Source: Cytophagaceae bacterium ABcell3
GTDB lineage: Bacteria; Bacteroidota; Bacteroidia; Cytophagales; Cytophagaceae
NCBI GenBank assembly: GCA_030913385.1
Contig: CP133159.1
Location: 3,184,584 to 3,248,583, forward strand
Length of the DNA: 64,000 nucleotides
Direction: 5' to 3'
The notes beneath the pieces were generated by a model. That model had not been told where the DNA came from and searched no databases. It saw nothing but the letters and a program-made list of their open reading frames with translations. The position numbers and the translations under genes were made by a program. Shown one piece after another: positions 1 to 64,000 of the stretch. Position 1 is the first letter of the stretch. Each line of letters starts with the position of its first letter.

Positions 1-1422
1 CTGTACAGGGTTAGGGTAAACTTTAATGGACATGGTTTCCTCTTTTAAGGTAGAAAGAGGAAGATGTTCGCACAATGTATTGTCATTCAAATTGACTTCA
101 AAAAGGTCTTTATTTGGCAAATTTAACGTAAAGCACATGTTTCGGGAAAAGTTCGACATGGAATAAGAATGGCTGAAAGTAAACTCTTTAACTTCTCCTG
201 GTTTAAGGCTTATATCCTCAAAGTCCTTCCCTGAATACCTTTGGCAACCATACCCCATACCTCCAACCCTATACATGACACCAAAAGCATTTACCTCTAT
301 AGACCCTGTATTTTCTACTTCTATAATTAATTCCGATCTAAGCCTATGTGGACGGCCTGGCTCCCCATACGGTAAATAACTCATTACTCTAGTTTCGCCT
401 AAGGTAACATTATTCAAGGCTATATCAGGAAATTCAGGTAAAGTATTATCTTTATGAATACTTTGAGCATGTATAAAAAGTTGATTCAGAGAGTTTCCTA
501 TCATAAATAATTGCTCTGCAGAAGCAAGTAAACTTGTGGAATCAGACATAACCTTAAAGTTGTCAAAAACTTCAGGGGAGGAAAAGTCATTATTTAAACG
601 AATAAATTTGTCTTCCGAAGCTTCCTTTTGCCTAAACCATACATAGTCTCCAGAAGTAGTAAAGGTTTCCACCGGCTCATTATAGCTGGCCAATATATTA
701 AAAGAAGTGTCAAACAGAAACACACCCTCTGATGTCAAGACATAAATACTGTCACTTTTTAATTCAACTTGAAGAACTTCTGAAGTTTCAAAGTCATACT
801 GACGAATAACATGTTCAGCAGAACTGTCCATAAGCACCAGTCCATCCTGAACTGAAAAAAGAATTTTATCATCGTCAATAAAATTCGCAGAAGTAAATAC
901 CTGGTCTAAACCCTTTTTCACCCAGTCCACCTCAAAGCTTTCGTTTACTTTAGCCATAAACAAGTCTCCTAGTAAAAAGACCTGGCCCGAAGGAGACACT
1001 GTCTGATGTTTGAAAGAAAGCGTGGTGTCACAATGGTCTTCAAAAACATCTATCTTATCTAAAACTTCCCCAGCAGGGTTTAACTTACTTAGTTCAAGAT
1101 AATGTTCACTGCATGCAGTCCCGCAAGTGTAAATTGATGATCCAGTAGAATATATCAAATCTCCATGAACAGAAACGGCTGAAGAGAAATTGGTTGTCCA
1201 CCTATGGTTTCCATCCATATCATAAGCAGCCAATTTAGAGAAATCCACTGTATTTGCGTTGTCTTTATGAGAAACCAGTACAAGAGAGTCTCCTAACAAA
1301 GTGGCAGTAAGCATTTCTGCCGTTTCGTGTTTTAACAATGCCCTAACCCAAGAATTCTCCTGCCCAAAAACAACCAAACTTGAAAAAACACTTATAAAAA
1401 CAGTAGTAAAAATTTTCTTCAC
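1..1422 (-). CDS. T9SS type A cargo protein, C-terminus cut by window edge
   Basis: The reading frame is open from 1422 down to position 1 (474 codons) and continues beyond the window. The start is a GTG at 1422; an in-frame TAG lies two codons upstream, so no earlier start is likely. Residues 1-20 (MKKIFTTVFISVFSSLVVFG) form a signal peptide. The middle has repeated short beta-rich blocks like a WD40-type propeller, and a stretch around 300-420 encodes a CARDB-like segment (RSELIIEVENTGS). The last residues visible are IKVYPNPVQ, the opening motif of the T9SS type A sorting domain, so roughly 70 residues are missing. The product is inferred to be exported through the outer membrane by the type IX system and anchored or released. 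Its ligand or substrate is unknown. Confidence 0.8.
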   Translation of the reverse strand, partial: MKKIFTTVFISVFSSLVVFGQENSWVRALLKHETAEMLTATLLGDSLVLVSHKDNANTVDFSKLAAYDMDGNHRWTTNFSSAVSVHGDLIYSTGSSIYTCGTACSEHYLELSKLNPAGEVLDKIDVFEDHCDTTLSFKHQTVSPSGQVFLLGDLFMAKVNESFEVDWVKKGLDQVFTSANFIDDDKILFSVQDGLVLMDSSAEHVIRQYDFETSEVLQVELKSDSIYVLTSEGVFLFDTSFNILASYNEPVETFTTSGDYVWFRQKEASEDKFIRLNNDFSSPEVFDNFKVMSDSTSLLASAEQLFMIGNSLNQLFIHAQSIHKDNTLPEFPDIALNNVTLGETRVMSYLPYGEPGRPHRLRSELIIEVENTGSIEVNAFGVMYRVGGMGYGCQRYSGKDFEDISLKPGEVKEFTFSHSYSMSNFSRNMCFTLNLPNKDLFEVNLNDNTLCEHLPLSTLKEETMSIKVYPNPVQ

Positions 1423-1644
1423 AATCTATAAAATTAACTTTGTAACACACGAATAAACACTATCGCAAAATAAACAAAACATTTTGCAAAACACGATACT
1501 ACTTGACAAAATTGCTTTGAAATAAATAAAGGTTTAGGGCTTGCAAAGAATTTATTTATCTCTTACCTCTGGTAGTACAATTTTTTTAGGTAACTTCCGT
1601 CAAAGGTTTTTTACTAGTACCTATATTATCAGATTACGTTTATT

Positions 1645-2610
1645 ATGAAATTCCTTAATGGGATTACCAATGCTTTTCCTATTATTATAATAGTAGCATC
1701 AGCGGCCTCTCTGTATAATCCGGAGCTTTTTGCTTGGTTTACCAATGACTATATTACCATTGGACTGGGCATTATCATGCTGGGGATGGGACTTACTTTA
1801 AAAACTACTGACTTCCTTCAGATATTCAGGATGCCACTTTGGGTGATTACAGGACTGGCGTTACAATTTGCAGTTATGCCATTTCTTGGATGGTTTCTTG
1901 CGCAGACTTTTAACCTTCCGCCATTTCTTGCCACAGGGTTAATATTGGTTTCCTGTTGTCCGGGAGGTACAGCTTCCAATGTAATTACCTACCTGAGCAG
2001 GGGGAATGTAGCACTCAGTGTTTGTTTGACCGCCTTTTCAACCCTTATGGCCATTGTGCTTACACCAGTTCTTACCGCTGTTCTTGCCGGGAGCAAAGTA
2101 GATGTGGATGCCGCCGGCCTTTTTCTGAACACCTTACAGGTAGTCCTCCTGCCAGTGACTGCCGGGGCTTTAATGAACCGGTTTCTGCCAGACTTTACCA
2201 AAAAAGCTGTTGCTTTTGCCCCACCAGTAGCAGTAATTTTTATCACCCTGATAGTGTCCAGTATCATAGGAGGGGGCAAGGAAATTATACTCGATTCAGC
2301 CCCAGGTTTGTTTATGGCAGTTATTCTTCTACACTTTTCAGGTTTTACGGCCGGATACCTTGTGTCAAAAATATTTCTCAAAAAAGAAGATGTTGCCAGA
2401 GCTATCGCCATAGAAGTAGGCATGCAAAATTCAGGATTAGGAGCGCTTTTGGCGAAAAAAAACTTCCCCGATCCCGCAACCGCTATACCCTCAGCACTCT
2501 CCAGCCTTACCCATTGTATTTTAGGAAGTGCTTTCGCATGGATAGCAAGAAAATTTCCGGTACAGGAGCAAGTAAAATTTACTGATAAAAAGGAAAGGGT
2601 GGGGGCATAA
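1645..2610 (+). CDS. Bile acid:sodium symporter (BASS) family transporter
   Basis: This 321-residue polytopic membrane protein has about nine or ten hydrophobic segments. Family motifs are present: GMGLTLK near residue 48, SCCPGGTASNV near residue 104 and a conserved EVGMQNSGLGALL near residue 258; the latter two lie in the discontinuous helices that bind sodium in this family (SBF, PF01758). Length matches bacterial BASS proteins. The family moves organic anions (bile acids, pyruvate, pantoate and others) with sodium, and the substrate cannot be told from sequence. It stands alone, downstream of a divergent T9SS gene and upstream of a repeat block. Base composition looks richer in G+C than genes after 14 kb. 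Confidence 0.9.
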   Translation: MKFLNGITNAFPIIIIVASAASLYNPELFAWFTNDYITIGLGIIMLGMGLTLKTTDFLQIFRMPLWVITGLALQFAVMPFLGWFLAQTFNLPPFLATGLILVSCCPGGTASNVITYLSRGNVALSVCLTAFSTLMAIVLTPVLTAVLAGSKVDVDAAGLFLNTLQVVLLPVTAGALMNRFLPDFTKKAVAFAPPVAVIFITLIVSSIIGGGKEIILDSAPGLFMAVILLHFSGFTAGYLVSKIFLKKEDVARAIAIEVGMQNSGLGALLAKKNFPDPATAIPSALSSLTHCILGSAFAWIARKFPVQEQVKFTDKKERVGA

Positions 2611-2626
2611 TGTAAATTAACAACCA

Positions 2627-3073
2627 TTGCCGGACCCGTTCCGGCATCTGTTGAAAGTTGCAGAAAAGTAGTTTTTAAATGACGTGTTTTTACGGATAAT
2701 GCTACTTACAAACAGCCCCCCGCAACAGGTGCGGGGAGAGAGTTATAAAGTTTTCTTTTCTGCTTTATTTTACCCTATGCAAAATTCACCTGGTGACTTC
2801 CCCTAAAAAAACAAAAATAACCGCCCTTGCCGGACCCGTTCCGGCACCTGATAGTTGGCAGAAAAGTAGTTTTTAAATGACGTGTTTTTACGGATAATGC
2901 TACTTACAAACAGACCCCGCAACAGGTGCGGGGAGAGAGCTAAAATGTTTTCTTTTCTGCTTTATTTTACCTTATGCAAAATTCACCTGGTGACTTCCCT
3001 TAAAAAAACAAAAATAACCACCCTTGCCGGACCCGTTCCGGCATCTGTTAATAATTGGCAGAAAAGTGGTTTT
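2627..3073. repeat. Twin-hairpin tandem repeat, ~200 bp unit, 2.3 copies
   Basis: Three starts of the same unit are seen, with GCCGGA(CCCGT)TCCGGC hairpins at about 2629, 2829 and 3026. Each unit has a second hairpin, CCCCGCA(ACAGG)TGCGGGG, about 90 bp later (a slightly altered copy near 2717 and an exact one near 2916). Related units recur at 42215-42380 and 42690-42935, and a decayed piece lies near 7660-7705. Short open frames inside the unit are not credible genes. The function is unknown; the paired hairpins suggest a mobile palindromic element. Confidence 0.85.
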
Positions 3074-3085
3074 TAAAAGACCTGT

Positions 3086-4816
3086 TTACACCTCCTGTTT
3101 CTCCGCCCACTCCAATCCCTCCGGCAGATTCACGGTACTAAATTCGATGTGAATAACCCTACGTTGTTTCTGATTGGTGACTTTGGCAGATGAATGCAAC
3201 AAGAGTGGCCGCATCAGGTGAATGCCTCCGGTATCCAGCTCAACATTCATCGGCAGGGTGCTTTGAGTAATCACATTTATTTCTGAATCGCTAAGCCTTT
3301 TGTTGTGAGATCCTGGAATTACCTTCAGGCCTCCATTGTTTTCATTGGTCTCATCTAAGTGAATCCGGATGGTCAGGGTTTTCTTCAGGATGTCCTCCGG
3401 CGGACACACGCTTATCACATTGCCTTTTTTAGTCCACCCGTAAAAGCCGCAGACTTCTTTTTTTTCCTTTACATTAATTGTGTTGTCTTGGTGCCAGGTT
3501 ACATACCAGTTGGACTGTGGCGGCTTGTCAAAATAGATAGCCTTGGATATAAAGAACCGCTCGCCTGTTTCAGACAATATCTTTTGAAGGTTAGGATTAA
3601 GAATGTGAGGCAACAGCTCCGGAATTTTGGTCAGCAATTGCCTGATAGCATAAACCGGTGGAGAATCTTGTATGTTGCTTTTCAAATACTCCCCGATAAG
3701 GGTTTTCATTCTGCTAGTTTCCCTACGGGTATACACATTTTGCAATACGGCTGTCCCTTTATATTGCACCTGTTTCAGGCTGTTTCTTATTCCTTTTGTT
3801 TCCAAATCTGAATTGTATAAATCTATAGCGTGGATCAGTTTACTTTTAATTCGCCTTTTCAGTTTCTCAGGACTTATTACACGCAAACTGTCACCAAACC
3901 CGAGAATTTCCCGCTCTAACTCAAAATTTATCTGTACCTGCAAAGATACAATTATTCCATGAGGAAGTTTTTCCAGCAATTGCTGGCTGTGATGGATAGG
4001 CTTGGTGAGGACATAAGGTGCATTGCTATTGTCAAAGAAAAGAACCACATTTTCCGGATTTCCATATTCGTTGACAGAAACACCAACCACATCTTTATAA
4101 TAATTCCGGAGATCTTTTCCGGTACATTCCAAATATGCATGGTCAGAAGGATGTATTTCCAGTATCCTGTCAAGTGCCAGGTTTATCAGGGGCTTACTTT
4201 TTTTGTGCATGCCCAGAACAAACCAGCGGTTACGGAACTCCTTCAGCAGGTAAGGGTGAAAAAGAATTGTGCTTGCGTTTCTGGCTTTGAAAGACTGGTA
4301 AGTAATTTCCAGACATTTTTTGTTAACGATGGCTTTATACACCTCATCAATAAAGTCAAGCCCTTTGAGGTGCTCGTTTTTCTCAAAATCAATGACCGGT
4401 TTATTGTTGGTTCTAGCAGCATGCACCTTGTCTTCCAGCCGCTGCACCATACCGCTCAGTTCGCGGAAATGGCTGAAGCCACGGAACTGTTTCAGGATTT
4501 CCGTAACTTCCGTCAGCTTGTTCAGGTCCTGCGTTGTAAGGGGGATATTGGTGATAGAATATTCCCGGTCTTCATACGAGTAGTATTTTTTGTCCGTGAC
4601 AACGATAGGGGCATTATAGCCAAGCTTATCACTGCGCATCACCTGGATGTCCATCTGTATGGTGCGCCGGCTGATACCCTTATCTATGCCTTCATATTCA
4701 TAAAGTGCCTCCGAGCAAGCTTCGATCAGGTCGTCAAGCGTCCATTTTCTGTACCTGTTCCGCAGGCAGTTGTCAATGGTGGTGTAGCGTATGAGAGCAT
4801 TGCGGTTTACCGGCAT
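3086..4816 (-). CDS. WYL-domain regulator fused to PhyH-like 2OG-Fe(II) dioxygenase
   Basis: This 576-residue protein has two parts. Residues 1-130 resemble the HTH region of WYL regulators (SRRTIQMDIQVMR). Residues 150-250 form the WYL domain, with the RWFVLG motif, and residues 300-340 a WCX-like tail. Residues 380-560 resemble phytanoyl-CoA dioxygenase: the iron-binding HxD is H442-D444 (WHQDN), the distal histidine is H541 (LLLHSS), and R552/R553 can bind 2-oxoglutarate. An iron- and 2-oxoglutarate-dependent enzyme joined to a WYL regulator is unusual. WYL proteins commonly sense nucleic-acid or nucleotide ligands and often control defence or repair genes. A palindrome 40 bp upstream (4856-4876) recurs before the RNA-repair block, so I infer autoregulation and control of that block. 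What the oxygenase half modifies is unknown; it could instead act as an oxygen/2OG sensor. Confidence 0.85.
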   Translation of the reverse strand: MPVNRNALIRYTTIDNCLRNRYRKWTLDDLIEACSEALYEYEGIDKGISRRTIQMDIQVMRSDKLGYNAPIVVTDKKYYSYEDREYSITNIPLTTQDLNKLTEVTEILKQFRGFSHFRELSGMVQRLEDKVHAARTNNKPVIDFEKNEHLKGLDFIDEVYKAIVNKKCLEITYQSFKARNASTILFHPYLLKEFRNRWFVLGMHKKSKPLINLALDRILEIHPSDHAYLECTGKDLRNYYKDVVGVSVNEYGNPENVVLFFDNSNAPYVLTKPIHHSQQLLEKLPHGIIVSLQVQINFELEREILGFGDSLRVISPEKLKRRIKSKLIHAIDLYNSDLETKGIRNSLKQVQYKGTAVLQNVYTRRETSRMKTLIGEYLKSNIQDSPPVYAIRQLLTKIPELLPHILNPNLQKILSETGERFFISKAIYFDKPPQSNWYVTWHQDNTINVKEKKEVCGFYGWTKKGNVISVCPPEDILKKTLTIRIHLDETNENNGGLKVIPGSHNKRLSDSEINVITQSTLPMNVELDTGGIHLMRPLLLHSSAKVTNQKQRRVIHIEFSTVNLPEGLEWAEKQEV

Positions 4817-4855
4817 TGGATTAAACTTTCCTTAAAGTAACATAATAAAAACTAC

Positions 4856-4876
4856 CTGCGCAAAGAGTTTGCGCAG
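4856..4876. promoter_or_regulatory. Putative operator CTGCGCA-N7-TGCGCAG, copy 1
   Basis: Perfect 7-bp half-sites (4856-4862 and 4870-4876) are separated by AAGAGTT; the perfect arms extend to 10 bp. It lies 40 bp before the WYL-PhyH start, about where a Bacteroidota -33 element would sit. The same half-sites with the same spacer length occur at 7826-7846. It also lies about 270 bp upstream of the PAS kinase. Confidence 0.7.
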
Positions 4877-4934
4877 GATATCTTATAGAAAAGATATTGG
4901 TAGTGCTTAATAGGGTAGGTGATATCGAATGGTA

Positions 4935-4985
4935 TGACAAGGCATGCCTTGTCACTACGATATGTGGTCACTCGTCACAGACGAG
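4935..4985. repeat. Palindrome pair between WYL-PhyH and the PAS kinase
   Basis: A perfect 20-bp palindrome centred on GGCATGCC occupies 4935-4954, with weak outer arms (ATATCG/CGATAT). It is followed by the hairpin CTCGTC-ACA-GACGAG at 4971-4985. It looks like a dispersed palindromic repeat rather than a terminator, since no T-run follows the palindrome. Confidence 0.5.
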
Positions 4986-5142
4986 CGACTGCGGGGGGAT
5001 TTTTCTTTATGGTGAAAGTCGTGCATCTATTGGTGAATCCATTCTATAGCTGCTTACCTATAAATGCTACTAAAAATCATTTTTTATAACAAATAGATTG
5101 GTAGAATGTTGTTGTTCCCGAAATAACCAGTTTAAACTAAAT

Positions 5143-7374
5143 ATGCCTAAGAGCAAGACCGCTAATTTCCCTGAAGGAATAAGTACATTTCATATTATTC
5201 GTAATAACAAAAATTTGATACAAGATTTTTTGTGGGCAAACTACGTATCTTTTTCAGGTGATAAAAAAAATGCTGAGTATCATGGAAGCCTGAAAAAGTT
5301 AAACATGGATTTGTTCAGGACACTTAAAGAAGCTATAGAAAAAGAGGAACCACTAAGTTTTGAATATGAAATATCTGAAAATGGAAATGTTGTCTGGCTA
5401 CAAATAAATGCAGCAATAAAAAATGGTGAATTCATCGTATGCTGTTCGGATATAACAAAACTCAAAGAAAAGGAGCAGAAACAAGATCAATTAGAGGCGG
5501 AACTGGTACATCTTAAGACTGAGCGGGCTCACATCAGAACTGAGGAATTTAGCCGGCAGCAGGAATTGTTCCGGCTGATTGCAGACTCTATTCCTGTGCT
5601 TGTTGCCTATATAGATAAAAATTTCTATTTCAGATTTATTAACAAGGCGCATTATGACTGGTTTGGCCCTGAGATTGAAAAAAACCTTGGAAAGCGTTTT
5701 GATGAAATTGTAGCCATTTTCGGGCAAAAAAACAGTATGGAGTTGTTTATAAAATCACTTTCGGGTTCCGGAGAATTTTATGAACATGAAATTATAGATT
5801 TAAAAGGCAATGTTCTTTATCTGAAATCTACACTTATCCCGGATCTGGACGAGAATGGTGAAGTGCTTGGGTATATTTCTGTAAGCATAGATATATCGAA
5901 AGAAAAAAAAGCGCAGCAAAAAGCAGATCTAGTCAAAAAAAGGATGCTGACTATTCTTAACAATGTCCCTGTTCTTTTTTGGGCGGTAAACAAAAACGGC
6001 ATACTTACAGTTTCGGAGGGGAAAGCATTAGAAGGCCTGGGGCAGAAACCCGGTGAACAAACAGGACATTCTGTTTATGAGCTTTATAAAGATTTTCCCG
6101 ATGTTTTAAATAATATCAGGAGAGCATTACAAGGGGAAGAGTTTAATGTTTCCATGAACGTAAGCCACCTGCATCTTCAAAGTTTTTATACTCCGATTAG
6201 AAATACTGAAGGTGAAATAACAGGGGCTGCCGGTATTTCTACAGACATCTCTGACAGAGTAAAAGCAGAAAAAGCTTTGTCAGAAAGTGAAGCGAGATAT
6301 AAAGCGATGACAGAAGGTCTTCCGCTGATGGTCTGGACAGCGCTTCCTAACGGAGAGGTTAATTATTATAATAAAAAATGGGCGGAGTATACTGGTCTTA
6401 TAAAAGGTGAAGGGCTGGAGCAAGGCTGGCACCAAGTTGTTCACCCAAACGACCTTTCAGAATCGTTGGAAAAGTGGGGACAGTCTATCAGGACGGGAAA
6501 GGGTTTTAAAAATGAAGTCAGATTCAGAAGGGCCAAAGACAGGACTTTCCGGTGGCACCTGGTCAGAGCCTGGCCTGCTAAATCTACTGACGGAACAATT
6601 CTTAACTGGGTAGGTACATGTACAGATATTCATGATCAGAAAATACAGAATGAAGAGCTGAACATAAAAAACAAGGAGCTTATAAGAACCAATAATGATC
6701 TTGATAATTTTATATATACCGCCTCGCATGACCTGAGATCACCTATCTCTAATATGGAAGGGCTTATTTCGGCTATAGAAGGAGTTCTGGATGAAACTTG
6801 TGAACAGGAAATCGGAGCTATGATAAAAATGGCGGATGCGTCAGTGCACCGGCTGCGGAACACTATAAATGAGCTGACAGAGATAAGTCAAGTGCAAAAG
6901 AATATTGACCCAAATATTCAAACCATCAGAATATCTGATATTGTTGATGATTTTATTGCCGACCACCGTGATGAGATATCCCGAAGCAATACATCAATAA
7001 AAACCGAGCTTAATGAAGAATATATTACGTTTTCCAGAAAGAATTTCCGTACCATTATCTACAATTTATTAAGCAACGCTATTAAATACAGACATTCCGA
7101 AAGAGATCCTATAGTAAAAGTAAAGACAGAGCTTACTAATGACAACTATCTTTTGCTTTCTGTAAGAGATAATGGGTTGGGCTTTGATGAAAAGAATACA
7201 GATAAAATATTTGGTATGTTCAGAAGGTTACATAGTCATGTAGAAGGAACAGGCGTGGGCTTATATATTGTGAAAAGAGTTTTACAAAATGCCGGTGGGA
7301 AAATTGAAGTTAGCAGCACACCCGGAGAAGGTACATTATTCAGGTTGTATTTTCCCATGCCACTGCATCAGTAA
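5143..7374 (+). CDS. Multi-PAS sensor histidine kinase
   Basis: From the ATG at 5143 the product has 743 residues; a TTG at 5098 would add 15 residues (ECCCSRNN...) that look non-homologous, so 5143 is preferred. There are about four PAS domains (roughly 10-110, 145-260, 270-380, 385-520), with PAC-like ends such as GYISVSIDIS and NWVGTCTDIH. The HisKA core FIYTASHDLRSPISN carries the phospho-acceptor H529. The HATPase domain has the N-box NLLSNAIKYR and the G-boxes DNGLGF and GTGVGLYIVKR. No transmembrane segment is seen, so it should be cytoplasmic. No response regulator is adjacent. The kinase core is very similar to those at 20527 and 24122. It sits inside the RNA-repair island, but a functional link is unproven. 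Confidence 0.9.
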   Translation: MPKSKTANFPEGISTFHIIRNNKNLIQDFLWANYVSFSGDKKNAEYHGSLKKLNMDLFRTLKEAIEKEEPLSFEYEISENGNVVWLQINAAIKNGEFIVCCSDITKLKEKEQKQDQLEAELVHLKTERAHIRTEEFSRQQELFRLIADSIPVLVAYIDKNFYFRFINKAHYDWFGPEIEKNLGKRFDEIVAIFGQKNSMELFIKSLSGSGEFYEHEIIDLKGNVLYLKSTLIPDLDENGEVLGYISVSIDISKEKKAQQKADLVKKRMLTILNNVPVLFWAVNKNGILTVSEGKALEGLGQKPGEQTGHSVYELYKDFPDVLNNIRRALQGEEFNVSMNVSHLHLQSFYTPIRNTEGEITGAAGISTDISDRVKAEKALSESEARYKAMTEGLPLMVWTALPNGEVNYYNKKWAEYTGLIKGEGLEQGWHQVVHPNDLSESLEKWGQSIRTGKGFKNEVRFRRAKDRTFRWHLVRAWPAKSTDGTILNWVGTCTDIHDQKIQNEELNIKNKELIRTNNDLDNFIYTASHDLRSPISNMEGLISAIEGVLDETCEQEIGAMIKMADASVHRLRNTINELTEISQVQKNIDPNIQTIRISDIVDDFIADHRDEISRSNTSIKTELNEEYITFSRKNFRTIIYNLLSNAIKYRHSERDPIVKVKTELTNDNYLLLSVRDNGLGFDEKNTDKIFGMFRRLHSHVEGTGVGLYIVKRVLQNAGGKIEVSSTPGEGTLFRLYFPMPLHQ

Positions 7375-7825
7375 TCTTTCTATTTGAAAACTTACTGAAA
7401 ACTTCTGCCTTGCTTTTTTGCTTATCAAATTCTTCCTGCTCATGGTACACCGTACTGCCAAGCAAAAAGGCACTGCCATTTGTAGCCAGTGGCTAACGTA
7501 ATTCCACTACCACCATCCACACCAAACCTAATCAGCTAATGCATGGCTAAAGAAAACACTTCGCCCTTTTTACTTTTTCAGTACCAGAATCTGACAGACC
7601 CTTCCTTCGTTAGGATGGCTGGTTATTATTATTGTAATAAGATTGTAATAATAATAACCATTCCAGCATCTGTTGAAATCTGGCAAAAAAGTGGTTTTTA
7701 AAGAAGATCAGGTTTAGTTGTTCCAGCTACAGCCCGAGCAAAGCCAACCCTCTTATCATAGCCCATCTCCTAATCATTAAAATCATAGTTCAAAAATTAA
7801 TTAAAAAAAATAACCTTTTTTCCAT
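7375..7825. other. Intergenic stretch with decayed repeat
   Basis: No credible gene. An inverted repeat of 13-bp arms (GGTTATTATTATT, 7621-7633, and its complement, 7647-7659) is followed by a decayed piece of the twin-hairpin repeat (near 7660-7705, ending GTGGTTTTTAAAG). Confidence 0.6.
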
Positions 7826-7846
7826 CTGCGCAAAAAGACTGCGCAG
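7826..7846. promoter_or_regulatory. Putative operator CTGCGCA-N7-TGCGCAG, copy 2
   Basis: Half-sites 7826-7832 and 7840-7846 are identical to those at 4856-4876, and the spacer (AAAAGAC) is also 7 bp. Nine bases later comes AACTTTG (7856-7862), close to the Bacteroidota -7 consensus TAnnTTTG. This suggests a promoter for the tRNA-like/slipin/rtcB transcript with the operator across its -33 region. Confidence 0.7.
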
Positions 7847-7906
7847 GAGGTCTGCAACTTTGAATCATCAATTGAACGGCAGCCCCTGAAAGGCTACTTC
7901 AGATGC

Positions 7907-7929
7907 CTCCCCTGCAAATGGCGGGGGAG
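7907..7929 (+). other. Leader hairpin before the tRNA-Gln-like gene
   Basis: CTCCCC (7907-7912) can pair with GGGGAG (7924-7929) over an 11-nt loop, immediately 5' of the tRNA-like sequence. It may be a processing or stabilising element; no terminator T-run follows. Confidence 0.4.
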
Positions 7930-7936
7930 TTTAAAA

Positions 7937-8007
7937 TACCGGGTCGTCTAATGGCAGGACACCAGATTTTGGCTCTGGCAGTGGAAGTTCGAGTCTTCCC
8001 CCAGTAA
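7937..8007 (+). tRNA. tRNA-Gln (TTG)-like gene with imperfect acceptor stem
   Basis: A full cloverleaf can be drawn. Acceptor TACCGGG/CCCAGTA carries one C-A mismatch at 4:69. The D stem is GTC/GAC with a GG-containing loop, the anticodon stem is CCAGA/TCTGG with loop TTTTGGC (anticodon TTG), and the T stem is GGAAG/CTTCC with loop TTCGAGT. The discriminator A is at 8007; CCA is not encoded. The U1-A72 pair fits tRNA-Gln, but positions 2-4 are not typical. Its place between a candidate operator and slipin-rtcB, away from other tRNAs, suggests a repair-island RNA (bait, decoy or sensor) rather than the housekeeping tRNA-Gln. It may still be functional in translation. Confidence 0.7.
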
Positions 8008-8189
8008 CAAAAATATCCGAATGAGGCAGTAAAAGAATTTCCTGTTGCAAATTTCGGGTTTTAAAATCTTCACCTTCCATAAACCGGAGGGAAGCGCGGA
8101 AAAAGCTTCTGTACATGACCTGGCGAGGGTTTTCTATAGCCCCGCAGTGCCCCGGCCTGTGGCTTTGGAGGTATGCTGCTGACAGAAAG

Positions 8190-8315
8190 CTGTTTTTCAC
8201 CCTTGTGTGTCGGAGGTTCGATTCCTCCTCCCAATCTGTATGGGATAACTCAGTTGGTAGAGTAACAAGTATGGACTGAAAATCCATCTCTGAAGCTGAC
8301 TGCTTCTAAAAACAG
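8190..8315 (+). ncRNA. Circularly permuted tRNA-Phe-like RNA (Y RNA-like tRNA mimic)
   Basis: Read 5' to 3', the pieces of a tRNA-Phe appear in rotated order. Variable loop GTGTC (8207-8211); T arm GGAGG-TTCGATT-CCTCC (8212-8228); acceptor 3' strand TCCCA (8229-8233); a 7-nt cap ATCTGTA; acceptor 5' strand TGGGA (8241-8245); TA; D arm ACTC-AGTTGGTA-GAGT (8248-8263); an unusually long 7-nt linker; and anticodon arm ATGGA-CTGAAAA-TCCAT (8271-8287, anticodon GAA). The flanks can close the structure: CTGTTTTT (8190-8197) pairs with AAAAACAG (8308-8315), and weaker pairing continues outward (8174-8180 with 8328-8334). The acceptor is capped, so it cannot be charged. The arrangement recalls the tRNA-mimic module of bacterial Y RNAs such as YrlA. 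No Ro60/Rsr gene is in the window. The alternative is two unrelated tRNA relics lying side by side. Confidence 0.65.
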
Positions 8316-8590
8316 TCGCATTACATAAGCAGTGGCCTGACTTAACCGGTTTTTGTCCCCTGGCAAAAACAGTCTCTTAAAGGCTTTGTAAGGCTGAGGA
8401 TACCGCATGGTGGCTTTGTTTCACTTTCTAGTCTGACGGTTCTGATGCTCCCCGGGTATGCCTGGCGGAACTAAAGGGCAATCTTTCCGGAAACTGATAC
8501 AGAAAAACCAGCTTAATCAACCTTCCGTCTTCAGGAGATGGTTTGTCAGGCGCTGCTTAACTTAAAAAGTACGTTTTTTTTAAAATTTTT
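8316..8590 (+). other. Structured non-coding stretch before slipin
   Basis: No gene is visible. It contains the hairpin GTTTTTG-(8 nt)-CAAAAAC at 8349-8370, whose 3' part repeats the AAAAACAG seen in the closing helix of the tRNA-like RNA, so alternative pairings with 8190-8197 are possible. It may be the 3' part of the ncRNA or a leader of the slipin-rtcB mRNA. Confidence 0.4.
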
Positions 8591-8596
8591 ATAACA

Positions 8597-9586
8597 ATGA
8601 AAAGGATCAGAATAAACAAAGGACAAATTGGACTTGTGTTCAGAAACGGTGATTATATAAGGGTGCTTCAGGAAGGCTCTTTCTGGTTAAAGCCATTTGA
8701 AAGCGTAATGCTTTACAGTTTGTCTGTTCCTTTTTATCCACCAGTGGATCTGAGTATCCTGCTACGTGATGAGGATCTGGCAACTATGCTAACGGTGGTG
8801 GATGTTAAAGACCATGAGATTGCCCTGCAATATGAAAATGGTAACTTTAAAAATGTGCTCACACCGGGAAGGTACGCCTTCTGGAAAGGTGTTGCCGAAT
8901 TTTCATTTGATAAAGCCGATTTAAACCGGGCGGAAATTTCTCCGGATATTAATGTAAACCTGTTTCAGCGGAAAGAGCTGCTGCCATATATCAGGGTTTA
9001 TACCATTGAAGCTTTTGAAAAAGGTGTTCTTTTTGTTGATGGAAACTTTCAGCGCATTCTTGATACAGGTGTATACCATTTCTGGAAAAGCCCGGTGATG
9101 GTATCTGTACAAAAGACAGACATGCGACAGCTACAACTGGAAGTATCAGGACAGGAAATCCTTACCAGGGACAAAGCAGCCTTGCGCATCAGTTTTTATA
9201 CACAGTATAAGGTAAAGGATATCATTAAAGCACTGGTTGAAAACAGAGACTTCGAAAAGCAGTTGTATGTATTGCTGCAACTGGCACTGAGGGAATTTGT
9301 TGGTACTTATTCTTTGGATGAGCTACTTGATAAAAAAGAGGAGATTTCAGCGTATGTCCTGAGTAGTCTTAAGCAAAAGTCTGAAGACCTGGGCGTGGAA
9401 ATCAAAGGAGCGGGAATAAGGGACATCATACTTCCCGGCGAAATAAAGGAGATTATGAACCAGGTTTTGGTGGCAGAGAAAAAAGCCCAGGCCAATGTAA
9501 TTATGCGCAGGGAGGAAACAGCTTCTACAAGGAGTTTGCTGAACACAGCAAAGCTCATGGAAGACAATGAATGTTGTTCAGGCTGA
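8597..9586 (+). CDS. Slipin (band 7/SPFH family), C-terminus frameshifted
   Basis: This 329-residue product resembles the slipin/stomatin proteins that accompany RtcB in many bacterial RNA-repair operons. The N-terminal half holds beta-rich repeats (GSFWLKPFE, GRYAFWKG, GVYHFWKSP). The SPFH domain runs from about 130 to 290, ending in helix-forming QVLVAEKKAQANVIMRREE typical of slipins. No clear N-terminal transmembrane segment is seen. The normal reading would continue past NE into LFRLKEMEYVEKI..., which is present one frame away at 9571-9702; a single missing base near 9570 gives the early TGA at 9584. The protein as read loses about 43 residues. It precedes rtcB by about 190 bp on the same strand. 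Confidence 0.8.
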   Translation: MKRIRINKGQIGLVFRNGDYIRVLQEGSFWLKPFESVMLYSLSVPFYPPVDLSILLRDEDLATMLTVVDVKDHEIALQYENGNFKNVLTPGRYAFWKGVAEFSFDKADLNRAEISPDINVNLFQRKELLPYIRVYTIEAFEKGVLFVDGNFQRILDTGVYHFWKSPVMVSVQKTDMRQLQLEVSGQEILTRDKAALRISFYTQYKVKDIIKALVENRDFEKQLYVLLQLALREFVGTYSLDELLDKKEEISAYVLSSLKQKSEDLGVEIKGAGIRDIILPGEIKEIMNQVLVAEKKAQANVIMRREETASTRSLLNTAKLMEDNECCSG

Positions 9587-9702
9587 AGGAAATGGAATAT
9601 GTTGAGAAGATTGCCGATAAAATAAACAGTATTTCCCTGTCGGGAGGCAATATGGTTTTTGACCAGTTGAAAGACATATTTTCTCCTAAAAAAATAAACT
9701 GA
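9571..9702 (+). pseudogene. Out-of-frame C-terminal tail of slipin
   Basis: Forty-three codons in the -1 frame relative to the slipin gene encode LFRLKEMEYVEKIADKIN and end in VFDQLKDIFSPKKIN. This is the tail expected after MEDNE in slipins. Either a frameshift mutation, a sequencing error or ribosomal -1 shifting joins the two; no classic slippery heptamer is visible at the junction. Confidence 0.75.
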
Positions 9703-9775
9703 ACCGGGAATATGTTACAGGGGTATTAAGAAGCCTTTACATATTCCAGGTTTAACCTTAGAAAAAAAAAACATC

Positions 9776-11185
9776 ATGCAATTGAAAGGAAATCACTTAC
9801 TGGAAATGGGGTATCCTCCAGGTAAAGTAATAGGCATAGCACTTGAAGTAATAGAGAAAGAGTATGCAGATCTGAATACAGATGCGCTGAGTATCCTGTT
9901 TAAGAATGTACTGGAAAACCCGGGGGACTTTCTTGAAGACCCGAAACTTTCCCCTGTGGCTTTTGAACTGATAAAGCCAGCCAAAGATGCCCTGGTTGAA
10001 CTGAACCCAAATCCGGATGACTATGTGGTATACGGGCCGGAAGGTATTGAAGAAGGAGCGGTTCGTCAGATGGAAACCGCCATGAAGCTGCCCGTAACGG
10101 TCTCCGGTGCACTTATGCCGGATGCCCACCAGGGCTATGGCCTGCCCATAGGCGGGGTACTGGCCACCAACAATGCGGTCATACCTTATGGTGTCGGCGT
10201 GGATATCGGCTGCAGAATGTGCATGAGCATCTATGATATTCCTGCTGGTTTTATTGACGAGCAGAAGAAGGAGCTGAAAAAAATGCTGATCAACAATACC
10301 AAGTTCGGACGGGCAACTTTTAAAAAGCCACGCGAGCATGCGGTCATTGAAAACCCGCTTTTTTCGGAGATTCCACTGTTGAAAGGCCTGAAAAATAAAG
10401 CGTTTTCGCAATTGGGATCTTCCGGAGGTGGAAACCATTTTGTGGAATTCGGGATTACTGAAATTCTTGATCCGCAGAATGAATTCGGGCTGCCTCCGGG
10501 CAAATACCTGGCAGTGCTTTCCCATTCAGGGTCGAGGGGATTTGGCGCCACTATAGCAAGCCACTACACCAAACTGGCGATGGAAACCTGTAAGCTTCCG
10601 CAGGAAGCAAAGCATCTGGCATGGCTTGGACTGGATACCGAAGCCGGACAGGAATACTGGCAGGCGATGAACCTTGCCGGTGACTATGCTTCTGCCTGCC
10701 ATCACCAGATACATGAGCGTATGGCTGTAGGGCTGCGGGCAAACCCTGTTGCGGTAATAGAAAACCACCACAACTTCGCCTGGAAGGAAAAAGACGCTGC
10801 CGGAAATGAAGTTATCGTCCACCGTAAAGGGGCTACACCGGCAGGAAAAGGAGTTCTGGGAATTATCCCCGGTTCAATGACCGCACCCGGGTTTATCGTC
10901 CGCGGAAAAGGGGAGGTAGCCTCTCTGAATTCAGCCTCACATGGTGCCGGAAGGACGATGTCCAGAACACAGGCAAAGAAAATACTGGATGCCAGTGCCG
11001 TGAGGCAACACCTGCTGGACGCCGGGGTGGAACTGATCGGTTCCGGGCTTGACGAGGCGCCAATGGCATATAAGGACATTAACATGGTAATGGAAGCCCA
11101 GAAAGATTTGGTTGAGGTAGTGGGTTCTTTTCTTCCGAAAATAGTCAGGATGTGCGGAGATGAAAAGTTCAGAGAAGTGGATTGA
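9776..11185 (+). CDS. rtcB: RNA-splicing ligase RtcB
   Basis: This 469-residue protein is a full-length RtcB. It joins RNA ends bearing 2',3'-cyclic phosphate (or 3'-phosphate) and 5'-OH, using GTP and Mn2+, through an enzyme-histidine-GMP intermediate. Visible hallmarks are DAHQGYGLPIGGV, the metal-binding cysteine in GVDIGCRM, GGGNHFVEFG, LSHSGSRGFG, GKGVLGIIPGSM and the guanylylated H389 in SASHGAGRTMSR. It follows the slipin and precedes an RlaP nucleotidyltransferase on the same strand, the usual RNA-repair gene company. No archease gene is present. G+C content is visibly higher than in most of the window. The likely job is resealing nicked tRNA or rRNA after nuclease damage. Confidence 0.97.
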   Translation: MQLKGNHLLEMGYPPGKVIGIALEVIEKEYADLNTDALSILFKNVLENPGDFLEDPKLSPVAFELIKPAKDALVELNPNPDDYVVYGPEGIEEGAVRQMETAMKLPVTVSGALMPDAHQGYGLPIGGVLATNNAVIPYGVGVDIGCRMCMSIYDIPAGFIDEQKKELKKMLINNTKFGRATFKKPREHAVIENPLFSEIPLLKGLKNKAFSQLGSSGGGNHFVEFGITEILDPQNEFGLPPGKYLAVLSHSGSRGFGATIASHYTKLAMETCKLPQEAKHLAWLGLDTEAGQEYWQAMNLAGDYASACHHQIHERMAVGLRANPVAVIENHHNFAWKEKDAAGNEVIVHRKGATPAGKGVLGIIPGSMTAPGFIVRGKGEVASLNSASHGAGRTMSRTQAKKILDASAVRQHLLDAGVELIGSGLDEAPMAYKDINMVMEAQKDLVEVVGSFLPKIVRMCGDEKFREVD

Positions 11186-11213
11186 GCAGATGGTAATGTT
11201 AAATAAAGAACAC

Positions 11214-11243
11214 TTGTACCTGTAACATGAGTTGCAGGTACAA
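11214..11243 (+). other. Strong hairpin between rtcB and rlaP
   Basis: Thirteen base pairs with one G-U, arms 11214-11226 and 11231-11243, capped by ATGA. No T-run follows, so it is not a classical terminator. It may be an RNA-processing or mRNA-stability element that separates rtcB from the next gene. Confidence 0.55.
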
Positions 11244-11266
11244 AACCTGTATAAAATTATTGAAAA

Positions 11267-12028
11267 ATGGAATCAACAATAGTCCAGAGACTTCAGGAAA
11301 TAGAGACGCAGTATGAGGTGAAGGTATTGCTGGCGGTGGAGTCAGGTTCGCGGGCATGGGGCTTTCCTTCTCCAGACAGCGACTATGACGTCCGGTTTAT
11401 TTACGTCCACCGGCCGGAATGGTACCTCACTATTCAGGATAAGAAAGACACCATTGAACTACCGGAAAAAGAACTGCTGGACTTCAGCGGCTGGGACATA
11501 CGGAAAGCATTGAAGCTCCTGAAAAAATCCAATCCACCTTTACTGGAATGGCTGAACTCTCCTGTAGTTTATACAGAAATTCCGGAAATTGTCCAGGGCC
11601 TGCGGGAACTGGCAAAAGCCTGCTTTTCTCCTGTGGCAGTCATGCACCACTACCTGAGCATGGCTGTAAAATACAAGGGTCTGGTGGATAAGGCTGGAGG
11701 TCAGGTAAAAATTAAAAACTATTTTTACGCTTTAAGGACAGCTTTTGCCTGTAAGTGGATGCTTGATAAACACACGATGCCCCCAGTGGATTTCACAGAA
11801 ATGCTGGTCTTGGCAGATGATCAGCTAAAAGCAGAAATCATTCGTCTGATAGCGCTGAAAGCCGGCAAGAATGAGAGCGAGGTAGTTGCCCGGAACCCTA
11901 AGCTGGACGCGCTGCTTAATTCCCTTATCCGGGAAGCAGAAGCAAATGCTGCGTCCATGAAATCGTCCAAAGTAGATGTGGAAAGTTTTGATATGTTTTT
12001 CAGGTATGTCCTGGAAGTTTGGCGGTAA
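11267..12028 (+). CDS. RlaP-type RNA-repair nucleotidyltransferase
   Basis: This 253-residue protein belongs to the DNA polymerase beta-like nucleotidyltransferases of the RlaP family (PF10127). The signature ESGSRAWGFPSPDSDYDVRF near residue 26 supplies the GS motif and the DxD metal ligands. The helical C-terminal region has KIKNYFYALRTAFACKWML near residue 146, typical of the family. RlaP proteins are found beside RtcB and are proposed to add or restore nucleotides at damaged RNA ends; the exact reaction is not established. It starts 81 bp after rtcB on the same strand. A second paralog lies at 12913. Confidence 0.88.
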   Translation: MESTIVQRLQEIETQYEVKVLLAVESGSRAWGFPSPDSDYDVRFIYVHRPEWYLTIQDKKDTIELPEKELLDFSGWDIRKALKLLKKSNPPLLEWLNSPVVYTEIPEIVQGLRELAKACFSPVAVMHHYLSMAVKYKGLVDKAGGQVKIKNYFYALRTAFACKWMLDKHTMPPVDFTEMLVLADDQLKAEIIRLIALKAGKNESEVVARNPKLDALLNSLIREAEANAASMKSSKVDVESFDMFFRYVLEVWR

Positions 12029-12162
12029 CCGTTGAATTGTTGAAAATATAAAGTATCTACTATAGGTCAGCAGGTTGTGAAATTTTGAATTGTACCACAT
12101 TTATTATTAAAAACAAATAATATTCCAGGCAGATTGTTCATGATTTTGTTATATTTATAGTT

Positions 12163-12339
12163 ATGTCTTATGAAGATAGTTTAAAATATTACCGGGATTT
12201 GAGAAATTCTTTGGATACGGCCAAAGATGAAAAAGCAATGGAGATAGCAAAAAAAGCTATTGCCAAAGGATATTCTATTGATGAAGTAATGGATCTAACT
12301 GGTTTGACAAAAGAGCAAATAGAACAAATAAAGAACTAG
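12163..12339 (+). CDS. 58-residue helical protein
   Basis: A short frame from ATG 12163 encodes MSYEDSLKYYRDLRNSLDTA followed by AIAKGYSIDEVMDLTGLTKE and ends QIKN. The second half resembles the C-terminal helix-turn-helix-like tail of Rpn/PD-(D/E)XK transposase-family proteins (KGxSIDEVxxLTGLTxEQIxxI). It may be a stand-alone descendant or remnant of such a tail. An AT-rich promoter-like stretch precedes it. Function unknown. Confidence 0.6.
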   Translation: MSYEDSLKYYRDLRNSLDTAKDEKAMEIAKKAIAKGYSIDEVMDLTGLTKEQIEQIKN

Positions 12340-12424
12340 TAAGGGTGGCCAGCCAACTTTATTTCTATTTGAGAATTCCCGGTAATCAAAGTGTCAGATT
12401 CTAAATTTCTTTAAAAGTTATAAA

Positions 12425-12901
12425 TTGCTTAATCGGCTAGTTATTTCAATAACAGTATCATTGCTTAGTCTGGTTAATATTTCCGGAAAGGGCTTTTCTC
12501 CTCTGGAAGTTCAAATACATGATACGTATTTTGAACTTCCCCTTTTTATTCCTTTCCTGTTTGTTTTTCTGTGGACAAACTTATTTTTAGGTATATCAGA
12601 TTATAGAAAGACCAATTATAAAAGGAATTGTCTTTTATTTCTCTTGACAATCAACTCTATCAACATAGTTTTCACAGGATATTTAGCTTGTGTTTCGTTC
12701 TACGTGTTTTTTATAAGGGGAATTGGGGATACTTTTTTAAAAAGTAACATTTTTTCCCCGCAATTTCTGGGTCTAGTGGAATTTATACAAGTTAGCGTAT
12801 TATCAATATTAGGCTTACAATTAATAGGAGAGTTTTTAATAATATCAAGGCTGATAACAATAAGAAAACATGATAATGTGATTTATCCAAAGCAATATTA
12901 A
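12425..12901 (+). CDS. Small membrane protein with HDTYF motif
   Basis: The 158-residue frame begins with TTG at 12425; no ATG is available near the start. It has about four hydrophobic segments (roughly 5-22, 38-58, 70-98, 118-145). The motif VQIHDTYFELPLFIPFLFVF resembles the QxHDTYF segment of heme-copper oxidase subunit I, but the protein is far too short to be an oxidase and lacks the other heme ligands. It is AT-rich compared with rtcB. It ends about 11 bp before the second rlaP. Function unknown. Confidence 0.6.
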   Translation: MLNRLVISITVSLLSLVNISGKGFSPLEVQIHDTYFELPLFIPFLFVFLWTNLFLGISDYRKTNYKRNCLLFLLTINSINIVFTGYLACVSFYVFFIRGIGDTFLKSNIFSPQFLGLVEFIQVSVLSILGLQLIGEFLIISRLITIRKHDNVIYPKQY

Positions 12902-12912
12902 TCAAGATAACA

Positions 12913-13974
12913 TTGAACATACAGGATATAAAAAATCAAAACCTAATTCTTCTAGAGTGTATCAGCGGCAGCAGGGCTTTCGGACTGGCAACACCGGAGT
13001 CTGATACAGACGTCAGGGGTGTTTTTTACTTGCCCCGGGAAAAATATTTTGGACTGGAATATATACCGCAGATCAGTAATGAGACTAATGATATAGTTTA
13101 TTATGAGTTGGGAAGATTTATTGAACTCTTATTGAAAAACAACCCAAACATTATCGAATTGCTCAATACGCCGGATGACTGTATACTTCAACGGAACCCT
13201 ATAATGGATCATATCCGCACGGAAATGTTTCTATCAAAGCTCTGCGAACAGACTTTCGGAAACTATGCGCTTAGCCAGATAAGAAAAGCACGTGGCCTGA
13301 ACAAAAAGATCGTTAACCCGATGGAAAAAGAGCGGAAGACGGTTCTGGACTTTTGTTATGTTAATGACAGGGCAGCATCCTTGCCTCTAAAGGAATTTCT
13401 TGCAGCAAAGAATATGGAACAAGCTTTTTGTGGCCTGACATCACTGCCACATATGCGTGACATGTATGCCTTGTTCTATGACGAATCGGGCAAGTATAAA
13501 GGGATTGTCCAGAAAAACACCGCCAATGAAATCTCTTTAAGTTCGGTACCTAAGGACGCTAAACCGGTGGCCTTACTGTACTTTAACAAAGACGGCTATT
13601 CCCAACACTGTCGCAGTTATAAGGAATATTGGGACTGGGTGAACAAGCGCAATGAAACCCGTTATCAGGGAAACCTTGCCCATGGCAAAAATTACGATGC
13701 AAAGAATATGATGCATGTATTTCGCCTTCTGACTATGGCAGAAGAAATAGGGGAGAAGGGTAAGGTAATTGTCAGACGACCTGACCGGGACTTTCTTCTA
13801 AGCATAAAGAAGGGAGACTTTTCATATGAAGAGCTAGTGGAAAAAGCTGAAGAAAAAAGGATGCACCTCCAGGATATTTATGAAAAATCAACACTGCCCG
13901 ATACTCCTGATGCCGGATTGGTTAACAACCTGCTGGTGGAAATGAGAGAAAAGCTTTATTGTTCAAAAACATAG
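12913..13974 (+). CDS. Second RlaP-type nucleotidyltransferase
   Basis: This 353-residue protein starts at TTG 12913. The frame is open further upstream, but the family N-terminus (LILLECISGSRAFGLATPES) is fully included. The catalytic signature is SGSRAFGLATPESDTDVRG near residue 17, with the DxD in SDTDVRG. The C-terminal half has the family's conserved helical region (NRYQG-like YQGNLAHGKNYDAKNMMHVF, RRPDRDFLLSIKKGDFSYEE). It is longer than the paralog at 11267 and clearly divergent, so both may act on different RNA ends. It is the last gene of the repair block. Confidence 0.85.
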   Translation: MNIQDIKNQNLILLECISGSRAFGLATPESDTDVRGVFYLPREKYFGLEYIPQISNETNDIVYYELGRFIELLLKNNPNIIELLNTPDDCILQRNPIMDHIRTEMFLSKLCEQTFGNYALSQIRKARGLNKKIVNPMEKERKTVLDFCYVNDRAASLPLKEFLAAKNMEQAFCGLTSLPHMRDMYALFYDESGKYKGIVQKNTANEISLSSVPKDAKPVALLYFNKDGYSQHCRSYKEYWDWVNKRNETRYQGNLAHGKNYDAKNMMHVFRLLTMAEEIGEKGKVIVRRPDRDFLLSIKKGDFSYEELVEKAEEKRMHLQDIYEKSTLPDTPDAGLVNNLLVEMREKLYCSKT

Positions 13975-14098
13975 ATTTTCTATTAAAAAAACAAATGCTT
14001 TTGAACAATTGCATTTATCCTAGGGTAACATCAATGTGGCAATTCAATCATGCAACAACCTTACACAACAAACTGATTACAAAAGCATTAAAACATAT

Positions 14099-16975
14099 TC
14101 ATCTAATTAAGTGAACCCATCCCTTATACGAAATATTTCCTCTTTTTAACTCATAATAATAAACACCATCGCTAAGCCCTTTCCCATTCCAGTTATTATC
14201 ATAATTACTATCTGAAAAAACTAATTTTCCATGCCTATTATAAATATTAATTTCCCATCCACCTTGTTTGGCACATTCAAAATAAAAGTAATCATTCCTT
14301 TGGTCGCCATTGGGAGTAATCAGGTTCGGAATAACACCTGCCTCACAACAATCATTAATCGTGACTTCATGAGTAGCACGTAGACCTCCACAAGCATTAG
14401 AGCCTTCTGCAAAATATTTTCCAGAATGCACAATAGCTCTTATACTATCACTACTTCCATCGTCCCATACCACGTCAATATTTCCTTCTGTTTTAAGAAA
14501 AACGGTATCACCAGTACAAGCTTCCTGCGCACCTAATATTTGCAGTTCCGGCATTAATTCCAGAAACACTTCAAAGGTATCAAGTGCTGTACCACACATA
14601 TTTTCCCTGAACACATAGAAGCTTTCTGCCTTATCTGTTGTAAACCAAGCCTCAGTACTACCGTCACTCCAAAGGAAGGATACATTCTCTTGAGAAAGAT
14701 CCACTTCATGGAACGCACCTTCGCAAATGACAAACCGCCTTTGCTCCGGCTGATATGGAGGGTCAACTATAGTAACAAATGTACTATCTGAACGTGTACA
14801 ATACCCCCTGTTTACATGAACACTATATAACCCAGTTTCAGTTGCTGGAAGCTTGTGTGCATCAGAAAGGTCCTGCCAAAGATAACCTGCTTCTGTATTA
14901 TAAACATCCAACCACAAAGTGTCGCCATGGCAAATGGCAGTATCTGCACCAAGATCCACTTCAGGGGCATCATAAAAGGTGACAGTAAGAGAATCACTGG
15001 CATTACAACCACCCAAAAAAATGTCCACTTTTACTTGCTCAGAGGTACTAGTATTGTAAAAAGGTTCAGTAGACCCGTCTTGCCAGAGAAATCTTGCGCC
15101 TTCTTGGAAAACATCAAGCATAAGCGTATCGCCAATACACAAAGAGGTGTCTGCCCCTAAAGTCGCCACTGGCAGAGCTGGTGTCACCTCTAGAACTATG
15201 GAATCACTGACAGAACAAGCTCCAAGGGTAACATTCGCATGGTGATGTCCACCTTCTAAAAAAGATGTCTGGTTAATTGTATCTCCGTTGCTCCAAACGT
15301 AACTTGCTTCAGGAAGAACTGGAAGCTCTACGGGATAAGGAAGCTGGTCAAAACATATGATGGTGTCTCCCCCCAATTCAACGGTATGCCTTTTTTGAAA
15401 ATTGACAGCTATAGCCTTATAACCTTCGTAGCATCCATTAGAAGTTTCATATATAACGGTGTCATTGGCGATAATTTCATGATAGTCAACTGAACCACTT
15501 GAACTATGGTACACTTCGGGAGCACAAGGCTGAAAACGAAAGGTATCTCCTGCACATAGTGTTGTGTCGTTTATGTTACTTGCCAAAGGACCTCTTATGC
15601 GTACGTTGCTTCCATAGGTTTTGCTTTCACCATTTGCATATTGAAGGGTGCACCGGACATAATGGTCGCCAGCAGTGGTAAAAGCATAAGTAGGATTCAA
15701 GCTATTTACCGTCTCTGACCCTTGATCACCAAAATCCCAATCGGCACTTACCACGGTAGTATCTATAAGTTTAAAAGTGGTTTCCTCTCCCAAACAAGTA
15801 TTTTGAAAAGAAAATGCCGGCTGAAGATAAGCCGAAACAAATTTTGGGAAACTGAAAATACCAAACTGCGCATTTATTTCCTCAAAAACTATATTGCATA
15901 AAACGCCCTCCTGGTTCGGGGCATGAATCACTCCAAGCTTAGTGCCTGAACCTGAATGCTCATTAATATATATTTTCCCATTCTGTGCGAGCTGCAAACC
16001 TAAAGATATTGACGAAGAGCAAGTTTTTACTTGCGTTGCCTGCATTCCTGAGTTGTCGGAAGAGCTTATTTTTGCTTGATAAAGGCTACTATCTGTACTG
16101 TAATACAGTAGTTTTGAGTCTGGAGAAAACTCTGCATCATAAACTGCCTGGGCTCTTTCATCTATACCTGACAACATTCTTCCATTTTCCATACCTCCTG
16201 TTTCTGCATTAAAATCAAATAGATAAATTAATTGTGCAAAACTCGGCTCAGGAGAAACTAATACTGCTATTTTTTTCTGGTCAGGTGATACTTTGTAATT
16301 AATCCGAGCTTCAATATCCCAATGGCCAGGAGGGGTAAATGGAAAGTTACTATTAACAACATGCTCATCTATACCACTACTTGTTACTTTTCGAGCCTTA
16401 AAAACCTCATCTTCGCTATCGTAGTATAAAAACCAGAAACACTCGCTATCTGAATGTCTGATAATGGTGAACCCAGGTGTGGGATAACCCTGTAAAATTG
16501 TTCTTTTTTCTATTGCTTCTCCATATCCTTCATTTCTTGACATATCTACCACTGTGTAATCAAGTTTATTCCTAGTACTAGAAGACCTTCCATAAAGTGA
16601 AAAAACATAGAAAAGTCTTCGGCTACCAGGAACAGGTATGGTCAAGCTTTGATATACATAAGTCATACTGTCAGTTTCCTGAAGTCCAGGCATCAAGCGG
16701 TGTTTGCGGGTATATATCCTATTGGTTGTATAAAACAAAAGGTTCCCTTCCTCATCTGACATTGAAGAAGTGTTGAAATATGGAGCAAATCCCCATCTAT
16801 AGTAATAATTAGTGTTATGCATCTGTTTTGTGGGCATACTTCCATTAAAAGTTAATAGAGTCGTTGTTTGACTGTAAAATGGAATAATCCAGTTTGCCGT
16901 TTCATTTTGAGCAGAAACAAAAGGAGTTGAAATAAAATATATAAAAAGGAAAAATAGTCCAATAAAAAATTGCAT
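14099..16975 (-). CDS. T9SS type B (gliding-motility C-terminal) PKD-domain protein
   Basis: This 958-residue secreted protein has a signal peptide at residues 1-22 (FFLFIYFISTPFVSAQ). Residues 30-390 contain beta-propeller-like blocks (AQAVYDAEFSPDSKLLYYST). A PKD domain lies near 400-460 (WDFGDQGSETVNSLNPTYAF). Several repeated ~80-residue blocks follow, with LGADTSLCIGDTLMLDV-type starts. The last ~85 residues (NLITPNGDQRNDYFYFECA to the end, with ELKRGNISYKGWVHLIR) form the type B sorting domain (CHU_C). The protein is probably surface exposed, as an adhesin or large cell-surface scaffold. It lies downstream of the GH9 cellulase gene on the same strand but is separated from it by a terminator. 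Confidence 0.9.
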   Translation of the reverse strand: MQFFIGLFFLFIYFISTPFVSAQNETANWIIPFYSQTTTLLTFNGSMPTKQMHNTNYYYRWGFAPYFNTSSMSDEEGNLLFYTTNRIYTRKHRLMPGLQETDSMTYVYQSLTIPVPGSRRLFYVFSLYGRSSSTRNKLDYTVVDMSRNEGYGEAIEKRTILQGYPTPGFTIIRHSDSECFWFLYYDSEDEVFKARKVTSSGIDEHVVNSNFPFTPPGHWDIEARINYKVSPDQKKIAVLVSPEPSFAQLIYLFDFNAETGGMENGRMLSGIDERAQAVYDAEFSPDSKLLYYSTDSSLYQAKISSSDNSGMQATQVKTCSSSISLGLQLAQNGKIYINEHSGSGTKLGVIHAPNQEGVLCNIVFEEINAQFGIFSFPKFVSAYLQPAFSFQNTCLGEETTFKLIDTTVVSADWDFGDQGSETVNSLNPTYAFTTAGDHYVRCTLQYANGESKTYGSNVRIRGPLASNINDTTLCAGDTFRFQPCAPEVYHSSSGSVDYHEIIANDTVIYETSNGCYEGYKAIAVNFQKRHTVELGGDTIICFDQLPYPVELPVLPEASYVWSNGDTINQTSFLEGGHHHANVTLGACSVSDSIVLEVTPALPVATLGADTSLCIGDTLMLDVFQEGARFLWQDGSTEPFYNTSTSEQVKVDIFLGGCNASDSLTVTFYDAPEVDLGADTAICHGDTLWLDVYNTEAGYLWQDLSDAHKLPATETGLYSVHVNRGYCTRSDSTFVTIVDPPYQPEQRRFVICEGAFHEVDLSQENVSFLWSDGSTEAWFTTDKAESFYVFRENMCGTALDTFEVFLELMPELQILGAQEACTGDTVFLKTEGNIDVVWDDGSSDSIRAIVHSGKYFAEGSNACGGLRATHEVTINDCCEAGVIPNLITPNGDQRNDYFYFECAKQGGWEINIYNRHGKLVFSDSNYDNNWNGKGLSDGVYYYELKRGNISYKGWVHLIR

Positions 16976-17056
16976 TAGCAGGACTTTTTAAAGTCTTCTG
17001 TCTTGGGAACGTGCATCTATAGCTAATATTTTATTTAAAATAAGATTTTAAATAAA

Positions 17057-17093
17057 CAGCCCCCGACTTTATAAACTATAAAACCGGGGGCTG
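17057..17093 (-). terminator. Terminator of the GH9 gene
   Basis: CAGCCCCCG (17057-17065) pairs perfectly with CGGGGGCTG (17085-17093), followed on the minus strand by TTTATTT. It lies 22 bp past the cellulase stop codon. Confidence 0.8.
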
Positions 17094-17114
17094 CTTAAAC
17101 TCAGAGCAAGTATT

Positions 17115-19328
17115 TTAATGGACTACTAGCTTCTGGGTCATAGTTCCTTTGTCTCCATCAATTCTCACTAAATATATACCGGCAGAAAAATTATGGATAT
17201 CAAGACTCAACTTATTTTTGGTAACTTCTTGGTCCATTATTCTTGCTCCCTGTACGCTGGATATAGATAACAATTTAGCCCCAAAATCGTCAGGTATTTT
17301 AATGCTAAGTTTTGAAGTAGCTGGATTCGGAAACATGGTAAACTTCGGCTCCAACTTTTCAGCGTCAACAGACAAAGTAGGAGGGTTTGTCCGTTGCACA
17401 AACTTTGAAAGCAAACGAATATAAGCGGTCTGATAACCACAGCTATTTTCTGTCACCTCCCAAGAATTTAATGGCCACGTGGTATTAAAGTCAAGATAAG
17501 ACTTTTGGTCAGGTTGGTCTTTCGGAGGGCTCAAGGAAATAGAAGTACATACAGCATTGTTTTCCATACTGCCACAACCATCAGGGCAGCAATCATCCCA
17601 ATCATATTCAGGGTTTGGCCCCCCTACCAAAAACCCAGGTGCAGGGCCATAAGTAGACACTCCGACTTCATCCCAAAGCTCCGTACCGTCGTGGAACCAG
17701 GTGTGGTAGAATTGATTCACACACTTATCGCCACCTTTTCCATACATATTGGACAAATACACCATGTTCAAAGGGTTAACACCATGTATATAATGAATGA
17801 ACCGTTCAGCAGCACGGCGGGCATCTTCATGTTGAGAAGGCTCTATATCATAAGTAATTAAATCATAAAAAATTGTACCTTGGTTAGATTTAGTACCGTT
17901 GCTTCCCCAAACATAATTTTCTAAAGGTGCCATATATGGGTCAATAGTATTTATATTATGATATGCAGGAAAATTAAACTCGTTAGTGTTCAAGGCATCC
18001 GCATATTTGTCTTTTATTTCCCTGACTACAGAAGTAGTAGCATCTTCCAAGGTGGTATAATAAAGCAAAACCTCTTGTTCACGCACTTCAAAAGGAAAGG
18101 CATAATTCCAAGGTATAAGGTGAATATCCTGATAGTTTTCATCAAAAAATGATTTATAGGATTCTTCACCTGTCATTTCGAATAAATGCACCGCTGCCCT
18201 CATTTTATAGGCAAACCTACCATAATCGTTTGTTTCCTGCTGCCCACTTGCAATACCTTGTGAACCGTACGCCTCATCATTGTTTCTCCAAATTACATTA
18301 GGGTTTTCGTCAGCCCAGCCCCATGCTTTTTTAGCTGCTTCCAATAATTGATCAGCATAATCATTCATTCCCAAAGCACCAAAAACCTTAGCACCAAAAG
18401 CAAAAGTACTTGCCGAGTTGTTTGTTGCACTTGTGTTCACCCCACCGTACAGACTTGGCCCTGTGGCTGACGAGGGTGGACTGGCGTGTGAAAGGCTTAC
18501 TACACTTATCATGCTCCCGTCGTCGTTCTGTAGCCGCAGCAAATGGTCCATTCCCCACTTAGCTTCATCTAAAATATCAGGTATGCCATTTCCTGACTCT
18601 GGAATGTCAAAATCATCGCCCCAAGCCTCAGGGTTATCCAAATAGGCTAAAAACATTTCATATATATAGTTAGAAGTCCAGTTGGTGTACTTATTATAAT
18701 CTCCCGCATCATACCAGCCTCCTCTAAGGTCTTTTTCTGTAGAAGCATCATCGGGGGCATCATAACTTCTGCAATTGGCATCCTGAAGTGGCCCTAAATG
18801 ACTGGCTCCATCTTCCCAGCCAGTTTCAGCATACGGAGCTTCTTTGGCAAAACCAGCCCGCTGATAGAAAAAAGTTCTAAAAGCATGTTTTAAAACAGAA
18901 TTATACACATCGTCCCTAATCTCAAACTCAAAGGAACGATCTCCTTGATCAACGTCTTCTACATAGTACGTACCAGGTTCGGTCACTTCGCTAAAATCAA
19001 ACCACCATGCACGGTCTCCAGAGCTTTCATCTTCTATACCCCCGTTCCACTCCTCTGGCTCTGCCGTAAATACTTGTTCGCCAGATTCCGCATTTACGAG
19101 TGCATAGGTGCTTCCTGGATTAAAAGACTGACCTTCATCAAAACCTGTTTGTGGGTCGCGTATGACTGCTACTTTCTCAGAAGTTGTTCTGTAGCCAAAC
19201 TGATCTATGACAATAAAGTCACTTTGGGCAACAGCATTAGAGAAAAATAACATTGAAAGCAGAATAACTTGATAATAAACCTTAGAAGCAAAAAAGAACT
19301 TCTGAAATAGCATGTAATTATGTTTCAT
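17115..19328 (-). CDS. GH9 endoglucanase with T9SS type A signal
   Basis: This 737-residue secreted cellulase has a signal peptide at about 1-35 (ending NAVAQ). An N-terminal immunoglobulin-like domain (CelD_N type) covers about 36-130. The GH9 (alpha/alpha)6 barrel spans about 135-650. The motif GGWYDAGDYNKY contains D207 and D210, the pair that activates water, and the general acid is E624 in NSWEVTENS. The C-terminal FTMFPNPATSKLSIK to the end is a type A sorting domain, so it leaves the cell by the type IX system. It hydrolyses beta-1,4-glucan by inversion. A cysteine-rich insert near 575-600 (DDCCPDGCGSMENNAVC) is unusual. It has its own terminator and a ~465-bp upstream region. Confidence 0.96.
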   Translation of the reverse strand: MKHNYMLFQKFFFASKVYYQVILLSMLFFSNAVAQSDFIVIDQFGYRTTSEKVAVIRDPQTGFDEGQSFNPGSTYALVNAESGEQVFTAEPEEWNGGIEDESSGDRAWWFDFSEVTEPGTYYVEDVDQGDRSFEFEIRDDVYNSVLKHAFRTFFYQRAGFAKEAPYAETGWEDGASHLGPLQDANCRSYDAPDDASTEKDLRGGWYDAGDYNKYTNWTSNYIYEMFLAYLDNPEAWGDDFDIPESGNGIPDILDEAKWGMDHLLRLQNDDGSMISVVSLSHASPPSSATGPSLYGGVNTSATNNSASTFAFGAKVFGALGMNDYADQLLEAAKKAWGWADENPNVIWRNNDEAYGSQGIASGQQETNDYGRFAYKMRAAVHLFEMTGEESYKSFFDENYQDIHLIPWNYAFPFEVREQEVLLYYTTLEDATTSVVREIKDKYADALNTNEFNFPAYHNINTIDPYMAPLENYVWGSNGTKSNQGTIFYDLITYDIEPSQHEDARRAAERFIHYIHGVNPLNMVYLSNMYGKGGDKCVNQFYHTWFHDGTELWDEVGVSTYGPAPGFLVGGPNPEYDWDDCCPDGCGSMENNAVCTSISLSPPKDQPDQKSYLDFNTTWPLNSWEVTENSCGYQTAYIRLLSKFVQRTNPPTLSVDAEKLEPKFTMFPNPATSKLSIKIPDDFGAKLLSISSVQGARIMDQEVTKNKLSLDIHNFSAGIYLVRIDGDKGTMTQKLVVH

Positions 19329-19835
19329 GTTTTATGTAGATATTATAAGAAATTAGAAGTGCTATTAAGGAACAATAAGAATTAACATAAGCTACCTAGA
19401 CTGTGTACAAAAAAGCTACAAACTTAAGTTTTTCAGCATGGCACGCTAAAATTAAACCTGAATTATGCATTAAATTTCGTTATGAGGGGCAAAAGAACAA
19501 AAAATCAGCGTATTTAGTTTGCAAAGCATAGTGATTCTATGGTTAAAAACCAATTCGAAGCGTCCGATTTGATGTTGCTTGCCAGGCAATAGAAAGTTCT
19601 AATACATATTTCAGGTTAAATACATCTGAAGAAGAAAAAAGTAACTTCTAAAAGCTAAAAAAATGTGCAATTAGACAAAACATAGATTAAAAACACATAA
19701 ATGTATACTAAAACTCATCTACAATAAAACAGTTTACGAGCTTGTGTTTCATTATAATACTTTGTAATATAGAAGTTGATTTGACTTGTTTTAGTGCAAA
19801 AAATCACCAAAACTTCACGTCAACTTAAAGACATA
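19329..19835. other. Divergent intergenic region, cellulase and STAS-like genes
   Basis: AT-rich and without credible genes. It must hold the promoters of the GH9 gene (minus) and the gene at 19836 (plus). No clear operator was found. Confidence 0.5.
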
Positions 19836-20234
19836 ATGGAAAATCAAAGCAAAGAATCCACGGCTAAAGAAACAGATTTGGTTTCCTTAAAACTGGAAGA
19901 CGGTATTCTTTATGGAAGCTATAAACCTACGCATGTTACGCTTAAACTCTTTAAACAAATGCTTGAAGACCGGCTAACATATACTCAAGGAGGCATTTAC
20001 CCTTTATTTGCTGACTGCCGGCGTTACGAAAGAGTAGAAAGAGACGCATGGGAGTTTATGGCTGGAAAAGAAGGTTGTAAAGACCTTACTGCTGTTGCTT
20101 TTTTAATTAATTCTCCGGTACAAAAAGTTATATATAATATATACTTTTCATTAATGCCACCTATTATTCCGGTACGCTCCTTTACCAATGCAGAAGCAGG
20201 GATAGTATGGTTAAAAAAATACCGGGTTTCTTAA
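19836..20234 (+). CDS. STAS/SEC14-like small protein, paralog 1
   Basis: From ATG 19836 the product has 132 residues; a GTG at 19794 would add 14 residues that have no counterpart in the paralog at 41819. The pattern shared with that paralog is LEDGILYGSYKP near the start, then YPLFADCRR, a short ERDAWEFMAGKEG helix and a C-terminal GIVWLKKY. This fits small soluble alpha/beta proteins of the STAS/SEC14-like type common in Bacteroidota, often found near PAS kinases. It precedes a large PAS kinase by about 290 bp. A role as a signalling switch is inference only. Confidence 0.65.
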   Translation: MENQSKESTAKETDLVSLKLEDGILYGSYKPTHVTLKLFKQMLEDRLTYTQGGIYPLFADCRRYERVERDAWEFMAGKEGCKDLTAVAFLINSPVQKVIYNIYFSLMPPIIPVRSFTNAEAGIVWLKKYRVS

Positions 20235-20526
20235 CTAATATTAATTAGATTAGGAAATCAACATAATACTTTTTGATAATCCCTATACTCGTTCATAAAC
20301 ACCCCTTTCCAAAGTTCATCCAGCCAACAGGATTTGCCATGGATAGGAAATGGGCGAAAACAATCAAATTTTTACTAGAAAATAAAAATGACCTTTTTAT
20401 TAATATTTAGGTAAAACTTATATTCATTAGAAAATCCCTTGCCCCTAAACATATGATCTATTACCTTGGTTAGAGTGGAAGGTGGATGAGTTCTTATTCA
20501 AATGATATTGTACTTCTAATTACTTA

Positions 20527-23500
20527 ATGGAAGCAGATGCCAAAAATAAAATAGTCACTAGTTTTTTATCAGGCGGTGGCGAAATGGGAGAGGTTATTAA
20601 AACCCGTGACTGGAGTTCTACAGGTCTGGGGCCGATAGATCAATGGCCTCAAAGTTTATGCACGACACTTAGTATTACCCTTCGCTCAAAAATCCCGATG
20701 GTGCTTATTTGGGGCGAAGAACAAATTTTTTTCTATAACGATGCCTACAAACCTACTCTTGGTAATGAAAATCCCCACTATGCACTAGGCACTCCGGCTT
20801 CTAATATTTGGAAAGATTCGTGGGAGACTGTCCGACCTTTGATAGAAAGGGTGTACAATAACAGCGAATCATTTAACATCGAAAACCAACTCATACCTAT
20901 TTACCGAAACGGGAAATGGGAAAATGTTTTCTGGTCGTTTAGTTACAGCCCTATTGCTGACGAAACAGGACAAACTTCTGGTGTTTTTATTACCTGCTCT
21001 GAAACCACAGAACAAATGGCTAAAGTAGCTTCCTTTGAGGAAAACTCCCGAACTTTGGATTTAGCCATGGAAATAGCAGAGTTGGGGGTTTTTAAAGTTG
21101 ACCTGCAGAGCTATCGTGCTACGTACTCTCATCAGATCATGAACCTTTTGGACCTAAAGGAACAAAACATGCTTCTTTCTGATGTAATAAAACAAATCCA
21201 TCCTGACGATCAGCCAACCGTATCGGAAGTCATTGAAAAAACCATTGAAGGCTATAATGATGGAAAGCATGATCTGATTTATAGAGTAAAAAAGCCCAAT
21301 GAAATTAAATATTTGCATTCCATAGGAAGGGTGGAGTATAAAGAAAACAAGCCTGTTGCAATATCTGGTATTATTCAAGATGTAACACAGCAAATACTTT
21401 CTCAAAAGGTATTAGAAGACAAAGAAAAGGCTTTTCGAAATCTTGTTATGCTTGCCCCAGTTGCCATAGCAGTCATTCTTGGAAAAGATTTTGTTGTTAA
21501 CATAGTAAATGATGCATTTTTAAGCCTAATAGGAAAAAAAAGACCAGAATTTGATGGCCAACCTTTTTTTGATGCATTGCCTGAAACTGAATGGACAATG
21601 AAGTCTATTGCAGAAGAAGTACGCTCTTCTGGACAACAAATTACTACCAAGGAATCTAAACTCAAATTTATCAAAAACGGAAGGGAAGAAGTGCATTGGT
21701 TCAGTACTGTATGGGAGCCTCATTACTCAAATGACAATAAGATAATTGGTGTTATGCTTGTTATACATGAGGTTACAGAACAAGTTCTCGCAAGAAAAAA
21801 AATAGAGGAAAGTGAAGGACGGTACAAAACGCTGATTGAGGAATCAACGGTAGCTACAGGATTATACATTGGCGAGAACCTTGAAGTGAAGTATGCCAAT
21901 GACATTTTATTGGGCTATTGGGGAAAGAACAAGTCAGTCTTGGGAAAACCTTTAAGAGAGGCCGTGCCTGAACTTATAGGTCAACCTTTTTTAGGATATT
22001 TAAGTGAAGTGTATAAAACAGGCGTAGCTTATGAAGGCCACGAAGAGCCTGCTGAACTTTTGATAGATGACAGGCTCCAGACTTTTTATTTTAACTTTAC
22101 TTATAAGCCACTTCGTAACCAAGACGGAGAAATATATGGTATCCACCACATAGCCATTGATGTGACGGGCGAAGTACTGGCAAGAAGGGCTGTCAAAGAA
22201 CGTGAAGAGCAATTGAGAATAGCTATTGAAGGTGCAGAACTCGGTACTTATAATTTTTTTCCTCAACAAAACAAAGCCATTTGGTCTGCCAAAACCAAAG
22301 AGTTTTATGGGTTACCTCCTGAAGCAGAAATAACCTATGAGTTATATATGAAAGCCATTCACCCAGAGGATAGAGCAAAAGCCAAAGCAGCGCTAGAAGG
22401 TGGTTTAAAGAATCCTCAGGACAAAGGTTACTACCAAAATGAATATCGTACTATCGGAATAAAGGATGGAAAGCTGAGGTGGATACGTCCTAAAGGCAGA
22501 ATATTCTTCGACCATGAAGGCCGTCCAGTGAGAATAACCGGTGTTATCCAAGATGTTACAGAACAGAAGAAAGCTGAAGAAGCACTAAAGGTAAGCAAAG
22601 ACCGCTTTCAGGCAGCCGTTGAGGCTATAGAAGGCGTATTGTGGACCAACAATGCCAAGGGGGAAATGGAAGGGGTACAACCGGGCTGGGAGCATATTAC
22701 TGGTCAAACATATGAAGAATACCAAGGCTATGGATGGGCCAAGGCAGTACACCCCGATGATGCCCAAGCAACTATAGAAGCTTGGGAAAAAGCTGTCCAT
22801 AAAAAGGAGATATTTGTTTTCGAACACAGGCATAAGTTAAAAGACGGTTCATGGGGTTATTTTTCTATAAGGGCCATCCCTTTGTTTAATGCAGACGGAA
22901 GTCTTAGAGAATGGGTAGGGGTGCATACTAATATAACCGATCAAAAGCTTGCAGAACTAGCTTTAAAAGAAAGCGAAGCCCGGTTCCGAAGTTTAGCCGA
23001 TCAATCCCCTATGTTTGTATTTATCGTAGAACCTACACCCGATGCTTCCATTAGTTTCTTTAATAAAACATGGTTTAAATATACTGGTCAGAACGAAGGC
23101 GATGCAATAGGAACTGGGTGGATACCAGCTATACATCCAGACGATTTGAAGAATGTAAGTAAGTATTATACACTTGCTTACCAAAACCAGGTTTCATATA
23201 CCATTCCTGCGATCAGAGTTATGAGACATGATGGCGAGTATCGCTGGCACATGTTCAAAGGAAACCCAAGACATCTGTCCGATGGGTCTTTTATTGGTTT
23301 TGTAGGTGTAGGAATAGATATACATGAGCAAAAGTTAGCTATAAATAAGCTTGAAGAAAACAACACACAACTCATCAGGATCAATAATGACCTTGACAAT
23401 TTCATCTATACTGCCTCTCATGATTTAAAGGCACCCATGTCAAACATAGAAGGGCTACTGAATGCTTTGCGCAGTAGCTTGGAATCTCAAGATGAACAAC

Positions 23501-24066
23501 TAAATGAAGATACTGAAGCGATATTGGAAATGATGGACCAGTCAGTGAACAAGTTTCAGGCAACCATATTAGATTTATCTGAAATTTCCAGGGTTCAAAG
23601 AGAGGCTGAAGAAGATTTTAATGAGGTAAATTTAGGAGAAACAATTGAGGACGTAAAAATCAGCATCCAGGATCAACTGAAAAAATCCAATGCCTCTATT
23701 AAAGTAGATGTATCTTCCGCACCTGTCGTAAAGTTTTCCCGAAAAAATATAAAAAGTGTTATTTACAACTTATTAAGTAATGCAATCAAATACAGGCACC
23801 CAGACAGGCCGCCAGAAGTAACGGTTAAAACTAAAAAGAAAGAGAAGTACATTGTTTTATCGGTCACAGACAATGGACTTGGTATTCCAGAAAAGAGTCA
23901 AGGAAAAGTTTTTAGTATGTTCAAAAGGCTTCATGACCATGTAGACGGTACAGGTATTGGTCTCTATATTGTAAAAAGAGTCATTGACAATGCTGGCGGT
24001 AAAATAGAAGTTGAAAGCGAAGAGGGTAGAGGAACAACTTTTAAAGTGTATTTTAAAGTTGCTTAG
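20527..24066 (+). CDS. Large soluble histidine kinase with about seven PAS domains
   Basis: This 1179-residue protein has no transmembrane segment. PAS-type modules can be counted at about 15-155, 170-290, 295-420, 430-550, 560-680, 690-810 and 820-940, several ending in the PAC-like GVIQDVTEQ or GVHTNITDQ. The first resembles the atypical PAS of many such kinases (WSSTGLGPIDQWPQSL). HisKA follows with FIYTASHDLKAPMSN and phospho-acceptor H965. The HATPase has NLLSNAIKYR, DNGLGIPEK and GTGIGLYIVKR. No receiver is fused or adjacent. The kinase core is closely related to the one at 5143, so they may feed one shared regulator elsewhere. The ligands of the PAS domains are unknown. Confidence 0.92.
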   Translation: MEADAKNKIVTSFLSGGGEMGEVIKTRDWSSTGLGPIDQWPQSLCTTLSITLRSKIPMVLIWGEEQIFFYNDAYKPTLGNENPHYALGTPASNIWKDSWETVRPLIERVYNNSESFNIENQLIPIYRNGKWENVFWSFSYSPIADETGQTSGVFITCSETTEQMAKVASFEENSRTLDLAMEIAELGVFKVDLQSYRATYSHQIMNLLDLKEQNMLLSDVIKQIHPDDQPTVSEVIEKTIEGYNDGKHDLIYRVKKPNEIKYLHSIGRVEYKENKPVAISGIIQDVTQQILSQKVLEDKEKAFRNLVMLAPVAIAVILGKDFVVNIVNDAFLSLIGKKRPEFDGQPFFDALPETEWTMKSIAEEVRSSGQQITTKESKLKFIKNGREEVHWFSTVWEPHYSNDNKIIGVMLVIHEVTEQVLARKKIEESEGRYKTLIEESTVATGLYIGENLEVKYANDILLGYWGKNKSVLGKPLREAVPELIGQPFLGYLSEVYKTGVAYEGHEEPAELLIDDRLQTFYFNFTYKPLRNQDGEIYGIHHIAIDVTGEVLARRAVKEREEQLRIAIEGAELGTYNFFPQQNKAIWSAKTKEFYGLPPEAEITYELYMKAIHPEDRAKAKAALEGGLKNPQDKGYYQNEYRTIGIKDGKLRWIRPKGRIFFDHEGRPVRITGVIQDVTEQKKAEEALKVSKDRFQAAVEAIEGVLWTNNAKGEMEGVQPGWEHITGQTYEEYQGYGWAKAVHPDDAQATIEAWEKAVHKKEIFVFEHRHKLKDGSWGYFSIRAIPLFNADGSLREWVGVHTNITDQKLAELALKESEARFRSLADQSPMFVFIVEPTPDASISFFNKTWFKYTGQNEGDAIGTGWIPAIHPDDLKNVSKYYTLAYQNQVSYTIPAIRVMRHDGEYRWHMFKGNPRHLSDGSFIGFVGVGIDIHEQKLAINKLEENNTQLIRINNDLDNFIYTASHDLKAPMSNIEGLLNALRSSLESQDEQLNEDTEAILEMMDQSVNKFQATILDLSEISRVQREAEEDFNEVNLGETIEDVKISIQDQLKKSNASIKVDVSSAPVVKFSRKNIKSVIYNLLSNAIKYRHPDRPPEVTVKTKKKEKYIVLSVTDNGLGIPEKSQGKVFSMFKRLHDHVDGTGIGLYIVKRVIDNAGGKIEVESEEGRGTTFKVYFKVA

Positions 24067-24121
24067 CACAACTATTGAGCTTTTACAAACGGTTTAAAAT
24101 AAAGACTAAAAGACATTCCAA

Positions 24122-25201
24122 TTATTCATGTTTCAAATACAAAAGAAATTCAGCACCTTCGCCTTCTTTACTGTTGACCTCTATTTTCCCTCCATTGCCA
24201 TCTACTATTTTCGAGACAAGGTAAAGCCCCAAACCAGTCCCTTCTACATCTTTAATAACACGCTTAAACTGAGAAAAAATCTCCGACTGTTTCTCTTTTT
24301 CAATGCCTCTTCCATTGTCTTTAACAGAAAGGAGTATGTAGTCATCTACTTTTTGGGTATGAAAAGATATTTGCAAAGGCCTTTCTGGAATACGAAATTT
24401 AATAGCATTATTTAGAAGGTTATACATAATACTTCTCAGGTTTTTTCTCGAGAATGAAATCTCATCAACCTGGAAGTTTTTATGAATTTGAGCCTTAGAG
24501 CTCTTTACTTCATTATTAATCGCAAGTATTACCTCATCAAGAATATCTTCAAACCCTATTTTTGACTTATCTAACTGACTATCAGATTGCGCATGACTTA
24601 TTCTTGTTAATTCACTAATAGAGCCTTTCAATTGATAAACAGAAGATTTAAGCATATCGATTATAGACCTGTAGTTTTGTGAATTTTTACCTTCCAAGGA
24701 CTCAGATAGCATCTCTACAAGACCAGCAATGTTGTTTAAAGGTGATTTTAAGTCATGCGAAACAGAGTAAATAAAAATTTCGTGTTCATGGATAGTCCTT
24801 TGAAGTTCTTTTAAGCTTAGAACATAGTTATTTATATCTATAAAAGTAATAATAACACCATTCACCCGGTTTCCTTTCTTCTGGACAAAAGGTAAAACAT
24901 TCATACGATACCACCTGTTGTCACTTGTTTGCAACTCCTTTTCCACCACTTTACGCAAATCCATGGTATGCTGAATATCACCTTTTAAATAGTCATACTT
25001 TAAATTATTAGTCAAGTCATCTAAGTGTAGACCAATAGAATCATCACTTAACTCAAACTGTTTCATTGCAGCGGGAGAAAATTTCCGTAGAATAAAATCT
25101 TTGTCGAAAAACAACTGGGGGATAATCGTACTTTGAAAGTAGTTTTCCTGCTCTTCGTTTATTTTTTCAAGGTCATCAATCTTCTCTGAGCTGTTTTGCA
25201 T
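24122..25201 (-). CDS. PAS-domain sensor histidine kinase
   Basis: This 359-residue soluble kinase has a short N-terminal coiled region, one PAS domain (about 20-130, FFDKDFILRKFSPAAMKQF), HisKA with H149 in YSVSHDLKSPLNN, and HATPase with NLLNNAIKFR, DNGRGIEKE and GTGLGLYLVSK. It converges with the large PAS kinase at 20527, with only 55 bp between stops. The core is of the same family but more diverged. No partner regulator is adjacent. Confidence 0.9.
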   Translation of the reverse strand: MQNSSEKIDDLEKINEEQENYFQSTIIPQLFFDKDFILRKFSPAAMKQFELSDDSIGLHLDDLTNNLKYDYLKGDIQHTMDLRKVVEKELQTSDNRWYRMNVLPFVQKKGNRVNGVIITFIDINNYVLSLKELQRTIHEHEIFIYSVSHDLKSPLNNIAGLVEMLSESLEGKNSQNYRSIIDMLKSSVYQLKGSISELTRISHAQSDSQLDKSKIGFEDILDEVILAINNEVKSSKAQIHKNFQVDEISFSRKNLRSIMYNLLNNAIKFRIPERPLQISFHTQKVDDYILLSVKDNGRGIEKEKQSEIFSQFKRVIKDVEGTGLGLYLVSKIVDGNGGKIEVNSKEGEGAEFLLYLKHE

Positions 25202-25434
25202 GTCTTATATAGATACGTTCAATAAAGATTTTATTAGTTAAACTATTTTAGTATTAAATTGTTACCAGATACTACAATAATACACTAAGTGATAGATTAA
25301 AGTAAACCCATAAAAAATATAATAGGAATAAATGCACTTGATTTACCAATTGGGTTATTTGAGTTAACTTAGAGAGAAGGCAAAAAAAATATATCCCCCG
25401 CTTTATCAGAAGGGGACAGGGGTAAAACATAAGG

Positions 25435-25983
25435 TTATGCCCCTTCATTTTCAAGCGCACGAAGCCTTCTTTCAATTTCTTTTAAATCATCTGTTGTAGC
25501 TATATGAAACTTACCATACAAGTTTTTGGCCAAGTCTTCTATAGCTTTTTCATATTTACCCATAATAGCTTCATACTCCGTAATCAGCTTCTTGATTTTC
25601 TCAGAAAGCTCTTGCTTCTTACTTTCATAACTTACCGCCAGTTTAACAGCAAGCTCTTCCAATTTTTCACCGAACCTTTCTGTATTGGCTTTATAAGATT
25701 TTACCAAATCATCCAATGTATCCTTAAAATTCAAGTCTTGATCTTTAAATCCTTCAGATAAAGCTCTTGCATATTCCTCTATTTTTAAATTTACTTTAGA
25801 GCAAGCTTCTTTAAAATGTGCTAAAGCTTCTTCAGCAGTCTTGTCTAAGTCTGCTTTTTCTACAATACTTGAAATATCGCCAATCAATTTCTTAATTTTA
25901 TCTTTATTCATTGCAGCTACTCCAACACCCACCGTCCCTAAACCTAGGAGCAATAGGCTTTTTACTAGATCTTTATTTTCCAT
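25435..25983 (-). CDS. Phasin-like coiled-coil protein
   Basis: The preferred start at 25983 (MENKDLVKSLLLLGLGTVG) gives 182 residues; an upstream ATG at 26028 would add an unlikely 15. A glycine-rich hydrophobic segment (LLLLGLGTVGVGVAAM) is followed by a long amphipathic coiled coil rich in K and E. The tail HIATTDDLKEIERRLRALE is like that of phasins and magnetosome/granule-binding proteins (VATKDDLKxLExRLxxLE). It may coat a granule or membrane; no polyhydroxyalkanoate genes are nearby. Function uncertain. Confidence 0.65.
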   Translation of the reverse strand: MENKDLVKSLLLLGLGTVGVGVAAMNKDKIKKLIGDISSIVEKADLDKTAEEALAHFKEACSKVNLKIEEYARALSEGFKDQDLNFKDTLDDLVKSYKANTERFGEKLEELAVKLAVSYESKKQELSEKIKKLITEYEAIMGKYEKAIEDLAKNLYGKFHIATTDDLKEIERRLRALENEGA

Positions 25984-26216
25984 TTTTCTACCTGTTTTAA
26001 TTGAGCTGAAAATTACGTGGTAAGACATTTATCAGGAATGACGTAAGCATATCGTTACTATGATTATTATCATGCTTTTATCTAGTAGCCACTGCAAAAA
26101 AATCATTTTAGGTAGGAGTCGGGGTGGCCTTAAGATGAAAGAGAAGTATTTTATTAAACTAAGGTTTGCATAGTGGCTTTTTTTTCCTCGGCGGCAGGGG
26201 CTTGATTTTTTTGCTT

Positions 26217-26693
26217 CTAATATTTTTCAATATATCGTAAAACAGCATTTACTACAGCTCCAAAATTCTTTTTTATATCATTTTCCCAAAAACGCATTAC
26301 ATGCCACCCTTTCTCAACCAAAAGGTCATTATTCTGCCGGTCACGTTGCATATTTCGCTCTATTTTTGGAATCCAGAACCTTCTGTTGGTTTTAATAGTG
26401 TTTTTCTTTTCTTCCCAATTATGACCATGCCAAAACTCTCCATCCACAAAGATCACTAGCTTATATTTACCAAGGACTATATCAGGAGAACCTGGCAGCT
26501 TTTTAACATTTTTCCTGTAGCGCAAGCCCATGTCCCATAAAACTTTACGAAGTTTCATTTCGGGCTTTGTATTTTTGCTCCTTATCTTGCCCATCATCCG
26601 TGAACGCTGTGGGGTTGTGTAGAAGCCATTTTCTTCATTGAAGCGGGGAACTACAATAGAAGGTTCTTTATATTTTTTTTGTTTATTGCTCAA
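26217..26693 (-). CDS. vsr: Very short patch repair (Vsr) endonuclease, orphan
   Basis: This 158-residue protein has the Vsr signature. RSRMMGKIRSKNTKPEMKLRK is at about residues 30-50. The PD-(D/E)XK-like core SPDIVLGKYKLVIFVDGEFWHGHNW at about 68-92 includes the catalytic Asp and the FWHGH histidines. Vsr nicks 5' of the T in T:G mismatches that arise by deamination of 5-methylcytosine. No Dcm-type cytosine methylase is in the window, so its partner must lie elsewhere or be lost. The N-terminal extension (about 25 residues) is longer than in E. coli Vsr. Confidence 0.93.
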   Translation of the reverse strand: MSNKQKKYKEPSIVVPRFNEENGFYTTPQRSRMMGKIRSKNTKPEMKLRKVLWDMGLRYRKNVKKLPGSPDIVLGKYKLVIFVDGEFWHGHNWEEKKNTIKTNRRFWIPKIERNMQRDRQNNDLLVEKGWHVMRFWENDIKKNFGAVVNAVLRYIEKY

Positions 26694-27009
26694 GTTTTCT
26701 TATCCCTTAATAAAAAAACAACTGCCTTGCAACCAAATATTATGTTTTGTAGACCATGGTCATCAAATGAGTTGTCTTAGCTAATGTGCAAGGCCTTATC
26801 GGTTGATAATAAAACTCCATTCTGTGAGTCAGAAGTTCAAAAAGAGCATTTTAGAACCCATAAAAAAGTAACAACCTCAAATGCTCAATAGTATTGACAA
26901 CCTTTTTAAGCTAGTTGAAATTAATAAATTTCTTGCCCCTTCTAAAAATTATGGATCCTATAATACTACGGCAGGCGGACTATCTTTCTATAAAAAGAAA
27001 CGTCTCTTA
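26694..27009. other. Intergenic, no gene seen
   Basis: About 315 bp of AT-rich sequence upstream of vsr and downstream of the hybrid kinase. No hairpin with a T-run or tandem repeat was noticed. Confidence 0.5.
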
Positions 27010-29757
27010 CTAAACGGGATATTCACTAGGGGTAACGCCATATTGGCTCTTGAAACACTGTCCGAAATAAGAGGGACTGTCAAATCCAGTACTATAAGCA
27101 GCTTCAGCTACTGTACTTCCTTTTTTCAAGAATTCAGCAGCCTTTTTTAGTCTATAATTCTTAACAACTTCACTTGTACTCATGCCTATAATAGAGGAAA
27201 GCTTCCTATTTAGTGTTCTTATACTAACACTCATATGATCTGCCAAATCATTTACCGATAGCTCTCCATTATCAAGGTTGTCTTCTATAAAACCGTACAC
27301 CTTTTGAAGAAATGGGTTAACATAGTGTTTTTCACTACTACCTTTTACATCTTTTAAATCACTCTGAAAAAATTCCTGAAGAAGCGCTTTGTATTTAAAA
27401 AAGTTATCTGTCCTTAGCTTTAGCTCCTGAAAGTTAAAGGGCTTTGTAAGGTAATCATTTGCAGCGTGAGACAAACCTTTCAAAACACTCTCTGTGGATG
27501 CCCTTGCAGTCAAAAGAATAACACCGATATGGTCAAGCGATGTATTGTTTTTTATCCTTTGACATAGTTCAAAACCATCCATTCCAGGCATCATCACATC
27601 AGAAATTACCAAGTCAGGCATTTGCTCCTGAACACAGTCCCAAGCCTCGAGTCCATCAGAAGCCGTTGTAACCCTATAGTGCTCACTAAACTCTTCAGCC
27701 AACAATTGAAGCAACTCCTCCTGGTCATCTACCAACAATACTAATGGCTTTTCATTTTCTTCAAATAATGATGGCCTAGGAAATTTAGCAGATTGTCTTA
27801 TAATTTCTCCACCCTCAGTCTTATCGTATTTTTCAAGTGGCAAGGTCACCTTAAAAATACTTCCTTCACCCTTATTGCTTACAACATGTATGTTTCCATC
27901 TAAAAACGTTACCAGCTCCCTAACAAGTGACAGCCCAACACCACTACTGGAATGTTTTGCATTTTGGAGCTCCTTAATTTGATAAAACCTGTCAAAAATT
28001 TTATCCTGATCTTCAGAGGGAATACCTATGCCTGAATCTTGTACATGAATAGATAAAACAGCCTTTGAACCTGTTTCAACTATCTTTGCTTCCAAACTAA
28101 CACAACCTCCTTCTTCTGTATATTTAATAGCATTAGAAAGCAGGTTGTTGCATATTTTTTCAATTTTATCTGCATCGCACAAATATTCACCTTGCAAGTT
28201 TTCCTCCGAATATGTGAGTCTTATATTTTTCTGTTCTGCAGCGAGGTAAAACATGTCTGTGGTACTTTTTAAAAAAGAACCTAAATTAGTAACAGATTTA
28301 TTTTCTACGAGTTTACCAGAGTGTATTTTCCCCAGATCTAACAATTGATTTACCAAGTGAAGCAAACTATCTGAATGCTTCCTGATGCTATTTGTAAAGA
28401 GAAGCTCTTTGTTCTTTAAGGTTTTTTGTAACTGTTCAACATTAAAATTTATAAGTGTAAGAGGGGTTCGAAATTCATGGGTAAAATTAGCATAAAAGCG
28501 ACTCCGAAAAGCCTCGACTTCATTTTGCTTTTCTACCTTTTTTCGTTCTTCAATTTCCTTCTCATAGGCAGACCTACTTTCCAAAAGATTGAAGGCGAGC
28601 TTTTCTGCTTTATTATATGCATGAGAAAATCTTAGAGCTAAGTTAAGGGCTTGCATAAGCACAAACACAAAAAAAGCAGCGGGCAGTAAGAAAGAGGTAT
28701 TTACCATCCCTTCCTGAAACAAAAGGTCATTAAATGCAGCGGCCAAGAGAATGGAAAACCCCGAGATCAGCAATAAACTTCCCTGTCTTTTTTCTTTAGC
28801 GGCTTTTGCCAAAACGAATATAATATGTATCGTAGATACTAGTAGTACGATAAAGCAAAAAGCAACAATTGACGTATATAAGCTGGCCTGACTAAAACAA
28901 ATGAGCAATATATATCCTGTCATAGAATATGTCACCAGTTTTCGGATATATTTATTAAACAGGTCTGGAAACATGCTATAGGTAAACAGCGTAATGAAAA
29001 TCACTCCCAAAGGAAAAGTGAAATACAATAGTTTAATAGCAATCTCCCATGGCACCTCTGGCCAAAAGGCAAAAAACAGCGTTTCCCTATTAAAAGACTC
29101 CCTAATGGCATGTTGAAAACACATTAGGGCAAAAAATAAAGCCGTAAGTTCTCTTCTTCTAATAAGAAAGATAGCCAAGTGATAAAGCCCAATTACAATC
29201 AGCGCTCCTATCAAAAACGCTGACTTTAGTAATCCTGATTGATAGCTTCTTTTAATTGTTGAAGGTTTTCCAAGTACTGGAGCTTCCCAAACACCACCTG
29301 AACCAAAATGAAAATTAGATACTTGAATAACTATCCATGCACTTGATTCATTTACTTCAAAATCATATACAGCAGCTCGGGTTGCAGGAACTGAATTTTC
29401 ACGAGTACCCGTTTTCCCTACCTCGCCCACAAGCTTATCGTTTATAAATAAACGGTAAGCAGAATGTACTGGGGGCATAAAAATAGAATATACCCCTGGT
29501 TCATCAAACAAAACCTTTAGGCCATAAGTACAATAACCGTTAGAGTTCTCCCATGTAAAAGGCAGTTTTTTCACCTGCCCCTCGTTTTGTAGACAAGAAG
29601 TATCAGCAAAGGAGTCCCACAAAAACAGCCACTCGCCACTTAAGCCAACTTTTTGTTCGGACACATCTCGCAGGTCCAACACTCCATTACGCATCAGAGG
29701 TTTGGAACAAAGCTGTAAACTGAAAAATAGGAAACACAAAAAAGTTATTAACCTCAA
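27010..29757 (-). CDS. 7TMR-DISM hybrid two-component regulator with AraC output
   Basis: This 915-residue protein has an N-terminal signal or anchor and an extracellular sensor of the 7TMR-DISMED2 type (about 20-175, LSGEWLFLWDSF). Seven transmembrane helices lie at about 180-390. A short coiled coil is followed by HisKA (H427 in YANFTHEFRTPLTL), HATPase (NLLSNAIKYT, SSGVGLSLVREL), a receiver domain with phospho-acceptor D720 (VISDVMMPGMDGFE), and a C-terminal AraC helix-turn-helix (about 810-915). It therefore combines sensing, phosphorelay and DNA binding in one chain. Extracellular DISMED2 domains are thought to bind carbohydrates, which would suit the cellulolytic context. It ends 6 bp after the start region of its upstream neighbour at 29764, so the two are probably co-transcribed. 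Confidence 0.93.
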   Translation of the reverse strand: MRLITFLCFLFFSLQLCSKPLMRNGVLDLRDVSEQKVGLSGEWLFLWDSFADTSCLQNEGQVKKLPFTWENSNGYCTYGLKVLFDEPGVYSIFMPPVHSAYRLFINDKLVGEVGKTGTRENSVPATRAAVYDFEVNESSAWIVIQVSNFHFGSGGVWEAPVLGKPSTIKRSYQSGLLKSAFLIGALIVIGLYHLAIFLIRRRELTALFFALMCFQHAIRESFNRETLFFAFWPEVPWEIAIKLLYFTFPLGVIFITLFTYSMFPDLFNKYIRKLVTYSMTGYILLICFSQASLYTSIVAFCFIVLLVSTIHIIFVLAKAAKEKRQGSLLLISGFSILLAAAFNDLLFQEGMVNTSFLLPAAFFVFVLMQALNLALRFSHAYNKAEKLAFNLLESRSAYEKEIEERKKVEKQNEVEAFRSRFYANFTHEFRTPLTLINFNVEQLQKTLKNKELLFTNSIRKHSDSLLHLVNQLLDLGKIHSGKLVENKSVTNLGSFLKSTTDMFYLAAEQKNIRLTYSEENLQGEYLCDADKIEKICNNLLSNAIKYTEEGGCVSLEAKIVETGSKAVLSIHVQDSGIGIPSEDQDKIFDRFYQIKELQNAKHSSSGVGLSLVRELVTFLDGNIHVVSNKGEGSIFKVTLPLEKYDKTEGGEIIRQSAKFPRPSLFEENEKPLVLLVDDQEELLQLLAEEFSEHYRVTTASDGLEAWDCVQEQMPDLVISDVMMPGMDGFELCQRIKNNTSLDHIGVILLTARASTESVLKGLSHAANDYLTKPFNFQELKLRTDNFFKYKALLQEFFQSDLKDVKGSSEKHYVNPFLQKVYGFIEDNLDNGELSVNDLADHMSVSIRTLNRKLSSIIGMSTSEVVKNYRLKKAAEFLKKGSTVAEAAYSTGFDSPSYFGQCFKSQYGVTPSEYPV

Positions 29758-29763
29758 TTTTTT

Positions 29764-30423
29764 TTATATCTGTGGCTTAAAAAAAATCTCTTTTCCTAAA
29801 AAAGCGCGTTTAAGCAATGGTACAGTGCCTGCATTGCTAAAGTCCCTTGGCTCATATGCATTGGGCGGATAACCAGTACCCAATAATTTCATAGACATAT
29901 AAGTGGCAGCAACCAACATACTACAAAAGAACATATTATTGTCAGCCTTCTTATTAGAGATCCGCCCTTCTAGCAACATGCGCCCCATTTCTCCAGTGCT
30001 AGGGAAAGTAGTGTTAATTACTGTAGGCATAAACTCTTTAAGTTTTGCCATCATGGCGGGGTTCCTATCCGCATACAAATGCCGACACGCAAACTTAACA
30101 CCCTTAAACTCTTTTGCCGTAGAAACAATTCTTTCTTCAAAAGGCACAAGCATTGGTCCTGTTTTAGCTTTTCCAGTTATCAAATCCGGAATATTTGTCA
30201 ATTCATTTGACTCCCATAAAAGCAAACCGTCATACTTTTTTTCCATACCCACATCTTCTGGCCTTATGACCATAGCAGAGTGGGACCAAGGACTCCATTG
30301 CACCGCTTCAATTACAACACTAAAAGGATAGCGTCCATGAACCAAGATCACATCTCCCGTCTGAAAGCTGTCATTTAATTCTGAGAGTTTTACATACCAA
30401 TTCTGGTCAAAAATATTGTTCAT
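29764..30423 (-). CDS. YiiX/YebB-like permuted papain-fold (NlpC/P60-type) protein
   Basis: This 219-residue cytosolic-looking protein has no signal peptide. The motif GDVILVHGRYPFSVVIEAV leads into WSHSAMV, whose histidine is the likely catalytic one. The cysteine is in FFCSMLVAATY near residue 168, which is the circularly permuted order (His before Cys) of the YiiX/YebB group (PF05708). Members hydrolyse amide or thioester bonds, possibly lipid-linked. It lies immediately upstream of, and reads into, the 7TM hybrid kinase gene. Substrate unknown. Confidence 0.75.
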   Translation of the reverse strand: MNNIFDQNWYVKLSELNDSFQTGDVILVHGRYPFSVVIEAVQWSPWSHSAMVIRPEDVGMEKKYDGLLLWESNELTNIPDLITGKAKTGPMLVPFEERIVSTAKEFKGVKFACRHLYADRNPAMMAKLKEFMPTVINTTFPSTGEMGRMLLEGRISNKKADNNMFFCSMLVAATYMSMKLLGTGYPPNAYEPRDFSNAGTVPLLKRAFLGKEIFFKPQI

Positions 30424-30827
30424 TGCTTTTGAAAGTTAATTAAACCTAAAATATGCAATAGAGCTTCCAATTACGCAGCAAAATAACCTCCAGTCAATCG
30501 CCCCGCTCACACTTGTGTCCACAGCGCTGCTATGCTGTGTGACCAAAAGTACTGATTGACTATTGATTTTACTCCTCATGACCAAATCTACCGCATAGTT
30601 CAGGTTAAAAAAGTGAAATATTTTTATTTTTTAGACGATTAAAAAGTAGCAATTTATCTGATTTTTTAAGATTTACAAGTCTTGGGAACAAGGCCATTTC
30701 TAAAAAACACCATCGCAAAGGCAAGCAAAAAGTTTAAACTAATTTATCTTTTCCTTCCTAGAATGAATTAAATAGTTGATATAATGTATATTTATGATTT
30801 AGATTTAGAATATAAAATATTTTTAAT
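30424..30827. other. Divergent intergenic region
   Basis: About 400 bp between the YiiX-like gene (minus) and the DUF917 gene (plus). Strongly AT-rich; it must contain two promoters. No gene or strong operator was recognised. Confidence 0.5.
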
Positions 30828-31964
30828 ATGCGTTTAAAAGAAAAAGACCTGAAAAACTTAGTATATGGTGCAGCATTTTTAGGAAGTGGGGGTGGTGGAG
30901 CTATCTCCACAGGGCTTGATTTTGTAAAGACGGTTATAAAAAATACCAAAGGAGAAGGAGTAGAACTACTATCAGCCGAAGATATATTTAACGCTCATGA
31001 CCATGCATGTGTTATATGCGATATTGGTGCAATTTCGGCTATTGAAGAAAACCAGTCACAAGCCATTATTAATGCATATAATGTATTTGAAAAATGGTAC
31101 TTTAAAAATAAAGAAAAAAAATTTTCCAGTGTCTTACCTATAGAAACCGGCCCAGAGAACTCACTTGCACCTTTTGTGCTAGCCTCCAAGAAAAATATAC
31201 CTGTATTGAATGCTGATGGGGCAGGAAGGGCAGTCCCAGAACTGTCTTTATGTACTTTTGCCTTGTTTGAAAACTCCGTAACAGCCAGTATTGCCAATGA
31301 CCAAACAGACTGGATGCTAGTAAACACCACAGATGCATCTTCTCTTGACAATATGCTGAGACCGGTAACAGAAAGTCCAGCATTTCATTCTTCTGCCAGC
31401 ATGGCTTTATGGGGCGCTTCATTACAACAGCACTTTAACAACGCAGCTACAGGTACATTAAAAAATGCCATAATGACCGGCTACTTATTAGAAGCATTGC
31501 GCAACAAAGATCAGTCGCTGGAGAAAGAAGCATTGCCTGAAGTAAATAAATTACAAGCAAGGAAGTTAGTAAGTGGCAAGGTCACAGATATCCAGCACCA
31601 ACAAAAGAACGCCTTTGATTTTGAACTTATAACCTTAAAAACAAGCGACAACCAGTTATTCAAAGTATATACACAAAACGAAAACCTCGTTCTTATAGAC
31701 TCCTCTGAGAAGCAAATAATATGTCAAGCACCTGAATCCATTTGCTATTTAACCCAAAGCTTGCATCCTCTGACAAATTCTGAAATAAAACTCAACGATA
31801 ATATCCACCTAATAGGAGTAGCGTCAAATCCAAAACTGACAACACCCCAAATCGTTAAGGGTTTTGACGGACTTATAAAAACATTAGTTGGCAGTACCAT
31901 GTCCGAAAGCAGTGATAAAAACTATTTGCCATTAGGAAGTTTACTTAAAGGTATTGCCAAATAG
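30828..31964 (+). CDS. DUF917-family protein
   Basis: This 378-residue protein has the DUF917 (PF06032) opening LKNLVYGAAFLGSGGGGAIS near residue 8, which forms a glycine-rich nucleotide-like loop. It also has the conserved PIETGPENSLAPFVLASKK and LNADGAGRAVPELSL segments near residues 103 and 127. The family accompanies hydantoinase/oxoprolinase-like enzymes and includes thiohydantoin desulfurases. Here it stands alone with no hydantoinase neighbour, so its reaction is unclear. Length is typical. Confidence 0.85.
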   Translation: MRLKEKDLKNLVYGAAFLGSGGGGAISTGLDFVKTVIKNTKGEGVELLSAEDIFNAHDHACVICDIGAISAIEENQSQAIINAYNVFEKWYFKNKEKKFSSVLPIETGPENSLAPFVLASKKNIPVLNADGAGRAVPELSLCTFALFENSVTASIANDQTDWMLVNTTDASSLDNMLRPVTESPAFHSSASMALWGASLQQHFNNAATGTLKNAIMTGYLLEALRNKDQSLEKEALPEVNKLQARKLVSGKVTDIQHQQKNAFDFELITLKTSDNQLFKVYTQNENLVLIDSSEKQIICQAPESICYLTQSLHPLTNSEIKLNDNIHLIGVASNPKLTTPQIVKGFDGLIKTLVGSTMSESSDKNYLPLGSLLKGIAK

Positions 31965-32422
31965 AGGGCCAAGTTTCAATGGATTTTCCCTCCATAGGCA
32001 ACAATAATGGCTACTCCGAAAGTTTAAGGCCATTCCAATCTTTCTGCCCAAAGATACTAAAGCTGGGGCTGTGTTGGAGTCACTGGTGTCAAAAGTTTTA
32101 TAATCGGTTCCTTCAATGATTTCGATTTTACCGAGGAAAAGCACTAGAATTTATGGCGAAGAAAAATAATTAAAGAGCTATTGAAATTTGCATAAAAAAT
32201 AAAAAACGCACCAAATAACATTTCTCAATCACATATAATACAGACATATATAACCGATCAGCTAATTGCATATTTTTAATATCGCACAGGATATAATCAT
32301 CCTAAAACTGATTGATTATCTAAGAAAATTTCATTTATTATTTGGTATAGCATAAATTATAGATTAAATTTAACAATATACTTATTGTAAATTATACAAT
32401 TTCATACCAAAAACAAGAATAA
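31965..32422. other. Intergenic, possible decayed coding remnant
   Basis: Between about 31960 and 32145 the minus strand keeps an open, protein-like stretch (KIEIIEGTDYKTFDTSD, NTAPALVSLGRKIGMALNF). I do not recognise it; it may be the remains of a gene. The rest (32150-32422) is very AT-rich and presumably holds the promoter of the GH5 gene. Confidence 0.35.
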
Positions 32423-35188
32423 ATGAAAAAAAACTTACTTATGAGTACAAGAAAAAAGATAGCCGTTTTATTGCTTCTTTTGACCTCAAGTTATTTGAGT
32501 TTTGCTCAAACTGCTGTAGGAACTTATGGTCAGCTAGCAATTGATGGAAGACATGTCGTAGACCAAAACAATAACCCTGTACAGTTACAAGGAATGTCGC
32601 TTTTTTGGAGCAACTGGAGTCCTGCGGGTGATGGCGGTAATTACTGGACCCGAGGTGCTGTTCAGGAAATTCGCGACGAATGGTGTGCGAACATAGTTCG
32701 TGCAGCCATGGGAGTAGAAGACCCAGGAGGCTACCTACAAGACCCTAATGGACAGAAGCAAAAGGTGATAGACATTATTGAAGCTGCTATTGACCTAGAC
32801 ATGTACGTTATCATTGACTGGCATTCGCACCATGCTGAAGATCACCAACAAGAAGCTATTGATTTTTTTACAGAAATGGCTCAAACCTACGGAGACTACC
32901 CCAATATCATCTATGAAATTTACAATGAGCCATTAAATGTCTCTTGGAGCCATACCATCAAACCATATAGCGAAGCTGTAATAGAAGCAATTAGAGAGCA
33001 TGACAGCAATAATATTATTGTGTGCGGAACTCCTAATTGGTCTCAGGATGTAGATGATGCTTCTAATGACCCAATTGAAGGTTATGACAACATTGCATAT
33101 ACCTTGCACTATTACGCAGGCACCCATGAACAGTGGTTAAGGGACAAAGCCAACATAGCTATGAACAGGGGCATAGCAATAATGGTTACAGAGTATGGCT
33201 TAGTAGATGCTGATGGTGATGGGGGAGTAAGTATAGCTTCTTCAAACCAGTGGTATGACTGGATGGAAGCCAACATGATCAGCCACTGCAACTGGAGCCT
33301 GCATGATAAAGAAGAAGGAGCCTCTGCTTTACAACGTAACGCCTCAACCCAAGGAAACTGGACATATGATGACGACTTGACTGCCTCTGGGACTTTTGTC
33401 AGAAATTACCTAATAGATAACTGTCCAGATTATGATGGAATTCCGGCTCCTGTATTTTCAACACAGCCGCAAACTACTACGGGAGAAATAGGAGAGTCTG
33501 TTACGTTTTCGGCTGAAGCTTCTGGCGAAGGAGCTGTTACTTATCAGTGGTATTTAAACGATGAGCCTATAGAGGGTGCAACAGAATCTAGTTACACGAT
33601 TTCGAGCATATCGCAAGAAGATGCGGGCGCTTATCATGTGGTTGCAACCTCAGAAGGAAAAGAAAGGAGAAGTGCCATCGCATACCTTATTTTAGATGAT
33701 CCGGACGCTGATCAATCAGGAAGTATATGTTCGGAAAATGACGCTAAAGGCATTTTTGACGATTTTACTGGTCGAGAATATTCTGAATCAACGGATGGAG
33801 AACCGGCACGAGGCATGTACTGGTGGACGGACGATAATGCTCCTATGGTACGAAACACCAGTGCAGGGGAAATAAGTGTTTCTTTAACCAGAGAAGAAGG
33901 CCAATACCAGCCGATTGGTTTCTCATTTGGTGATGACGCTGGCGATGAAACAGGCAACGCCTATACCGTCGACTTCTCTGAAGATTTTACTTATGAAGTA
34001 CATGTTCGTAATGACTCTGATTATGACTTGGTCTTTGCGCTTTCTCCACAGGACATAAACGGCAATCAAATAGATGCGGACGCCCAGGCAGAAGAAGGTA
34101 TCGATGATAATGTAGTGCAAAACCCATGGCAGTATTCAATACAAATTACAGTTCCTGCAAGAAGCGAAGGGGTAATTGGGGCTGGTGCTTCCAATGGAAC
34201 AATTGAACTAAGTGGGACTTTCGAAGATGGTTACCATGTATATGAAAACCCTCATTGCAATAATGCAGAAGGTTGTACTGCTCAGGAATTTGACTTTAGT
34301 CAAGTAACAGGGTTTTTAATTACTGTTACCAATGCAGCCAATACAGGAGACCCTCACTACCTACCATTACCTCTTGATAATGCAGAGATTGCCATTACCG
34401 AAATAAGGTTTGGAGTTGAATGTGAAGAAAACGGCAGTTTTGGTCCTACGATAGATCAACAACCTCAAGACCTTACGGTTGATGAAGGTGAAGAAGCTGT
34501 TTTGTCCGTACAAGCTTCAGGAAGCGAAGAATTGTCTTACCAATGGTATTTCAACGGTGAGGAAATAGAAGATGCTACGGAAGAGTCTTATACTATTGCA
34601 GAAGCTTCTTCTGCGAATACTGGTAATTACCATGTGGTTGTAACAATGGGAACATCATCTGTTGAAAGTGAAACAGCGACACTTATAGTACAAACCCCAG
34701 AACTTTCTATCGATCATCAAACAGAAGATCAGACAGTAGAGGTAGGAGAGGATGCCGTGCTATCTGTCAATGCCTCAGGTGATGGAACACTTTCATTCCA
34801 ATGGTACTTCAATGGTGAGCCTATAGAAGGTGCTACAGAAAGTACTCTTAATCTAAACAATGTATCACTAGAGGATGCTGGGGAATATCATGTGGTAGTT
34901 ATCAGTGGTGATGAACAAATTGAAAGTGATAAAATTGTGGTAGAAGTAGAAGATCCGCTATCAGTAAGGCCTAAGGAAGAAAGCGCTTTAACCATTTATC
35001 CTAACCCTGTGGTTGCTGGACAAACTTTAAAATTCAGTAAAACAATCCACAATGCTCAGGTTTATGATGCTCTTGGATCTTTAATAGATACCTCAGAAGC
35101 TATGGATGAACTAAATACCAGCAATCTTTCGCCTGGTATATATATCATCATTTCTGAAGAGGGGACACAAAGATTTATAGTTAAATAA
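32423..35188 (+). CDS. Modular GH5 endoglucanase with Ig, CBM-like and T9SS domains
   Basis: This 921-residue secreted enzyme has a signal peptide ending near SYLSFAQ (residue 29). A GH5 (subfamily 2-like) barrel covers about 35-330, with acid/base E169 in IYEIYNEP and nucleophile E257 in VTEYGLV. It is followed by an Ig-like domain (about 345-425), a beta-sandwich CBM-like region (about 440-670), two more Ig-like domains (about 675-755 and 760-845, each with a YQWYFNGE or FQWYFNGE core) and a type A sorting domain starting at LTIYPNPV. It cleaves internal beta-1,4-glucan bonds outside the cell. A second ATG at 32441 is also possible. A terminator follows directly. Confidence 0.96.
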   Translation: MKKNLLMSTRKKIAVLLLLLTSSYLSFAQTAVGTYGQLAIDGRHVVDQNNNPVQLQGMSLFWSNWSPAGDGGNYWTRGAVQEIRDEWCANIVRAAMGVEDPGGYLQDPNGQKQKVIDIIEAAIDLDMYVIIDWHSHHAEDHQQEAIDFFTEMAQTYGDYPNIIYEIYNEPLNVSWSHTIKPYSEAVIEAIREHDSNNIIVCGTPNWSQDVDDASNDPIEGYDNIAYTLHYYAGTHEQWLRDKANIAMNRGIAIMVTEYGLVDADGDGGVSIASSNQWYDWMEANMISHCNWSLHDKEEGASALQRNASTQGNWTYDDDLTASGTFVRNYLIDNCPDYDGIPAPVFSTQPQTTTGEIGESVTFSAEASGEGAVTYQWYLNDEPIEGATESSYTISSISQEDAGAYHVVATSEGKERRSAIAYLILDDPDADQSGSICSENDAKGIFDDFTGREYSESTDGEPARGMYWWTDDNAPMVRNTSAGEISVSLTREEGQYQPIGFSFGDDAGDETGNAYTVDFSEDFTYEVHVRNDSDYDLVFALSPQDINGNQIDADAQAEEGIDDNVVQNPWQYSIQITVPARSEGVIGAGASNGTIELSGTFEDGYHVYENPHCNNAEGCTAQEFDFSQVTGFLITVTNAANTGDPHYLPLPLDNAEIAITEIRFGVECEENGSFGPTIDQQPQDLTVDEGEEAVLSVQASGSEELSYQWYFNGEEIEDATEESYTIAEASSANTGNYHVVVTMGTSSVESETATLIVQTPELSIDHQTEDQTVEVGEDAVLSVNASGDGTLSFQWYFNGEPIEGATESTLNLNNVSLEDAGEYHVVVISGDEQIESDKIVVEVEDPLSVRPKEESALTIYPNPVVAGQTLKFSKTIHNAQVYDALGSLIDTSEAMDELNTSNLSPGIYIIISEEGTQRFIVK

Positions 35189-35210
35189 CCTTTACAGACA
35201 TAGCATGAAA

Positions 35211-35247
35211 AAAGCCGGTTTTGTTTTAACAAGACCGGCTTTTTTTA
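35211..35247 (+). terminator. Terminator of the GH5 gene
   Basis: AAAGCCGGT (35211-35219) pairs with ACCGGCTTT (35234-35242), followed by more T residues. Confidence 0.9.
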
Positions 35248-35526
35248 TAGTATTAGATAAATATAGAGTCTCTTTATTTACACAGAGTTAATCTTATAAA
35301 GGATTAAGATATAGCAGTTTATGTTAGCAGAGGCGTAGTACCTTATGAAAGATTAAGCAATTGACTAATATCATATTGTTTTGCCACCTAAGAAGACTTT
35401 GTAATTTAGGTGAACATATGCAATAACCTATTGACTTACATATAATGTTTATCTAAATTCGTAGTTTAAATTTTATTACCACCTCCCGAGAAAAAATCTG
35501 TTAAAAGCTTTTGCATAATATATTTT
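35248..35526. other. Intergenic before the TetR gene
   Basis: AT-rich, no gene seen; leads into the operator at 35527. Confidence 0.5.
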
Positions 35527-35544
35527 TTTAACAGTTTTGTTAAA
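35527..35544. promoter_or_regulatory. Putative TetR operator TTTAACA-N4-TGTTAAA
   Basis: Perfect 7-bp half-sites with a GTTT spacer, 31 bp before the tetR-type start codon. A near copy lies just past the gene (36193-36208), consistent with autoregulation. Confidence 0.6.
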
Positions 35545-35574
35545 CTATTTAGGTAATAATTTCTTTTAAAGTAT

Positions 35575-36174
35575 ATGCAAGAGCAGCCTACAGAAGATCA
35601 TATTAAAGAAACCGCAAAAAAGATATTTTTTGCAGAAGGGCGTTTGCATGCAAAAACTCAAGAAATTGCAGATGAAGCCGGGGTAAACAGAGCCCTTATA
35701 CATTACTACTTCCGCAATCGAGAAAACCTCTTTAACTCTGTTCTGAAAGAAGCGCTGGCTGATAGTTATCAAGAAACAATGAGTATTATCCAGTCCAACC
35801 TTGACTTTGAAGAGAAAATTAAAGAAATGATTTCTCACATGATGGATCGTCTAGCAAAATATCCATACATGGACACTTTTATTATCAGTGAGTTTAATAA
35901 AAACCCCGATAATCTCACAATGCTAAAACCACATGATGATAACGAAGAGCATAAAAATAACTTTAAAAAAGAAATTGAAAATTATATTATAGAACACAAA
36001 CTTCCAGTAATCAAGCCGGAGCATTTTGTGGTAAACATTGTTTCCATGTGTACTTATCCTTTCATTGCAAAGAGCATATTCAAAGAAATGCTTCAATATG
36101 ATGACAACCTTTACGAACAATTTATAGCAGAAAGGAAAGAGGTAATTACAAAATTTGTTTTGGGAAAGAAGTAA
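35575..36174 (+). CDS. TetR/AcrR family transcriptional regulator
   Basis: This 199-residue protein has the TetR N-terminal DNA-binding domain at about 5-55: IKETAKKIFFAEG, then the helix-turn-helix TQEIADEAGVNRALIHYYFR. The remaining helical part is the ligand-binding and dimerisation domain. Matching inverted repeats before (35527-35544) and after (36193-36208) the gene suggest that it represses itself and perhaps the downstream genes at 36462-38112. The ligand is unknown. Confidence 0.93.
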   Translation: MQEQPTEDHIKETAKKIFFAEGRLHAKTQEIADEAGVNRALIHYYFRNRENLFNSVLKEALADSYQETMSIIQSNLDFEEKIKEMISHMMDRLAKYPYMDTFIISEFNKNPDNLTMLKPHDDNEEHKNNFKKEIENYIIEHKLPVIKPEHFVVNIVSMCTYPFIAKSIFKEMLQYDDNLYEQFIAERKEVITKFVLGKK

Positions 36175-36192
36175 AAATTTTTTATATTAATA

Positions 36193-36208
36193 TTAACAAT
36201 TTTGTTAA
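36193..36208. promoter_or_regulatory. Second TetR-type site TTAACA-N4-TGTTAA
   Basis: Six-bp half-sites with the same 4-bp spacer as the site at 35527. Lies between the tetR gene and the pentapeptide/Omp85 genes. Confidence 0.5.
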
Positions 36209-36461
36209 ACAATGTAGTTTAATACTAAATACACGCTTGCAGGTCGGAGACTTCTAATTAAATGAAGGGACACATAACTTTAACATATTGGGGGCGGGGC
36301 TTTTTGTTGTCTGTAGTACAGTTTACTTTTTATTTACTTGCCCGTCCCCATAATTACTATTTTTTTTAATAGAAAAGGTTACTTTTCAAAAAATGCATAA
36401 AAGCAAAAATTATAACCGTACAGCAGGAAGGTAAAATCAATAAAACTAGAATCCAAGACAA

Positions 36462-36926
36462 ATGGAACAACAGGAAACAGCGGAAGGTGTGTCAATGAAA
36501 GAGGTGACCTTGGCAGGTGCGATAACATTTAACAAATGGAGAGAAGAACACCTAGACCAAGATATAGTTATTGAAAACTTGGATTTAACTAAGCTTGATT
36601 TGAGTGAAATGGACTTCACAGGCGTTATATTTGAAAATACAGACTTCTCTTATTGTAAAATGCACGAATCAATCTTTCGGGGAGCTCGGATAAGCAATTG
36701 CTGCTTTGATTTTGTCAATATGCACAACTGTGGGTTTAATGGAATAAAAAACTTATTTGTAGATGCTAAAAAGTTTCCGAAATATGTATCTTATAAAGAA
36801 AGCCCTGCTGAAATTACGCATTCATGGTTTCAATATGCAGATCTTAAATTCTCAAACTTTAAGGGGGTACTTATAAAGGAAGTTAGCTTCCTTGGCAGCA
36901 ATTTGGAGGAATGTTGTTTTGAATAA
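36462..36926 (+). CDS. Pentapeptide-repeat protein
   Basis: This 154-residue protein has semi-regular five-residue A(D/N)LxF-like repeats at about 35-85 (LDLTKLDLSEMDFTGVIFEN) and again at 125-154 (ADLKFSNFKGVLIKEVSFL). Together these would build a right-handed quadrilateral beta-helix. It is rich in cysteine for a cytosolic protein. It lies 23 bp before the Omp85-like gene, so the two may be co-transcribed. Function unknown. Confidence 0.75.
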   Translation: MEQQETAEGVSMKEVTLAGAITFNKWREEHLDQDIVIENLDLTKLDLSEMDFTGVIFENTDFSYCKMHESIFRGARISNCCFDFVNMHNCGFNGIKNLFVDAKKFPKYVSYKESPAEITHSWFQYADLKFSNFKGVLIKEVSFLGSNLEECCFE

Positions 36927-36948
36927 ATACTTTTCATTTTCAAATTAC

Positions 36949-38112
36949 ATGACCAAGTGCTTAGGTTATTCAAAGTCCGTAAGCATTGGTCTATTGCTTT
37001 TTTTCGTCTCACTAGCACTTCCTTTTGGAGCAAAAGCTCAAAACAGAGACAGCTTTGCTAAACGGTATATTAATAGTCTAATTAACGATACCACCGACAT
37101 TTCCAAACCTAAATTTATTGCTTATCCCACTTTAGCCTATGCGCCAGAAACAAGTTGGGAGTTTGGGTTCAGCGGGCTCTATGTATATTTTGCCAATAGA
37201 GACACTACCAATAGGCTAAGTGAAATCAATGGTTTTTCTTTTATTACGCTAGAAAACCAATATGGCTTTTGGTTCGACCATGCACTCTACACCCATGAAA
37301 ACAAATGGTTTTTTCTTGGTCGCATCCGGCTGCAGGATTTCCCTTTACGGTATTATGGAATTGGCCCCTATACCACGCCAAGTCATACCGCAGTAATAGA
37401 AGCTACTCAAGTAAACATAAGGGAAAGGGTATTACGAAAAGTGTACAAAGATTTATTTGTTGGCCTTCAGGGAGACTGGCAACAGTTAAGGTTTGCGAGG
37501 TTCACTTCAATAGACCAAGAAGAGTTTGAGTTTCCGTTAGGCGGGGAGGGTTCGCTGAACATTGGCCTTGGGCTAAATGTAGTTTACGACACCAGACATA
37601 ATGTACTGAATGTAAGAGACGGATTGTTTTCAGAGCTGGCTTTTCTAAGATATCCAGGCTTGGCAAGCAATTACAACTTTAGCACTTTAATTTCAGACAA
37701 CCGCATATACCGCCCCGTGGGCAAAAACAATGTACTTGCCGCACAAGTCATGGGGCAGTTTAACTTTGGTAACACACCTTTCAACATGCTTTCTTTAATG
37801 GGAGGCGAAAACCTGATGCGTGGTTACTATTTGGGAAGGTTTAGGGATAATAACCAAATAGCCACACAAGTAGAATTCCGGTTCTTGCCCTTACCGTTAA
37901 ATTTTACCAATAGGATAGGAGCGGCCCTTTTTGCTTCTACAGCCTCTGTTTTTGATGAATTTGAAAATTTTTCAGTTAGCAAGTTTGTCTTTGCCGGTGG
38001 TGGAGGTTTAAGATTTCTGCTATTTCCCAAAAGAGACATATACACACGGTTTGATGTGGCATTTACCAATGAAGGATCTGGTTTTTACCTTTTCATAGGA
38101 GAGGCTTTTTAA
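36949..38112 (+). CDS. Omp85/BamA-like outer-membrane beta-barrel protein
   Basis: The ATG at 36949 is preferred because it places a signal peptide (VSIGLLLFFVSLALPFGAKA) at the N-terminus; the ATG at 36892 overlaps the previous gene. The mature part (about 360 residues) is a barrel of the bacterial surface antigen type: NVVYDTRHNVLNVRDG, the GGENLMRGYY loop (related to the Omp85 RGY motif) and a C-terminal beta-signal YLFIGEAF. POTRA domains are absent, so it is a short member, closer to PF01103-type barrels than to true BamA. Confidence 0.82.
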   Translation: MTKCLGYSKSVSIGLLLFFVSLALPFGAKAQNRDSFAKRYINSLINDTTDISKPKFIAYPTLAYAPETSWEFGFSGLYVYFANRDTTNRLSEINGFSFITLENQYGFWFDHALYTHENKWFFLGRIRLQDFPLRYYGIGPYTTPSHTAVIEATQVNIRERVLRKVYKDLFVGLQGDWQQLRFARFTSIDQEEFEFPLGGEGSLNIGLGLNVVYDTRHNVLNVRDGLFSELAFLRYPGLASNYNFSTLISDNRIYRPVGKNNVLAAQVMGQFNFGNTPFNMLSLMGGENLMRGYYLGRFRDNNQIATQVEFRFLPLPLNFTNRIGAALFASTASVFDEFENFSVSKFVFAGGGGLRFLLFPKRDIYTRFDVAFTNEGSGFYLFIGEAF

Positions 38113-38211
38113 TACTGTAAACACCCCAATACACTATAAGTAATACAGTTACCCCCCAAGTTAACATTCGACACATTTTTTTTGTTAACTAAATAGAAGT
38201 AGAAAAAAAGA

Positions 38212-38502
38212 ATGATTATGGAGGATATTCTGGAAAAAGTAGATAAAGGGGTAACACAAGTAACAGGACACGAAAAGCCAGAGGAAGGAAAAGTAGCAAG
38301 AATGATTGAAAAGCAAACCGCCAAGTTGCCTTCAGATGTATATCTTTGGGCTTCTATAAGTTCTATGGCTGTTTCTCTATCATTTAAACTGCTAAAGAAA
38401 AACTCTCTATCATTGTTCGTTGGACAATGGGCTGCACCTTTCTTGCTTTTCGGTATCTATAACAAAATGGTGAAGCAAGAAAAGCAAAATAAGAACGGAT
38501 AA
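38212..38502 (+). CDS. Small two-helix membrane protein
   Basis: This 96-residue protein has a polar N-terminal half (KVDKGVTQVTGHEKPEEGK) and two hydrophobic helices at about 45-60 (VYLWASISSMAVSLSFKLL) and 68-84 (LFVGQWAAPFLLFGIYN). An ATG at 38218 is an equally good start. Similar proteins are common in Bacteroidota, without known function. Confidence 0.6.
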   Translation: MIMEDILEKVDKGVTQVTGHEKPEEGKVARMIEKQTAKLPSDVYLWASISSMAVSLSFKLLKKNSLSLFVGQWAAPFLLFGIYNKMVKQEKQNKNG

Positions 38503-38521
38503 TGTCCTGAATAAATAAACA

Positions 38522-38556
38522 AAAGCGGGAGTCACTATAGGTTCCCGCTTTATTTT
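38522..38556. terminator. Bidirectional terminator
   Basis: AAAGCGGGA (38522-38530) pairs with TCCCGCTTT (38543-38551), followed by TATTTTT. It lies between two convergent genes and has an A-run before it, so it can serve both. Confidence 0.85.
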
Positions 38557-38573
38557 TAATTAGCACACCTAAG

Positions 38574-39020
38574 CTATTGCTCTTGATTTACGAAATTTTC
38601 TTGTCTTCTCTGCATTTCTTCTGGGCTAACGTCTTCAACATGCGTAGATATCCACCAAGTATTCCCAAAAGGGTCTTTTACTCCAGCACTTCTATCTCCA
38701 TAGAATTGCAAGGCAGGCTCCATTGTGGAAACACCTCCGGCTTTAAGCGACTTTTGGTAAACATCATCCACATTTTCAGTATAAAAGTGAATAATCACTT
38801 GCGTAGGAGGAAAATCAGGATTGGCCTCAGAGAGCATAATGTTTGAATCTCCAATCCGAACTTCTGCATGCATTACTTTGCCATCAGGGTACAAAGTCTT
38901 CATTTTTTCCTGTGCATTGAAAGCATCCTTGAGAAAACTAATATACGCTAAGGCATTTTCCACAACCAAATAAGGGGTAATATTATGGTAACCTTCAGGA
39001 ACTGGTTTTACATTTTTCAT
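38574..39020 (-). CDS. VOC-superfamily (PhnB/glyoxalase-like) protein
   Basis: This 148-residue protein has the two beta-alpha-beta-beta-beta modules of the VOC fold. Conserved elements are ITPYLVVENALAYISFLKDAF near residue 14, MHAEVRIGDSNIMLSE near 50 and VKDPFGNTWWISTHVEDV near 113. It resembles the PhnB-like group (3-demethylubiquinone methyltransferase-like naming is common but not meaningful). Metal ligands are likely, but the reaction is unknown. Confidence 0.88.
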   Translation of the reverse strand: MKNVKPVPEGYHNITPYLVVENALAYISFLKDAFNAQEKMKTLYPDGKVMHAEVRIGDSNIMLSEANPDFPPTQVIIHFYTENVDDVYQKSLKAGGVSTMEPALQFYGDRSAGVKDPFGNTWWISTHVEDVSPEEMQRRQENFVNQEQ

Positions 39021-39489
39021 ATTAAATATCTTTTTTAGTTAACCTTTATGTCTAAGAAATCGCCGTCTCGGACAGAGCAAAAAAAATGTTTTATAACCCA
39101 AATAGGTATACCTAGGTTCTGCTATATACTTCTTGTTGCTTTTTACTTTGTATAATATGCTCATCACTAAATTGTTTGAAAAAGATTAATCTGTCTCGGC
39201 AGTGCATTAACAAATTGTAAGATATTTTTCAACCCACAAAATAACCTTACATAGCACGCTTCAATAATGTATACAAATCATTGCCTACAGAGATTTAAAG
39301 AGCTTGTGGATAAGTTTGTTATAAAAAACAGAGCATTTGTATGGCATTTTAACCTCAAAAAAATTACATTTACTTATAGTTTTCGGGGTTTGATCATTTT
39401 TTTTAATGAAATCTTAATATAAATTAATTGTTAAGAAGCGTTATTAGTTATATATTTATACATCTATTGTCTGGGTAAATATTTTTTTT
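39021..39489. other. Intergenic, no gene seen
   Basis: About 470 bp of AT-rich sequence between divergent genes (VOC protein minus, PAS protein plus). No repeat or hairpin of note. Confidence 0.5.
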
Positions 39490-40131
39490 ATGGAAAACTC
39501 ATTTTCTAATGAAAGTACGCCGGTTTCAGAAATAGTTTCTGAAATGAAGAGTATATTGAAAAAAGAAGGAGACCTTAACCAAGAGAAAGAGCATCTTTCA
39601 AGATTACTTGAACAAGCGGACTTTTTGCTGCACAAACATGATGAGGACTACAACCAGTTCATAGAGCTTTTTGTAGCTATGGGTCAGTTTGACTTTTCTT
39701 CAAAGCTTCAATACCTAAACAATGGAGACAACTTTCAAAACTTTATTGTGACCGGTTTAAATATGGTCAATGAGGAGCTGAAACATACTATTATACACCC
39801 TTGTGTAATAAACACTTTACTTAGAATACTTAAAGTCCCTAATGCTGTTATAGTTATAACAGATGATGAAGGCAAGATAAAGTTTTTAAATAACTATATT
39901 CCACACCTATCAGAAGCAATTTCCCGCTCCTATATAGGGAAGCATATCAGTGAGCTTTTAGCTAACTACAACAATCTAAAGGAAAGCTTTGATAAAGGAG
40001 CGCTTGTACGTAACCATGAAAGCTTCATTGACCATAAAGGCAAGCATTATTTTGTTACTGTAGATATGGAAACTGCCATTAACGGACAAAAGGTAGAGGG
40101 ATTTGTATATGTTATCAATTTTGTACACTAG
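39490..40131 (+). CDS. PAS-domain protein without a kinase
   Basis: This 213-residue soluble protein has an N-terminal helical region (about 1-110) that includes a KEHLSRLLEQADFLLHKHD coiled coil. A PAS domain follows at about 115-210 (VPNAVIVITDDEGKIKFLNN, then FVYVINFVH at the very end). No output domain follows. It may be a sensor subunit for one of the orphan kinases in this window, which is inference. Confidence 0.75.
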   Translation: MENSFSNESTPVSEIVSEMKSILKKEGDLNQEKEHLSRLLEQADFLLHKHDEDYNQFIELFVAMGQFDFSSKLQYLNNGDNFQNFIVTGLNMVNEELKHTIIHPCVINTLLRILKVPNAVIVITDDEGKIKFLNNYIPHLSEAISRSYIGKHISELLANYNNLKESFDKGALVRNHESFIDHKGKHYFVTVDMETAINGQKVEGFVYVINFVH

Positions 40132-40429
40132 GGCGCGCTGAAAAACGCCCATATTGATCTGTTTATATTTGTATAAAGATTATAAAGGTATAGGTGCAAT
40201 CGTTTTCGGTTGTTTCATATTTTTTTGTGCACAATAAACTGAGAAGCTTTAACCCAATACTTCTTTGGGCTAGCCACAAGCGCCCAATCTACTTTATGGC
40301 CTTAATTCGAAGTATTCCAATACGTCTTCATGTAAGGCCATGCGTATCTTGCACACTTGTGACTTTTTCAGCAGGCCCTACACTAGTAAAAACAAAGGAT
40401 TTACAATACCCTTTCTTATAAAAAATAAA
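40132..40429. other. Intergenic, no gene seen
   Basis: A weak hairpin GGGCG-(10 nt)-CGCCC lies just past the PAS gene (about 40131-40150). The rest holds no recognisable gene or repeat. Confidence 0.45.
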
Positions 40430-40457
40430 AAAGTCGACCTAATGGCCGACTTTTTTT
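40430..40457. terminator. Terminator between convergent genes
   Basis: AAGTCG-A-CC pairs with GG-C-CGACTT across a 4-nt loop (about 40431-40452), flanked by A-run and T-run. Confidence 0.75.
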
Positions 40458-40477
40458 ATTTGTCCAGGTCATACTGA

Positions 40478-41764
40478 TTAGCCAATCAGCATTTTTTCTT
40501 TATTTATTATAAAGGTAGGGACCTTATCAAAAGCCTGACAAACTTCAGCAAGACTTGAGCCTTCTTCCGAAAGGGCTTCTGGCAGGCTTTGAGCAATTAC
40601 TTTAGCCAGGTTTTCAATATCTTCATACGAATGATGAGTAGTAATTGTAAACCTTAATCCCGTACATTGCTTAGGAACCGTAGGGAAGACACTGATATTT
40701 ACATAGAATCCAGCATCAATAATCTTCTTCACTAGCTTATATCCTACCTCCATTTTACCAGCACCTATAAAAAATATAGGAGAAGTAGGGTTTGATACAA
40801 TTGGTAAGTTATACTTCTCCAACATGCTTTGGCAATGTGCAATTTTAGATTTCAACTCCTCTTGTCTGTCATAAATTTCCGAAGAAAGATGGATTTTGGC
40901 AGAAGCAATTCCTGCTGCGATAACCGGAATTTGGTGAGGGCCGGAGAACATAAAAGGACCTCCGCAATTCCTTACCATGTCTTTGGTTTCTTTGTCAGGA
41001 AAAATAAACAAACCACCACCAGCTCCAAATGCCTTGTTGAGCGAAGTAGCCATGACCATTTTAGGGTGCAAATCCATTTGGCTCAACAAAAAGCCCCTTC
41101 CGTGCTTACCTGCCCAGCCCATTCCATGGGCATCATCAGCATAAAGATGAAAGCTGTCATACGAGTCAAGGTATTCTTTGATGGTGTCTACAGGAGGATA
41201 GTCTCCATACATAGAGTAAACACCGTCAATCATATACCAAATATTGTTACAGCTACCCTCTAACTCTTCAATGGTTTTTTTCAGAAAGGCCATGTCATTA
41301 TGGGGAATTACCACTATCTTTATGCCATAAGCTTTCATTTTGAAGGCTGCGTCTTGTACGCTTGCATGAACCTGTTGATCCAAAATAATGGCATCATTCT
41401 CTCTTACAATGATGGGAATTACACCATGATGCCCTAAGGAAACAGAGGTTGTATAAGCTATATGAGCACCAAAAATCTGTTGTAACAATATTTCATATTC
41501 ATCATAAAGAGAACATGAAACAAAGTGACGAGAAGAAGAAAACTGTATACCATATTTCATTATGGCATCAATGGCTGAAACCTTTAGCCGCTGGTCTGTT
41601 TCTAGACCCAAATAACTGCAAGATCCAAAATTGAGCAAGTTCTTATTATCAACAGTAATGTTTTTACCATCGTAATATTTGTCTTCAGTAACAATTTGAC
41701 CAAGTCCATGCTGGCGTGCGGTTGTGACAATTTCATTAATTTGGTTTAGGACGGTTGTTTTCAT
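40478..41764 (-). CDS. PLP-dependent alpha-oxoamine synthase family enzyme
   Basis: This 428-residue aminotransferase-fold protein belongs to the group of BioF, glycine C-acetyltransferase (KBL), serine palmitoyltransferase and CqsA. Motifs: NFGSCSYLGLETDQRL near residue 45, DDAHGMGWAGKHGRGFL near 205 (the Asp that binds the PLP nitrogen) and the PLP lysine K244 in TSLNKAFGAGGG. It condenses an amino acid with an acyl-thioester; the substrates cannot be told. There are no biotin or threonine-dehydrogenase genes beside it, so a sphingolipid-like or pigment role is possible. An extra ~35-residue tail is present. Confidence 0.88.
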   Translation of the reverse strand: MKTTVLNQINEIVTTARQHGLGQIVTEDKYYDGKNITVDNKNLLNFGSCSYLGLETDQRLKVSAIDAIMKYGIQFSSSRHFVSCSLYDEYEILLQQIFGAHIAYTTSVSLGHHGVIPIIVRENDAIILDQQVHASVQDAAFKMKAYGIKIVVIPHNDMAFLKKTIEELEGSCNNIWYMIDGVYSMYGDYPPVDTIKEYLDSYDSFHLYADDAHGMGWAGKHGRGFLLSQMDLHPKMVMATSLNKAFGAGGGLFIFPDKETKDMVRNCGGPFMFSGPHQIPVIAAGIASAKIHLSSEIYDRQEELKSKIAHCQSMLEKYNLPIVSNPTSPIFFIGAGKMEVGYKLVKKIIDAGFYVNISVFPTVPKQCTGLRFTITTHHSYEDIENLAKVIAQSLPEALSEEGSSLAEVCQAFDKVPTFIINKEKMLIG

Positions 41765-41818
41765 AGCAGTAGAATTTAAAAGTTTAACATGTAATAAAAG
41801 TTTGTAAAAAGTTTAAAA

Positions 41819-42202
41819 ATGACTAATAATAGTACATACGTAGATTTTTGGTTTGAGGATGGGATTTTATTACAAATTTTTAAACCTGAGGTCGATAAAG
41901 TTACTTTAGAGGTCGCTAAGGCCGTTGTTAGGGAAAGAAAAAAATTAACCAAAGGTAAGAAATACCCGCTTTTAGTCGATTTTTCGTATGCAAGTTCCAT
42001 TGACAAAGAAGCAAGAGATTATTGGGCTACGGAAGAAGGAAAGGACGATGTTTCCTACTCCGGTCTAGTTATGAGCAATTATTTGGCGTTTCTTGCTGCT
42101 AAACTTTTTATGGCCTTTAATAAACCAGGAATTACAACTGAGCTTTTCAGAACAAGACAGCAGGCCAAAGAGTGGTTGTTGAGCTATAAACATAATGAGT
42201 AA
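41819..42202 (+). CDS. STAS/SEC14-like small protein, paralog 2
   Basis: This 127-residue protein shares a pattern with the protein at 19836: FEDGILLQIFKP at the start, KYPLLVDFSYASS in the middle, KEARDYWATEEGK, and AKEWLLSYK at the end. It is divergent from the PLP enzyme gene, with 54 bp between starts. It probably has a single alpha/beta STAS-like domain. Function unknown. Confidence 0.65.
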   Translation: MTNNSTYVDFWFEDGILLQIFKPEVDKVTLEVAKAVVRERKKLTKGKKYPLLVDFSYASSIDKEARDYWATEEGKDDVSYSGLVMSNYLAFLAAKLFMAFNKPGITTELFRTRQQAKEWLLSYKHNE

Positions 42203-42214
42203 CCTATTACCAAC

Positions 42215-42935
42215 AAGACCCCGCAACGGGTGCGGGGAGAGTGCTAAATGGTTAATTTTTAGGCGTTATTTCACCGTATACAAAACTATTTTGGTGACTT
42301 TACCTGAAAAACAAAAATAACAGCCCCTTGCCAGACCCGTTCCGGCATCTGTGAAGAGTTCGCAGAAAAGTGGTTTTTTAATTATATCGCCACCTTCGGG
42401 GCTTAAATAAAAATGTAATTTTGACTCTATAATCATATCGCCCTTTCTGGGCTCTGGTATTAACCTGTCACCCTGAGGATCGAAGGATCTGTTAGACATT
42501 GCCTCTTTTGCGACACTGAAAGGTTATCCTTAAATCCTTTAATCGGGCGAATCCCGATTCTGACAAAAAGGACGAGGGGTCTGTCAGACGCTGGCTCCAA
42601 GATTACGTTTTGATGAGAGCAAATTCCACAGCGTACCGCAAACAGATTGCAAAATAACTTGGTAACTTTCCCTGAAAAATAAAAACAACAGCCCGTGCCG
42701 GACCGTTCCGGCATCTGTGAAGAGTTCGCAGAAAAGTGGTTTTTAAATATACGTTTTCTACGGACACTGCTACTTACCAACAGACCCCGCAACAGGTGCG
42801 GGGAGAGAGCTAAAAAGTTTCTCTTTTCTGCTTTATTTTACCTGGTGCAAAACTTCCTGATGATTTTCTCAGAAAAATAAAAAGTATCGCTCTTGCCGGA
42901 CCTGTTCCGGCATCTGTTAAGAGATGGCAGAAGAG
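42215..42935. repeat. Twin-hairpin repeats and composite repeat blocks
   Basis: The twin-hairpin repeat of 2627-3073 recurs at about 42215-42380 and 42690-42935, with the hairpin CCCCGCA-ACAGG-TGCGGGG near 42785. A second block (TCGCCACCTTCGGGGCTT, then TCTGGGCTCTGGTATTAACC) is present at 42388-42472 and again at 42949-43031. No credible gene lies here. Confidence 0.8.
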
Positions 42936-43034
42936 TGTTTTTTAATTATATCGCCACCTTCGGGGCTTAAATAATAGTGTAATTTTGATTCTCTAATCAT
43001 ATCGCCCCTTCTGGGCTCTGGTATTAACCTGTCA

Positions 43035-43199
43035 TGCTTTTTCATACTCAAAATCACAGGTTCCCAATGTTATTTCATACATTGAAAACCAAGAAATTCA
43101 TCATCAGAAAAAATCTTTTATAGAGGAGTACCACGATTTTCTTTTAAAATTTAATATCCAATACGCCCCCAAATATACCTTTCAAAAAATTTTGTAATT
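43035..43199 (+). pseudogene. 3' fragment of the IS200-like transposase gene
   Basis: The sequence equals codons about 101-153 plus stop of the transposase gene at 45327, with a single difference noticed (GCCCCC for GACCCC near 43166). It contains the catalytic-tyrosine region but not the HUH motif. Confidence 0.9.
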
Positions 43200-43526
43200 A
43201 TTTGTTATAGGATCTGCAAAAAACTGAATAAAATATTATTCCATGCTTGCGTTTCACTTTTAGCATGGCTTTTTCATACACTAAGTCTATATATTATTAA
43301 GTCCCGTGAGGGACGAAAGGTCGGTAGAGATGGATTACCTATAGGTATTAGCCCCGTTAGGGGCGGAACTATGGAATTTATATATACCATATTTCAAATA
43401 AATTTAGGTCCATTGCCTAGAGATAACCATTCCAGCTTTTATTCCTTGTGAAGCACTTTGGTTAAGTCCCTAACGGGGCTATTTGGTGTTTGGGTCGAAT
43501 TCCCTACCGACATTTCGCCCTTAGCA
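43035..43526. repeat. ~490-bp direct repeat (second copy 45626-46117)
   Basis: The 3' part of the transposase gene, its terminator and ~300 bp of palindrome-rich flank are duplicated almost without change. This points to a recent duplication or gene conversion across the tandem array. Confidence 0.9.
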
Positions 43527-44935
43527 GGGCTTTCCTTCTGATTGGAACCCCACGAAAGTCCCGCCAAGGCCGAAAGATCGGTAACTTATGGCATTTTTTG
43601 AAAATAGCTCCGTAGGAGCGGAATTCTGGATTTTTTATATACCATATTTCAAATAAATTTAGGTCCATTGCCTAGATAACCATTCCAGCTTTTATTCCTT
43701 GTGAAGGTTCCGCCCCTAACGGGGCTATTTGGTGTTGGATCAAATTCCCTACCGATATTTCGCCCTTAACAGGGCTTTCCTTCTGATTGGAACCCCACGA
43801 AAGTCCCGCCAAGGCCGAAAGATCGGTAACTTATGGCATTTTTTGAAAATAGCTCCGTAGGAGCGGAATTCTGGATTTTTTATATACCATATTTCAAATA
43901 AATTTAGGTCCATTGCCTAGATAACCATTCCAGCTTTTATTCCTTGTGAAGGTTCCGCCCCTAACGGGGCTATTTGGTGTTGGATCAAATTCCCTACCGA
44001 TATTTCGCCCTTAACAGGGCTTTCCTTCTGATTGGAACCCCACGAAAGTCCCGCCAAGGCCGAAAGATCGGTAACTTATGGCATTTTTTGAAAATAGCTC
44101 CGTAGGAGCGGAATTCTGGATTTTTTATATACCATATTTCAATAAATTTAGGTCCATTGCCTAGATAACCATTCCAGCTTTTATTCCTTGTGAAGCACTT
44201 TGGTTCCGCCCCTAACGGGGCTATTTAGCGTTGGATCGAATTCCCTACCGATATTTCGCCCTTAGCAGGATTTCCCTTCTGATTGGAACCCCACGAAAGT
44301 CCCGCCAAGGCCGAAAGATCGGTAACTTATGGCATTTTTTGAAAATAGCTCCGTAGGAGCGGAATTCTGGATTTTTTATATACCATATTTCAAATAAATT
44401 TAGGTCCATTGCCTAGATAACCATTCCAGCTTTTATTCCTTGTGAAGGTTCCGCCCCTAACGGGGCTATTTGGTGTTGGATCAAATTCCCTACCGATATT
44501 TCGCCCTTAACAGGGCTTTCCTTCTGATTGGCCCCCACGAAAGTCCCGCCAAGGCCGAAAGATCGGTAACTTATGGCATTTTTTGAAAATAGCTCCGTAG
44601 GAGCGGAATTCTGGATTTTTTATATACCATATTTCAATAAATTTAGGTCCATTGCCTAGATAACAATTCCAGCTTTTATTCCTTGTGAAGCACTTTGGTT
44701 CCGCCCCTAACGGGGCTATTTAGCGTTGGATCGAATTCCCTACCGACATTTCGCCCTTAGCAGGATTTCCCTTCTGATTGGAACCCCACAAAACTCCCGC
44801 CAGGGACGAAAGATCGGTAACTTATGGCATTTTTTGAAAATAGCTCCGTAGGAGTGGAATTCTGGATTTTTTATATACCATATTTCAATAAATTTAGGTC
44901 CATTGCCTAGATAACCATTCCAGCTTTTATTGCTA
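43291..44935. repeat. Tandem array of ~245-256-bp units rich in REP-like palindromes
   Basis: About seven units are seen; the landmark CCTTCTGATTGG starts at 43534, 43779, 44024, 44275, 44520 and 44770 (spacing 245-251). Each unit holds several short palindromes (GCCCCTAACGGGGC, GCTCCGTAGGAGC, GCCCTTAACAGGGC) next to GGTA(G/A) motifs. These fit the REP sequences mobilised by RAYT/IS200-type transposases. A partial unit follows at 46118-46218. No protein is encoded. Confidence 0.9.
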
Positions 44936-45148
44936 ATTAAGCACTAAACTTAGTCTCGCACCTTACGGGGCTTTAGGTATTATGTTAACCCTAGTCTACA
45001 AATATCTCGTCCCTAGGGGGACTTGAATGGGAATAAGCCCTGATAAGGACGAAACATCGGTAGAAATCTTGCCCTTGCACTAATTAGCCCCACTCGGGGC
45101 GCAACATATCGAGGAAGTCCATAGTAGTTCTTTGCGACCTACATAAAA
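44936..45148. repeat. Diverged REP-like palindromes
   Basis: Degenerate relatives of the array palindromes (GCCCCACTCGGGGC near 45090, GTCCCTAGGGGGAC near 45010). No gene. Confidence 0.55.
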
Positions 45149-45232
45149 AAAACCTTTCCGAACCCGTTCCCTAATTCGACAAATAAGATGTCTGAATCGG
45201 GATTTGACGGGACTGGTTGAATAAGGTTTTTC
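45149..45232. other. Long imperfect hairpin upstream of the transposase
   Basis: Outer arms AAAAACCTT (45149-45157) and AAGGTTTTT (45224-45232) enclose further pairing (CCCGT with ACGGG, ATTCGACA with TGTCTGAAT). IS200/IS605 transposases recognise single-stranded hairpins at element ends, so this may be the left end or a regulatory fold. Confidence 0.5.
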
Positions 45233-45326
45233 AGGTGCATATTTTTACCATTTAAATGTTTGGAATATATTTTTTTCTTATTTTGCTTTAAGTCAAGTAT
45301 TTATATTTTTTTTAAATTTACTTATA

Positions 45327-45788
45327 ATGGCTAATACTTTCACTCAAATCCATATTCAGACAATATTTGCTGTAAAGAATAGGACAAGTTTAATTCAAAA
45401 AAGCTGGAAATGCGACTTGTATCAATATATTTCTGGAATTATTCAGAATAACAACCATAAAGTTTTAGCTATAAATGGGATGCCTGACCACATTCATATA
45501 TTTTTCGGAATGAGGCCTTCACAGTCATTGTCTTCTTTAATACAAGATGTAAAAGCTTGTTCTGCGAGGTGGGTTAATTGTAGTAGTATGGTTCGAGGCA
45601 AATTTGAATGGCAATCAGGATATGGCGCTTTTTCATACTCAAAATCACAGGTTCCCAATGTTATTTCATACATTGAAAACCAAGAAATTCATCATCAGAA
45701 AAAATCTTTTATAGAGGAGTACCACGATTTTCTTTTAAAATTTAATATCCAATACGACCCCAAATATACCTTTCAAAAAATTTTGTAA
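45327..45788 (+). CDS. tnpA: IS200/IS605-type (RAYT-like) Y1 transposase
   Basis: This 153-residue HUH single-strand transposase has the metal-binding H55-x-H57 in MPDHIHIFFGM and the nucleophilic tyrosine Y115 in VISYIENQEIHHQ, each in the expected order. The N-terminus TFTQIHIQTIFAVKNR is typical of the Bacteroidota branch. No tnpB/RNA-guided nuclease gene accompanies it. The many REP-like palindromes around it suggest it acts, or acted, as a REP-associated tyrosine transposase that spreads them. Its terminator is at 45832. A truncated copy lies at 43035. Confidence 0.92.
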   Translation: MANTFTQIHIQTIFAVKNRTSLIQKSWKCDLYQYISGIIQNNNHKVLAINGMPDHIHIFFGMRPSQSLSSLIQDVKACSARWVNCSSMVRGKFEWQSGYGAFSYSKSQVPNVISYIENQEIHHQKKSFIEEYHDFLLKFNIQYDPKYTFQKIL

Positions 45789-45831
45789 TTATTTGTTATA
45801 GGATCTGCAAAAAACTGAATAAAATATTATT

Positions 45832-45865
45832 CCATGCTTGCGTTTCACTTTTAGCATGGCTTTTT
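45832..45865 (+). terminator. Terminator of tnpA
   Basis: CCATGCT (45832-45838) pairs with AGCATGG (45853-45859), followed by CTTTTTC. The same hairpin follows the truncated copy near 43242. Confidence 0.75.
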
Positions 45866-46341
45866 CATACACTAAGTCTATATATTATTAAGTCCCGTGA
45901 GGGACGAAAGGTCGGTAGAGATGGATTACCTATAGGTATTAGCCCCGTTAGGGGCGGAACTATGGAATTTATATATACCATATTTCAAATAAATTTAGGT
46001 CCATTGCCTAGAGATAACCATTCCAGCTTTTATTCCTTGTGAAGCACTTTGGTTAAGTCCCTAACGGGGCTATTTGGTGTTTGGGTCGAATTCCCTACCG
46101 ACATTTCGCCCTTAGCAGGATTTCCCTTCTGATTGGAACCCCACGAAAGTCCCGCCAGGGACGAAAGATCGGTAACTTATGGCATTTTTTGAAAATAGCT
46201 CCGTAGGAGCGGAACTATTGCAGATGATATTTTTTATAGATACATTTATTAAATTTTTTTAAACCCCTTTAAACTTACCCCTATCTTGGGGGCTGGTAAT
46301 TAAAGGAAATCATATATTTACCGAAAACAACTACAAACATC

Positions 46342-46929
46342 ATGAAATGTACTAAGGCATTTGTTTCCACATTGCTGTTTTTGACATTTGTAACCACAAA
46401 ACTCGATGCTCAAGATCTTGATATCAAGGCAGGTATCCGTGGCGGCTTAAATATATCCAACCTACAAGGTGGCGGCGCAAGTGGCGATAATACATTTAGG
46501 CCTGGCTTTCATTTGGGAGCATATGGTGAAATCCCACTTAGTGATGACCTAGGTGTTATCGTGGAAATGCTTTTTTCTCAAGAAGGCACGATTACAAGAG
46601 GAGCGAGGCCGCACCATTATGTTAGGATTAACTACCTAAAAATTCCTGCAATGGTTTCTTATTCTTTTGCTCCTGGTTTCAAAGGTATAGCGGGCTTTGC
46701 TTTTTCGGCACCTGTATACGCACGTCATAGAGAAGGAAGAGATGGCCGTGAAAGAAACTTTATCGATGATATACACAACCAGGTAATTAGCTTTCCGCTA
46801 GGAGTTATTTACGAAATGGAAAGTGGCTTAAATGTAGGCGCGCGTTTTGATTTAGGCTTATCTGCTATTGGAGGAGACGGTGCTAGAAGCAACTTGCTCA
46901 TGCTTTCTATTGGGTATGCACTGAAATAA
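46342..46929 (+). CDS. PorT-like outer-membrane beta-barrel protein
   Basis: This 195-residue protein has a signal peptide (KAFVSTLLFLTFVTTKLDAQ). An eight-strand barrel of the outer-membrane beta-barrel type (PF13568) follows: IKAGIRGGLNISNLQGG, YVRINYLKIPAMVSYSF, LMLSIGYALK at the end. It is immediately downstream of the repeat region and on its own. The function is structural or transport, not known. Confidence 0.85.
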   Translation: MKCTKAFVSTLLFLTFVTTKLDAQDLDIKAGIRGGLNISNLQGGGASGDNTFRPGFHLGAYGEIPLSDDLGVIVEMLFSQEGTITRGARPHHYVRINYLKIPAMVSYSFAPGFKGIAGFAFSAPVYARHREGRDGRERNFIDDIHNQVISFPLGVIYEMESGLNVGARFDLGLSAIGGDGARSNLLMLSIGYALK

Positions 46930-47096
46930 AGCCCTAACCATCTCTAGTCGCAGCACCCGTTGCGACAATCCACATACTATTTCTACAAAATTATTCCCAA
47001 ATTCGGAGGATAGCTAATCATTTTTCTTCCTCATAGGTTAGGTATTTAGTATAGGATAAAATAATTTCGAGCGTATTCTTTAAAACATTTTTTTAC

Positions 47097-49130
47097 ATGA
47101 ATCCACTTTTGCAAAAGTTTAATACCCCATTTGGGACACCACCGTTTGAGGAAATTAGTAACAAACACTTTATGCCTGCCATAAAAGAAGGCATAAAAAA
47201 AGGGAAAGAAGAAGTTCAAGCCATTGTTTCAAACACTGAAAGCCCAAACTTCCAAAACACAATTGAAGCTTTAGAAAAAAGTGGCGAGTTGACCGGAAGG
47301 GTTGCTTCTATTTTCTTCAACCTCAATTCTGCTGAAACTAATGATGAAATTCAGGCATTAGCCCGGGAAATTTCACCGCTGCTTTCAGAATATTCTAATG
47401 ACATCATGCTCAACAAGGAGCTTTTTGCAAAAATCAAGAGCGTACATGACAAAAAAGACACTTTACCGCTTTCTCCAGAAGAGAAAACCCTACTAGAAAA
47501 AACATACAAAAGCTTTGTACGTAATGGGGCAAATCTTTCTGAAGACAAAAAAAAGCGACTAAGGGAAATAGATAAAGAGCTCTCACAGCTTTCTCTAATG
47601 TTTGGAGAGCATGTGCTAAAAGAAACCAACAATTTTACGCTAGAAGTAAAAGAAGAAAAAGATTTGTCTGGCCTTCCTGGTTTTGTCATAGAGGCGGCAG
47701 CGGAAACAGCCAAGGAAATGGGCAAAGAAGAAAGTTGGGTTTTCTCTTTACAGTTTCCAAGCTATATACCTTTTATCACTTATGCAGACAACCGGGAACT
47801 GCGAGAAAAAATGTTCAGGGCTTATGGTTCAAAAGCTTTTAAAGGAGACGAAAACGATAACCAGGAGATCATTCTTAAAATCATACGCCTGCGACATGAA
47901 CGAGCCAACCTACTAGGCTATAGCTCACATGCCGACTTTGTACTTGAGGAACGTATGGCAAAGTCGCCAGCAAAAGTATTTCAATTTCTGGACAACCTCT
48001 TAAAATATGCCAAACCGGTAGCGGAACAAGAGGTAAGGGAACTTGAAGTGTATGCTCAATCACTTAATGGACCAGAAAAACTGCAAAGGTGGGATGTGGC
48101 CTACTATTCCGAAAAACTGAAGAAGGAAAAGTTTTCCATAGATGACGAATTGCTAAAACCTTATTTTAAGTTAGAAAATGTCATTGATGGTGTCTTTAAA
48201 GTGGCAGGTAGGTTGTATGGGTTGCAATTTAAAGCATTGGACAATGTTCAGGTTTATCATCCCGACGTACAAGTGTTTGAAGTTTTAGACGAACACAACA
48301 AGCACGTGGCAGTATTTTATGCTGACTTTTTCCCTCGAAGTGGCAAAAGAAATGGTGCTTGGATGACATCTTTTCGAGGTCAAAAAAGAGAAAATGGCAA
48401 TGATATACGACCTCATATAGCTATTGTGTGCAACTTTACAAAACCAACAGGCTCACAACCCTCTTTACTGACCTTCAATGAAGTCAAGACACTTTTCCAC
48501 GAATTTGGCCATGCCCTACATGGCATACTAGCCGATGGAAAATACGAAAGCCTTTCTGGTACCAGTGTATTCTGGGACTTTGTAGAACTGCCGTCACAGG
48601 TGATGGAAAATTGGGTATATGAAAAAGAAAGTTTGGACATTTTCGCCCGACACTATGAAACTGGTGAAACCATCCCAGAAGAGCTGATTGAAAAAATTAA
48701 AGACAGTGCCACCTTTATGGAAGCTTATCAAACAGTAAGGCAAATTAGCTTTGCCAAGCTGGATATGGGCTGGCATACAGAAAATGCGCCTAAGGTCAAT
48801 AACGTTTCCACCCATGAACAAGGGTTACAAAAAGATACAGAACTTCTTCCTACTGTAGAAGGCACCAATGCAAGCTGTTCATTTTCGCATATTTTCCAAG
48901 GAGGCTACTCATCAGGTTATTATAGTTACAAATGGGCAGAAGTATTGGATGCTGATGCTTTCGAATTTTTCCAAGAAAAAGGAATCTTTAATAAAGATAC
49001 AGCCGACCTGTTCAAAAAACATGTCCTCAGTGCAGGAGGGAGCGAACATCCAATGGAGCTATATAAACGGTTCCGTGGCAAAGAACCATCTCCTGAAGCT
49101 TTGCTAAGAAGAGCAGGAATCTTAAAATAA
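47097..49130 (+). CDS. M3-family oligopeptidase (Dcp/OpdA-like)
   Basis: This 677-residue protein lacks a signal peptide, so it is cytosolic. The gluzincin zinc motif is H468-E469-F-G-H472 in TLFHEFGHALHG, with a third ligand downstream (ELPSQVMENW). Length and the C-terminal HPMELYKRFRGKEPSPEALLRR match peptidyl-dipeptidase Dcp/oligopeptidase A. It degrades short peptides released by proteases. Its terminator at 49543 has been moved 380 bp away by a MITE inserted right at its stop codon. Confidence 0.94.
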   Translation: MNPLLQKFNTPFGTPPFEEISNKHFMPAIKEGIKKGKEEVQAIVSNTESPNFQNTIEALEKSGELTGRVASIFFNLNSAETNDEIQALAREISPLLSEYSNDIMLNKELFAKIKSVHDKKDTLPLSPEEKTLLEKTYKSFVRNGANLSEDKKKRLREIDKELSQLSLMFGEHVLKETNNFTLEVKEEKDLSGLPGFVIEAAAETAKEMGKEESWVFSLQFPSYIPFITYADNRELREKMFRAYGSKAFKGDENDNQEIILKIIRLRHERANLLGYSSHADFVLEERMAKSPAKVFQFLDNLLKYAKPVAEQEVRELEVYAQSLNGPEKLQRWDVAYYSEKLKKEKFSIDDELLKPYFKLENVIDGVFKVAGRLYGLQFKALDNVQVYHPDVQVFEVLDEHNKHVAVFYADFFPRSGKRNGAWMTSFRGQKRENGNDIRPHIAIVCNFTKPTGSQPSLLTFNEVKTLFHEFGHALHGILADGKYESLSGTSVFWDFVELPSQVMENWVYEKESLDIFARHYETGETIPEELIEKIKDSATFMEAYQTVRQISFAKLDMGWHTENAPKVNNVSTHEQGLQKDTELLPTVEGTNASCSFSHIFQGGYSSGYYSYKWAEVLDADAFEFFQEKGIFNKDTADLFKKHVLSAGGSEHPMELYKRFRGKEPSPEALLRRAGILK

Positions 49131-49134
49131 ATAT

Positions 49135-49515
49135 TAGGATTACCCATTTAAGTCTCTAGGAAGTAATAAGTTTTTTTGTACGATAAATGCTTTAAACTGC
49201 CTTTCTTAAATGGCGATATGTGCCATTGTTAGAAAATAAGGTGGCCATTGATGAAATTGCGTTAAGAACTTTATAAGCATGAAGCGGCCAAAAAATTTGC
49301 TGTTTGAGCCCGACGCAAGGAGGGTGAGTTTCATCCCGATAGCTATCGGGATAGCGTAATGGTTATAAAGTTTAGCAAATTTCATCACAGGCCTTGACTT
49401 TTTTGCTTACTTTTTTTGTCTAAGAAAAAAAGTAAGGCCCTGCCGGCGAGGCAAAAAGTAACTAAACGCGCCTATGTCAGCTAATAAAACATAAGATATC
49501 TAAGTGGGTAACCCC
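49135..49515. mobile_element. MITE copy 1 with inverted ends and 9-bp target duplication
   Basis: About 381 bp. The left end AGGATTACCCATTTAAG mirrors the right end (complement GGGGTTACCCACTTAGA). It is flanked by perfect direct repeats AATAAATAT (49126-49134 and 49516-49524); the left one overlaps the stop codon of the M3 peptidase gene. Inside are the perfect 20-bp palindrome centred on CCCGATAGCTATCGGG and a 12-bp-arm hairpin (CTTACTTTTTTT / AAAAAAAGTAAG). It encodes no transposase. The second copy is at 53144-53523. Confidence 0.88.
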
Positions 49516-49542
49516 AATAAATATAATAAATTTTCATGATAT

Positions 49543-49577
49543 AAGAGACTGCTACTTCTGAGCAGCCTCTTTTTTGT
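49543..49577 (+). terminator. Terminator of the M3 peptidase gene, displaced by the MITE
   Basis: AAGAG-a-CTGCT pairs with AGCAG-c-CTCTT across a 7-nt loop (49543-49571), followed by TTTTT. Without the MITE it would lie about 25 bp after the stop codon. Confidence 0.8.
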
Positions 49578-49768
49578 TTAATATACAAATACCTAACCCC
49601 AAGAGCCGTCAGGAAGTATAGGCTGGGCGCCGAGGAGCTTTACTGCACTTCATAAAAGCCCATATACACCCGAATTTGAACATCTGATATCACAAGCCAC
49701 AAAACACTTTTCCCAAATCCTACCATTGCGGCGGCAAAAGGAGTCAATGTACGATAGCTAAAAACGAA

Positions 49769-51409
49769 TTATGGTGAAACGGGAGCGTTTTCAACTTCGG
49801 TTTCTTTCTTGAGGCTTTTTCTTGCCAAAATGATCAACACAATGGACAACAAAAACAAAAGGCTGGCGATAACCGAAAGGGTATAAATACCATTGTTAAA
49901 ATTATTGACAGCCAACATAAACAGAGAGCTCAAGGTTACGGCAAACATAAAGAACATCGGTACCAGTACAAACCAGGCGTTTCTCTTGGTTTTTATCAAC
50001 CATACAGCTACAGCCAGCAAGGCCAAGGCGGCCAAAAGCTGGTTAGCCGACCCAAAAACCGGCCAAAGGGAAGTAAAACCACCCGAAAGCAAAAGCAGAA
50101 TTGATAGTACTACCACAAAAAAAGTGGCCATATATCTGTTTTGGCTTATTTGTTTTACTGTTTTACTCTCACTGTCCTCAAAGAATTCCTGAAAAGTGAA
50201 ACGGGCGAGCCTTGTACAAGTATCCAAGGTCGTAAGCGCAAAAGCAGAAATTGTGAGCGCAACAAAAGTAATGGCCAAGTCCGCATTTATGCCAGTAGAG
50301 GATATAGTTCCGCCCAAACCATCAGAAAACATGCTTACAGGCCCCAAGGCTGACAACTGGGAAACATACTCTGACCTATTGATTATAATTACAGTACCAA
50401 TAGAAATGATAGCCAAAAACGATTCTATAAGCATTCCTCCAAAACCTATTACTTTGGCATCGCCTTCTTTGTTGATTTGTTTAGAAGTAGTTCCTGATGA
50501 CACTAAAGAATGGAACCCACTAATGGCACCACAAGCAATGGTAACAAAAAGCACCGGAAATACATATCCCAAACTTTCTGACTTAACCTGTACATGGGTA
50601 TCCATCTGAATTTCTGGATTAGCAATAAGCACTCCAACTACTGCAAATATCATGAGCCCATAAAGCAAAAAACTGCTAAGATAGTCTCTGGGTTGTAGCA
50701 AAAATGAAACTGGGATAACAGAAGCTATAGAGGCATAAACCAACAAGACCACGACCCAAACTTGGTATGACTGTAAAAAGGGGATCTGCACGCCCAAATA
50801 CACAAAGTAATACATAAGTAGCACTCCTAGAATGGAAGAAAGCAAGAATGCTATTTTACTGCCTTTTGTGAGCTTATTCACCGCTCCGAAAACAATGGCC
50901 AAGACAATAAACAGAATAGAGGAAGAAGCTACACCTGGGTTGTTAACAAAAGTTTTGGCAATTATATCAGCAAAAACCGCAATGACTAAAATAAGAGTAG
51001 AAAAGCTAAAAATTAAAAACAGTTGCTTGCCCCTCTGACCAATGTGCTGACGGATAATAACACCTATGGACTTTCCTTCATGCCTAATAGAGGCAACCAT
51101 ACTGCCAAGGTCATGTACTGCGCCAAAAAATATACCGCCCACCAGTATCCAGATTACCGCCGGCACCCAACCAAAAGTTACTGCTATAATCGGGCCTATA
51201 ATTGGGCCTGCACCTGCAATAGAGGCAAAATGATGCCCCAAAACAACAAATGGCTTACTGGGTATATAGTCAACTCCATCTTTATGGGTATGCGCAGGGG
51301 TAATGTTTTTATTGTTTATGTTGAGTTTCCGAACAACAAACCTGCCATAGGTAAAATAAGCTGTTAGTAAGATAGCGCCGGAAATTAACAGTAAAAGGAC
51401 AAGACTCAT
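49769..51409 (-). CDS. CstA-family carbon starvation transporter
   Basis: This 546-residue membrane protein has about 14-16 helices. Typical CstA sequence is visible: PSKPFVVLGHHFASIAGAGP near residue 50, GPIIAVTFGWVPAVIWILVG, VHDLGSMVASIRHEGKSIG and SLVSSGTTSKQI. CstA and its relatives import peptides or pyruvate during carbon limitation. It is shorter than E. coli CstA (about 700 residues), as is usual in Bacteroidota. Monocistronic. Confidence 0.92.
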   Translation of the reverse strand: MSLVLLLLISGAILLTAYFTYGRFVVRKLNINNKNITPAHTHKDGVDYIPSKPFVVLGHHFASIAGAGPIIGPIIAVTFGWVPAVIWILVGGIFFGAVHDLGSMVASIRHEGKSIGVIIRQHIGQRGKQLFLIFSFSTLILVIAVFADIIAKTFVNNPGVASSSILFIVLAIVFGAVNKLTKGSKIAFLLSSILGVLLMYYFVYLGVQIPFLQSYQVWVVVLLVYASIASVIPVSFLLQPRDYLSSFLLYGLMIFAVVGVLIANPEIQMDTHVQVKSESLGYVFPVLFVTIACGAISGFHSLVSSGTTSKQINKEGDAKVIGFGGMLIESFLAIISIGTVIIINRSEYVSQLSALGPVSMFSDGLGGTISSTGINADLAITFVALTISAFALTTLDTCTRLARFTFQEFFEDSESKTVKQISQNRYMATFFVVVLSILLLLSGGFTSLWPVFGSANQLLAALALLAVAVWLIKTKRNAWFVLVPMFFMFAVTLSSLFMLAVNNFNNGIYTLSVIASLLFLLSIVLIILARKSLKKETEVENAPVSP

Positions 51410-51649
51410 GTTGAAACTTTTCAGAAAAGGGTAAAGACTTCAAAGATAACGCTGATTTTTTAAAATTTAACCTGTTTAGGGGATAGATTTTGACAATAGT
51501 AGAACAAATCATAGGTGCGAAAATAGCCCAACCTGCCTTTGACAAGATCAAATTACTATAGGTGGTAATAGCTTTTAATTGAGCCTTAGGAATACTTGTT
51601 AGCCACCATCTTGCAAAAATTGCTAGAGTTTATTCAGATTATAAAAAAA

Positions 51650-51705
51650 GGTAGAAAAAACAGCCTTACTTCCGCAGGGGTTTAACACCCCTGCTTTCAG
51701 AAGTA
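51650..51705 (-). terminator. Terminator of the gene at 51718
   Basis: TACTTC...GCAGGGGT (51667-51681) pairs with ACCCCTGC...GAAGTA (51687-51705), and on the minus strand is followed by TGTTTTTTCT. Confidence 0.75.
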
Positions 51706-51717
51706 GGGGATAGGTAA

Positions 51718-52098
51718 TTAGTCTGTACATTTTTTAATGGCAGCATGCGATATACTATCTATGGTTTTGTCTTTGACTTTATTCATAAAGCCTATCAAAT
51801 CACTGTCTGCATACATACCGAAAGCCCCAACTATAGTACCTTTCAGACCGGACTTTGTGGTTATGGCGTAAAGTATGGCCATATCATCGGGATCTGATAT
51901 CCCTTCAAACCTTTCATGTTCTACAATTTCTATATCGTCAGGCGCAATCATTTCCCCAGTTTCAAGACATTTAAGTTTATCCCCTACCACAGAAAACTGT
52001 TTATTATAACCTTGCCCCTGCAAACAATCAAGCTGGTAGGACATTGTCGTTCTGTAGTGAGGCATTTCCTGTTCTTTTGTTTTCTTTATTCCTTCCAT
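51718..52098 (-). CDS. Conserved small Bacteroidota protein
   Basis: This 126-residue protein resembles a family of small Bacteroidota proteins sometimes mislabelled phosphoribosylpyrophosphate synthetase. It has a short N-terminal helix (YQLDCLQGQGYNKQFSV) and the conserved ERFEGISDPDDMAILYAITT and GLKGTIVGAFGMYAD. It has no PRPP motif. Function unknown. Confidence 0.65.
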   Translation of the reverse strand: MEGIKKTKEQEMPHYRTTMSYQLDCLQGQGYNKQFSVVGDKLKCLETGEMIAPDDIEIVEHERFEGISDPDDMAILYAITTKSGLKGTIVGAFGMYADSDLIGFMNKVKDKTIDSISHAAIKKCTD

Positions 52099-52242
52099 AA
52101 TATTAAAACATTTTCACTATATATATATAACAAAAAAAAGAGACTTTATGTCCATTAGTTCGATACCAGGTTGTTTACCCAATAATAACTTTAATCATTT
52201 TTCCTTCCAATCGGTTTATGTTATATACTTTAGAAGGTATCT

Positions 52243-53034
52243 ATGAGTAAAAACCTAATTTTCTTGGTCACCAGTTCCGCCAGCTTTGCTCTTGTCTTGG
52301 CTGCCAACTATTTATCCAATACTGATATAATTGGCGAAAAGAGTGTAGGAGAGGTAAGCCAAATGTATCCTACATTAATTACCCCGGCAGGGTACGCATT
52401 TTCTATATGGGGTATAATTTACTTATTTCAAGCAGCATTTGTGGCTTTTCTATGGTATGAATGGCTAAAGAAAGGTAGAGACAGCACTTTAAAGAAATCT
52501 TGGGGATGGTTTACCTTGGCCAATCTCGCTAATGCGCTATGGGTGATCCTTTGGGTCAATGACTTTCCTGGCCTTTCCGTTATACTAATGTTATTATTAC
52601 TATTTTCATTACTAAGTATAGTTGTGAAATTAAATATGGAGAAATGGGATGCCCCATTGAGTACCTTAGCATTTGTATGGTGGCCGTTTAGCATTTATAC
52701 AGGTTGGATCATTTTGGCCACAGTCGTCAACGTTTCAGCCTTTCTGGTAAGTATTGGTTGGGAAGGAGGGATGCTTTCGCCATCGATATGGGCAATAGTC
52801 CTGATTGCCATTAGTACCATTATTTATGTTTTATTCATATATTATAGAAATATGAGAGAAGCTGCGCTGGTAGGAGCTTGGGGCTTAGTGGCCATAGCAG
52901 TACGTCAGCAAAGTTCAGCAGTAAGTGCCAGCGCATTAACTTGTGCAGCCATTTTGTTTCTCTATGCAGCTTATCAAGGATATCTAAACAGAGAAACATC
53001 TCCATTTAAAAAATTTCTTAGAAAGGAGTTCTAA
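52243..53034 (+). CDS. TspO/MBR-like tryptophan-rich membrane protein
   Basis: This 263-residue protein has about seven membrane helices and many tryptophans. The opening helix pair (SVGEVSQMYPTLITPAGYAFSIWGIIYLFQ) is that of the long TspO-related proteins of Bacteroidota: PxxxFxIWGxIY. Classic TspO has five helices and about 160 residues; this longer type has two more. The ligand (porphyrin in classic TspO) is not known for this group. A MITE lies past its 3' end. Confidence 0.8.
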   Translation: MSKNLIFLVTSSASFALVLAANYLSNTDIIGEKSVGEVSQMYPTLITPAGYAFSIWGIIYLFQAAFVAFLWYEWLKKGRDSTLKKSWGWFTLANLANALWVILWVNDFPGLSVILMLLLLFSLLSIVVKLNMEKWDAPLSTLAFVWWPFSIYTGWIILATVVNVSAFLVSIGWEGGMLSPSIWAIVLIAISTIIYVLFIYYRNMREAALVGAWGLVAIAVRQQSSAVSASALTCAAILFLYAAYQGYLNRETSPFKKFLRKEF

Positions 53035-53143
53035 TCAAGCCACAAGTATATAGTTATCACACCTCCTAGTGCCGGTATTAGAGAAAACAGGTGCTCCAAT
53101 CTAGTTTTCAGACTTGAGCGCCAATCTATCGCATAATTTAGGA

Positions 53144-53523
53144 TAGGATTACCCATTTAAGTCTCTAGGAAGTAATAAGTTTTTTTTGTACGATAAAATG
53201 CTTTAAACTGCATTCTAATGGGGATAAGTGCCATTGTTAGAAAATAAGGCGGCCACTGATGAAATTGCGTTAAAAACTTTATAAGCATGAAGCGGCCAAA
53301 AAATTTGCTGTTTAAGCCCGACGCAAGGAGGGTGAGTTTCATCCCGATAGCTATCGGGATAGCGTAATGGTTATAAAGTTTAGCAAATTTCATCACAGGC
53401 CTTGACTTTTTTGCTTACTTTTTTTGTCTAAGAAAAAAAGTAAGGCCCTGCCGGCGAGGCAAAAAGTAACTAAGCGAGCCTAGGTAAGCTAATAATACAT
53501 AAGATATCTAAATGGGTAACCCT
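53144..53523. mobile_element. MITE copy 2
   Basis: About 380 bp, closely similar over its full length to 49135-49515 and in the same orientation, including the CCCGATAGCTATCGGG palindrome. Its ends match better (AGGATTACCCATTTAAG / AGGGTTACCCATTTAGA). It is flanked by AATTTAGGA (53135-53143) and AATTCAGTA (53524-53532), a decayed 9-bp target duplication. It sits between the tspO-like and OmpA genes. Confidence 0.85.
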
Positions 53524-53544
53524 AATTCAGTATTCAGGTTAAAA

Positions 53545-55638
53545 TCACATACTTACTATCTTAAATTCCACCCTACGGTTCTTACGGCGGTTTTCTTCTG
53601 TATCATTTGGAGCAATAGGCTTACTGCCGCCATACCCTTTTCCAGTAACCCTTTTCTTGCTTATACCATTAGACACTAAATATTCAACCACCGTTTCCAC
53701 CCGGCGTTCCGACAGCCTTCTAAGGCCTTCTGCACTACCAACACCATCGGTATGGCCTCCCAATTCTATTTCAACTGTTGGGTTATCCTTTAGCATAGCC
53801 ACTAACTTATCCAGTTCAGGAAAGGAGGTGGGCAACAACTTATCCTGACTACGGACAAAAAATACATTTCTAAGAGGAATATCTTCTCCTGGCTCTAAAG
53901 GCGTTAGATAAATATCCCTTTCAATTTCCATATATTCTTTAATTTTAGGAACAGATATAGAGTCTCTTACACTATAAAAACCATGTTTTTCTGCAAAAAA
54001 AGTATATACCTGATCATAAGGGAGGGAAATTTTATAGCTTCCATCTTCAGGGTCTGAATGTGCAATACCTACTTCCTTATCTGTTTCTAGAATCCTATAA
54101 GTGATACCTGTACTTATAGGCTCTTTAGTCTTACTGTTCAACACCCTTCCATAAACCAGCACTGTCGGTTTTGGTTTAACAGCTACAGGCAGCTTGATTC
54201 TCATAATATCGCTTTTACCTATAGAGTTCTCTTCTGAAACAAAATATGCATACTCTCCAGAAGCCGGTATACTGTAATACGCATCCATTCCCTTGGAATT
54301 AACAGGCTCGCCTAAATTTTGAGGCTCTGACCAGTTAGTCCAAGAATCATCAAGTCTTCTGGTGATAAAAATATCGTTTTTACCATACCCAGGATGACCC
54401 GTACTACTGAAATACAAGGTAGAGTTGTCGGCTGCCAAAAAAGGAGACAGCTCAGTACCAGGTGTATTAATGATAGAACCTAGGTTTTTGGGAGTAGACC
54501 AGATATTATCGGGGCCTTCTTTAAATGACACATAAATATCTCTAGAACCTTCTGTGTCATCTCTTTCCAATGCCAACAATAGTATTTGCTTATCGTTGCT
54601 TAGAAAGTATTCGTTAAAAGTACTTTTATTATAGTAATTCCTAATCTGCAGGTTTTCTGGCACGCTCCAGCCATCTTTAGTCTTCCGGCTCATAGATACC
54701 CCCATGGAATTTGTAGTACCCTGAGCGTCATAAGTATTCATAAGCAAGAGTGTATTACCGTCTGGGGTAACAGAGCATACTGCATTAGGGGCATCGTTGT
54801 TTACAGGCGCCCCTATGTTTTTTGCTTTGCTCCACTTGCCGTCAATATACCTGGAATAGTACACATCCTGATAATCTGACGCTCCACCAATGTTATCAGG
54901 AGAATATGTGCGGGTAAAATACAAACCTCTACCGTCAGGTGTTACCACAGGCGTCAGCTCACCGTATTGTGTATTTACTCCATCGCCTAAATTTTCTGCG
55001 GGGAACTCATAAGCTAGGTTAGGAACAACATTGATGGGCAATTTAGCCCCTTTCAGTACAAAGTCTTTGATATCTACAGACGAGTTTTCCCAAAGAGCAA
55101 AACCTACGGCCTTTCCAAAATTGGGAGGGATAGAGACTTCTGATAGCAAGTTGTCATTGGAGTAAAAACCTAAGGTATTCCCTTTTACAACTACCTTTAG
55201 CGTATTTCCTGTAGGCTTAACTTTGAACGAAGTAGAAGGATCCTGCAACAAAGAACCTTTTCCTTTTTGGGCAAGGACAATCCTGTACTTCATATTTTTG
55301 ATCAAGCAATACACTGCATTTTCCTGATCTGTGCCTATCATAAAACCATATTCGCTTCCCGGCTTCAAAACACTAAAGTCAGCTTCGGCAGAATATTCCA
55401 ACTTATCATTGATCAGGTTAAAGTAATTGTAAATACCAGCACCCGTAGTAGACTTACGCTTCCACCGCAATTTACCGTTTTTTATTTCTGATTGATCTTC
55501 ACGGCCGTTCAAAAGACGCCAGCCGGTCTCATTATCAGAAAAATCGTCTTGGTGAATAACTGAGGAAACTTGACTATATGCATAGGTATAAGTAATCAAG
55601 AGTAATAGACTGACAGTTAAGACCCTTTGTAAAATCAT
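53545..55638 (-). CDS. OmpA-family protein with PD40 repeats
   Basis: This 697-residue protein has a signal peptide (LTVSLLLLITYTYAYS). A lectin/laminin-G-like domain covers about 30-190. PD40/WD40-like beta-propeller repeats follow at about 215-480 (LTPVVTPDGRGLYFTRT, NAVCSVTPDGNTLLLMNT, LSPFLAADNSTLYFSST), then a carboxypeptidase regulatory-like domain at about 490-570. The C-terminal OmpA domain at about 585-697 (VEIELGGHTDGVGS and SERRVETVVEYLVSNGI) binds peptidoglycan. It is anchored in the outer membrane region and resembles T9SS-associated PorE-like proteins in architecture. Whether it takes part in type IX secretion is not shown. Confidence 0.9.
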   Translation of the reverse strand: MILQRVLTVSLLLLITYTYAYSQVSSVIHQDDFSDNETGWRLLNGREDQSEIKNGKLRWKRKSTTGAGIYNYFNLINDKLEYSAEADFSVLKPGSEYGFMIGTDQENAVYCLIKNMKYRIVLAQKGKGSLLQDPSTSFKVKPTGNTLKVVVKGNTLGFYSNDNLLSEVSIPPNFGKAVGFALWENSSVDIKDFVLKGAKLPINVVPNLAYEFPAENLGDGVNTQYGELTPVVTPDGRGLYFTRTYSPDNIGGASDYQDVYYSRYIDGKWSKAKNIGAPVNNDAPNAVCSVTPDGNTLLLMNTYDAQGTTNSMGVSMSRKTKDGWSVPENLQIRNYYNKSTFNEYFLSNDKQILLLALERDDTEGSRDIYVSFKEGPDNIWSTPKNLGSIINTPGTELSPFLAADNSTLYFSSTGHPGYGKNDIFITRRLDDSWTNWSEPQNLGEPVNSKGMDAYYSIPASGEYAYFVSEENSIGKSDIMRIKLPVAVKPKPTVLVYGRVLNSKTKEPISTGITYRILETDKEVGIAHSDPEDGSYKISLPYDQVYTFFAEKHGFYSVRDSISVPKIKEYMEIERDIYLTPLEPGEDIPLRNVFFVRSQDKLLPTSFPELDKLVAMLKDNPTVEIELGGHTDGVGSAEGLRRLSERRVETVVEYLVSNGISKKRVTGKGYGGSKPIAPNDTEENRRKNRRVEFKIVSM

Positions 55639-55844
55639 AGCAAATTATCTTTATTGATATGCTTAAAGCAGTATTAAAACGAAGAAATGTTTTTTTCCTT
55701 ACGAATATGAAAAAACAACTGATAAATATAGTAAAAATTTAAGTTTGTCCAAAGACATAAGGGTGCAGGAAATCTCTCTTGAAACACCTTTTATTATAAT
55801 AGGAAAAATAGAATCAATTTTTGGAGTTTAATTGATATACATTA

Positions 55845-55887
55845 AAAAAGTGCTCATAACCACGGTTATATGACAGGGTTATGAGCA
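55845..55887 (-). terminator. Terminator of the PiT-like gene
   Basis: TGCTCATAACC (55851-55861) pairs with GGTTATGAGCA (55877-55887). On the minus strand a CTTTTTTAAT run follows. Confidence 0.85.
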
Positions 55888-55954
55888 ACAAAACAATCAA
55901 ACCTGAAATATGTAATAGAACAGGTTAAACAAAACCATATTGATTTACCTCAAC

Positions 55955-57085
55955 TCAATCAAACAATGATCTAAAGTAGCCGAAAATCTCTGCTTTAATG
56001 GTAGGATTAGCACCTACTGCCAAGGCTACCGATATAAACAGTCCTATAAAGGCATATAAAAGGTCTCGGGATATGAGTTTAACAGCTTTGAAGCGGTGCT
56101 TATTCCCAGACTTTTTTCTCGCTAAGCTAATAGCTATTTCCCTACCGCCCATGGTACCAAGAAATACCCAAGTTGTACTCATAGGGACTGTGCTTATAAA
56201 CAGCTTATAAATTAGCAGAATCACATAAGTAAAGTCAACCAAGGTTGCAGCCCTAACATCGGCAATACGTACTTTTTCACTCACCACTTTTTGGATTCTA
56301 TCTCCCCTAAGGAAAAATAGCAGGCCTAAGCCACCGAAAATTGTACCTGCAAAAATCATAAACTCTACCAGGCTCAGCTGCCTTGGCAAGAAAACTGCAA
56401 TATTGGCACCGTCTTGCATAAGCCAAACAGCCCACAACGACCCACTTACTGTCCACTGTAGTATAGACCATCCAACATGTACTTTCCTTGATTTAAAATA
56501 TTTTTTAATAAAATTGTAGCCACTGTACCAGATGATGAACGAAAGCACGAAAGCCATCAAATAACCTGACATACTTTTACCTACCACACTAGTAATGCCG
56601 GTAGTACTGGCACTAAATACACTTAAAAGCAGAAAAGTGGTTGAAACAGGCATTCGCAACCTTGTAAGGATAAGCAAAACAAGCGGAGCTATAACCTGAA
56701 AGAAACTAAAGTTTTCGGGATGAGGATATTTGGTGGTTCCTTCAGGAGTCATCAGGCGTTGATAAGTAACATCCCCATCAAAGTATACAAAACTAAAGGT
56801 TACCGTTACTAAGAAAATACTACCTGTAAAGAGCCACAGTATCCACCACTTTTTGTCTTTATTACTTTCAATAAAAGTTCCCAAAGACTGTATACTGTCA
56901 TTGGCAACGGCAGCGTATGCAGCAAATATAAAACCGACCCACATTGCAGCTTGTCCGTACTGGACAATAATTGCTGAAAGTAAAAAGCCGATTAAAATTA
57001 TAGCTAGAAAGGTTTTCTCTTCTGTAAAGCGTTCTAATAGATTTAAATAGGTGCCCTTTCTTTTTACTAAGGTCTTCTTGGCCAT
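55955..57085 (-). CDS. PiT-like phosphate transporter family membrane protein
   Basis: This 376-residue protein has about nine or ten membrane helices. Two signature-like segments, AVANDSIQSLGTFIES near residue 60 and VPMSTTWVFLGTMGGREI near 305, resemble the duplicated GANDVANSxGT and STTH elements of the PiT (inorganic phosphate) family. The match is distant, so phosphate transport is inferred. Monocistronic with its own terminator. Confidence 0.65.
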   Translation of the reverse strand: MAKKTLVKRKGTYLNLLERFTEEKTFLAIILIGFLLSAIIVQYGQAAMWVGFIFAAYAAVANDSIQSLGTFIESNKDKKWWILWLFTGSIFLVTVTFSFVYFDGDVTYQRLMTPEGTTKYPHPENFSFFQVIAPLVLLILTRLRMPVSTTFLLLSVFSASTTGITSVVGKSMSGYLMAFVLSFIIWYSGYNFIKKYFKSRKVHVGWSILQWTVSGSLWAVWLMQDGANIAVFLPRQLSLVEFMIFAGTIFGGLGLLFFLRGDRIQKVVSEKVRIADVRAATLVDFTYVILLIYKLFISTVPMSTTWVFLGTMGGREIAISLARKKSGNKHRFKAVKLISRDLLYAFIGLFISVALAVGANPTIKAEIFGYFRSLFD

Positions 57086-57552
57086 GAAATTTATGCCCTT
57101 GAGGCTGATTTGTTATTTTGTTGACAGTGCAATAATACATTTCTTGAACATCCTTTAAATGTTTATGGTGTTAAGAAATTGTTAAGAATCTTTTTTTCTT
57201 TTGAAATGCTTTTAGGTGAAGCATCAGCAGAGTTGCCGAATAGATGAGTTTTCTTGTTTTAAAAATAATAATACTTTGAAGTTATACTTGTTAATCAAAA
57301 CCATGTAATTATAAATAAATTGAACAAAGTAGCTAAGGCAATATATACTTATAGATCCTAGTTGCAATGATTCTTCAAAAATATGAAGTTTCCCTAATAA
57401 GTAAACTACTTTCTCAACTTTTAAATCACTTTGTTGAATTGTGTCATGTATTATTTGGTTTTAAAATATACCTTTTAATAAATGCTTACCTTAAATTTAC
57501 CTTTTTCTTCAGCATAGGCAGAAGAGTATTTAAATTACCCCGTAAAAAAACA

Positions 57553-58413
57553 ATGAGAATACTGATCATACTTTTTTTATCTACCCTAATGTGCACTTGC
57601 CAGCCCAACGAGGCACAGCAAGAGCAAAACGGCCAAAGCTTAATGCTTTATGTAGGTGCCGCCTCCAAACCGCCTGTAGAAGAACTAGCCGCCATGTTTG
57701 AAGAAATGCATGGAATAAAAATACATGTAAACTTCGGAGGTTCTGGGTATATGCTTTCTCAAATGAAATTGGCGCAAAAAGGAGATATATTTTTCCCTGG
57801 GTCTTCTGACTTTATGGAAATAGCCAAAAATGATGATTTAATTTACCCTGAAACTGAAGAACAGGTAGTTTATCTGGTCAACGCCATTAATGTACAAAAT
57901 GGCAACCCGAAAAATATTAAGAAACTCAAAGACCTTTCCCAGCCTGGCCTTAAAGTAGCCATTGCCAACCCAGAAGGTGTATGTGTGGGGGCTTATGCTG
58001 TAGAAATTATAGAACAAAGTTTTAATGAGGAGCAAAAAGCACAGTTCCGAAAGAACATAGTCACCTATACCGAAAGCTGTGATAAAACTGCTACTATCAT
58101 TGCACTAAAGGGAGTGGACGCTGTCATTGGGTGGAGTGTTTTTCAACATTGGAACCCTGCACAAATTGAAAGTATTGCATTGGACCGAGAGGAAATAGTC
58201 CGGATAGGCTATATCCCAATAGCGATCACAAAGTTCAGCAAAAAGAAAGAACTAGCGCAAGAGTTCATAGATTTTGTCACCTCTGAAAAAGGAAAAGAAG
58301 TTTTTAGAAAATACCAGTATTTTTCCAGCATTGACGAAGCTGTTGATTATATTGGCACTGAAAAGCCAGTAGGCGGCATTTATGAAGTGCCCGCAACATG
58401 GCTAAGTAAGTAA
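57553..58413 (+). CDS. modA: Molybdate/tungstate-binding lipoprotein ModA
   Basis: The ATG at 57553 is preferred (MRILIILFLSTLMCTCQ); it gives a lipoprotein signal with a lipobox-like cysteine, whereas the upstream ATG at 57367 would add a 62-residue non-conserved extension. The 286-residue product matches periplasmic substrate-binding proteins of the ModA/WtpA type: LMLYVGAASKPPVEELAAMF, FGGSGYMLSQMKLAQKGDIFF and DAVIGWSVFQHW. It delivers molybdate or tungstate to ModBC. Two bases separate it from modB. Confidence 0.88.
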   Translation: MRILIILFLSTLMCTCQPNEAQQEQNGQSLMLYVGAASKPPVEELAAMFEEMHGIKIHVNFGGSGYMLSQMKLAQKGDIFFPGSSDFMEIAKNDDLIYPETEEQVVYLVNAINVQNGNPKNIKKLKDLSQPGLKVAIANPEGVCVGAYAVEIIEQSFNEEQKAQFRKNIVTYTESCDKTATIIALKGVDAVIGWSVFQHWNPAQIESIALDREEIVRIGYIPIAITKFSKKKELAQEFIDFVTSEKGKEVFRKYQYFSSIDEAVDYIGTEKPVGGIYEVPATWLSK

Positions 58414-58415
58414 CT

Positions 58416-59183
58416 ATGGGATTTAGAAAACTGACCATCATATCGACTTTTAGCATTTTATTGCTTTATGGCATAATCATAATTTCGGTATTTTTTTATT
58501 TCGATGGCCAGGCAATGGTAGATAGCTTTACCAATAGAAGAATCATCAATGCCATAACCAACAGCCTCTATGCGGCCACCTTGGCAACCATACTAGCCTC
58601 AGCACTCGCCATACCGGCTGCTTATGCCTTGAGCAGGTTTTCCTTTCCTCTCAAATTTTGGGTAGACACTTTTCTGGAATTTCCCCTGATAGTTTCTCCT
58701 GCCGCCTTGGGAGCCATGCTGCTTATCTTTTTTCAAACACCTGCCGGCAGCTTTATCACTGAAAATATAGTAGACTTTGTATTTGTTTTTGCGGGTATTG
58801 TACTTGCACAATTTGTAACAATCATTGGCATTTCCACCCGATTAATGAAAGCTGTTTATGATGAAGTGCCCAAACGCTATGAACAAGTAGCGCGAACCTT
58901 GGGCGCTAGCCACCAAAAAGCTTTTTTAACAGTAACTTTCCCTTTGGCAAAAAAAGGCCTGATATCGACAGTAATATTGACTTGGGCTAAGGCAGTTGGC
59001 GAGTTTGGCGCTACCATCACTCTTGCTGGCTCTATGCCTATGAAAACAGAAACATTGCCAACAGCTATTTTCATGCGTTTGTCTGTAGCAGATATAGAAG
59101 GTACTGTGGTTCTAATTTTGATATTGCTGGGCATTAGTTTATCCTTGCTCATAGTAACACGCCTTTTACTTCTAAGAAAATGA
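58416..59183 (+). CDS. modB: Molybdate ABC transporter permease ModB
   Basis: This 255-residue inner-membrane permease has about six helices. The cytoplasmic EAA loop is EQVARTLGASHQKAFLTVTFPLAKKG near residue 155, and the ModB-typical GEFGATITLAGSMPMKTETL near 192 follows. The start is 2 bp past modA. The stop overlaps modC by 4 bp (ATGA), showing translational coupling. Confidence 0.93.
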   Translation: MGFRKLTIISTFSILLLYGIIIISVFFYFDGQAMVDSFTNRRIINAITNSLYAATLATILASALAIPAAYALSRFSFPLKFWVDTFLEFPLIVSPAALGAMLLIFFQTPAGSFITENIVDFVFVFAGIVLAQFVTIIGISTRLMKAVYDEVPKRYEQVARTLGASHQKAFLTVTFPLAKKGLISTVILTWAKAVGEFGATITLAGSMPMKTETLPTAIFMRLSVADIEGTVVLILILLGISLSLLIVTRLLLLRK

Positions 59184-60253
59184 TCCAACTGAAAAACATA
59201 TCATTAGCCACAGGAGACTTTAACCTTTCGGATGTTTCTCTTTCCATTCAAGAGGGGTCTTTTAATGTGCTACTTGGCCCAACTGGTAGTGGAAAAACTT
59301 TAATACTTGAAATGATTGCCGGGCTTCGAAAAAGCAAAACAGGGTCTTTGCATATTCAAGGGAAAGAGGCTAAACTACTGGCTCCAGAGAAAAGAAATAT
59401 TGCTTATGTACCTCAGGATATTGCTTTGTTTCCGCATTTAAATGTACATGAAAATATTATATACGGTTTGACTATAAACCACAAAAAGACAGACATTCAA
59501 CAGGTTCATAAACTCGCTGACACTTTAGGGATAAAACATTTACTAGACAGGAGTGTCAATGAACTAAGCGGTGGAGAAAAACAAAGGGTCGCTTTGGCAA
59601 GAGCATTGATAATCAAAAAAAGAATCTTACTGCTCGACGAGCCCACAGCAGCCATTCACGAATCTATGCAAGAGGAACTAGCCCTGTTTTTCAAGAAAAT
59701 ACAACAGGAGTATAACCTCACCATCCTTATGACCACACATCATAAAAACACAGCATTTTTATTAGCTGACTATCTACATTTTATTGAAAAAGGGAAAATC
59801 CTTTTCAGCACTTCAAAAGAAACGTTTAAACACCAGCCGATTCCTCAAAGCGCCTCCGCTTTTTTTGGCATTCGCAATATTATTAACATAAAACGTAATA
59901 CTGACAAAGAGGGAAAAGTTGATTATTGGAGCGAGGAATTAAACACATTATTGACTTTTGACAATAAAATAACTTCTTTTACAGATACGCTTAACAACCA
60001 GCTAAAGATAGGCTTTAAAACTACAGGAATTCAACCAGTTAATCAAGAGGATGGCCATGCTAATACATTCAACGCAAAAGTCCTCGACATTTTAATGAGG
60101 GAAAACAATGTAGGCTTAAAGTTAGAAGTCCTTACATCTGGCTATCATCTATATATGGATGTCCCTTTATACATATTCCGAAGCTTTAATATTGATAGAG
60201 GAGCAAACATTAAATGCAAAATAGAAAAGGACGATATGTGGGAGATTAAGTAA
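59180..60253 (+). CDS. modC: Molybdate ABC transporter ATPase ModC
   Basis: This 357-residue ATP-binding subunit has Walker A LGPTGSGKTL near residue 33, the signature LSGGEKQR near 130, Walker B ILLLDEPTAA near 152 and the switch histidine in TTHH. A C-terminal TOBE-like domain (about 290-357, NTFNAKVLDILMRENNVGL) can bind oxyanion and regulate transport. It overlaps modB by four bases and completes a modABC operon. Confidence 0.92.
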   Translation: MIQLKNISLATGDFNLSDVSLSIQEGSFNVLLGPTGSGKTLILEMIAGLRKSKTGSLHIQGKEAKLLAPEKRNIAYVPQDIALFPHLNVHENIIYGLTINHKKTDIQQVHKLADTLGIKHLLDRSVNELSGGEKQRVALARALIIKKRILLLDEPTAAIHESMQEELALFFKKIQQEYNLTILMTTHHKNTAFLLADYLHFIEKGKILFSTSKETFKHQPIPQSASAFFGIRNIINIKRNTDKEGKVDYWSEELNTLLTFDNKITSFTDTLNNQLKIGFKTTGIQPVNQEDGHANTFNAKVLDILMRENNVGLKLEVLTSGYHLYMDVPLYIFRSFNIDRGANIKCKIEKDDMWEIK

Positions 60254-60301
60254 GATATTTCATACTATTAAAAAATTTAAGTCCACCAAAAGAAGACTTC
60301 T

Positions 60302-62200
60302 ATGAACCGGCTCTTTATTTTTTTGCTCATTTGTATCCATTTTCAGTCATTAGGACAGCATAAAATTAAACTTACTGAAGACATGGTTACCAACCTCTCC
60401 AGTTGGGGAAATGCACAAATGCTGGTAGATGAACAAGAAAAGGTAGGAGATCCTGCGGCTGGAAAAGAAGGTGAACACCCTGAAAACAGGTGGTTTCCTG
60501 GGTGGAAAGATTGGTATTACCCAGCATCCGCTGTTATTGATTTAAAAGCAGAGTACCATATCTCTGATATCTATTTCTGGGGAGGGCAGGGAACGGGGCT
60601 TGTTTCAGCCTATGCAGGCCATCCCGGCGACTGGAAGCACCTTTTTGACGATCCCTTAAACCGATACTTAAAGTGGATGAAACACCCTGTGGGAGAAACC
60701 ACTCGCTATATTAAAATCCAAATAAACAAACCAGGCTCTGTGCCGGACGAAATAGTTGTTTATGGTACTAAAGTAGGAGAGGAGATCCCTGAACCTTCAC
60801 CTACCAAGCACCCAAGGTTTAAAATTAAAGATTTTGCAGGTATTAACGGTTTTGTCGATGACCCTATGGATGTCTCCAATGTATGCCACTTTATTCGTGA
60901 ATATCATAACTGGGACTGGAATGAGGCTGAGGAAGGAAAAATCAAGTTTAACCCCAGTTATCCAGGTTGGAAGTTTGACGAGTATTATAAAAACATGAAG
61001 GATGCTAATATTTTAGTAGTTCCTTGTTTAAAACAAAGCGTCAAGTGGATTGCTGACCATAAAGAACACAAACCGGTAAAAGGAGGTTTAGACCCTGAAA
61101 ACCCTTTTTCTTACAAAGAAAAAGCCAGCTATATGTATCAATATGCTGCTAGGTATGGCAATAAGAAAATAGACAAAAGCAAGTTGAAACTCGCAGAAGG
61201 ACAGCAGCCTCAAACTGGTCTTGGTTTGTTGAAATATTACGAAGACTGGAACGAACAGAACCAATGGTGGAATGGCAGAAAAGCCTATTTTACCCCTTTT
61301 GAATATGCTTCTATGGCCAGTGCCAACTATGACGGACACAAAGGGGCCTTGGGTAAAACGTATGGCATCAAAGCTGCCGATCCTGACGCCATACATGTAA
61401 TGGGCGGTTTGGCTGGTTTAGATTTAGACTATATAAAAGCCATTAAACTATGGGCGGACTATAACCGTGATGGGGATTTCCCTTCTGATGTCATCAATGT
61501 ACACCATTACTCAAATGATGTGGGAGGACAAGGCGATGCAAGCATTGGGGTTTCCCCCGAGGAAGATGGCTTGAAAAAACGACTTAAACCCATCGTAGAC
61601 TACCGCGACCGATACCTACCTGGCAAGGAAGTCTGGCTGACAGAGTTTGGGTACGATATCAACCAAAAATCCATCCAAAGAGCACCAGCCATTGGCAGCT
61701 TTTCGCCAGAGGAGGTTCAAGCCATATGGCTTATCAGAAGCTATTTGGAAATAGCAGCCGCAGGGGTAGACCGAGCCGCTATGTATATGGTAAGGGATGC
61801 TCCAGCTTTATCAAAAACAACCCGCTTTGCAACCAGTGGTCTTACTGAAGGGAAAAATGAACGAAAAAGGCCATCTTGGTACTACCTGAAAAGCTTTGTC
61901 CATATTTTAGGAAGCTATACATTTGACAAAGAAATAAACAATAAAGATGGAATAAATTGTTACCGCTTTGTAGAAGAAGAAACAGGGAACGCCATTTACG
62001 TGCTATGGAGTCCCACGAGCACTCAAAAAGAAGTAAAAGGTTATAACTTTGAAATTCCAGAAGGTAAGAAACAGTATGAAGTAATGACCTTGATAAACCA
62101 GTCCGAGCGAGGGAAAACATTATTAAAATCTGGCACACCTAAACCTACTGCTGTCTTGGATATTAGTGAAAAACCTATTTTTATCCGGGTGTTTGAATAG
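60302..62200 (+). CDS. Clan GH-A glycoside hydrolase-like secreted protein
   Basis: This 632-residue protein has a signal peptide ending near residue 19 (FQSLGQ). An N-terminal beta-sandwich (about 20-155, like an F5/8-type or CBM) precedes a TIM barrel. The acid/base is probably E318 in EDWNEQNQWW and the nucleophile E448 in VWLTEFGYD, the spacing expected for clan GH-A families such as GH39/GH5/GH30. The exact family and substrate are not assignable. It carries no T9SS signal, so it may be periplasmic or exported otherwise. It starts 48 bp after modC. Confidence 0.8.
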   Translation: MNRLFIFLLICIHFQSLGQHKIKLTEDMVTNLSSWGNAQMLVDEQEKVGDPAAGKEGEHPENRWFPGWKDWYYPASAVIDLKAEYHISDIYFWGGQGTGLVSAYAGHPGDWKHLFDDPLNRYLKWMKHPVGETTRYIKIQINKPGSVPDEIVVYGTKVGEEIPEPSPTKHPRFKIKDFAGINGFVDDPMDVSNVCHFIREYHNWDWNEAEEGKIKFNPSYPGWKFDEYYKNMKDANILVVPCLKQSVKWIADHKEHKPVKGGLDPENPFSYKEKASYMYQYAARYGNKKIDKSKLKLAEGQQPQTGLGLLKYYEDWNEQNQWWNGRKAYFTPFEYASMASANYDGHKGALGKTYGIKAADPDAIHVMGGLAGLDLDYIKAIKLWADYNRDGDFPSDVINVHHYSNDVGGQGDASIGVSPEEDGLKKRLKPIVDYRDRYLPGKEVWLTEFGYDINQKSIQRAPAIGSFSPEEVQAIWLIRSYLEIAAAGVDRAAMYMVRDAPALSKTTRFATSGLTEGKNERKRPSWYYLKSFVHILGSYTFDKEINNKDGINCYRFVEEETGNAIYVLWSPTSTQKEVKGYNFEIPEGKKQYEVMTLINQSERGKTLLKSGTPKPTAVLDISEKPIFIRVFE

Positions 62201-62272
62201 GAAACTCAAACATTCATCTTGTTTTATTGCGACATTAACCAACATTTTACTTAATTTGCAAAAAACAGTTCA

Positions 62273-62812
62273 ATGAGAGTAATATTCTTTTCTTTTTTGA
62301 TTTTCCTAAGCTCATCCGTTTTATGTAACGCTCAAACAGAGAAAGGCTCTTACATGGTAGGGGGGCATGGCTATGCTAGCTTTACTAATGGTTTTAGTAT
62401 GTTAATTTCTCCTAATATAGGTTATTTTCTTGCTGATGGCTTTGTCCTTGGAGCGGGGCCTAGTTTAACCGTTGGCTCTTTCACTGGGCATAAAAGTTAC
62501 TCAGGAGGGTTGAACTTGTTTTCTCGATACTATATTGGCCTAACACAATCTTTGCAAATGTTTGGGCAAGTTCACGGAACTCTCAGGTATACCCACCAGA
62601 GAGTTGACATGAGGTATTTTTTTGATGAAGACCACATAAGCATCTCCAATTCATTTAGAGGAAAATTTGGCGGGGGTTTGGGATTAGCATATTTTTTCAC
62701 AGAACAGGTGAGCTTAGAAGCCCTATTTAGGTATGACAGAATCAATGACCGAAGCAGGAAGAATTTTTTCACTCTTGACCTTGGATTTCAAATTTATTTC
62801 CCTCGAAAATAG
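62273..62812 (+). CDS. Small outer-membrane beta-barrel protein, copy 1
   Basis: This 179-residue protein has a signal peptide (FFSFLIFLSSSVLCNAQ). Barrel strands follow: GSYMVGGHGYASFTNGF, ISPNIGYFLADGFVLGAGP, LGLAYFFTEQVSLEALFRYD, and an aromatic end FQIYFPRK. The next gene (62826) encodes a close paralog; the two arose by tandem duplication. Confidence 0.85.
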   Translation: MRVIFFSFLIFLSSSVLCNAQTEKGSYMVGGHGYASFTNGFSMLISPNIGYFLADGFVLGAGPSLTVGSFTGHKSYSGGLNLFSRYYIGLTQSLQMFGQVHGTLRYTHQRVDMRYFFDEDHISISNSFRGKFGGGLGLAYFFTEQVSLEALFRYDRINDRSRKNFFTLDLGFQIYFPRK

Positions 62813-62825
62813 TAAAAACAATTCA

Positions 62826-63365
62826 ATGAGAACCAAACTCATAACTTTAATACTTTTTTTAAGCGCAACCATATTGTGTAATGCCCAAACAAAGAAAGGG
62901 TCTTATATGGTCGGAGGCTATGGCAATGCAGATTTTACCACTTCTTATGCCTTTAAAACAGTTATTTCACCGAACATAGGTTACTTTCTTGCAGATGGAT
63001 TTGCCCTTGGAGGAGGCCCTATTTTAGGACTTCAATCAGGTACATATAATAGCTACATTGGAGGTCTCAACTTGTTCTCCCGATACTATATTGGCCTAAG
63101 CCCATCAGTACAATTATTTGGACAAGTTCAAGGAAACTTTATTTACACTCATCATAAAACACGCAGGAAGTATCCTATTAGTGAAGATATATTACCAACT
63201 AATTCATTTGTAGGAACTTTTGGAGGAGGTTTAGGTGTAGCATACTTTATTACAGAACAGGTGAGTTTAGAAGCCCTGTTTAGATATGACAGAAACAATA
63301 ACCGAAAAAGTAAGAATATTTTCACTCTTGACTTTGGCTTCCAAATCTATTTTCCTCGCCAATAA
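62826..63365 (+). CDS. Small outer-membrane beta-barrel protein, copy 2
   Basis: The ATG at 62826 is chosen because it lines up with copy 1 and starts the signal peptide (LITLILFLSATILCNAQ); the frame stays open back to 62733 inside copy 1. The product has 179 residues, the same length as copy 1, with the same order of motifs (ISPNIGYFLADGFALGGGP, YFITEQVSLEALFRYD, FQIYFPRQ). Only 13 bp separate the genes, and the 12-bp-like upstream context (CAATTCAATGAG) is repeated too. Co-transcription is likely. Confidence 0.88.
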   Translation: MRTKLITLILFLSATILCNAQTKKGSYMVGGYGNADFTTSYAFKTVISPNIGYFLADGFALGGGPILGLQSGTYNSYIGGLNLFSRYYIGLSPSVQLFGQVQGNFIYTHHKTRRKYPISEDILPTNSFVGTFGGGLGVAYFITEQVSLEALFRYDRNNNRKSKNIFTLDFGFQIYFPRQ

Positions 63366-63368
63366 TCG

Positions 63369-64000
63369 CTAAAGGGGCAGCGTAGTACCTACTTCCGTTC
63401 CGCGGTTAACAGCCGAGGTAAGTGTGACACTTCCTCGGTGCAAACTAACAATCTTTTGTGTAAGAGCTAGTCCTATACCATTTCCTTTTCCAAGACTTTG
63501 GTTTTTACCTCTGTAAAAGGGTTCAAAGACTTTACTTTGCTCTTCTTTAGGAATTCCAGGGCCATTATCTTTAAAGTAAACCATAATGGCTTTTTTACCG
63601 GCACGGATAGAAACCTTGCAATGATTGTCCGGTGCATACTTGCAGGCATTTTCCATAAGGTTAAGAAAGGCTACTTTTAGCAGGTATTCATTTCCCAAAA
63701 TAGAAAACTCAACATCTTGATCTGACTCTTCAATTTCAAAATTTATATCTGCCGAATAAGCACTATCGGCTTTCATCAATTCTTTTCGGGCATCAAGTAG
63801 CACCTCGTCCACTCTTGTTGGGCGGAATTTAACAGCAGACTTGTCATAATCAGCTTTGGCAAGGTCAAGCAGGCCTGTGATTAACCGGGAAATTTTTACG
63901 GCATCATTCTTTACGAGAGATATCGTTTTTTCATACTCCTCAGCACTTCTTGGTTTTGAAAGGGCCAAGTCCAACTCTGCTATAATAGTAGATAATGGAG
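63369..64000 (-). CDS. Sensor histidine kinase, N-terminus beyond the window
   Basis: The minus-strand frame is open to position 64000, and the visible start (PLSTIIAELDLALSK) is the end of an HisKA H-box, so the histidine lies just outside. The HATPase domain is complete: NLMENACKYAPD (N-box), DNGPGIPKEEQ, FEPFYRG and GNGIGLALTQKI. About 210 residues are visible. It converges with the barrel genes with only 3 bp between stops. The close spacing means no terminator separates them. Confidence 0.9.
   Translation of the reverse strand, partial: PLSTIIAELDLALSKPRSAEEYEKTISLVKNDAVKISRLITGLLDLAKADYDKSAVKFRPTRVDEVLLDARKELMKADSAYSADINFEIEESDQDVEFSILGNEYLLKVAFLNLMENACKYAPDNHCKVSIRAGKKAIMVYFKDNGPGIPKEEQSKVFEPFYRGKNQSLGKGNGIGLALTQKIVSLHRGSVTLTSAVNRGTEVGTTLPL

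What the first reader, a model, noticed from the sequence alone, without database searches (positions are those of the whole stretch)
8190..8315. Circularly permuted, capped tRNA-Phe-like RNA beside rtcB
Seen: the variable loop, T arm and acceptor 3' strand of a tRNA-Phe come before its acceptor 5' strand, D arm and GAA anticodon arm. The acceptor is sealed by a 7-nt loop, and complementary flanks (8190-8197 / 8308-8315) close the structure at the anticodon/variable junction. Known: bacterial Y RNAs (for example YrlA) carry tRNA-mimic modules and occur near RtcB or Ro60. Inference: this is a Y RNA-like mimic or a permuted substrate used by the repair system. The almost intact Phe identity would make it an unusually clear case.
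Basis: partly seen in the sequence, partly recalled or inferred. Interest (0 to 1): 0.92.

Follow-up and report, generated by a model that had tools for sequence, protein, structure and literature searches.

The report
Large RNA carrying permuted tRNA mimics
The odd rearranged tRNA is one piece of a roughly 490-letter conserved structured RNA, found in no RNA-family library searched here, that sits directly in front of a stomatin-like (Band7) gene in many Bacteroidota, often among tRNA genes and RNA-repair enzymes, and may act as a tRNA look-alike in the response to RNA damage.

Summary
The permuted tRNA-like module is real: T arm, sealed acceptor, D arm and anticodon arm are all present. The 8190-8197/8308-8315 closing helix is not conserved, and the 'Phe identity' is one of 17 anticodons found at that position in 64 loci.

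The module belongs to a conserved RNA spanning about 8107-8596, directly upstream of a Band7/SPFH gene. Profiles of its non-tRNA flanks, built without the window, hit only this place in 64 kb (E 4e-9 and 1e-23). A model of its 5' domain matches in 78 of 80 related Band7 loci; the other two contigs are truncated. Searched by RNA alone, all 20 fetched 5'-domain loci have Band7. Most relatives carry two permuted modules, an anticodon arm and an H-type pseudoknot, with strong covariation. No Rfam 15 family fits.

By the tests made it is not a Y RNA: the genome has no Ro60 match and the Ro60-type stem is absent. Related loci hold RtcB or, instead, an RLIG1-type ligase in 42 of 80, and about 25 times the expected tRNA genes.

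Best reading: RNA partner of Band7 that baits or senses tRNA-cutting or tRNA-binding enzymes. Structure is well supported; function is inferred.

The parts
8107..8596 (+). whole conserved large RNA (ends approximate; 3' end close to the Band7 start)
   Evidence: Alignment with five relatives; nhmmer profiles built without the window hit 8113-8196 (E 4.1e-9) and 8292-8602 (E 1.2e-23) and nothing else in 64 kb; model R2 8107-8203 (the window was a member of R2).
8107..8200 (+). 5' domain A; stem P2 8123-8125 and 8127-8129 with 8140-8145
   Evidence: A3 (37 loci and the window): 91.7% of cells paired, 118 double changes against 32.7 shuffled. Stem P1 of the relatives pairs poorly in the window.
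8202..8206 (+). 5' strand of H1 (CTTGT), analogue of the anticodon stem, pairs with 8265-8269
   Evidence: 37 distinct strand pairs, 3.54 of 5 paired against 2.77 (sd 0.12) re-dealt; 96.6% of cells paired in A2.
8207..8211 (+). variable-loop-like GTGTC
   Evidence: sequence; listing
8212..8228 (+). T arm GGAGG-TTCGATT-CCTCC
8229..8245 (+). acceptor stem sealed by the 7-nt loop 8234-8240
   Evidence: homologous helix covaries (helix 3)
8248..8263 (+). D arm ACTC-AGTTGGTA-GAGT
   Evidence: helix 4
8264..8269 (+). A26-like A, then 3' strand of H1 (ACAAG)
   Evidence: A at this position in 77 of 77
8271..8287 (+). anticodon-type arm, loop CTGAAAA (GAA)
   Evidence: 64 of 78 loci have a 5-bp/7-nt hairpin at this place; U33 in 62 of 64, purine 37 in 63 of 64
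8292..8317 (+). H-type pseudoknot: GAAGC 8292-8296 / GCTTC 8302-8306, loop GACT 8298-8301 with AGTC 8314-8317
   Evidence: such a pseudoknot in 63 of 78 loci against a mean of 15.25, maximum 20, in 20 shuffles
8349..8370 (+). hairpin GTTTTTG/CAAAAAC in the 3' domain C
   Evidence: different but complementary strands in L093-L097, read by eye; not tested separately
8292..8596 (+). 3' domain C (includes GGATACCG at 8398-8405)
   Evidence: nhmmer E 1.2e-23
8597..9586 (+). Band7/SPFH gene, out of frame near its 3' end relative to homologues
   Evidence: PF01145 5.8e-35; aligned with 24 homologues of about 365 residues
9776..11185 (+). rtcB
   Evidence: PF01139 1.1e-82
11267..12028 (+). RlaP-type nucleotidyltransferase
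   Evidence: PF10127 1.9e-83
12913..13974 (+). second RlaP-type gene
   Evidence: PF10127 2.1e-25
7937..8008 (+). tRNA-Gln(ttg)-like gene with one acceptor mismatch; a second Gln(ttg) exists elsewhere in the genome
3086..4816 (-). WYL-WCX regulator with a PhyH domain; the WYL part recurs at related loci

Best explanation
Shown: 8107-8596 encodes a conserved large structured RNA directly upstream of, and in these data always linked to, a Band7/SPFH gene. It carries one (here) or two (usually) tRNA replicas whose acceptor ends are sealed and which are opened at the anticodon loop (module 1) or the variable region (module 2), an anticodon-type hairpin, and a pseudoknot. Inferred: the RNA is transcribed and works with the Band7 protein, which probably assembles a ring or cage as SPFH proteins do. 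There the tRNA replicas bait, titrate or sense enzymes that cut or bind tRNA under attack, anticodon nucleases above all, while the linked ligase (RtcB, or an RLIG1-type ligase instead), RlaP and spare tRNA genes repair or replace the cut tRNAs.
For: Structure: alignment A2, 42 loci without the window: 90.5% of cells paired, 371 double changes against 115.9 shuffled, score 0.604 against 0.217, slid versions 0.161 or less; domain A; pseudoknot; A26 in 77 of 77 and helix H1; U33 in 62 of 64 and purine 37 in 63 of 64 though the search asked only that the loop not be a T loop. Window membership: nhmmer without the window. Linkage: one domain-A match per locus upstream of Band7 in 78 of 80 loci, the other two truncated; searched by RNA, 20 of 20 fetched loci (of 25 matches) have Band7, and so have the 15 of 30 fetched matches of model R1 that contain no tRNA gene and could be judged. 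Context in the 80 loci: RtcB in 24, RLIG1-type in 18, both in 0; 210 tRNA genes in 982 kb where 8.3 are expected, 203 on the Band7 strand; boxA-like GTTCTTT in 50 of 79. Band7 model: SPFH fold, stomatin Z 16.7, rmsd 1.5 A, 109 residues.
Against: No transcript, no protein binding and no nuclease was tested. The anticodon varies widely, so no single target tRNA is indicated. The window copy is atypical: no second module, weak P1, no GTTCTTT match, and a Band7 gene that goes out of frame. A ligase of either type was found within about 6 kb in only 42 of 80 loci. Of the nine proteins given to PADLOC only the WYL protein (WYL and Cas3c models) and the exonuclease (DEDDh, PDC-S48) matched, none of the core proteins. 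Model R1 alone does not separate the window (65.6 bits) from tandem tRNA genes, which reach 98.8 bits.
Confidence: 0.42

Rival explanations
1. Scaffold or tether: the tRNA replicas recruit cellular tRNA-binding enzymes (a decay nuclease such as PNPase, modification enzymes, or the ligase itself) to a Band7 platform, as YrlA links Ro60 and PNPase. The anticodon arm only completes the mimic.
For: Module order equals the YrlA tRNA-like domain; a review says YrlA is a substrate of DusA and TruB and that its tRNA-like domain binds PNPase (PMC8394870, passages); T-loop, D-loop and A26 positions are the most constant parts.
Against: No binding data; a conserved anticodon loop with U33 and purine 37 has no obvious role in a pure tether.
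Confidence: 0.28
2. Cis-acting leader: the RNA is the 5' untranslated region of Band7 and switches expression of Band7 and the repair genes when tRNA is cut or tRNA-binding factors are free.
For: On the Band7 strand and upstream in all 78 matches; the conserved part ends close to the start codon in the window and several relatives.
Against: Loci such as L093, L104, L105, L163 and L170 have roughly 150 to 280 nt more between the pseudoknot region and Band7 than the window; elaborate elbow geometry is more than a simple attenuator needs. For neither view: no GC-rich terminator was found in 7850-8700.
Confidence: 0.18
3. A Y RNA that lost Ro60: a degenerate YrlA left in an RNA-repair locus.
For: Rfam YrlA aligns over its full length; family relatives have Ro60, Y RNAs and RlaP genes.
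Against: Flank profiles of this RNA hit none of 18 control loci fetched around YrlA-model matches, 17 of them in genomes that match TROVE; the Ro60-type basal stem is absent; 3 of the 25 order genomes with this RNA are among the TROVE genomes; 78 other loci show the same non-Y domain.
Confidence: 0.05
4. Debris of tandem tRNA-Phe genes.
For: Own tRNA-Phe shares the D-arm and anticodon-arm stretch at 78% (E 0.046); tandem tRNA genes also match the models.
Against: Covariation, flank conservation and linkage across genera; the anticodon differs between loci.
Confidence: 0.02

Closest known systems
YrlA, bacterial Y RNA (Rfam RF02553)
   Same: T arm, short-loop-sealed acceptor and D arm in permuted order, closed by a helix at the anticodon-stem position; can lie beside rtcB (PMC7790460, passages).
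   Different: No Ro60-type basal stem, no Ro60 match in this genome, tandem modules in most relatives, an anticodon arm, extra domains A and C, a pseudoknot, Band7 linkage, about 490 nt against 114 model positions.
OLE RNA and other ornate large bacterial RNAs (GOLLD, ROOL)
   Same: Large conserved RNA; OLE forms a membrane-associated RNP (abstract starts in the search listing).
   Different: No Rfam match to any of them; tRNA mimicry and RNA-repair neighbours are not features I know of for those RNAs (recalled).
tmRNA
   Same: tRNA mimicry combined with pseudoknots (recalled).
   Different: ARAGORN reports no tmRNA in the window; the acceptor end is sealed, so not aminoacylatable as it stands.
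Circularly permuted tRNA genes (algae, archaea)
   Same: 3' half precedes 5' half with a short insert between the acceptor strands (recalled; of PMC3978253 only the search listing was seen).
   Different: No sign of maturation to a tRNA: the ends run into conserved non-tRNA domains and module 1 has no anticodon loop of its own.
Vault particle (major vault protein and vault RNA)
   Same: Band7 model = three beta modules, SPFH domain, long helices; seven MVP rows align it from residue 2-4 to 318-333 at Z 10.8-12.6.
   Different: Much smaller protein; the beta modules alone match MVP only at Z 2.3-2.7; vault RNA is not known to me as a permuted tRNA mimic.

Membership tests
Y RNA / YrlA (RF02553) | tRNA-like domain: T arm, capped acceptor, D arm in permuted order | tested here: met
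   Full-length alignment 1-114, 35.7 bits; covariation of the same helices in homologues
Y RNA / YrlA (RF02553) | score above the Rfam gathering cut-off (69 bits) | tested here: not met
   35.7 bits; a weak test, since 0 of 390 order genomes reach it, those with TROVE included
Y RNA / YrlA (RF02553) | conserved basal stem of Ro60-associated Y RNAs | tested here: not met
   A motif shared by the Y RNAs of Ro60-bearing relatives (roughly GTGCCGTAGA...GTTACTTCG / TTTTCG.ATTGTTGCCC, read by eye) is not seen in 8107-8596; flank profiles do not hit those loci. That this stem binds Ro60 is from PMC8394870 passages and recall.
Y RNA / YrlA (RF02553) | Ro60 (TROVE) partner in the genome | tested here: not met
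   0 matches in the single-contig genome; the same search matches in 92 of 390 order genomes
Y RNA / YrlA (RF02553) | binds Ro60 and PNPase | not testable with these tools
   needs biochemistry
Genuine tRNA gene | complete cloverleaf recognised by tRNA finders | tested here: not met
   ARAGORN and Rfam gathering find only the gene at 7937
tmRNA | tmRNA gene with tag reading frame | tested here: not met
   none reported by ARAGORN or by Rfam at gathering score
Circularly permuted tRNA gene | processing to a mature aminoacylatable tRNA | not testable with these tools
   no RNA data; the anatomy argues against it
Any Rfam 15 family for the large RNA | match at gathering score beyond tRNA | tested here: not met
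   11 of the 80 homologous loci: only RF00005, some of it on the modules; L096 at E up to 10: sub-threshold YrlA, tRNA (one row above its cut-off), two weak rows; window
SPFH / Band7 (the neighbour protein) | Band_7 domain | tested here: met
   PF01145 5.8e-35; stomatin SPFH domain Z 16.7
Major vault protein (the neighbour protein) | vault-type beta repeats before the shoulder domain | tested here: inconclusive
   whole model Z 10.8-12.6 to MVP rows that span it; beta modules alone Z 2.3-2.7

The most novel reading that the evidence does not exclude
A vault-like bacterial ribonucleoprotein: an SPFH cage protein with stacked beta repeats whose dedicated RNA subunit is a large RNA with tandem permuted tRNA replicas and a decoy anticodon loop, used as the bait and alarm of a tRNA-damage defence that carries its own spare tRNAs and interchangeable RNA ligases.
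Probability: 0.13. Interest if true: 0.96.

Novelty: categorically new. Interest (0 to 1): 0.88.

Why it matters
A large structured RNA that contains one or two tRNA replicas, one of them opened where anticodon nucleases cut, always found here with an SPFH gene and often among RNA ligases and tRNA arrays, would join three topics not usually linked: tRNA mimicry, RNA repair, and SPFH assemblies. It gives an RNA handle on what stomatin-like Band7 proteins do in bacteria, and makes a specific question testable: do cells make decoy anticodons against tRNA-cutting toxins? Because the module matches the YrlA tRNA domain, it may also show how Y RNAs arose, or that the same mimic arose more than once.

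Tried and rejected

Model R1 (two modules plus anticodon arm) as a genome-wide detector fails alone: 391 of 395 phylum genomes match, because tandem tRNA genes match it. Of the 30 matches fetched, 15 contain no tRNA gene and all 15 have Band7 nearby (95.1 to 130.5 bits); 13 overlap 2 or 3 tRNA genes and have no Band7 (up to 98.8 bits); 2 lie on short contigs and could not be judged. I therefore built R2 from the 5' domain. R2 matched 15 of 32 chosen genomes, none of them the four Ro60-bearing ones I put in as controls, and 25 of 380 order genomes. R2 missed two genomes that R1 and Band7 support (G678, G766), so its counts are lower bounds; G746 and G734, also without R2, are tandem tRNA cases. 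R2 was built with the window and 37 of the 80 loci, so one search is the independent test for the window and 41 of the 78 positive loci are outside the model.

The Rfam YrlA search matches in 233 of 390 order genomes and in 8 of 14 control genomes at E 0.01, so its hits mix Y RNAs and tandem tRNAs.

First anticodon-arm count (65 of 77) included second T arms and was replaced, where 14 of 78 loci have no such hairpin at the expected place. In the pseudoknot count 15 of 78 loci have none, and some of the 63 positives are other hairpins than the expected one. L099 and L168 (truncated) and, L102 (its modules overlap an ARAGORN call) were dropped before counts. H1 counts use a fixed register, so loci with a 4-nt variable loop count as unpaired. 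The 80 Band7 loci are the best 80 of 98 found. Neighbour counts come from clustering ORFs of at least 100 residues; the RLIG1, RNase T and WYL names rest on one representative each, and the RLIG1 match covers only profile positions 186-272 of 324.

Band7 in viral contigs: none. PDB sequence search with the beta-module domain: none. Foldseek with that domain alone: best E 0.13. Absence from those structure lists proves nothing.

Literature: ten full-text searches, of which I saw the listings, and passages of seven papers. Nothing that I saw there describes this RNA. Chen 2014 on Y RNAs and Burroughs and Aravind 2016 were asked for and are not held. Subscription papers and most preprints were not searched, so an earlier description is not excluded.

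Full report
WHAT IS AT THE COORDINATES. Read directly, the stretch has, in order: CTTGT 8202-8206, GTGTC 8207-8211, T arm 8212-8228, acceptor 3' strand 8229-8233, a 7-nt cap 8234-8240, acceptor 5' strand 8241-8245, UA 8246-8247, D arm 8248-8263, A 8264, ACAAG 8265-8269 and an anticodon-type hairpin 8271-8287. ARAGORN finds no tRNA here, and Rfam finds only the tRNA at 7937 at gathering score. At relaxed threshold the best match over the element is YrlA, 35.7 bits (gathering score 69), aligned from model position 1 to 114. A motif scan for T arm, capped acceptor and D arm finds this arrangement once on both strands of the window.

IT IS NOT ALONE. I took the neighbouring Band7/SPFH protein and fetched the best 80 of 98 loci encoding relatives, from Chryseolinea, Imperialibacter, Flavobacterium, Aequorivita, Pedobacter, Lewinella and Bacteroidales MAGs among others. 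The same motif scan finds one or two permuted modules upstream of Band7, on its strand, in 76 of these 80. Two of the four misses are truncated contigs (L099, L168); the other two, L131 and L172, match the later RNA model. Two or more T arms are found in 70 of 79 loci, at a median spacing of 64 nt.

IT IS A LARGE RNA. Aligning the whole intergenic region of the window with five relatives shows conserved blocks from about 8107 to the Band7 start. Profiles of the two non-tRNA flanks, built from 12 and 8 relatives without the window, hit the window only at 8113-8196 (E 4.1e-9) and 8292-8602 (E 1.2e-23). They hit none of 18 control loci fetched around YrlA-model matches, 17 of which lie in genomes with a TROVE match. 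A covariance model of the 5' domain (R2) matches once, on the Band7 strand, in 78 of 80 loci, 41 of them not used to build it; L099 and L168 lack the upstream DNA. Searched by RNA alone, R2 matches 25 of 380 genomes of the order, in 10 of 128 genera. All 20 loci fetched from those matches, the window's own included, encode this Band7 nearby, and 16 of 20 have a module that my motif scan recognises. A second RNA-first test: of 30 fetched matches of the module model R1, the 15 that contain no tRNA gene and could be judged all have Band7, while 13 tandem-tRNA matches have none. Among the 19 genomes searched of the window's own family only the window's genome matches R2, so the distribution is patchy.

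THE STRUCTURE IS SUPPORTED BY COVARIATION. For H1, T1, acceptor 1, D1, T2, acceptor 2, D2 and the anticodon stem over 42 loci without the window: 90.5% of cells paired (69.0% shuffled), 371 cells changed on both sides (115.9 shuffled), score 0.604 (0.217 shuffled; 0.085-0.161 when slid). D2 and acceptor 2 are the weakest helices (63.1% and 73.6% paired). Domain A over 37 loci and the window: 91.7% paired, 118 double changes against 32.7, score 0.638 against 0.201; the number of pairs with any double change is less striking (16 of 500 shuffles reach it). Shuffle counts overstate significance for related sequences; the slid controls keep relatedness. The helix closing module 1 sits where the anticodon stem would be, and the base after the D arm is A in 77 of 77, like A26 of tRNA. 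Module 1 is thus a tRNA with sealed acceptor ends, opened at the anticodon loop. Module 2, where present, is opened in the variable region and keeps its anticodon arm. The window has a single module followed by the anticodon arm, as have L097, L141 and L142.

THE ANTICODON ARM AND PSEUDOKNOT. Hairpins of 5 bp and 7 nt, sought with no demand on the loop other than that it is not a T loop, occur at the expected place in 64 of 78 loci. The second loop base is U in 62 of 64 and the sixth a purine in 63 of 64, as in real anticodon loops, while 17 different triplets occupy the anticodon. Downstream lies an H-type pseudoknot, GAAGC-TGACT-GCTTC-TAAAAAC-AGTC in the window. A pseudoknot of this kind is found in 63 of 78 loci against a mean of 15.25 in 20 shuffles, maximum 20; some of the 63 are not the expected hairpin.

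NOT A Y RNA. No TROVE match is found in the single-contig genome, while 92 of 390 order genomes match, including five genomes of the same family with YrlA-model hits. In relatives the Y RNAs share a basal stem that I do not see in the window. Of the 25 genomes with this RNA, 3 (G162, G285, G301) are among the 92. What it works like and what it belongs to are separate: the module works like the YrlA tRNA domain; the RNA fails those Y RNA tests that could be made, apart from the shared module.

NEIGHBOURS. In the window: RtcB and two RlaP genes downstream, and a WYL regulator upstream. RlaP is predicted to restore lost nucleotides before ligation (PMC7824862, passages). In the 80 loci, by clustering within about 6 kb: RtcB in 24, an RLIG1-type ligase in 18 (named from one representative with a partial PF17720 match), both together in none; an RNase T-type exonuclease in 30; WYL in 18, 17 of them with RtcB. 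The loci hold 210 tRNA genes in 982 kb, against 8.3 expected at the window genome's density, in 55 of 80 loci, 203 on the Band7 strand. Of 211 ARAGORN calls, 83 are Asp, His, Tyr or Asn with GTN anticodons; from memory these are the targets of colicin E5, which is suggestive only. GTTCTTT occurs 100-420 nt before T1 in 50 of 79 loci, at 150-205 nt in 49 of them, against a background of 0.045 per stretch; the window lacks it. I recall boxA as an antitermination signal of untranslated operons, which fits a noncoding transcript.

BAND7. The predicted model (pLDDT 78.9, pTM 0.56) has three beta modules, an SPFH domain and long helices. Stomatin SPFH domains match best (Z 16.7, rmsd 1.5 A, 109 residues). 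Major vault protein aligns across the model (Z 12.6, rmsd 7.7 A, 216 residues for 9z4w, model 4-318), but the SPFH part may carry much of that score. The beta part alone (pLDDT 92.3) matches single SPFH beta subdomains at Z up to 4.5 and MVP at 2.3-2.7. A vault-like arrangement is possible, not shown.

HOW IT MOST LIKELY WORKS. Shown: anatomy, conservation, linkage. Inferred, in falling order of support: it is transcribed as RNA; it acts with Band7; its tRNA replicas engage tRNA-cutting or tRNA-binding enzymes; it is part of a response that also repairs (RtcB, RLIG1-type ligase, RlaP) and replaces (tRNA arrays) cut tRNAs. [quoted passage not shown] In Anabaena, a repressor of a tRNA operon also controls rtcB, and a slipin gene is raised in its mutant by a table entry (PMC10272220, passages).

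NOVELTY. Rfam 15 gives no family beyond tRNA and sub-threshold YrlA for the loci scanned (11 of 80; L096; the window), and I saw no description in ten literature searches of an open-licence library. I call the RNA categorically new because its overall architecture and its Band7 linkage match no family tested, while its module has a known precedent in YrlA.

Noticed in passing
window 7937-8008: tRNA-Gln(ttg)-like gene with a Glu-like body (by eye) and one C-A acceptor mismatch, beside the RNA; the genome has another Gln(ttg) gene (L085) among the 30 of 43 tRNA matches looked at.
   Followed up: partly
window 8597-9712: The Band7 reading frame ends about 36 residues short of its homologues, whose remaining residues appear in another frame; real mutation or assembly error.
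   Followed up: partly
window 11267-12028 and 12913-13974: Two RlaP-type nucleotidyltransferase genes of different length downstream of rtcB.
   Followed up: no
window 3086-4816 (-): WYL-WCX regulator fused to a PhyH (phytanoyl-CoA dioxygenase) domain; the related regulators found by tblastn match over about the first 335 residues only.
   Followed up: partly
L044, L045, L047, L048: Family relatives carry Ro60, Y RNAs (more than one in L045, L047, L048) and RlaP genes next to ORFs that look like Hen1 and Pnkp (named from memory of their sequence, not searched).
   Followed up: partly
80 Band7 loci L093-L172: tRNA genes about 25 times denser than the window genome's average, almost all on the Band7 strand, rich in Asp, Pro, His, Phe, Tyr and Leu(tag).
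   Followed up: partly
for example L157:3708-4274: Relatives of the RNA ligase family RLIG1 (PF17720, partial match on one representative) appear in 18 loci, none of which has RtcB nearby.
   Followed up: partly
L137:4445-5227: 261-residue protein without a Pfam or NCBIfam match, in 22 loci, 18 of them with the RLIG1-type gene.
   Followed up: no
L056:11209-11436 (-) and L053:5212-5439 (+): tRNA trio Gln(ctg), Lys(ctt) and an odd third call (Pyl-like cta, or unassigned) within a few kb of a WYL gene and YrlA-like elements.
   Followed up: no
L093-L172, mostly 150-205 nt before T1: boxA-like GTTCTTT at a near-fixed distance in 50 of 79 loci, absent from the window.
   Followed up: yes
L098, L100, L104, L111, L119, L131, L163, L170: Two successive anticodon-type hairpins with different triplets instead of one.
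   Followed up: no
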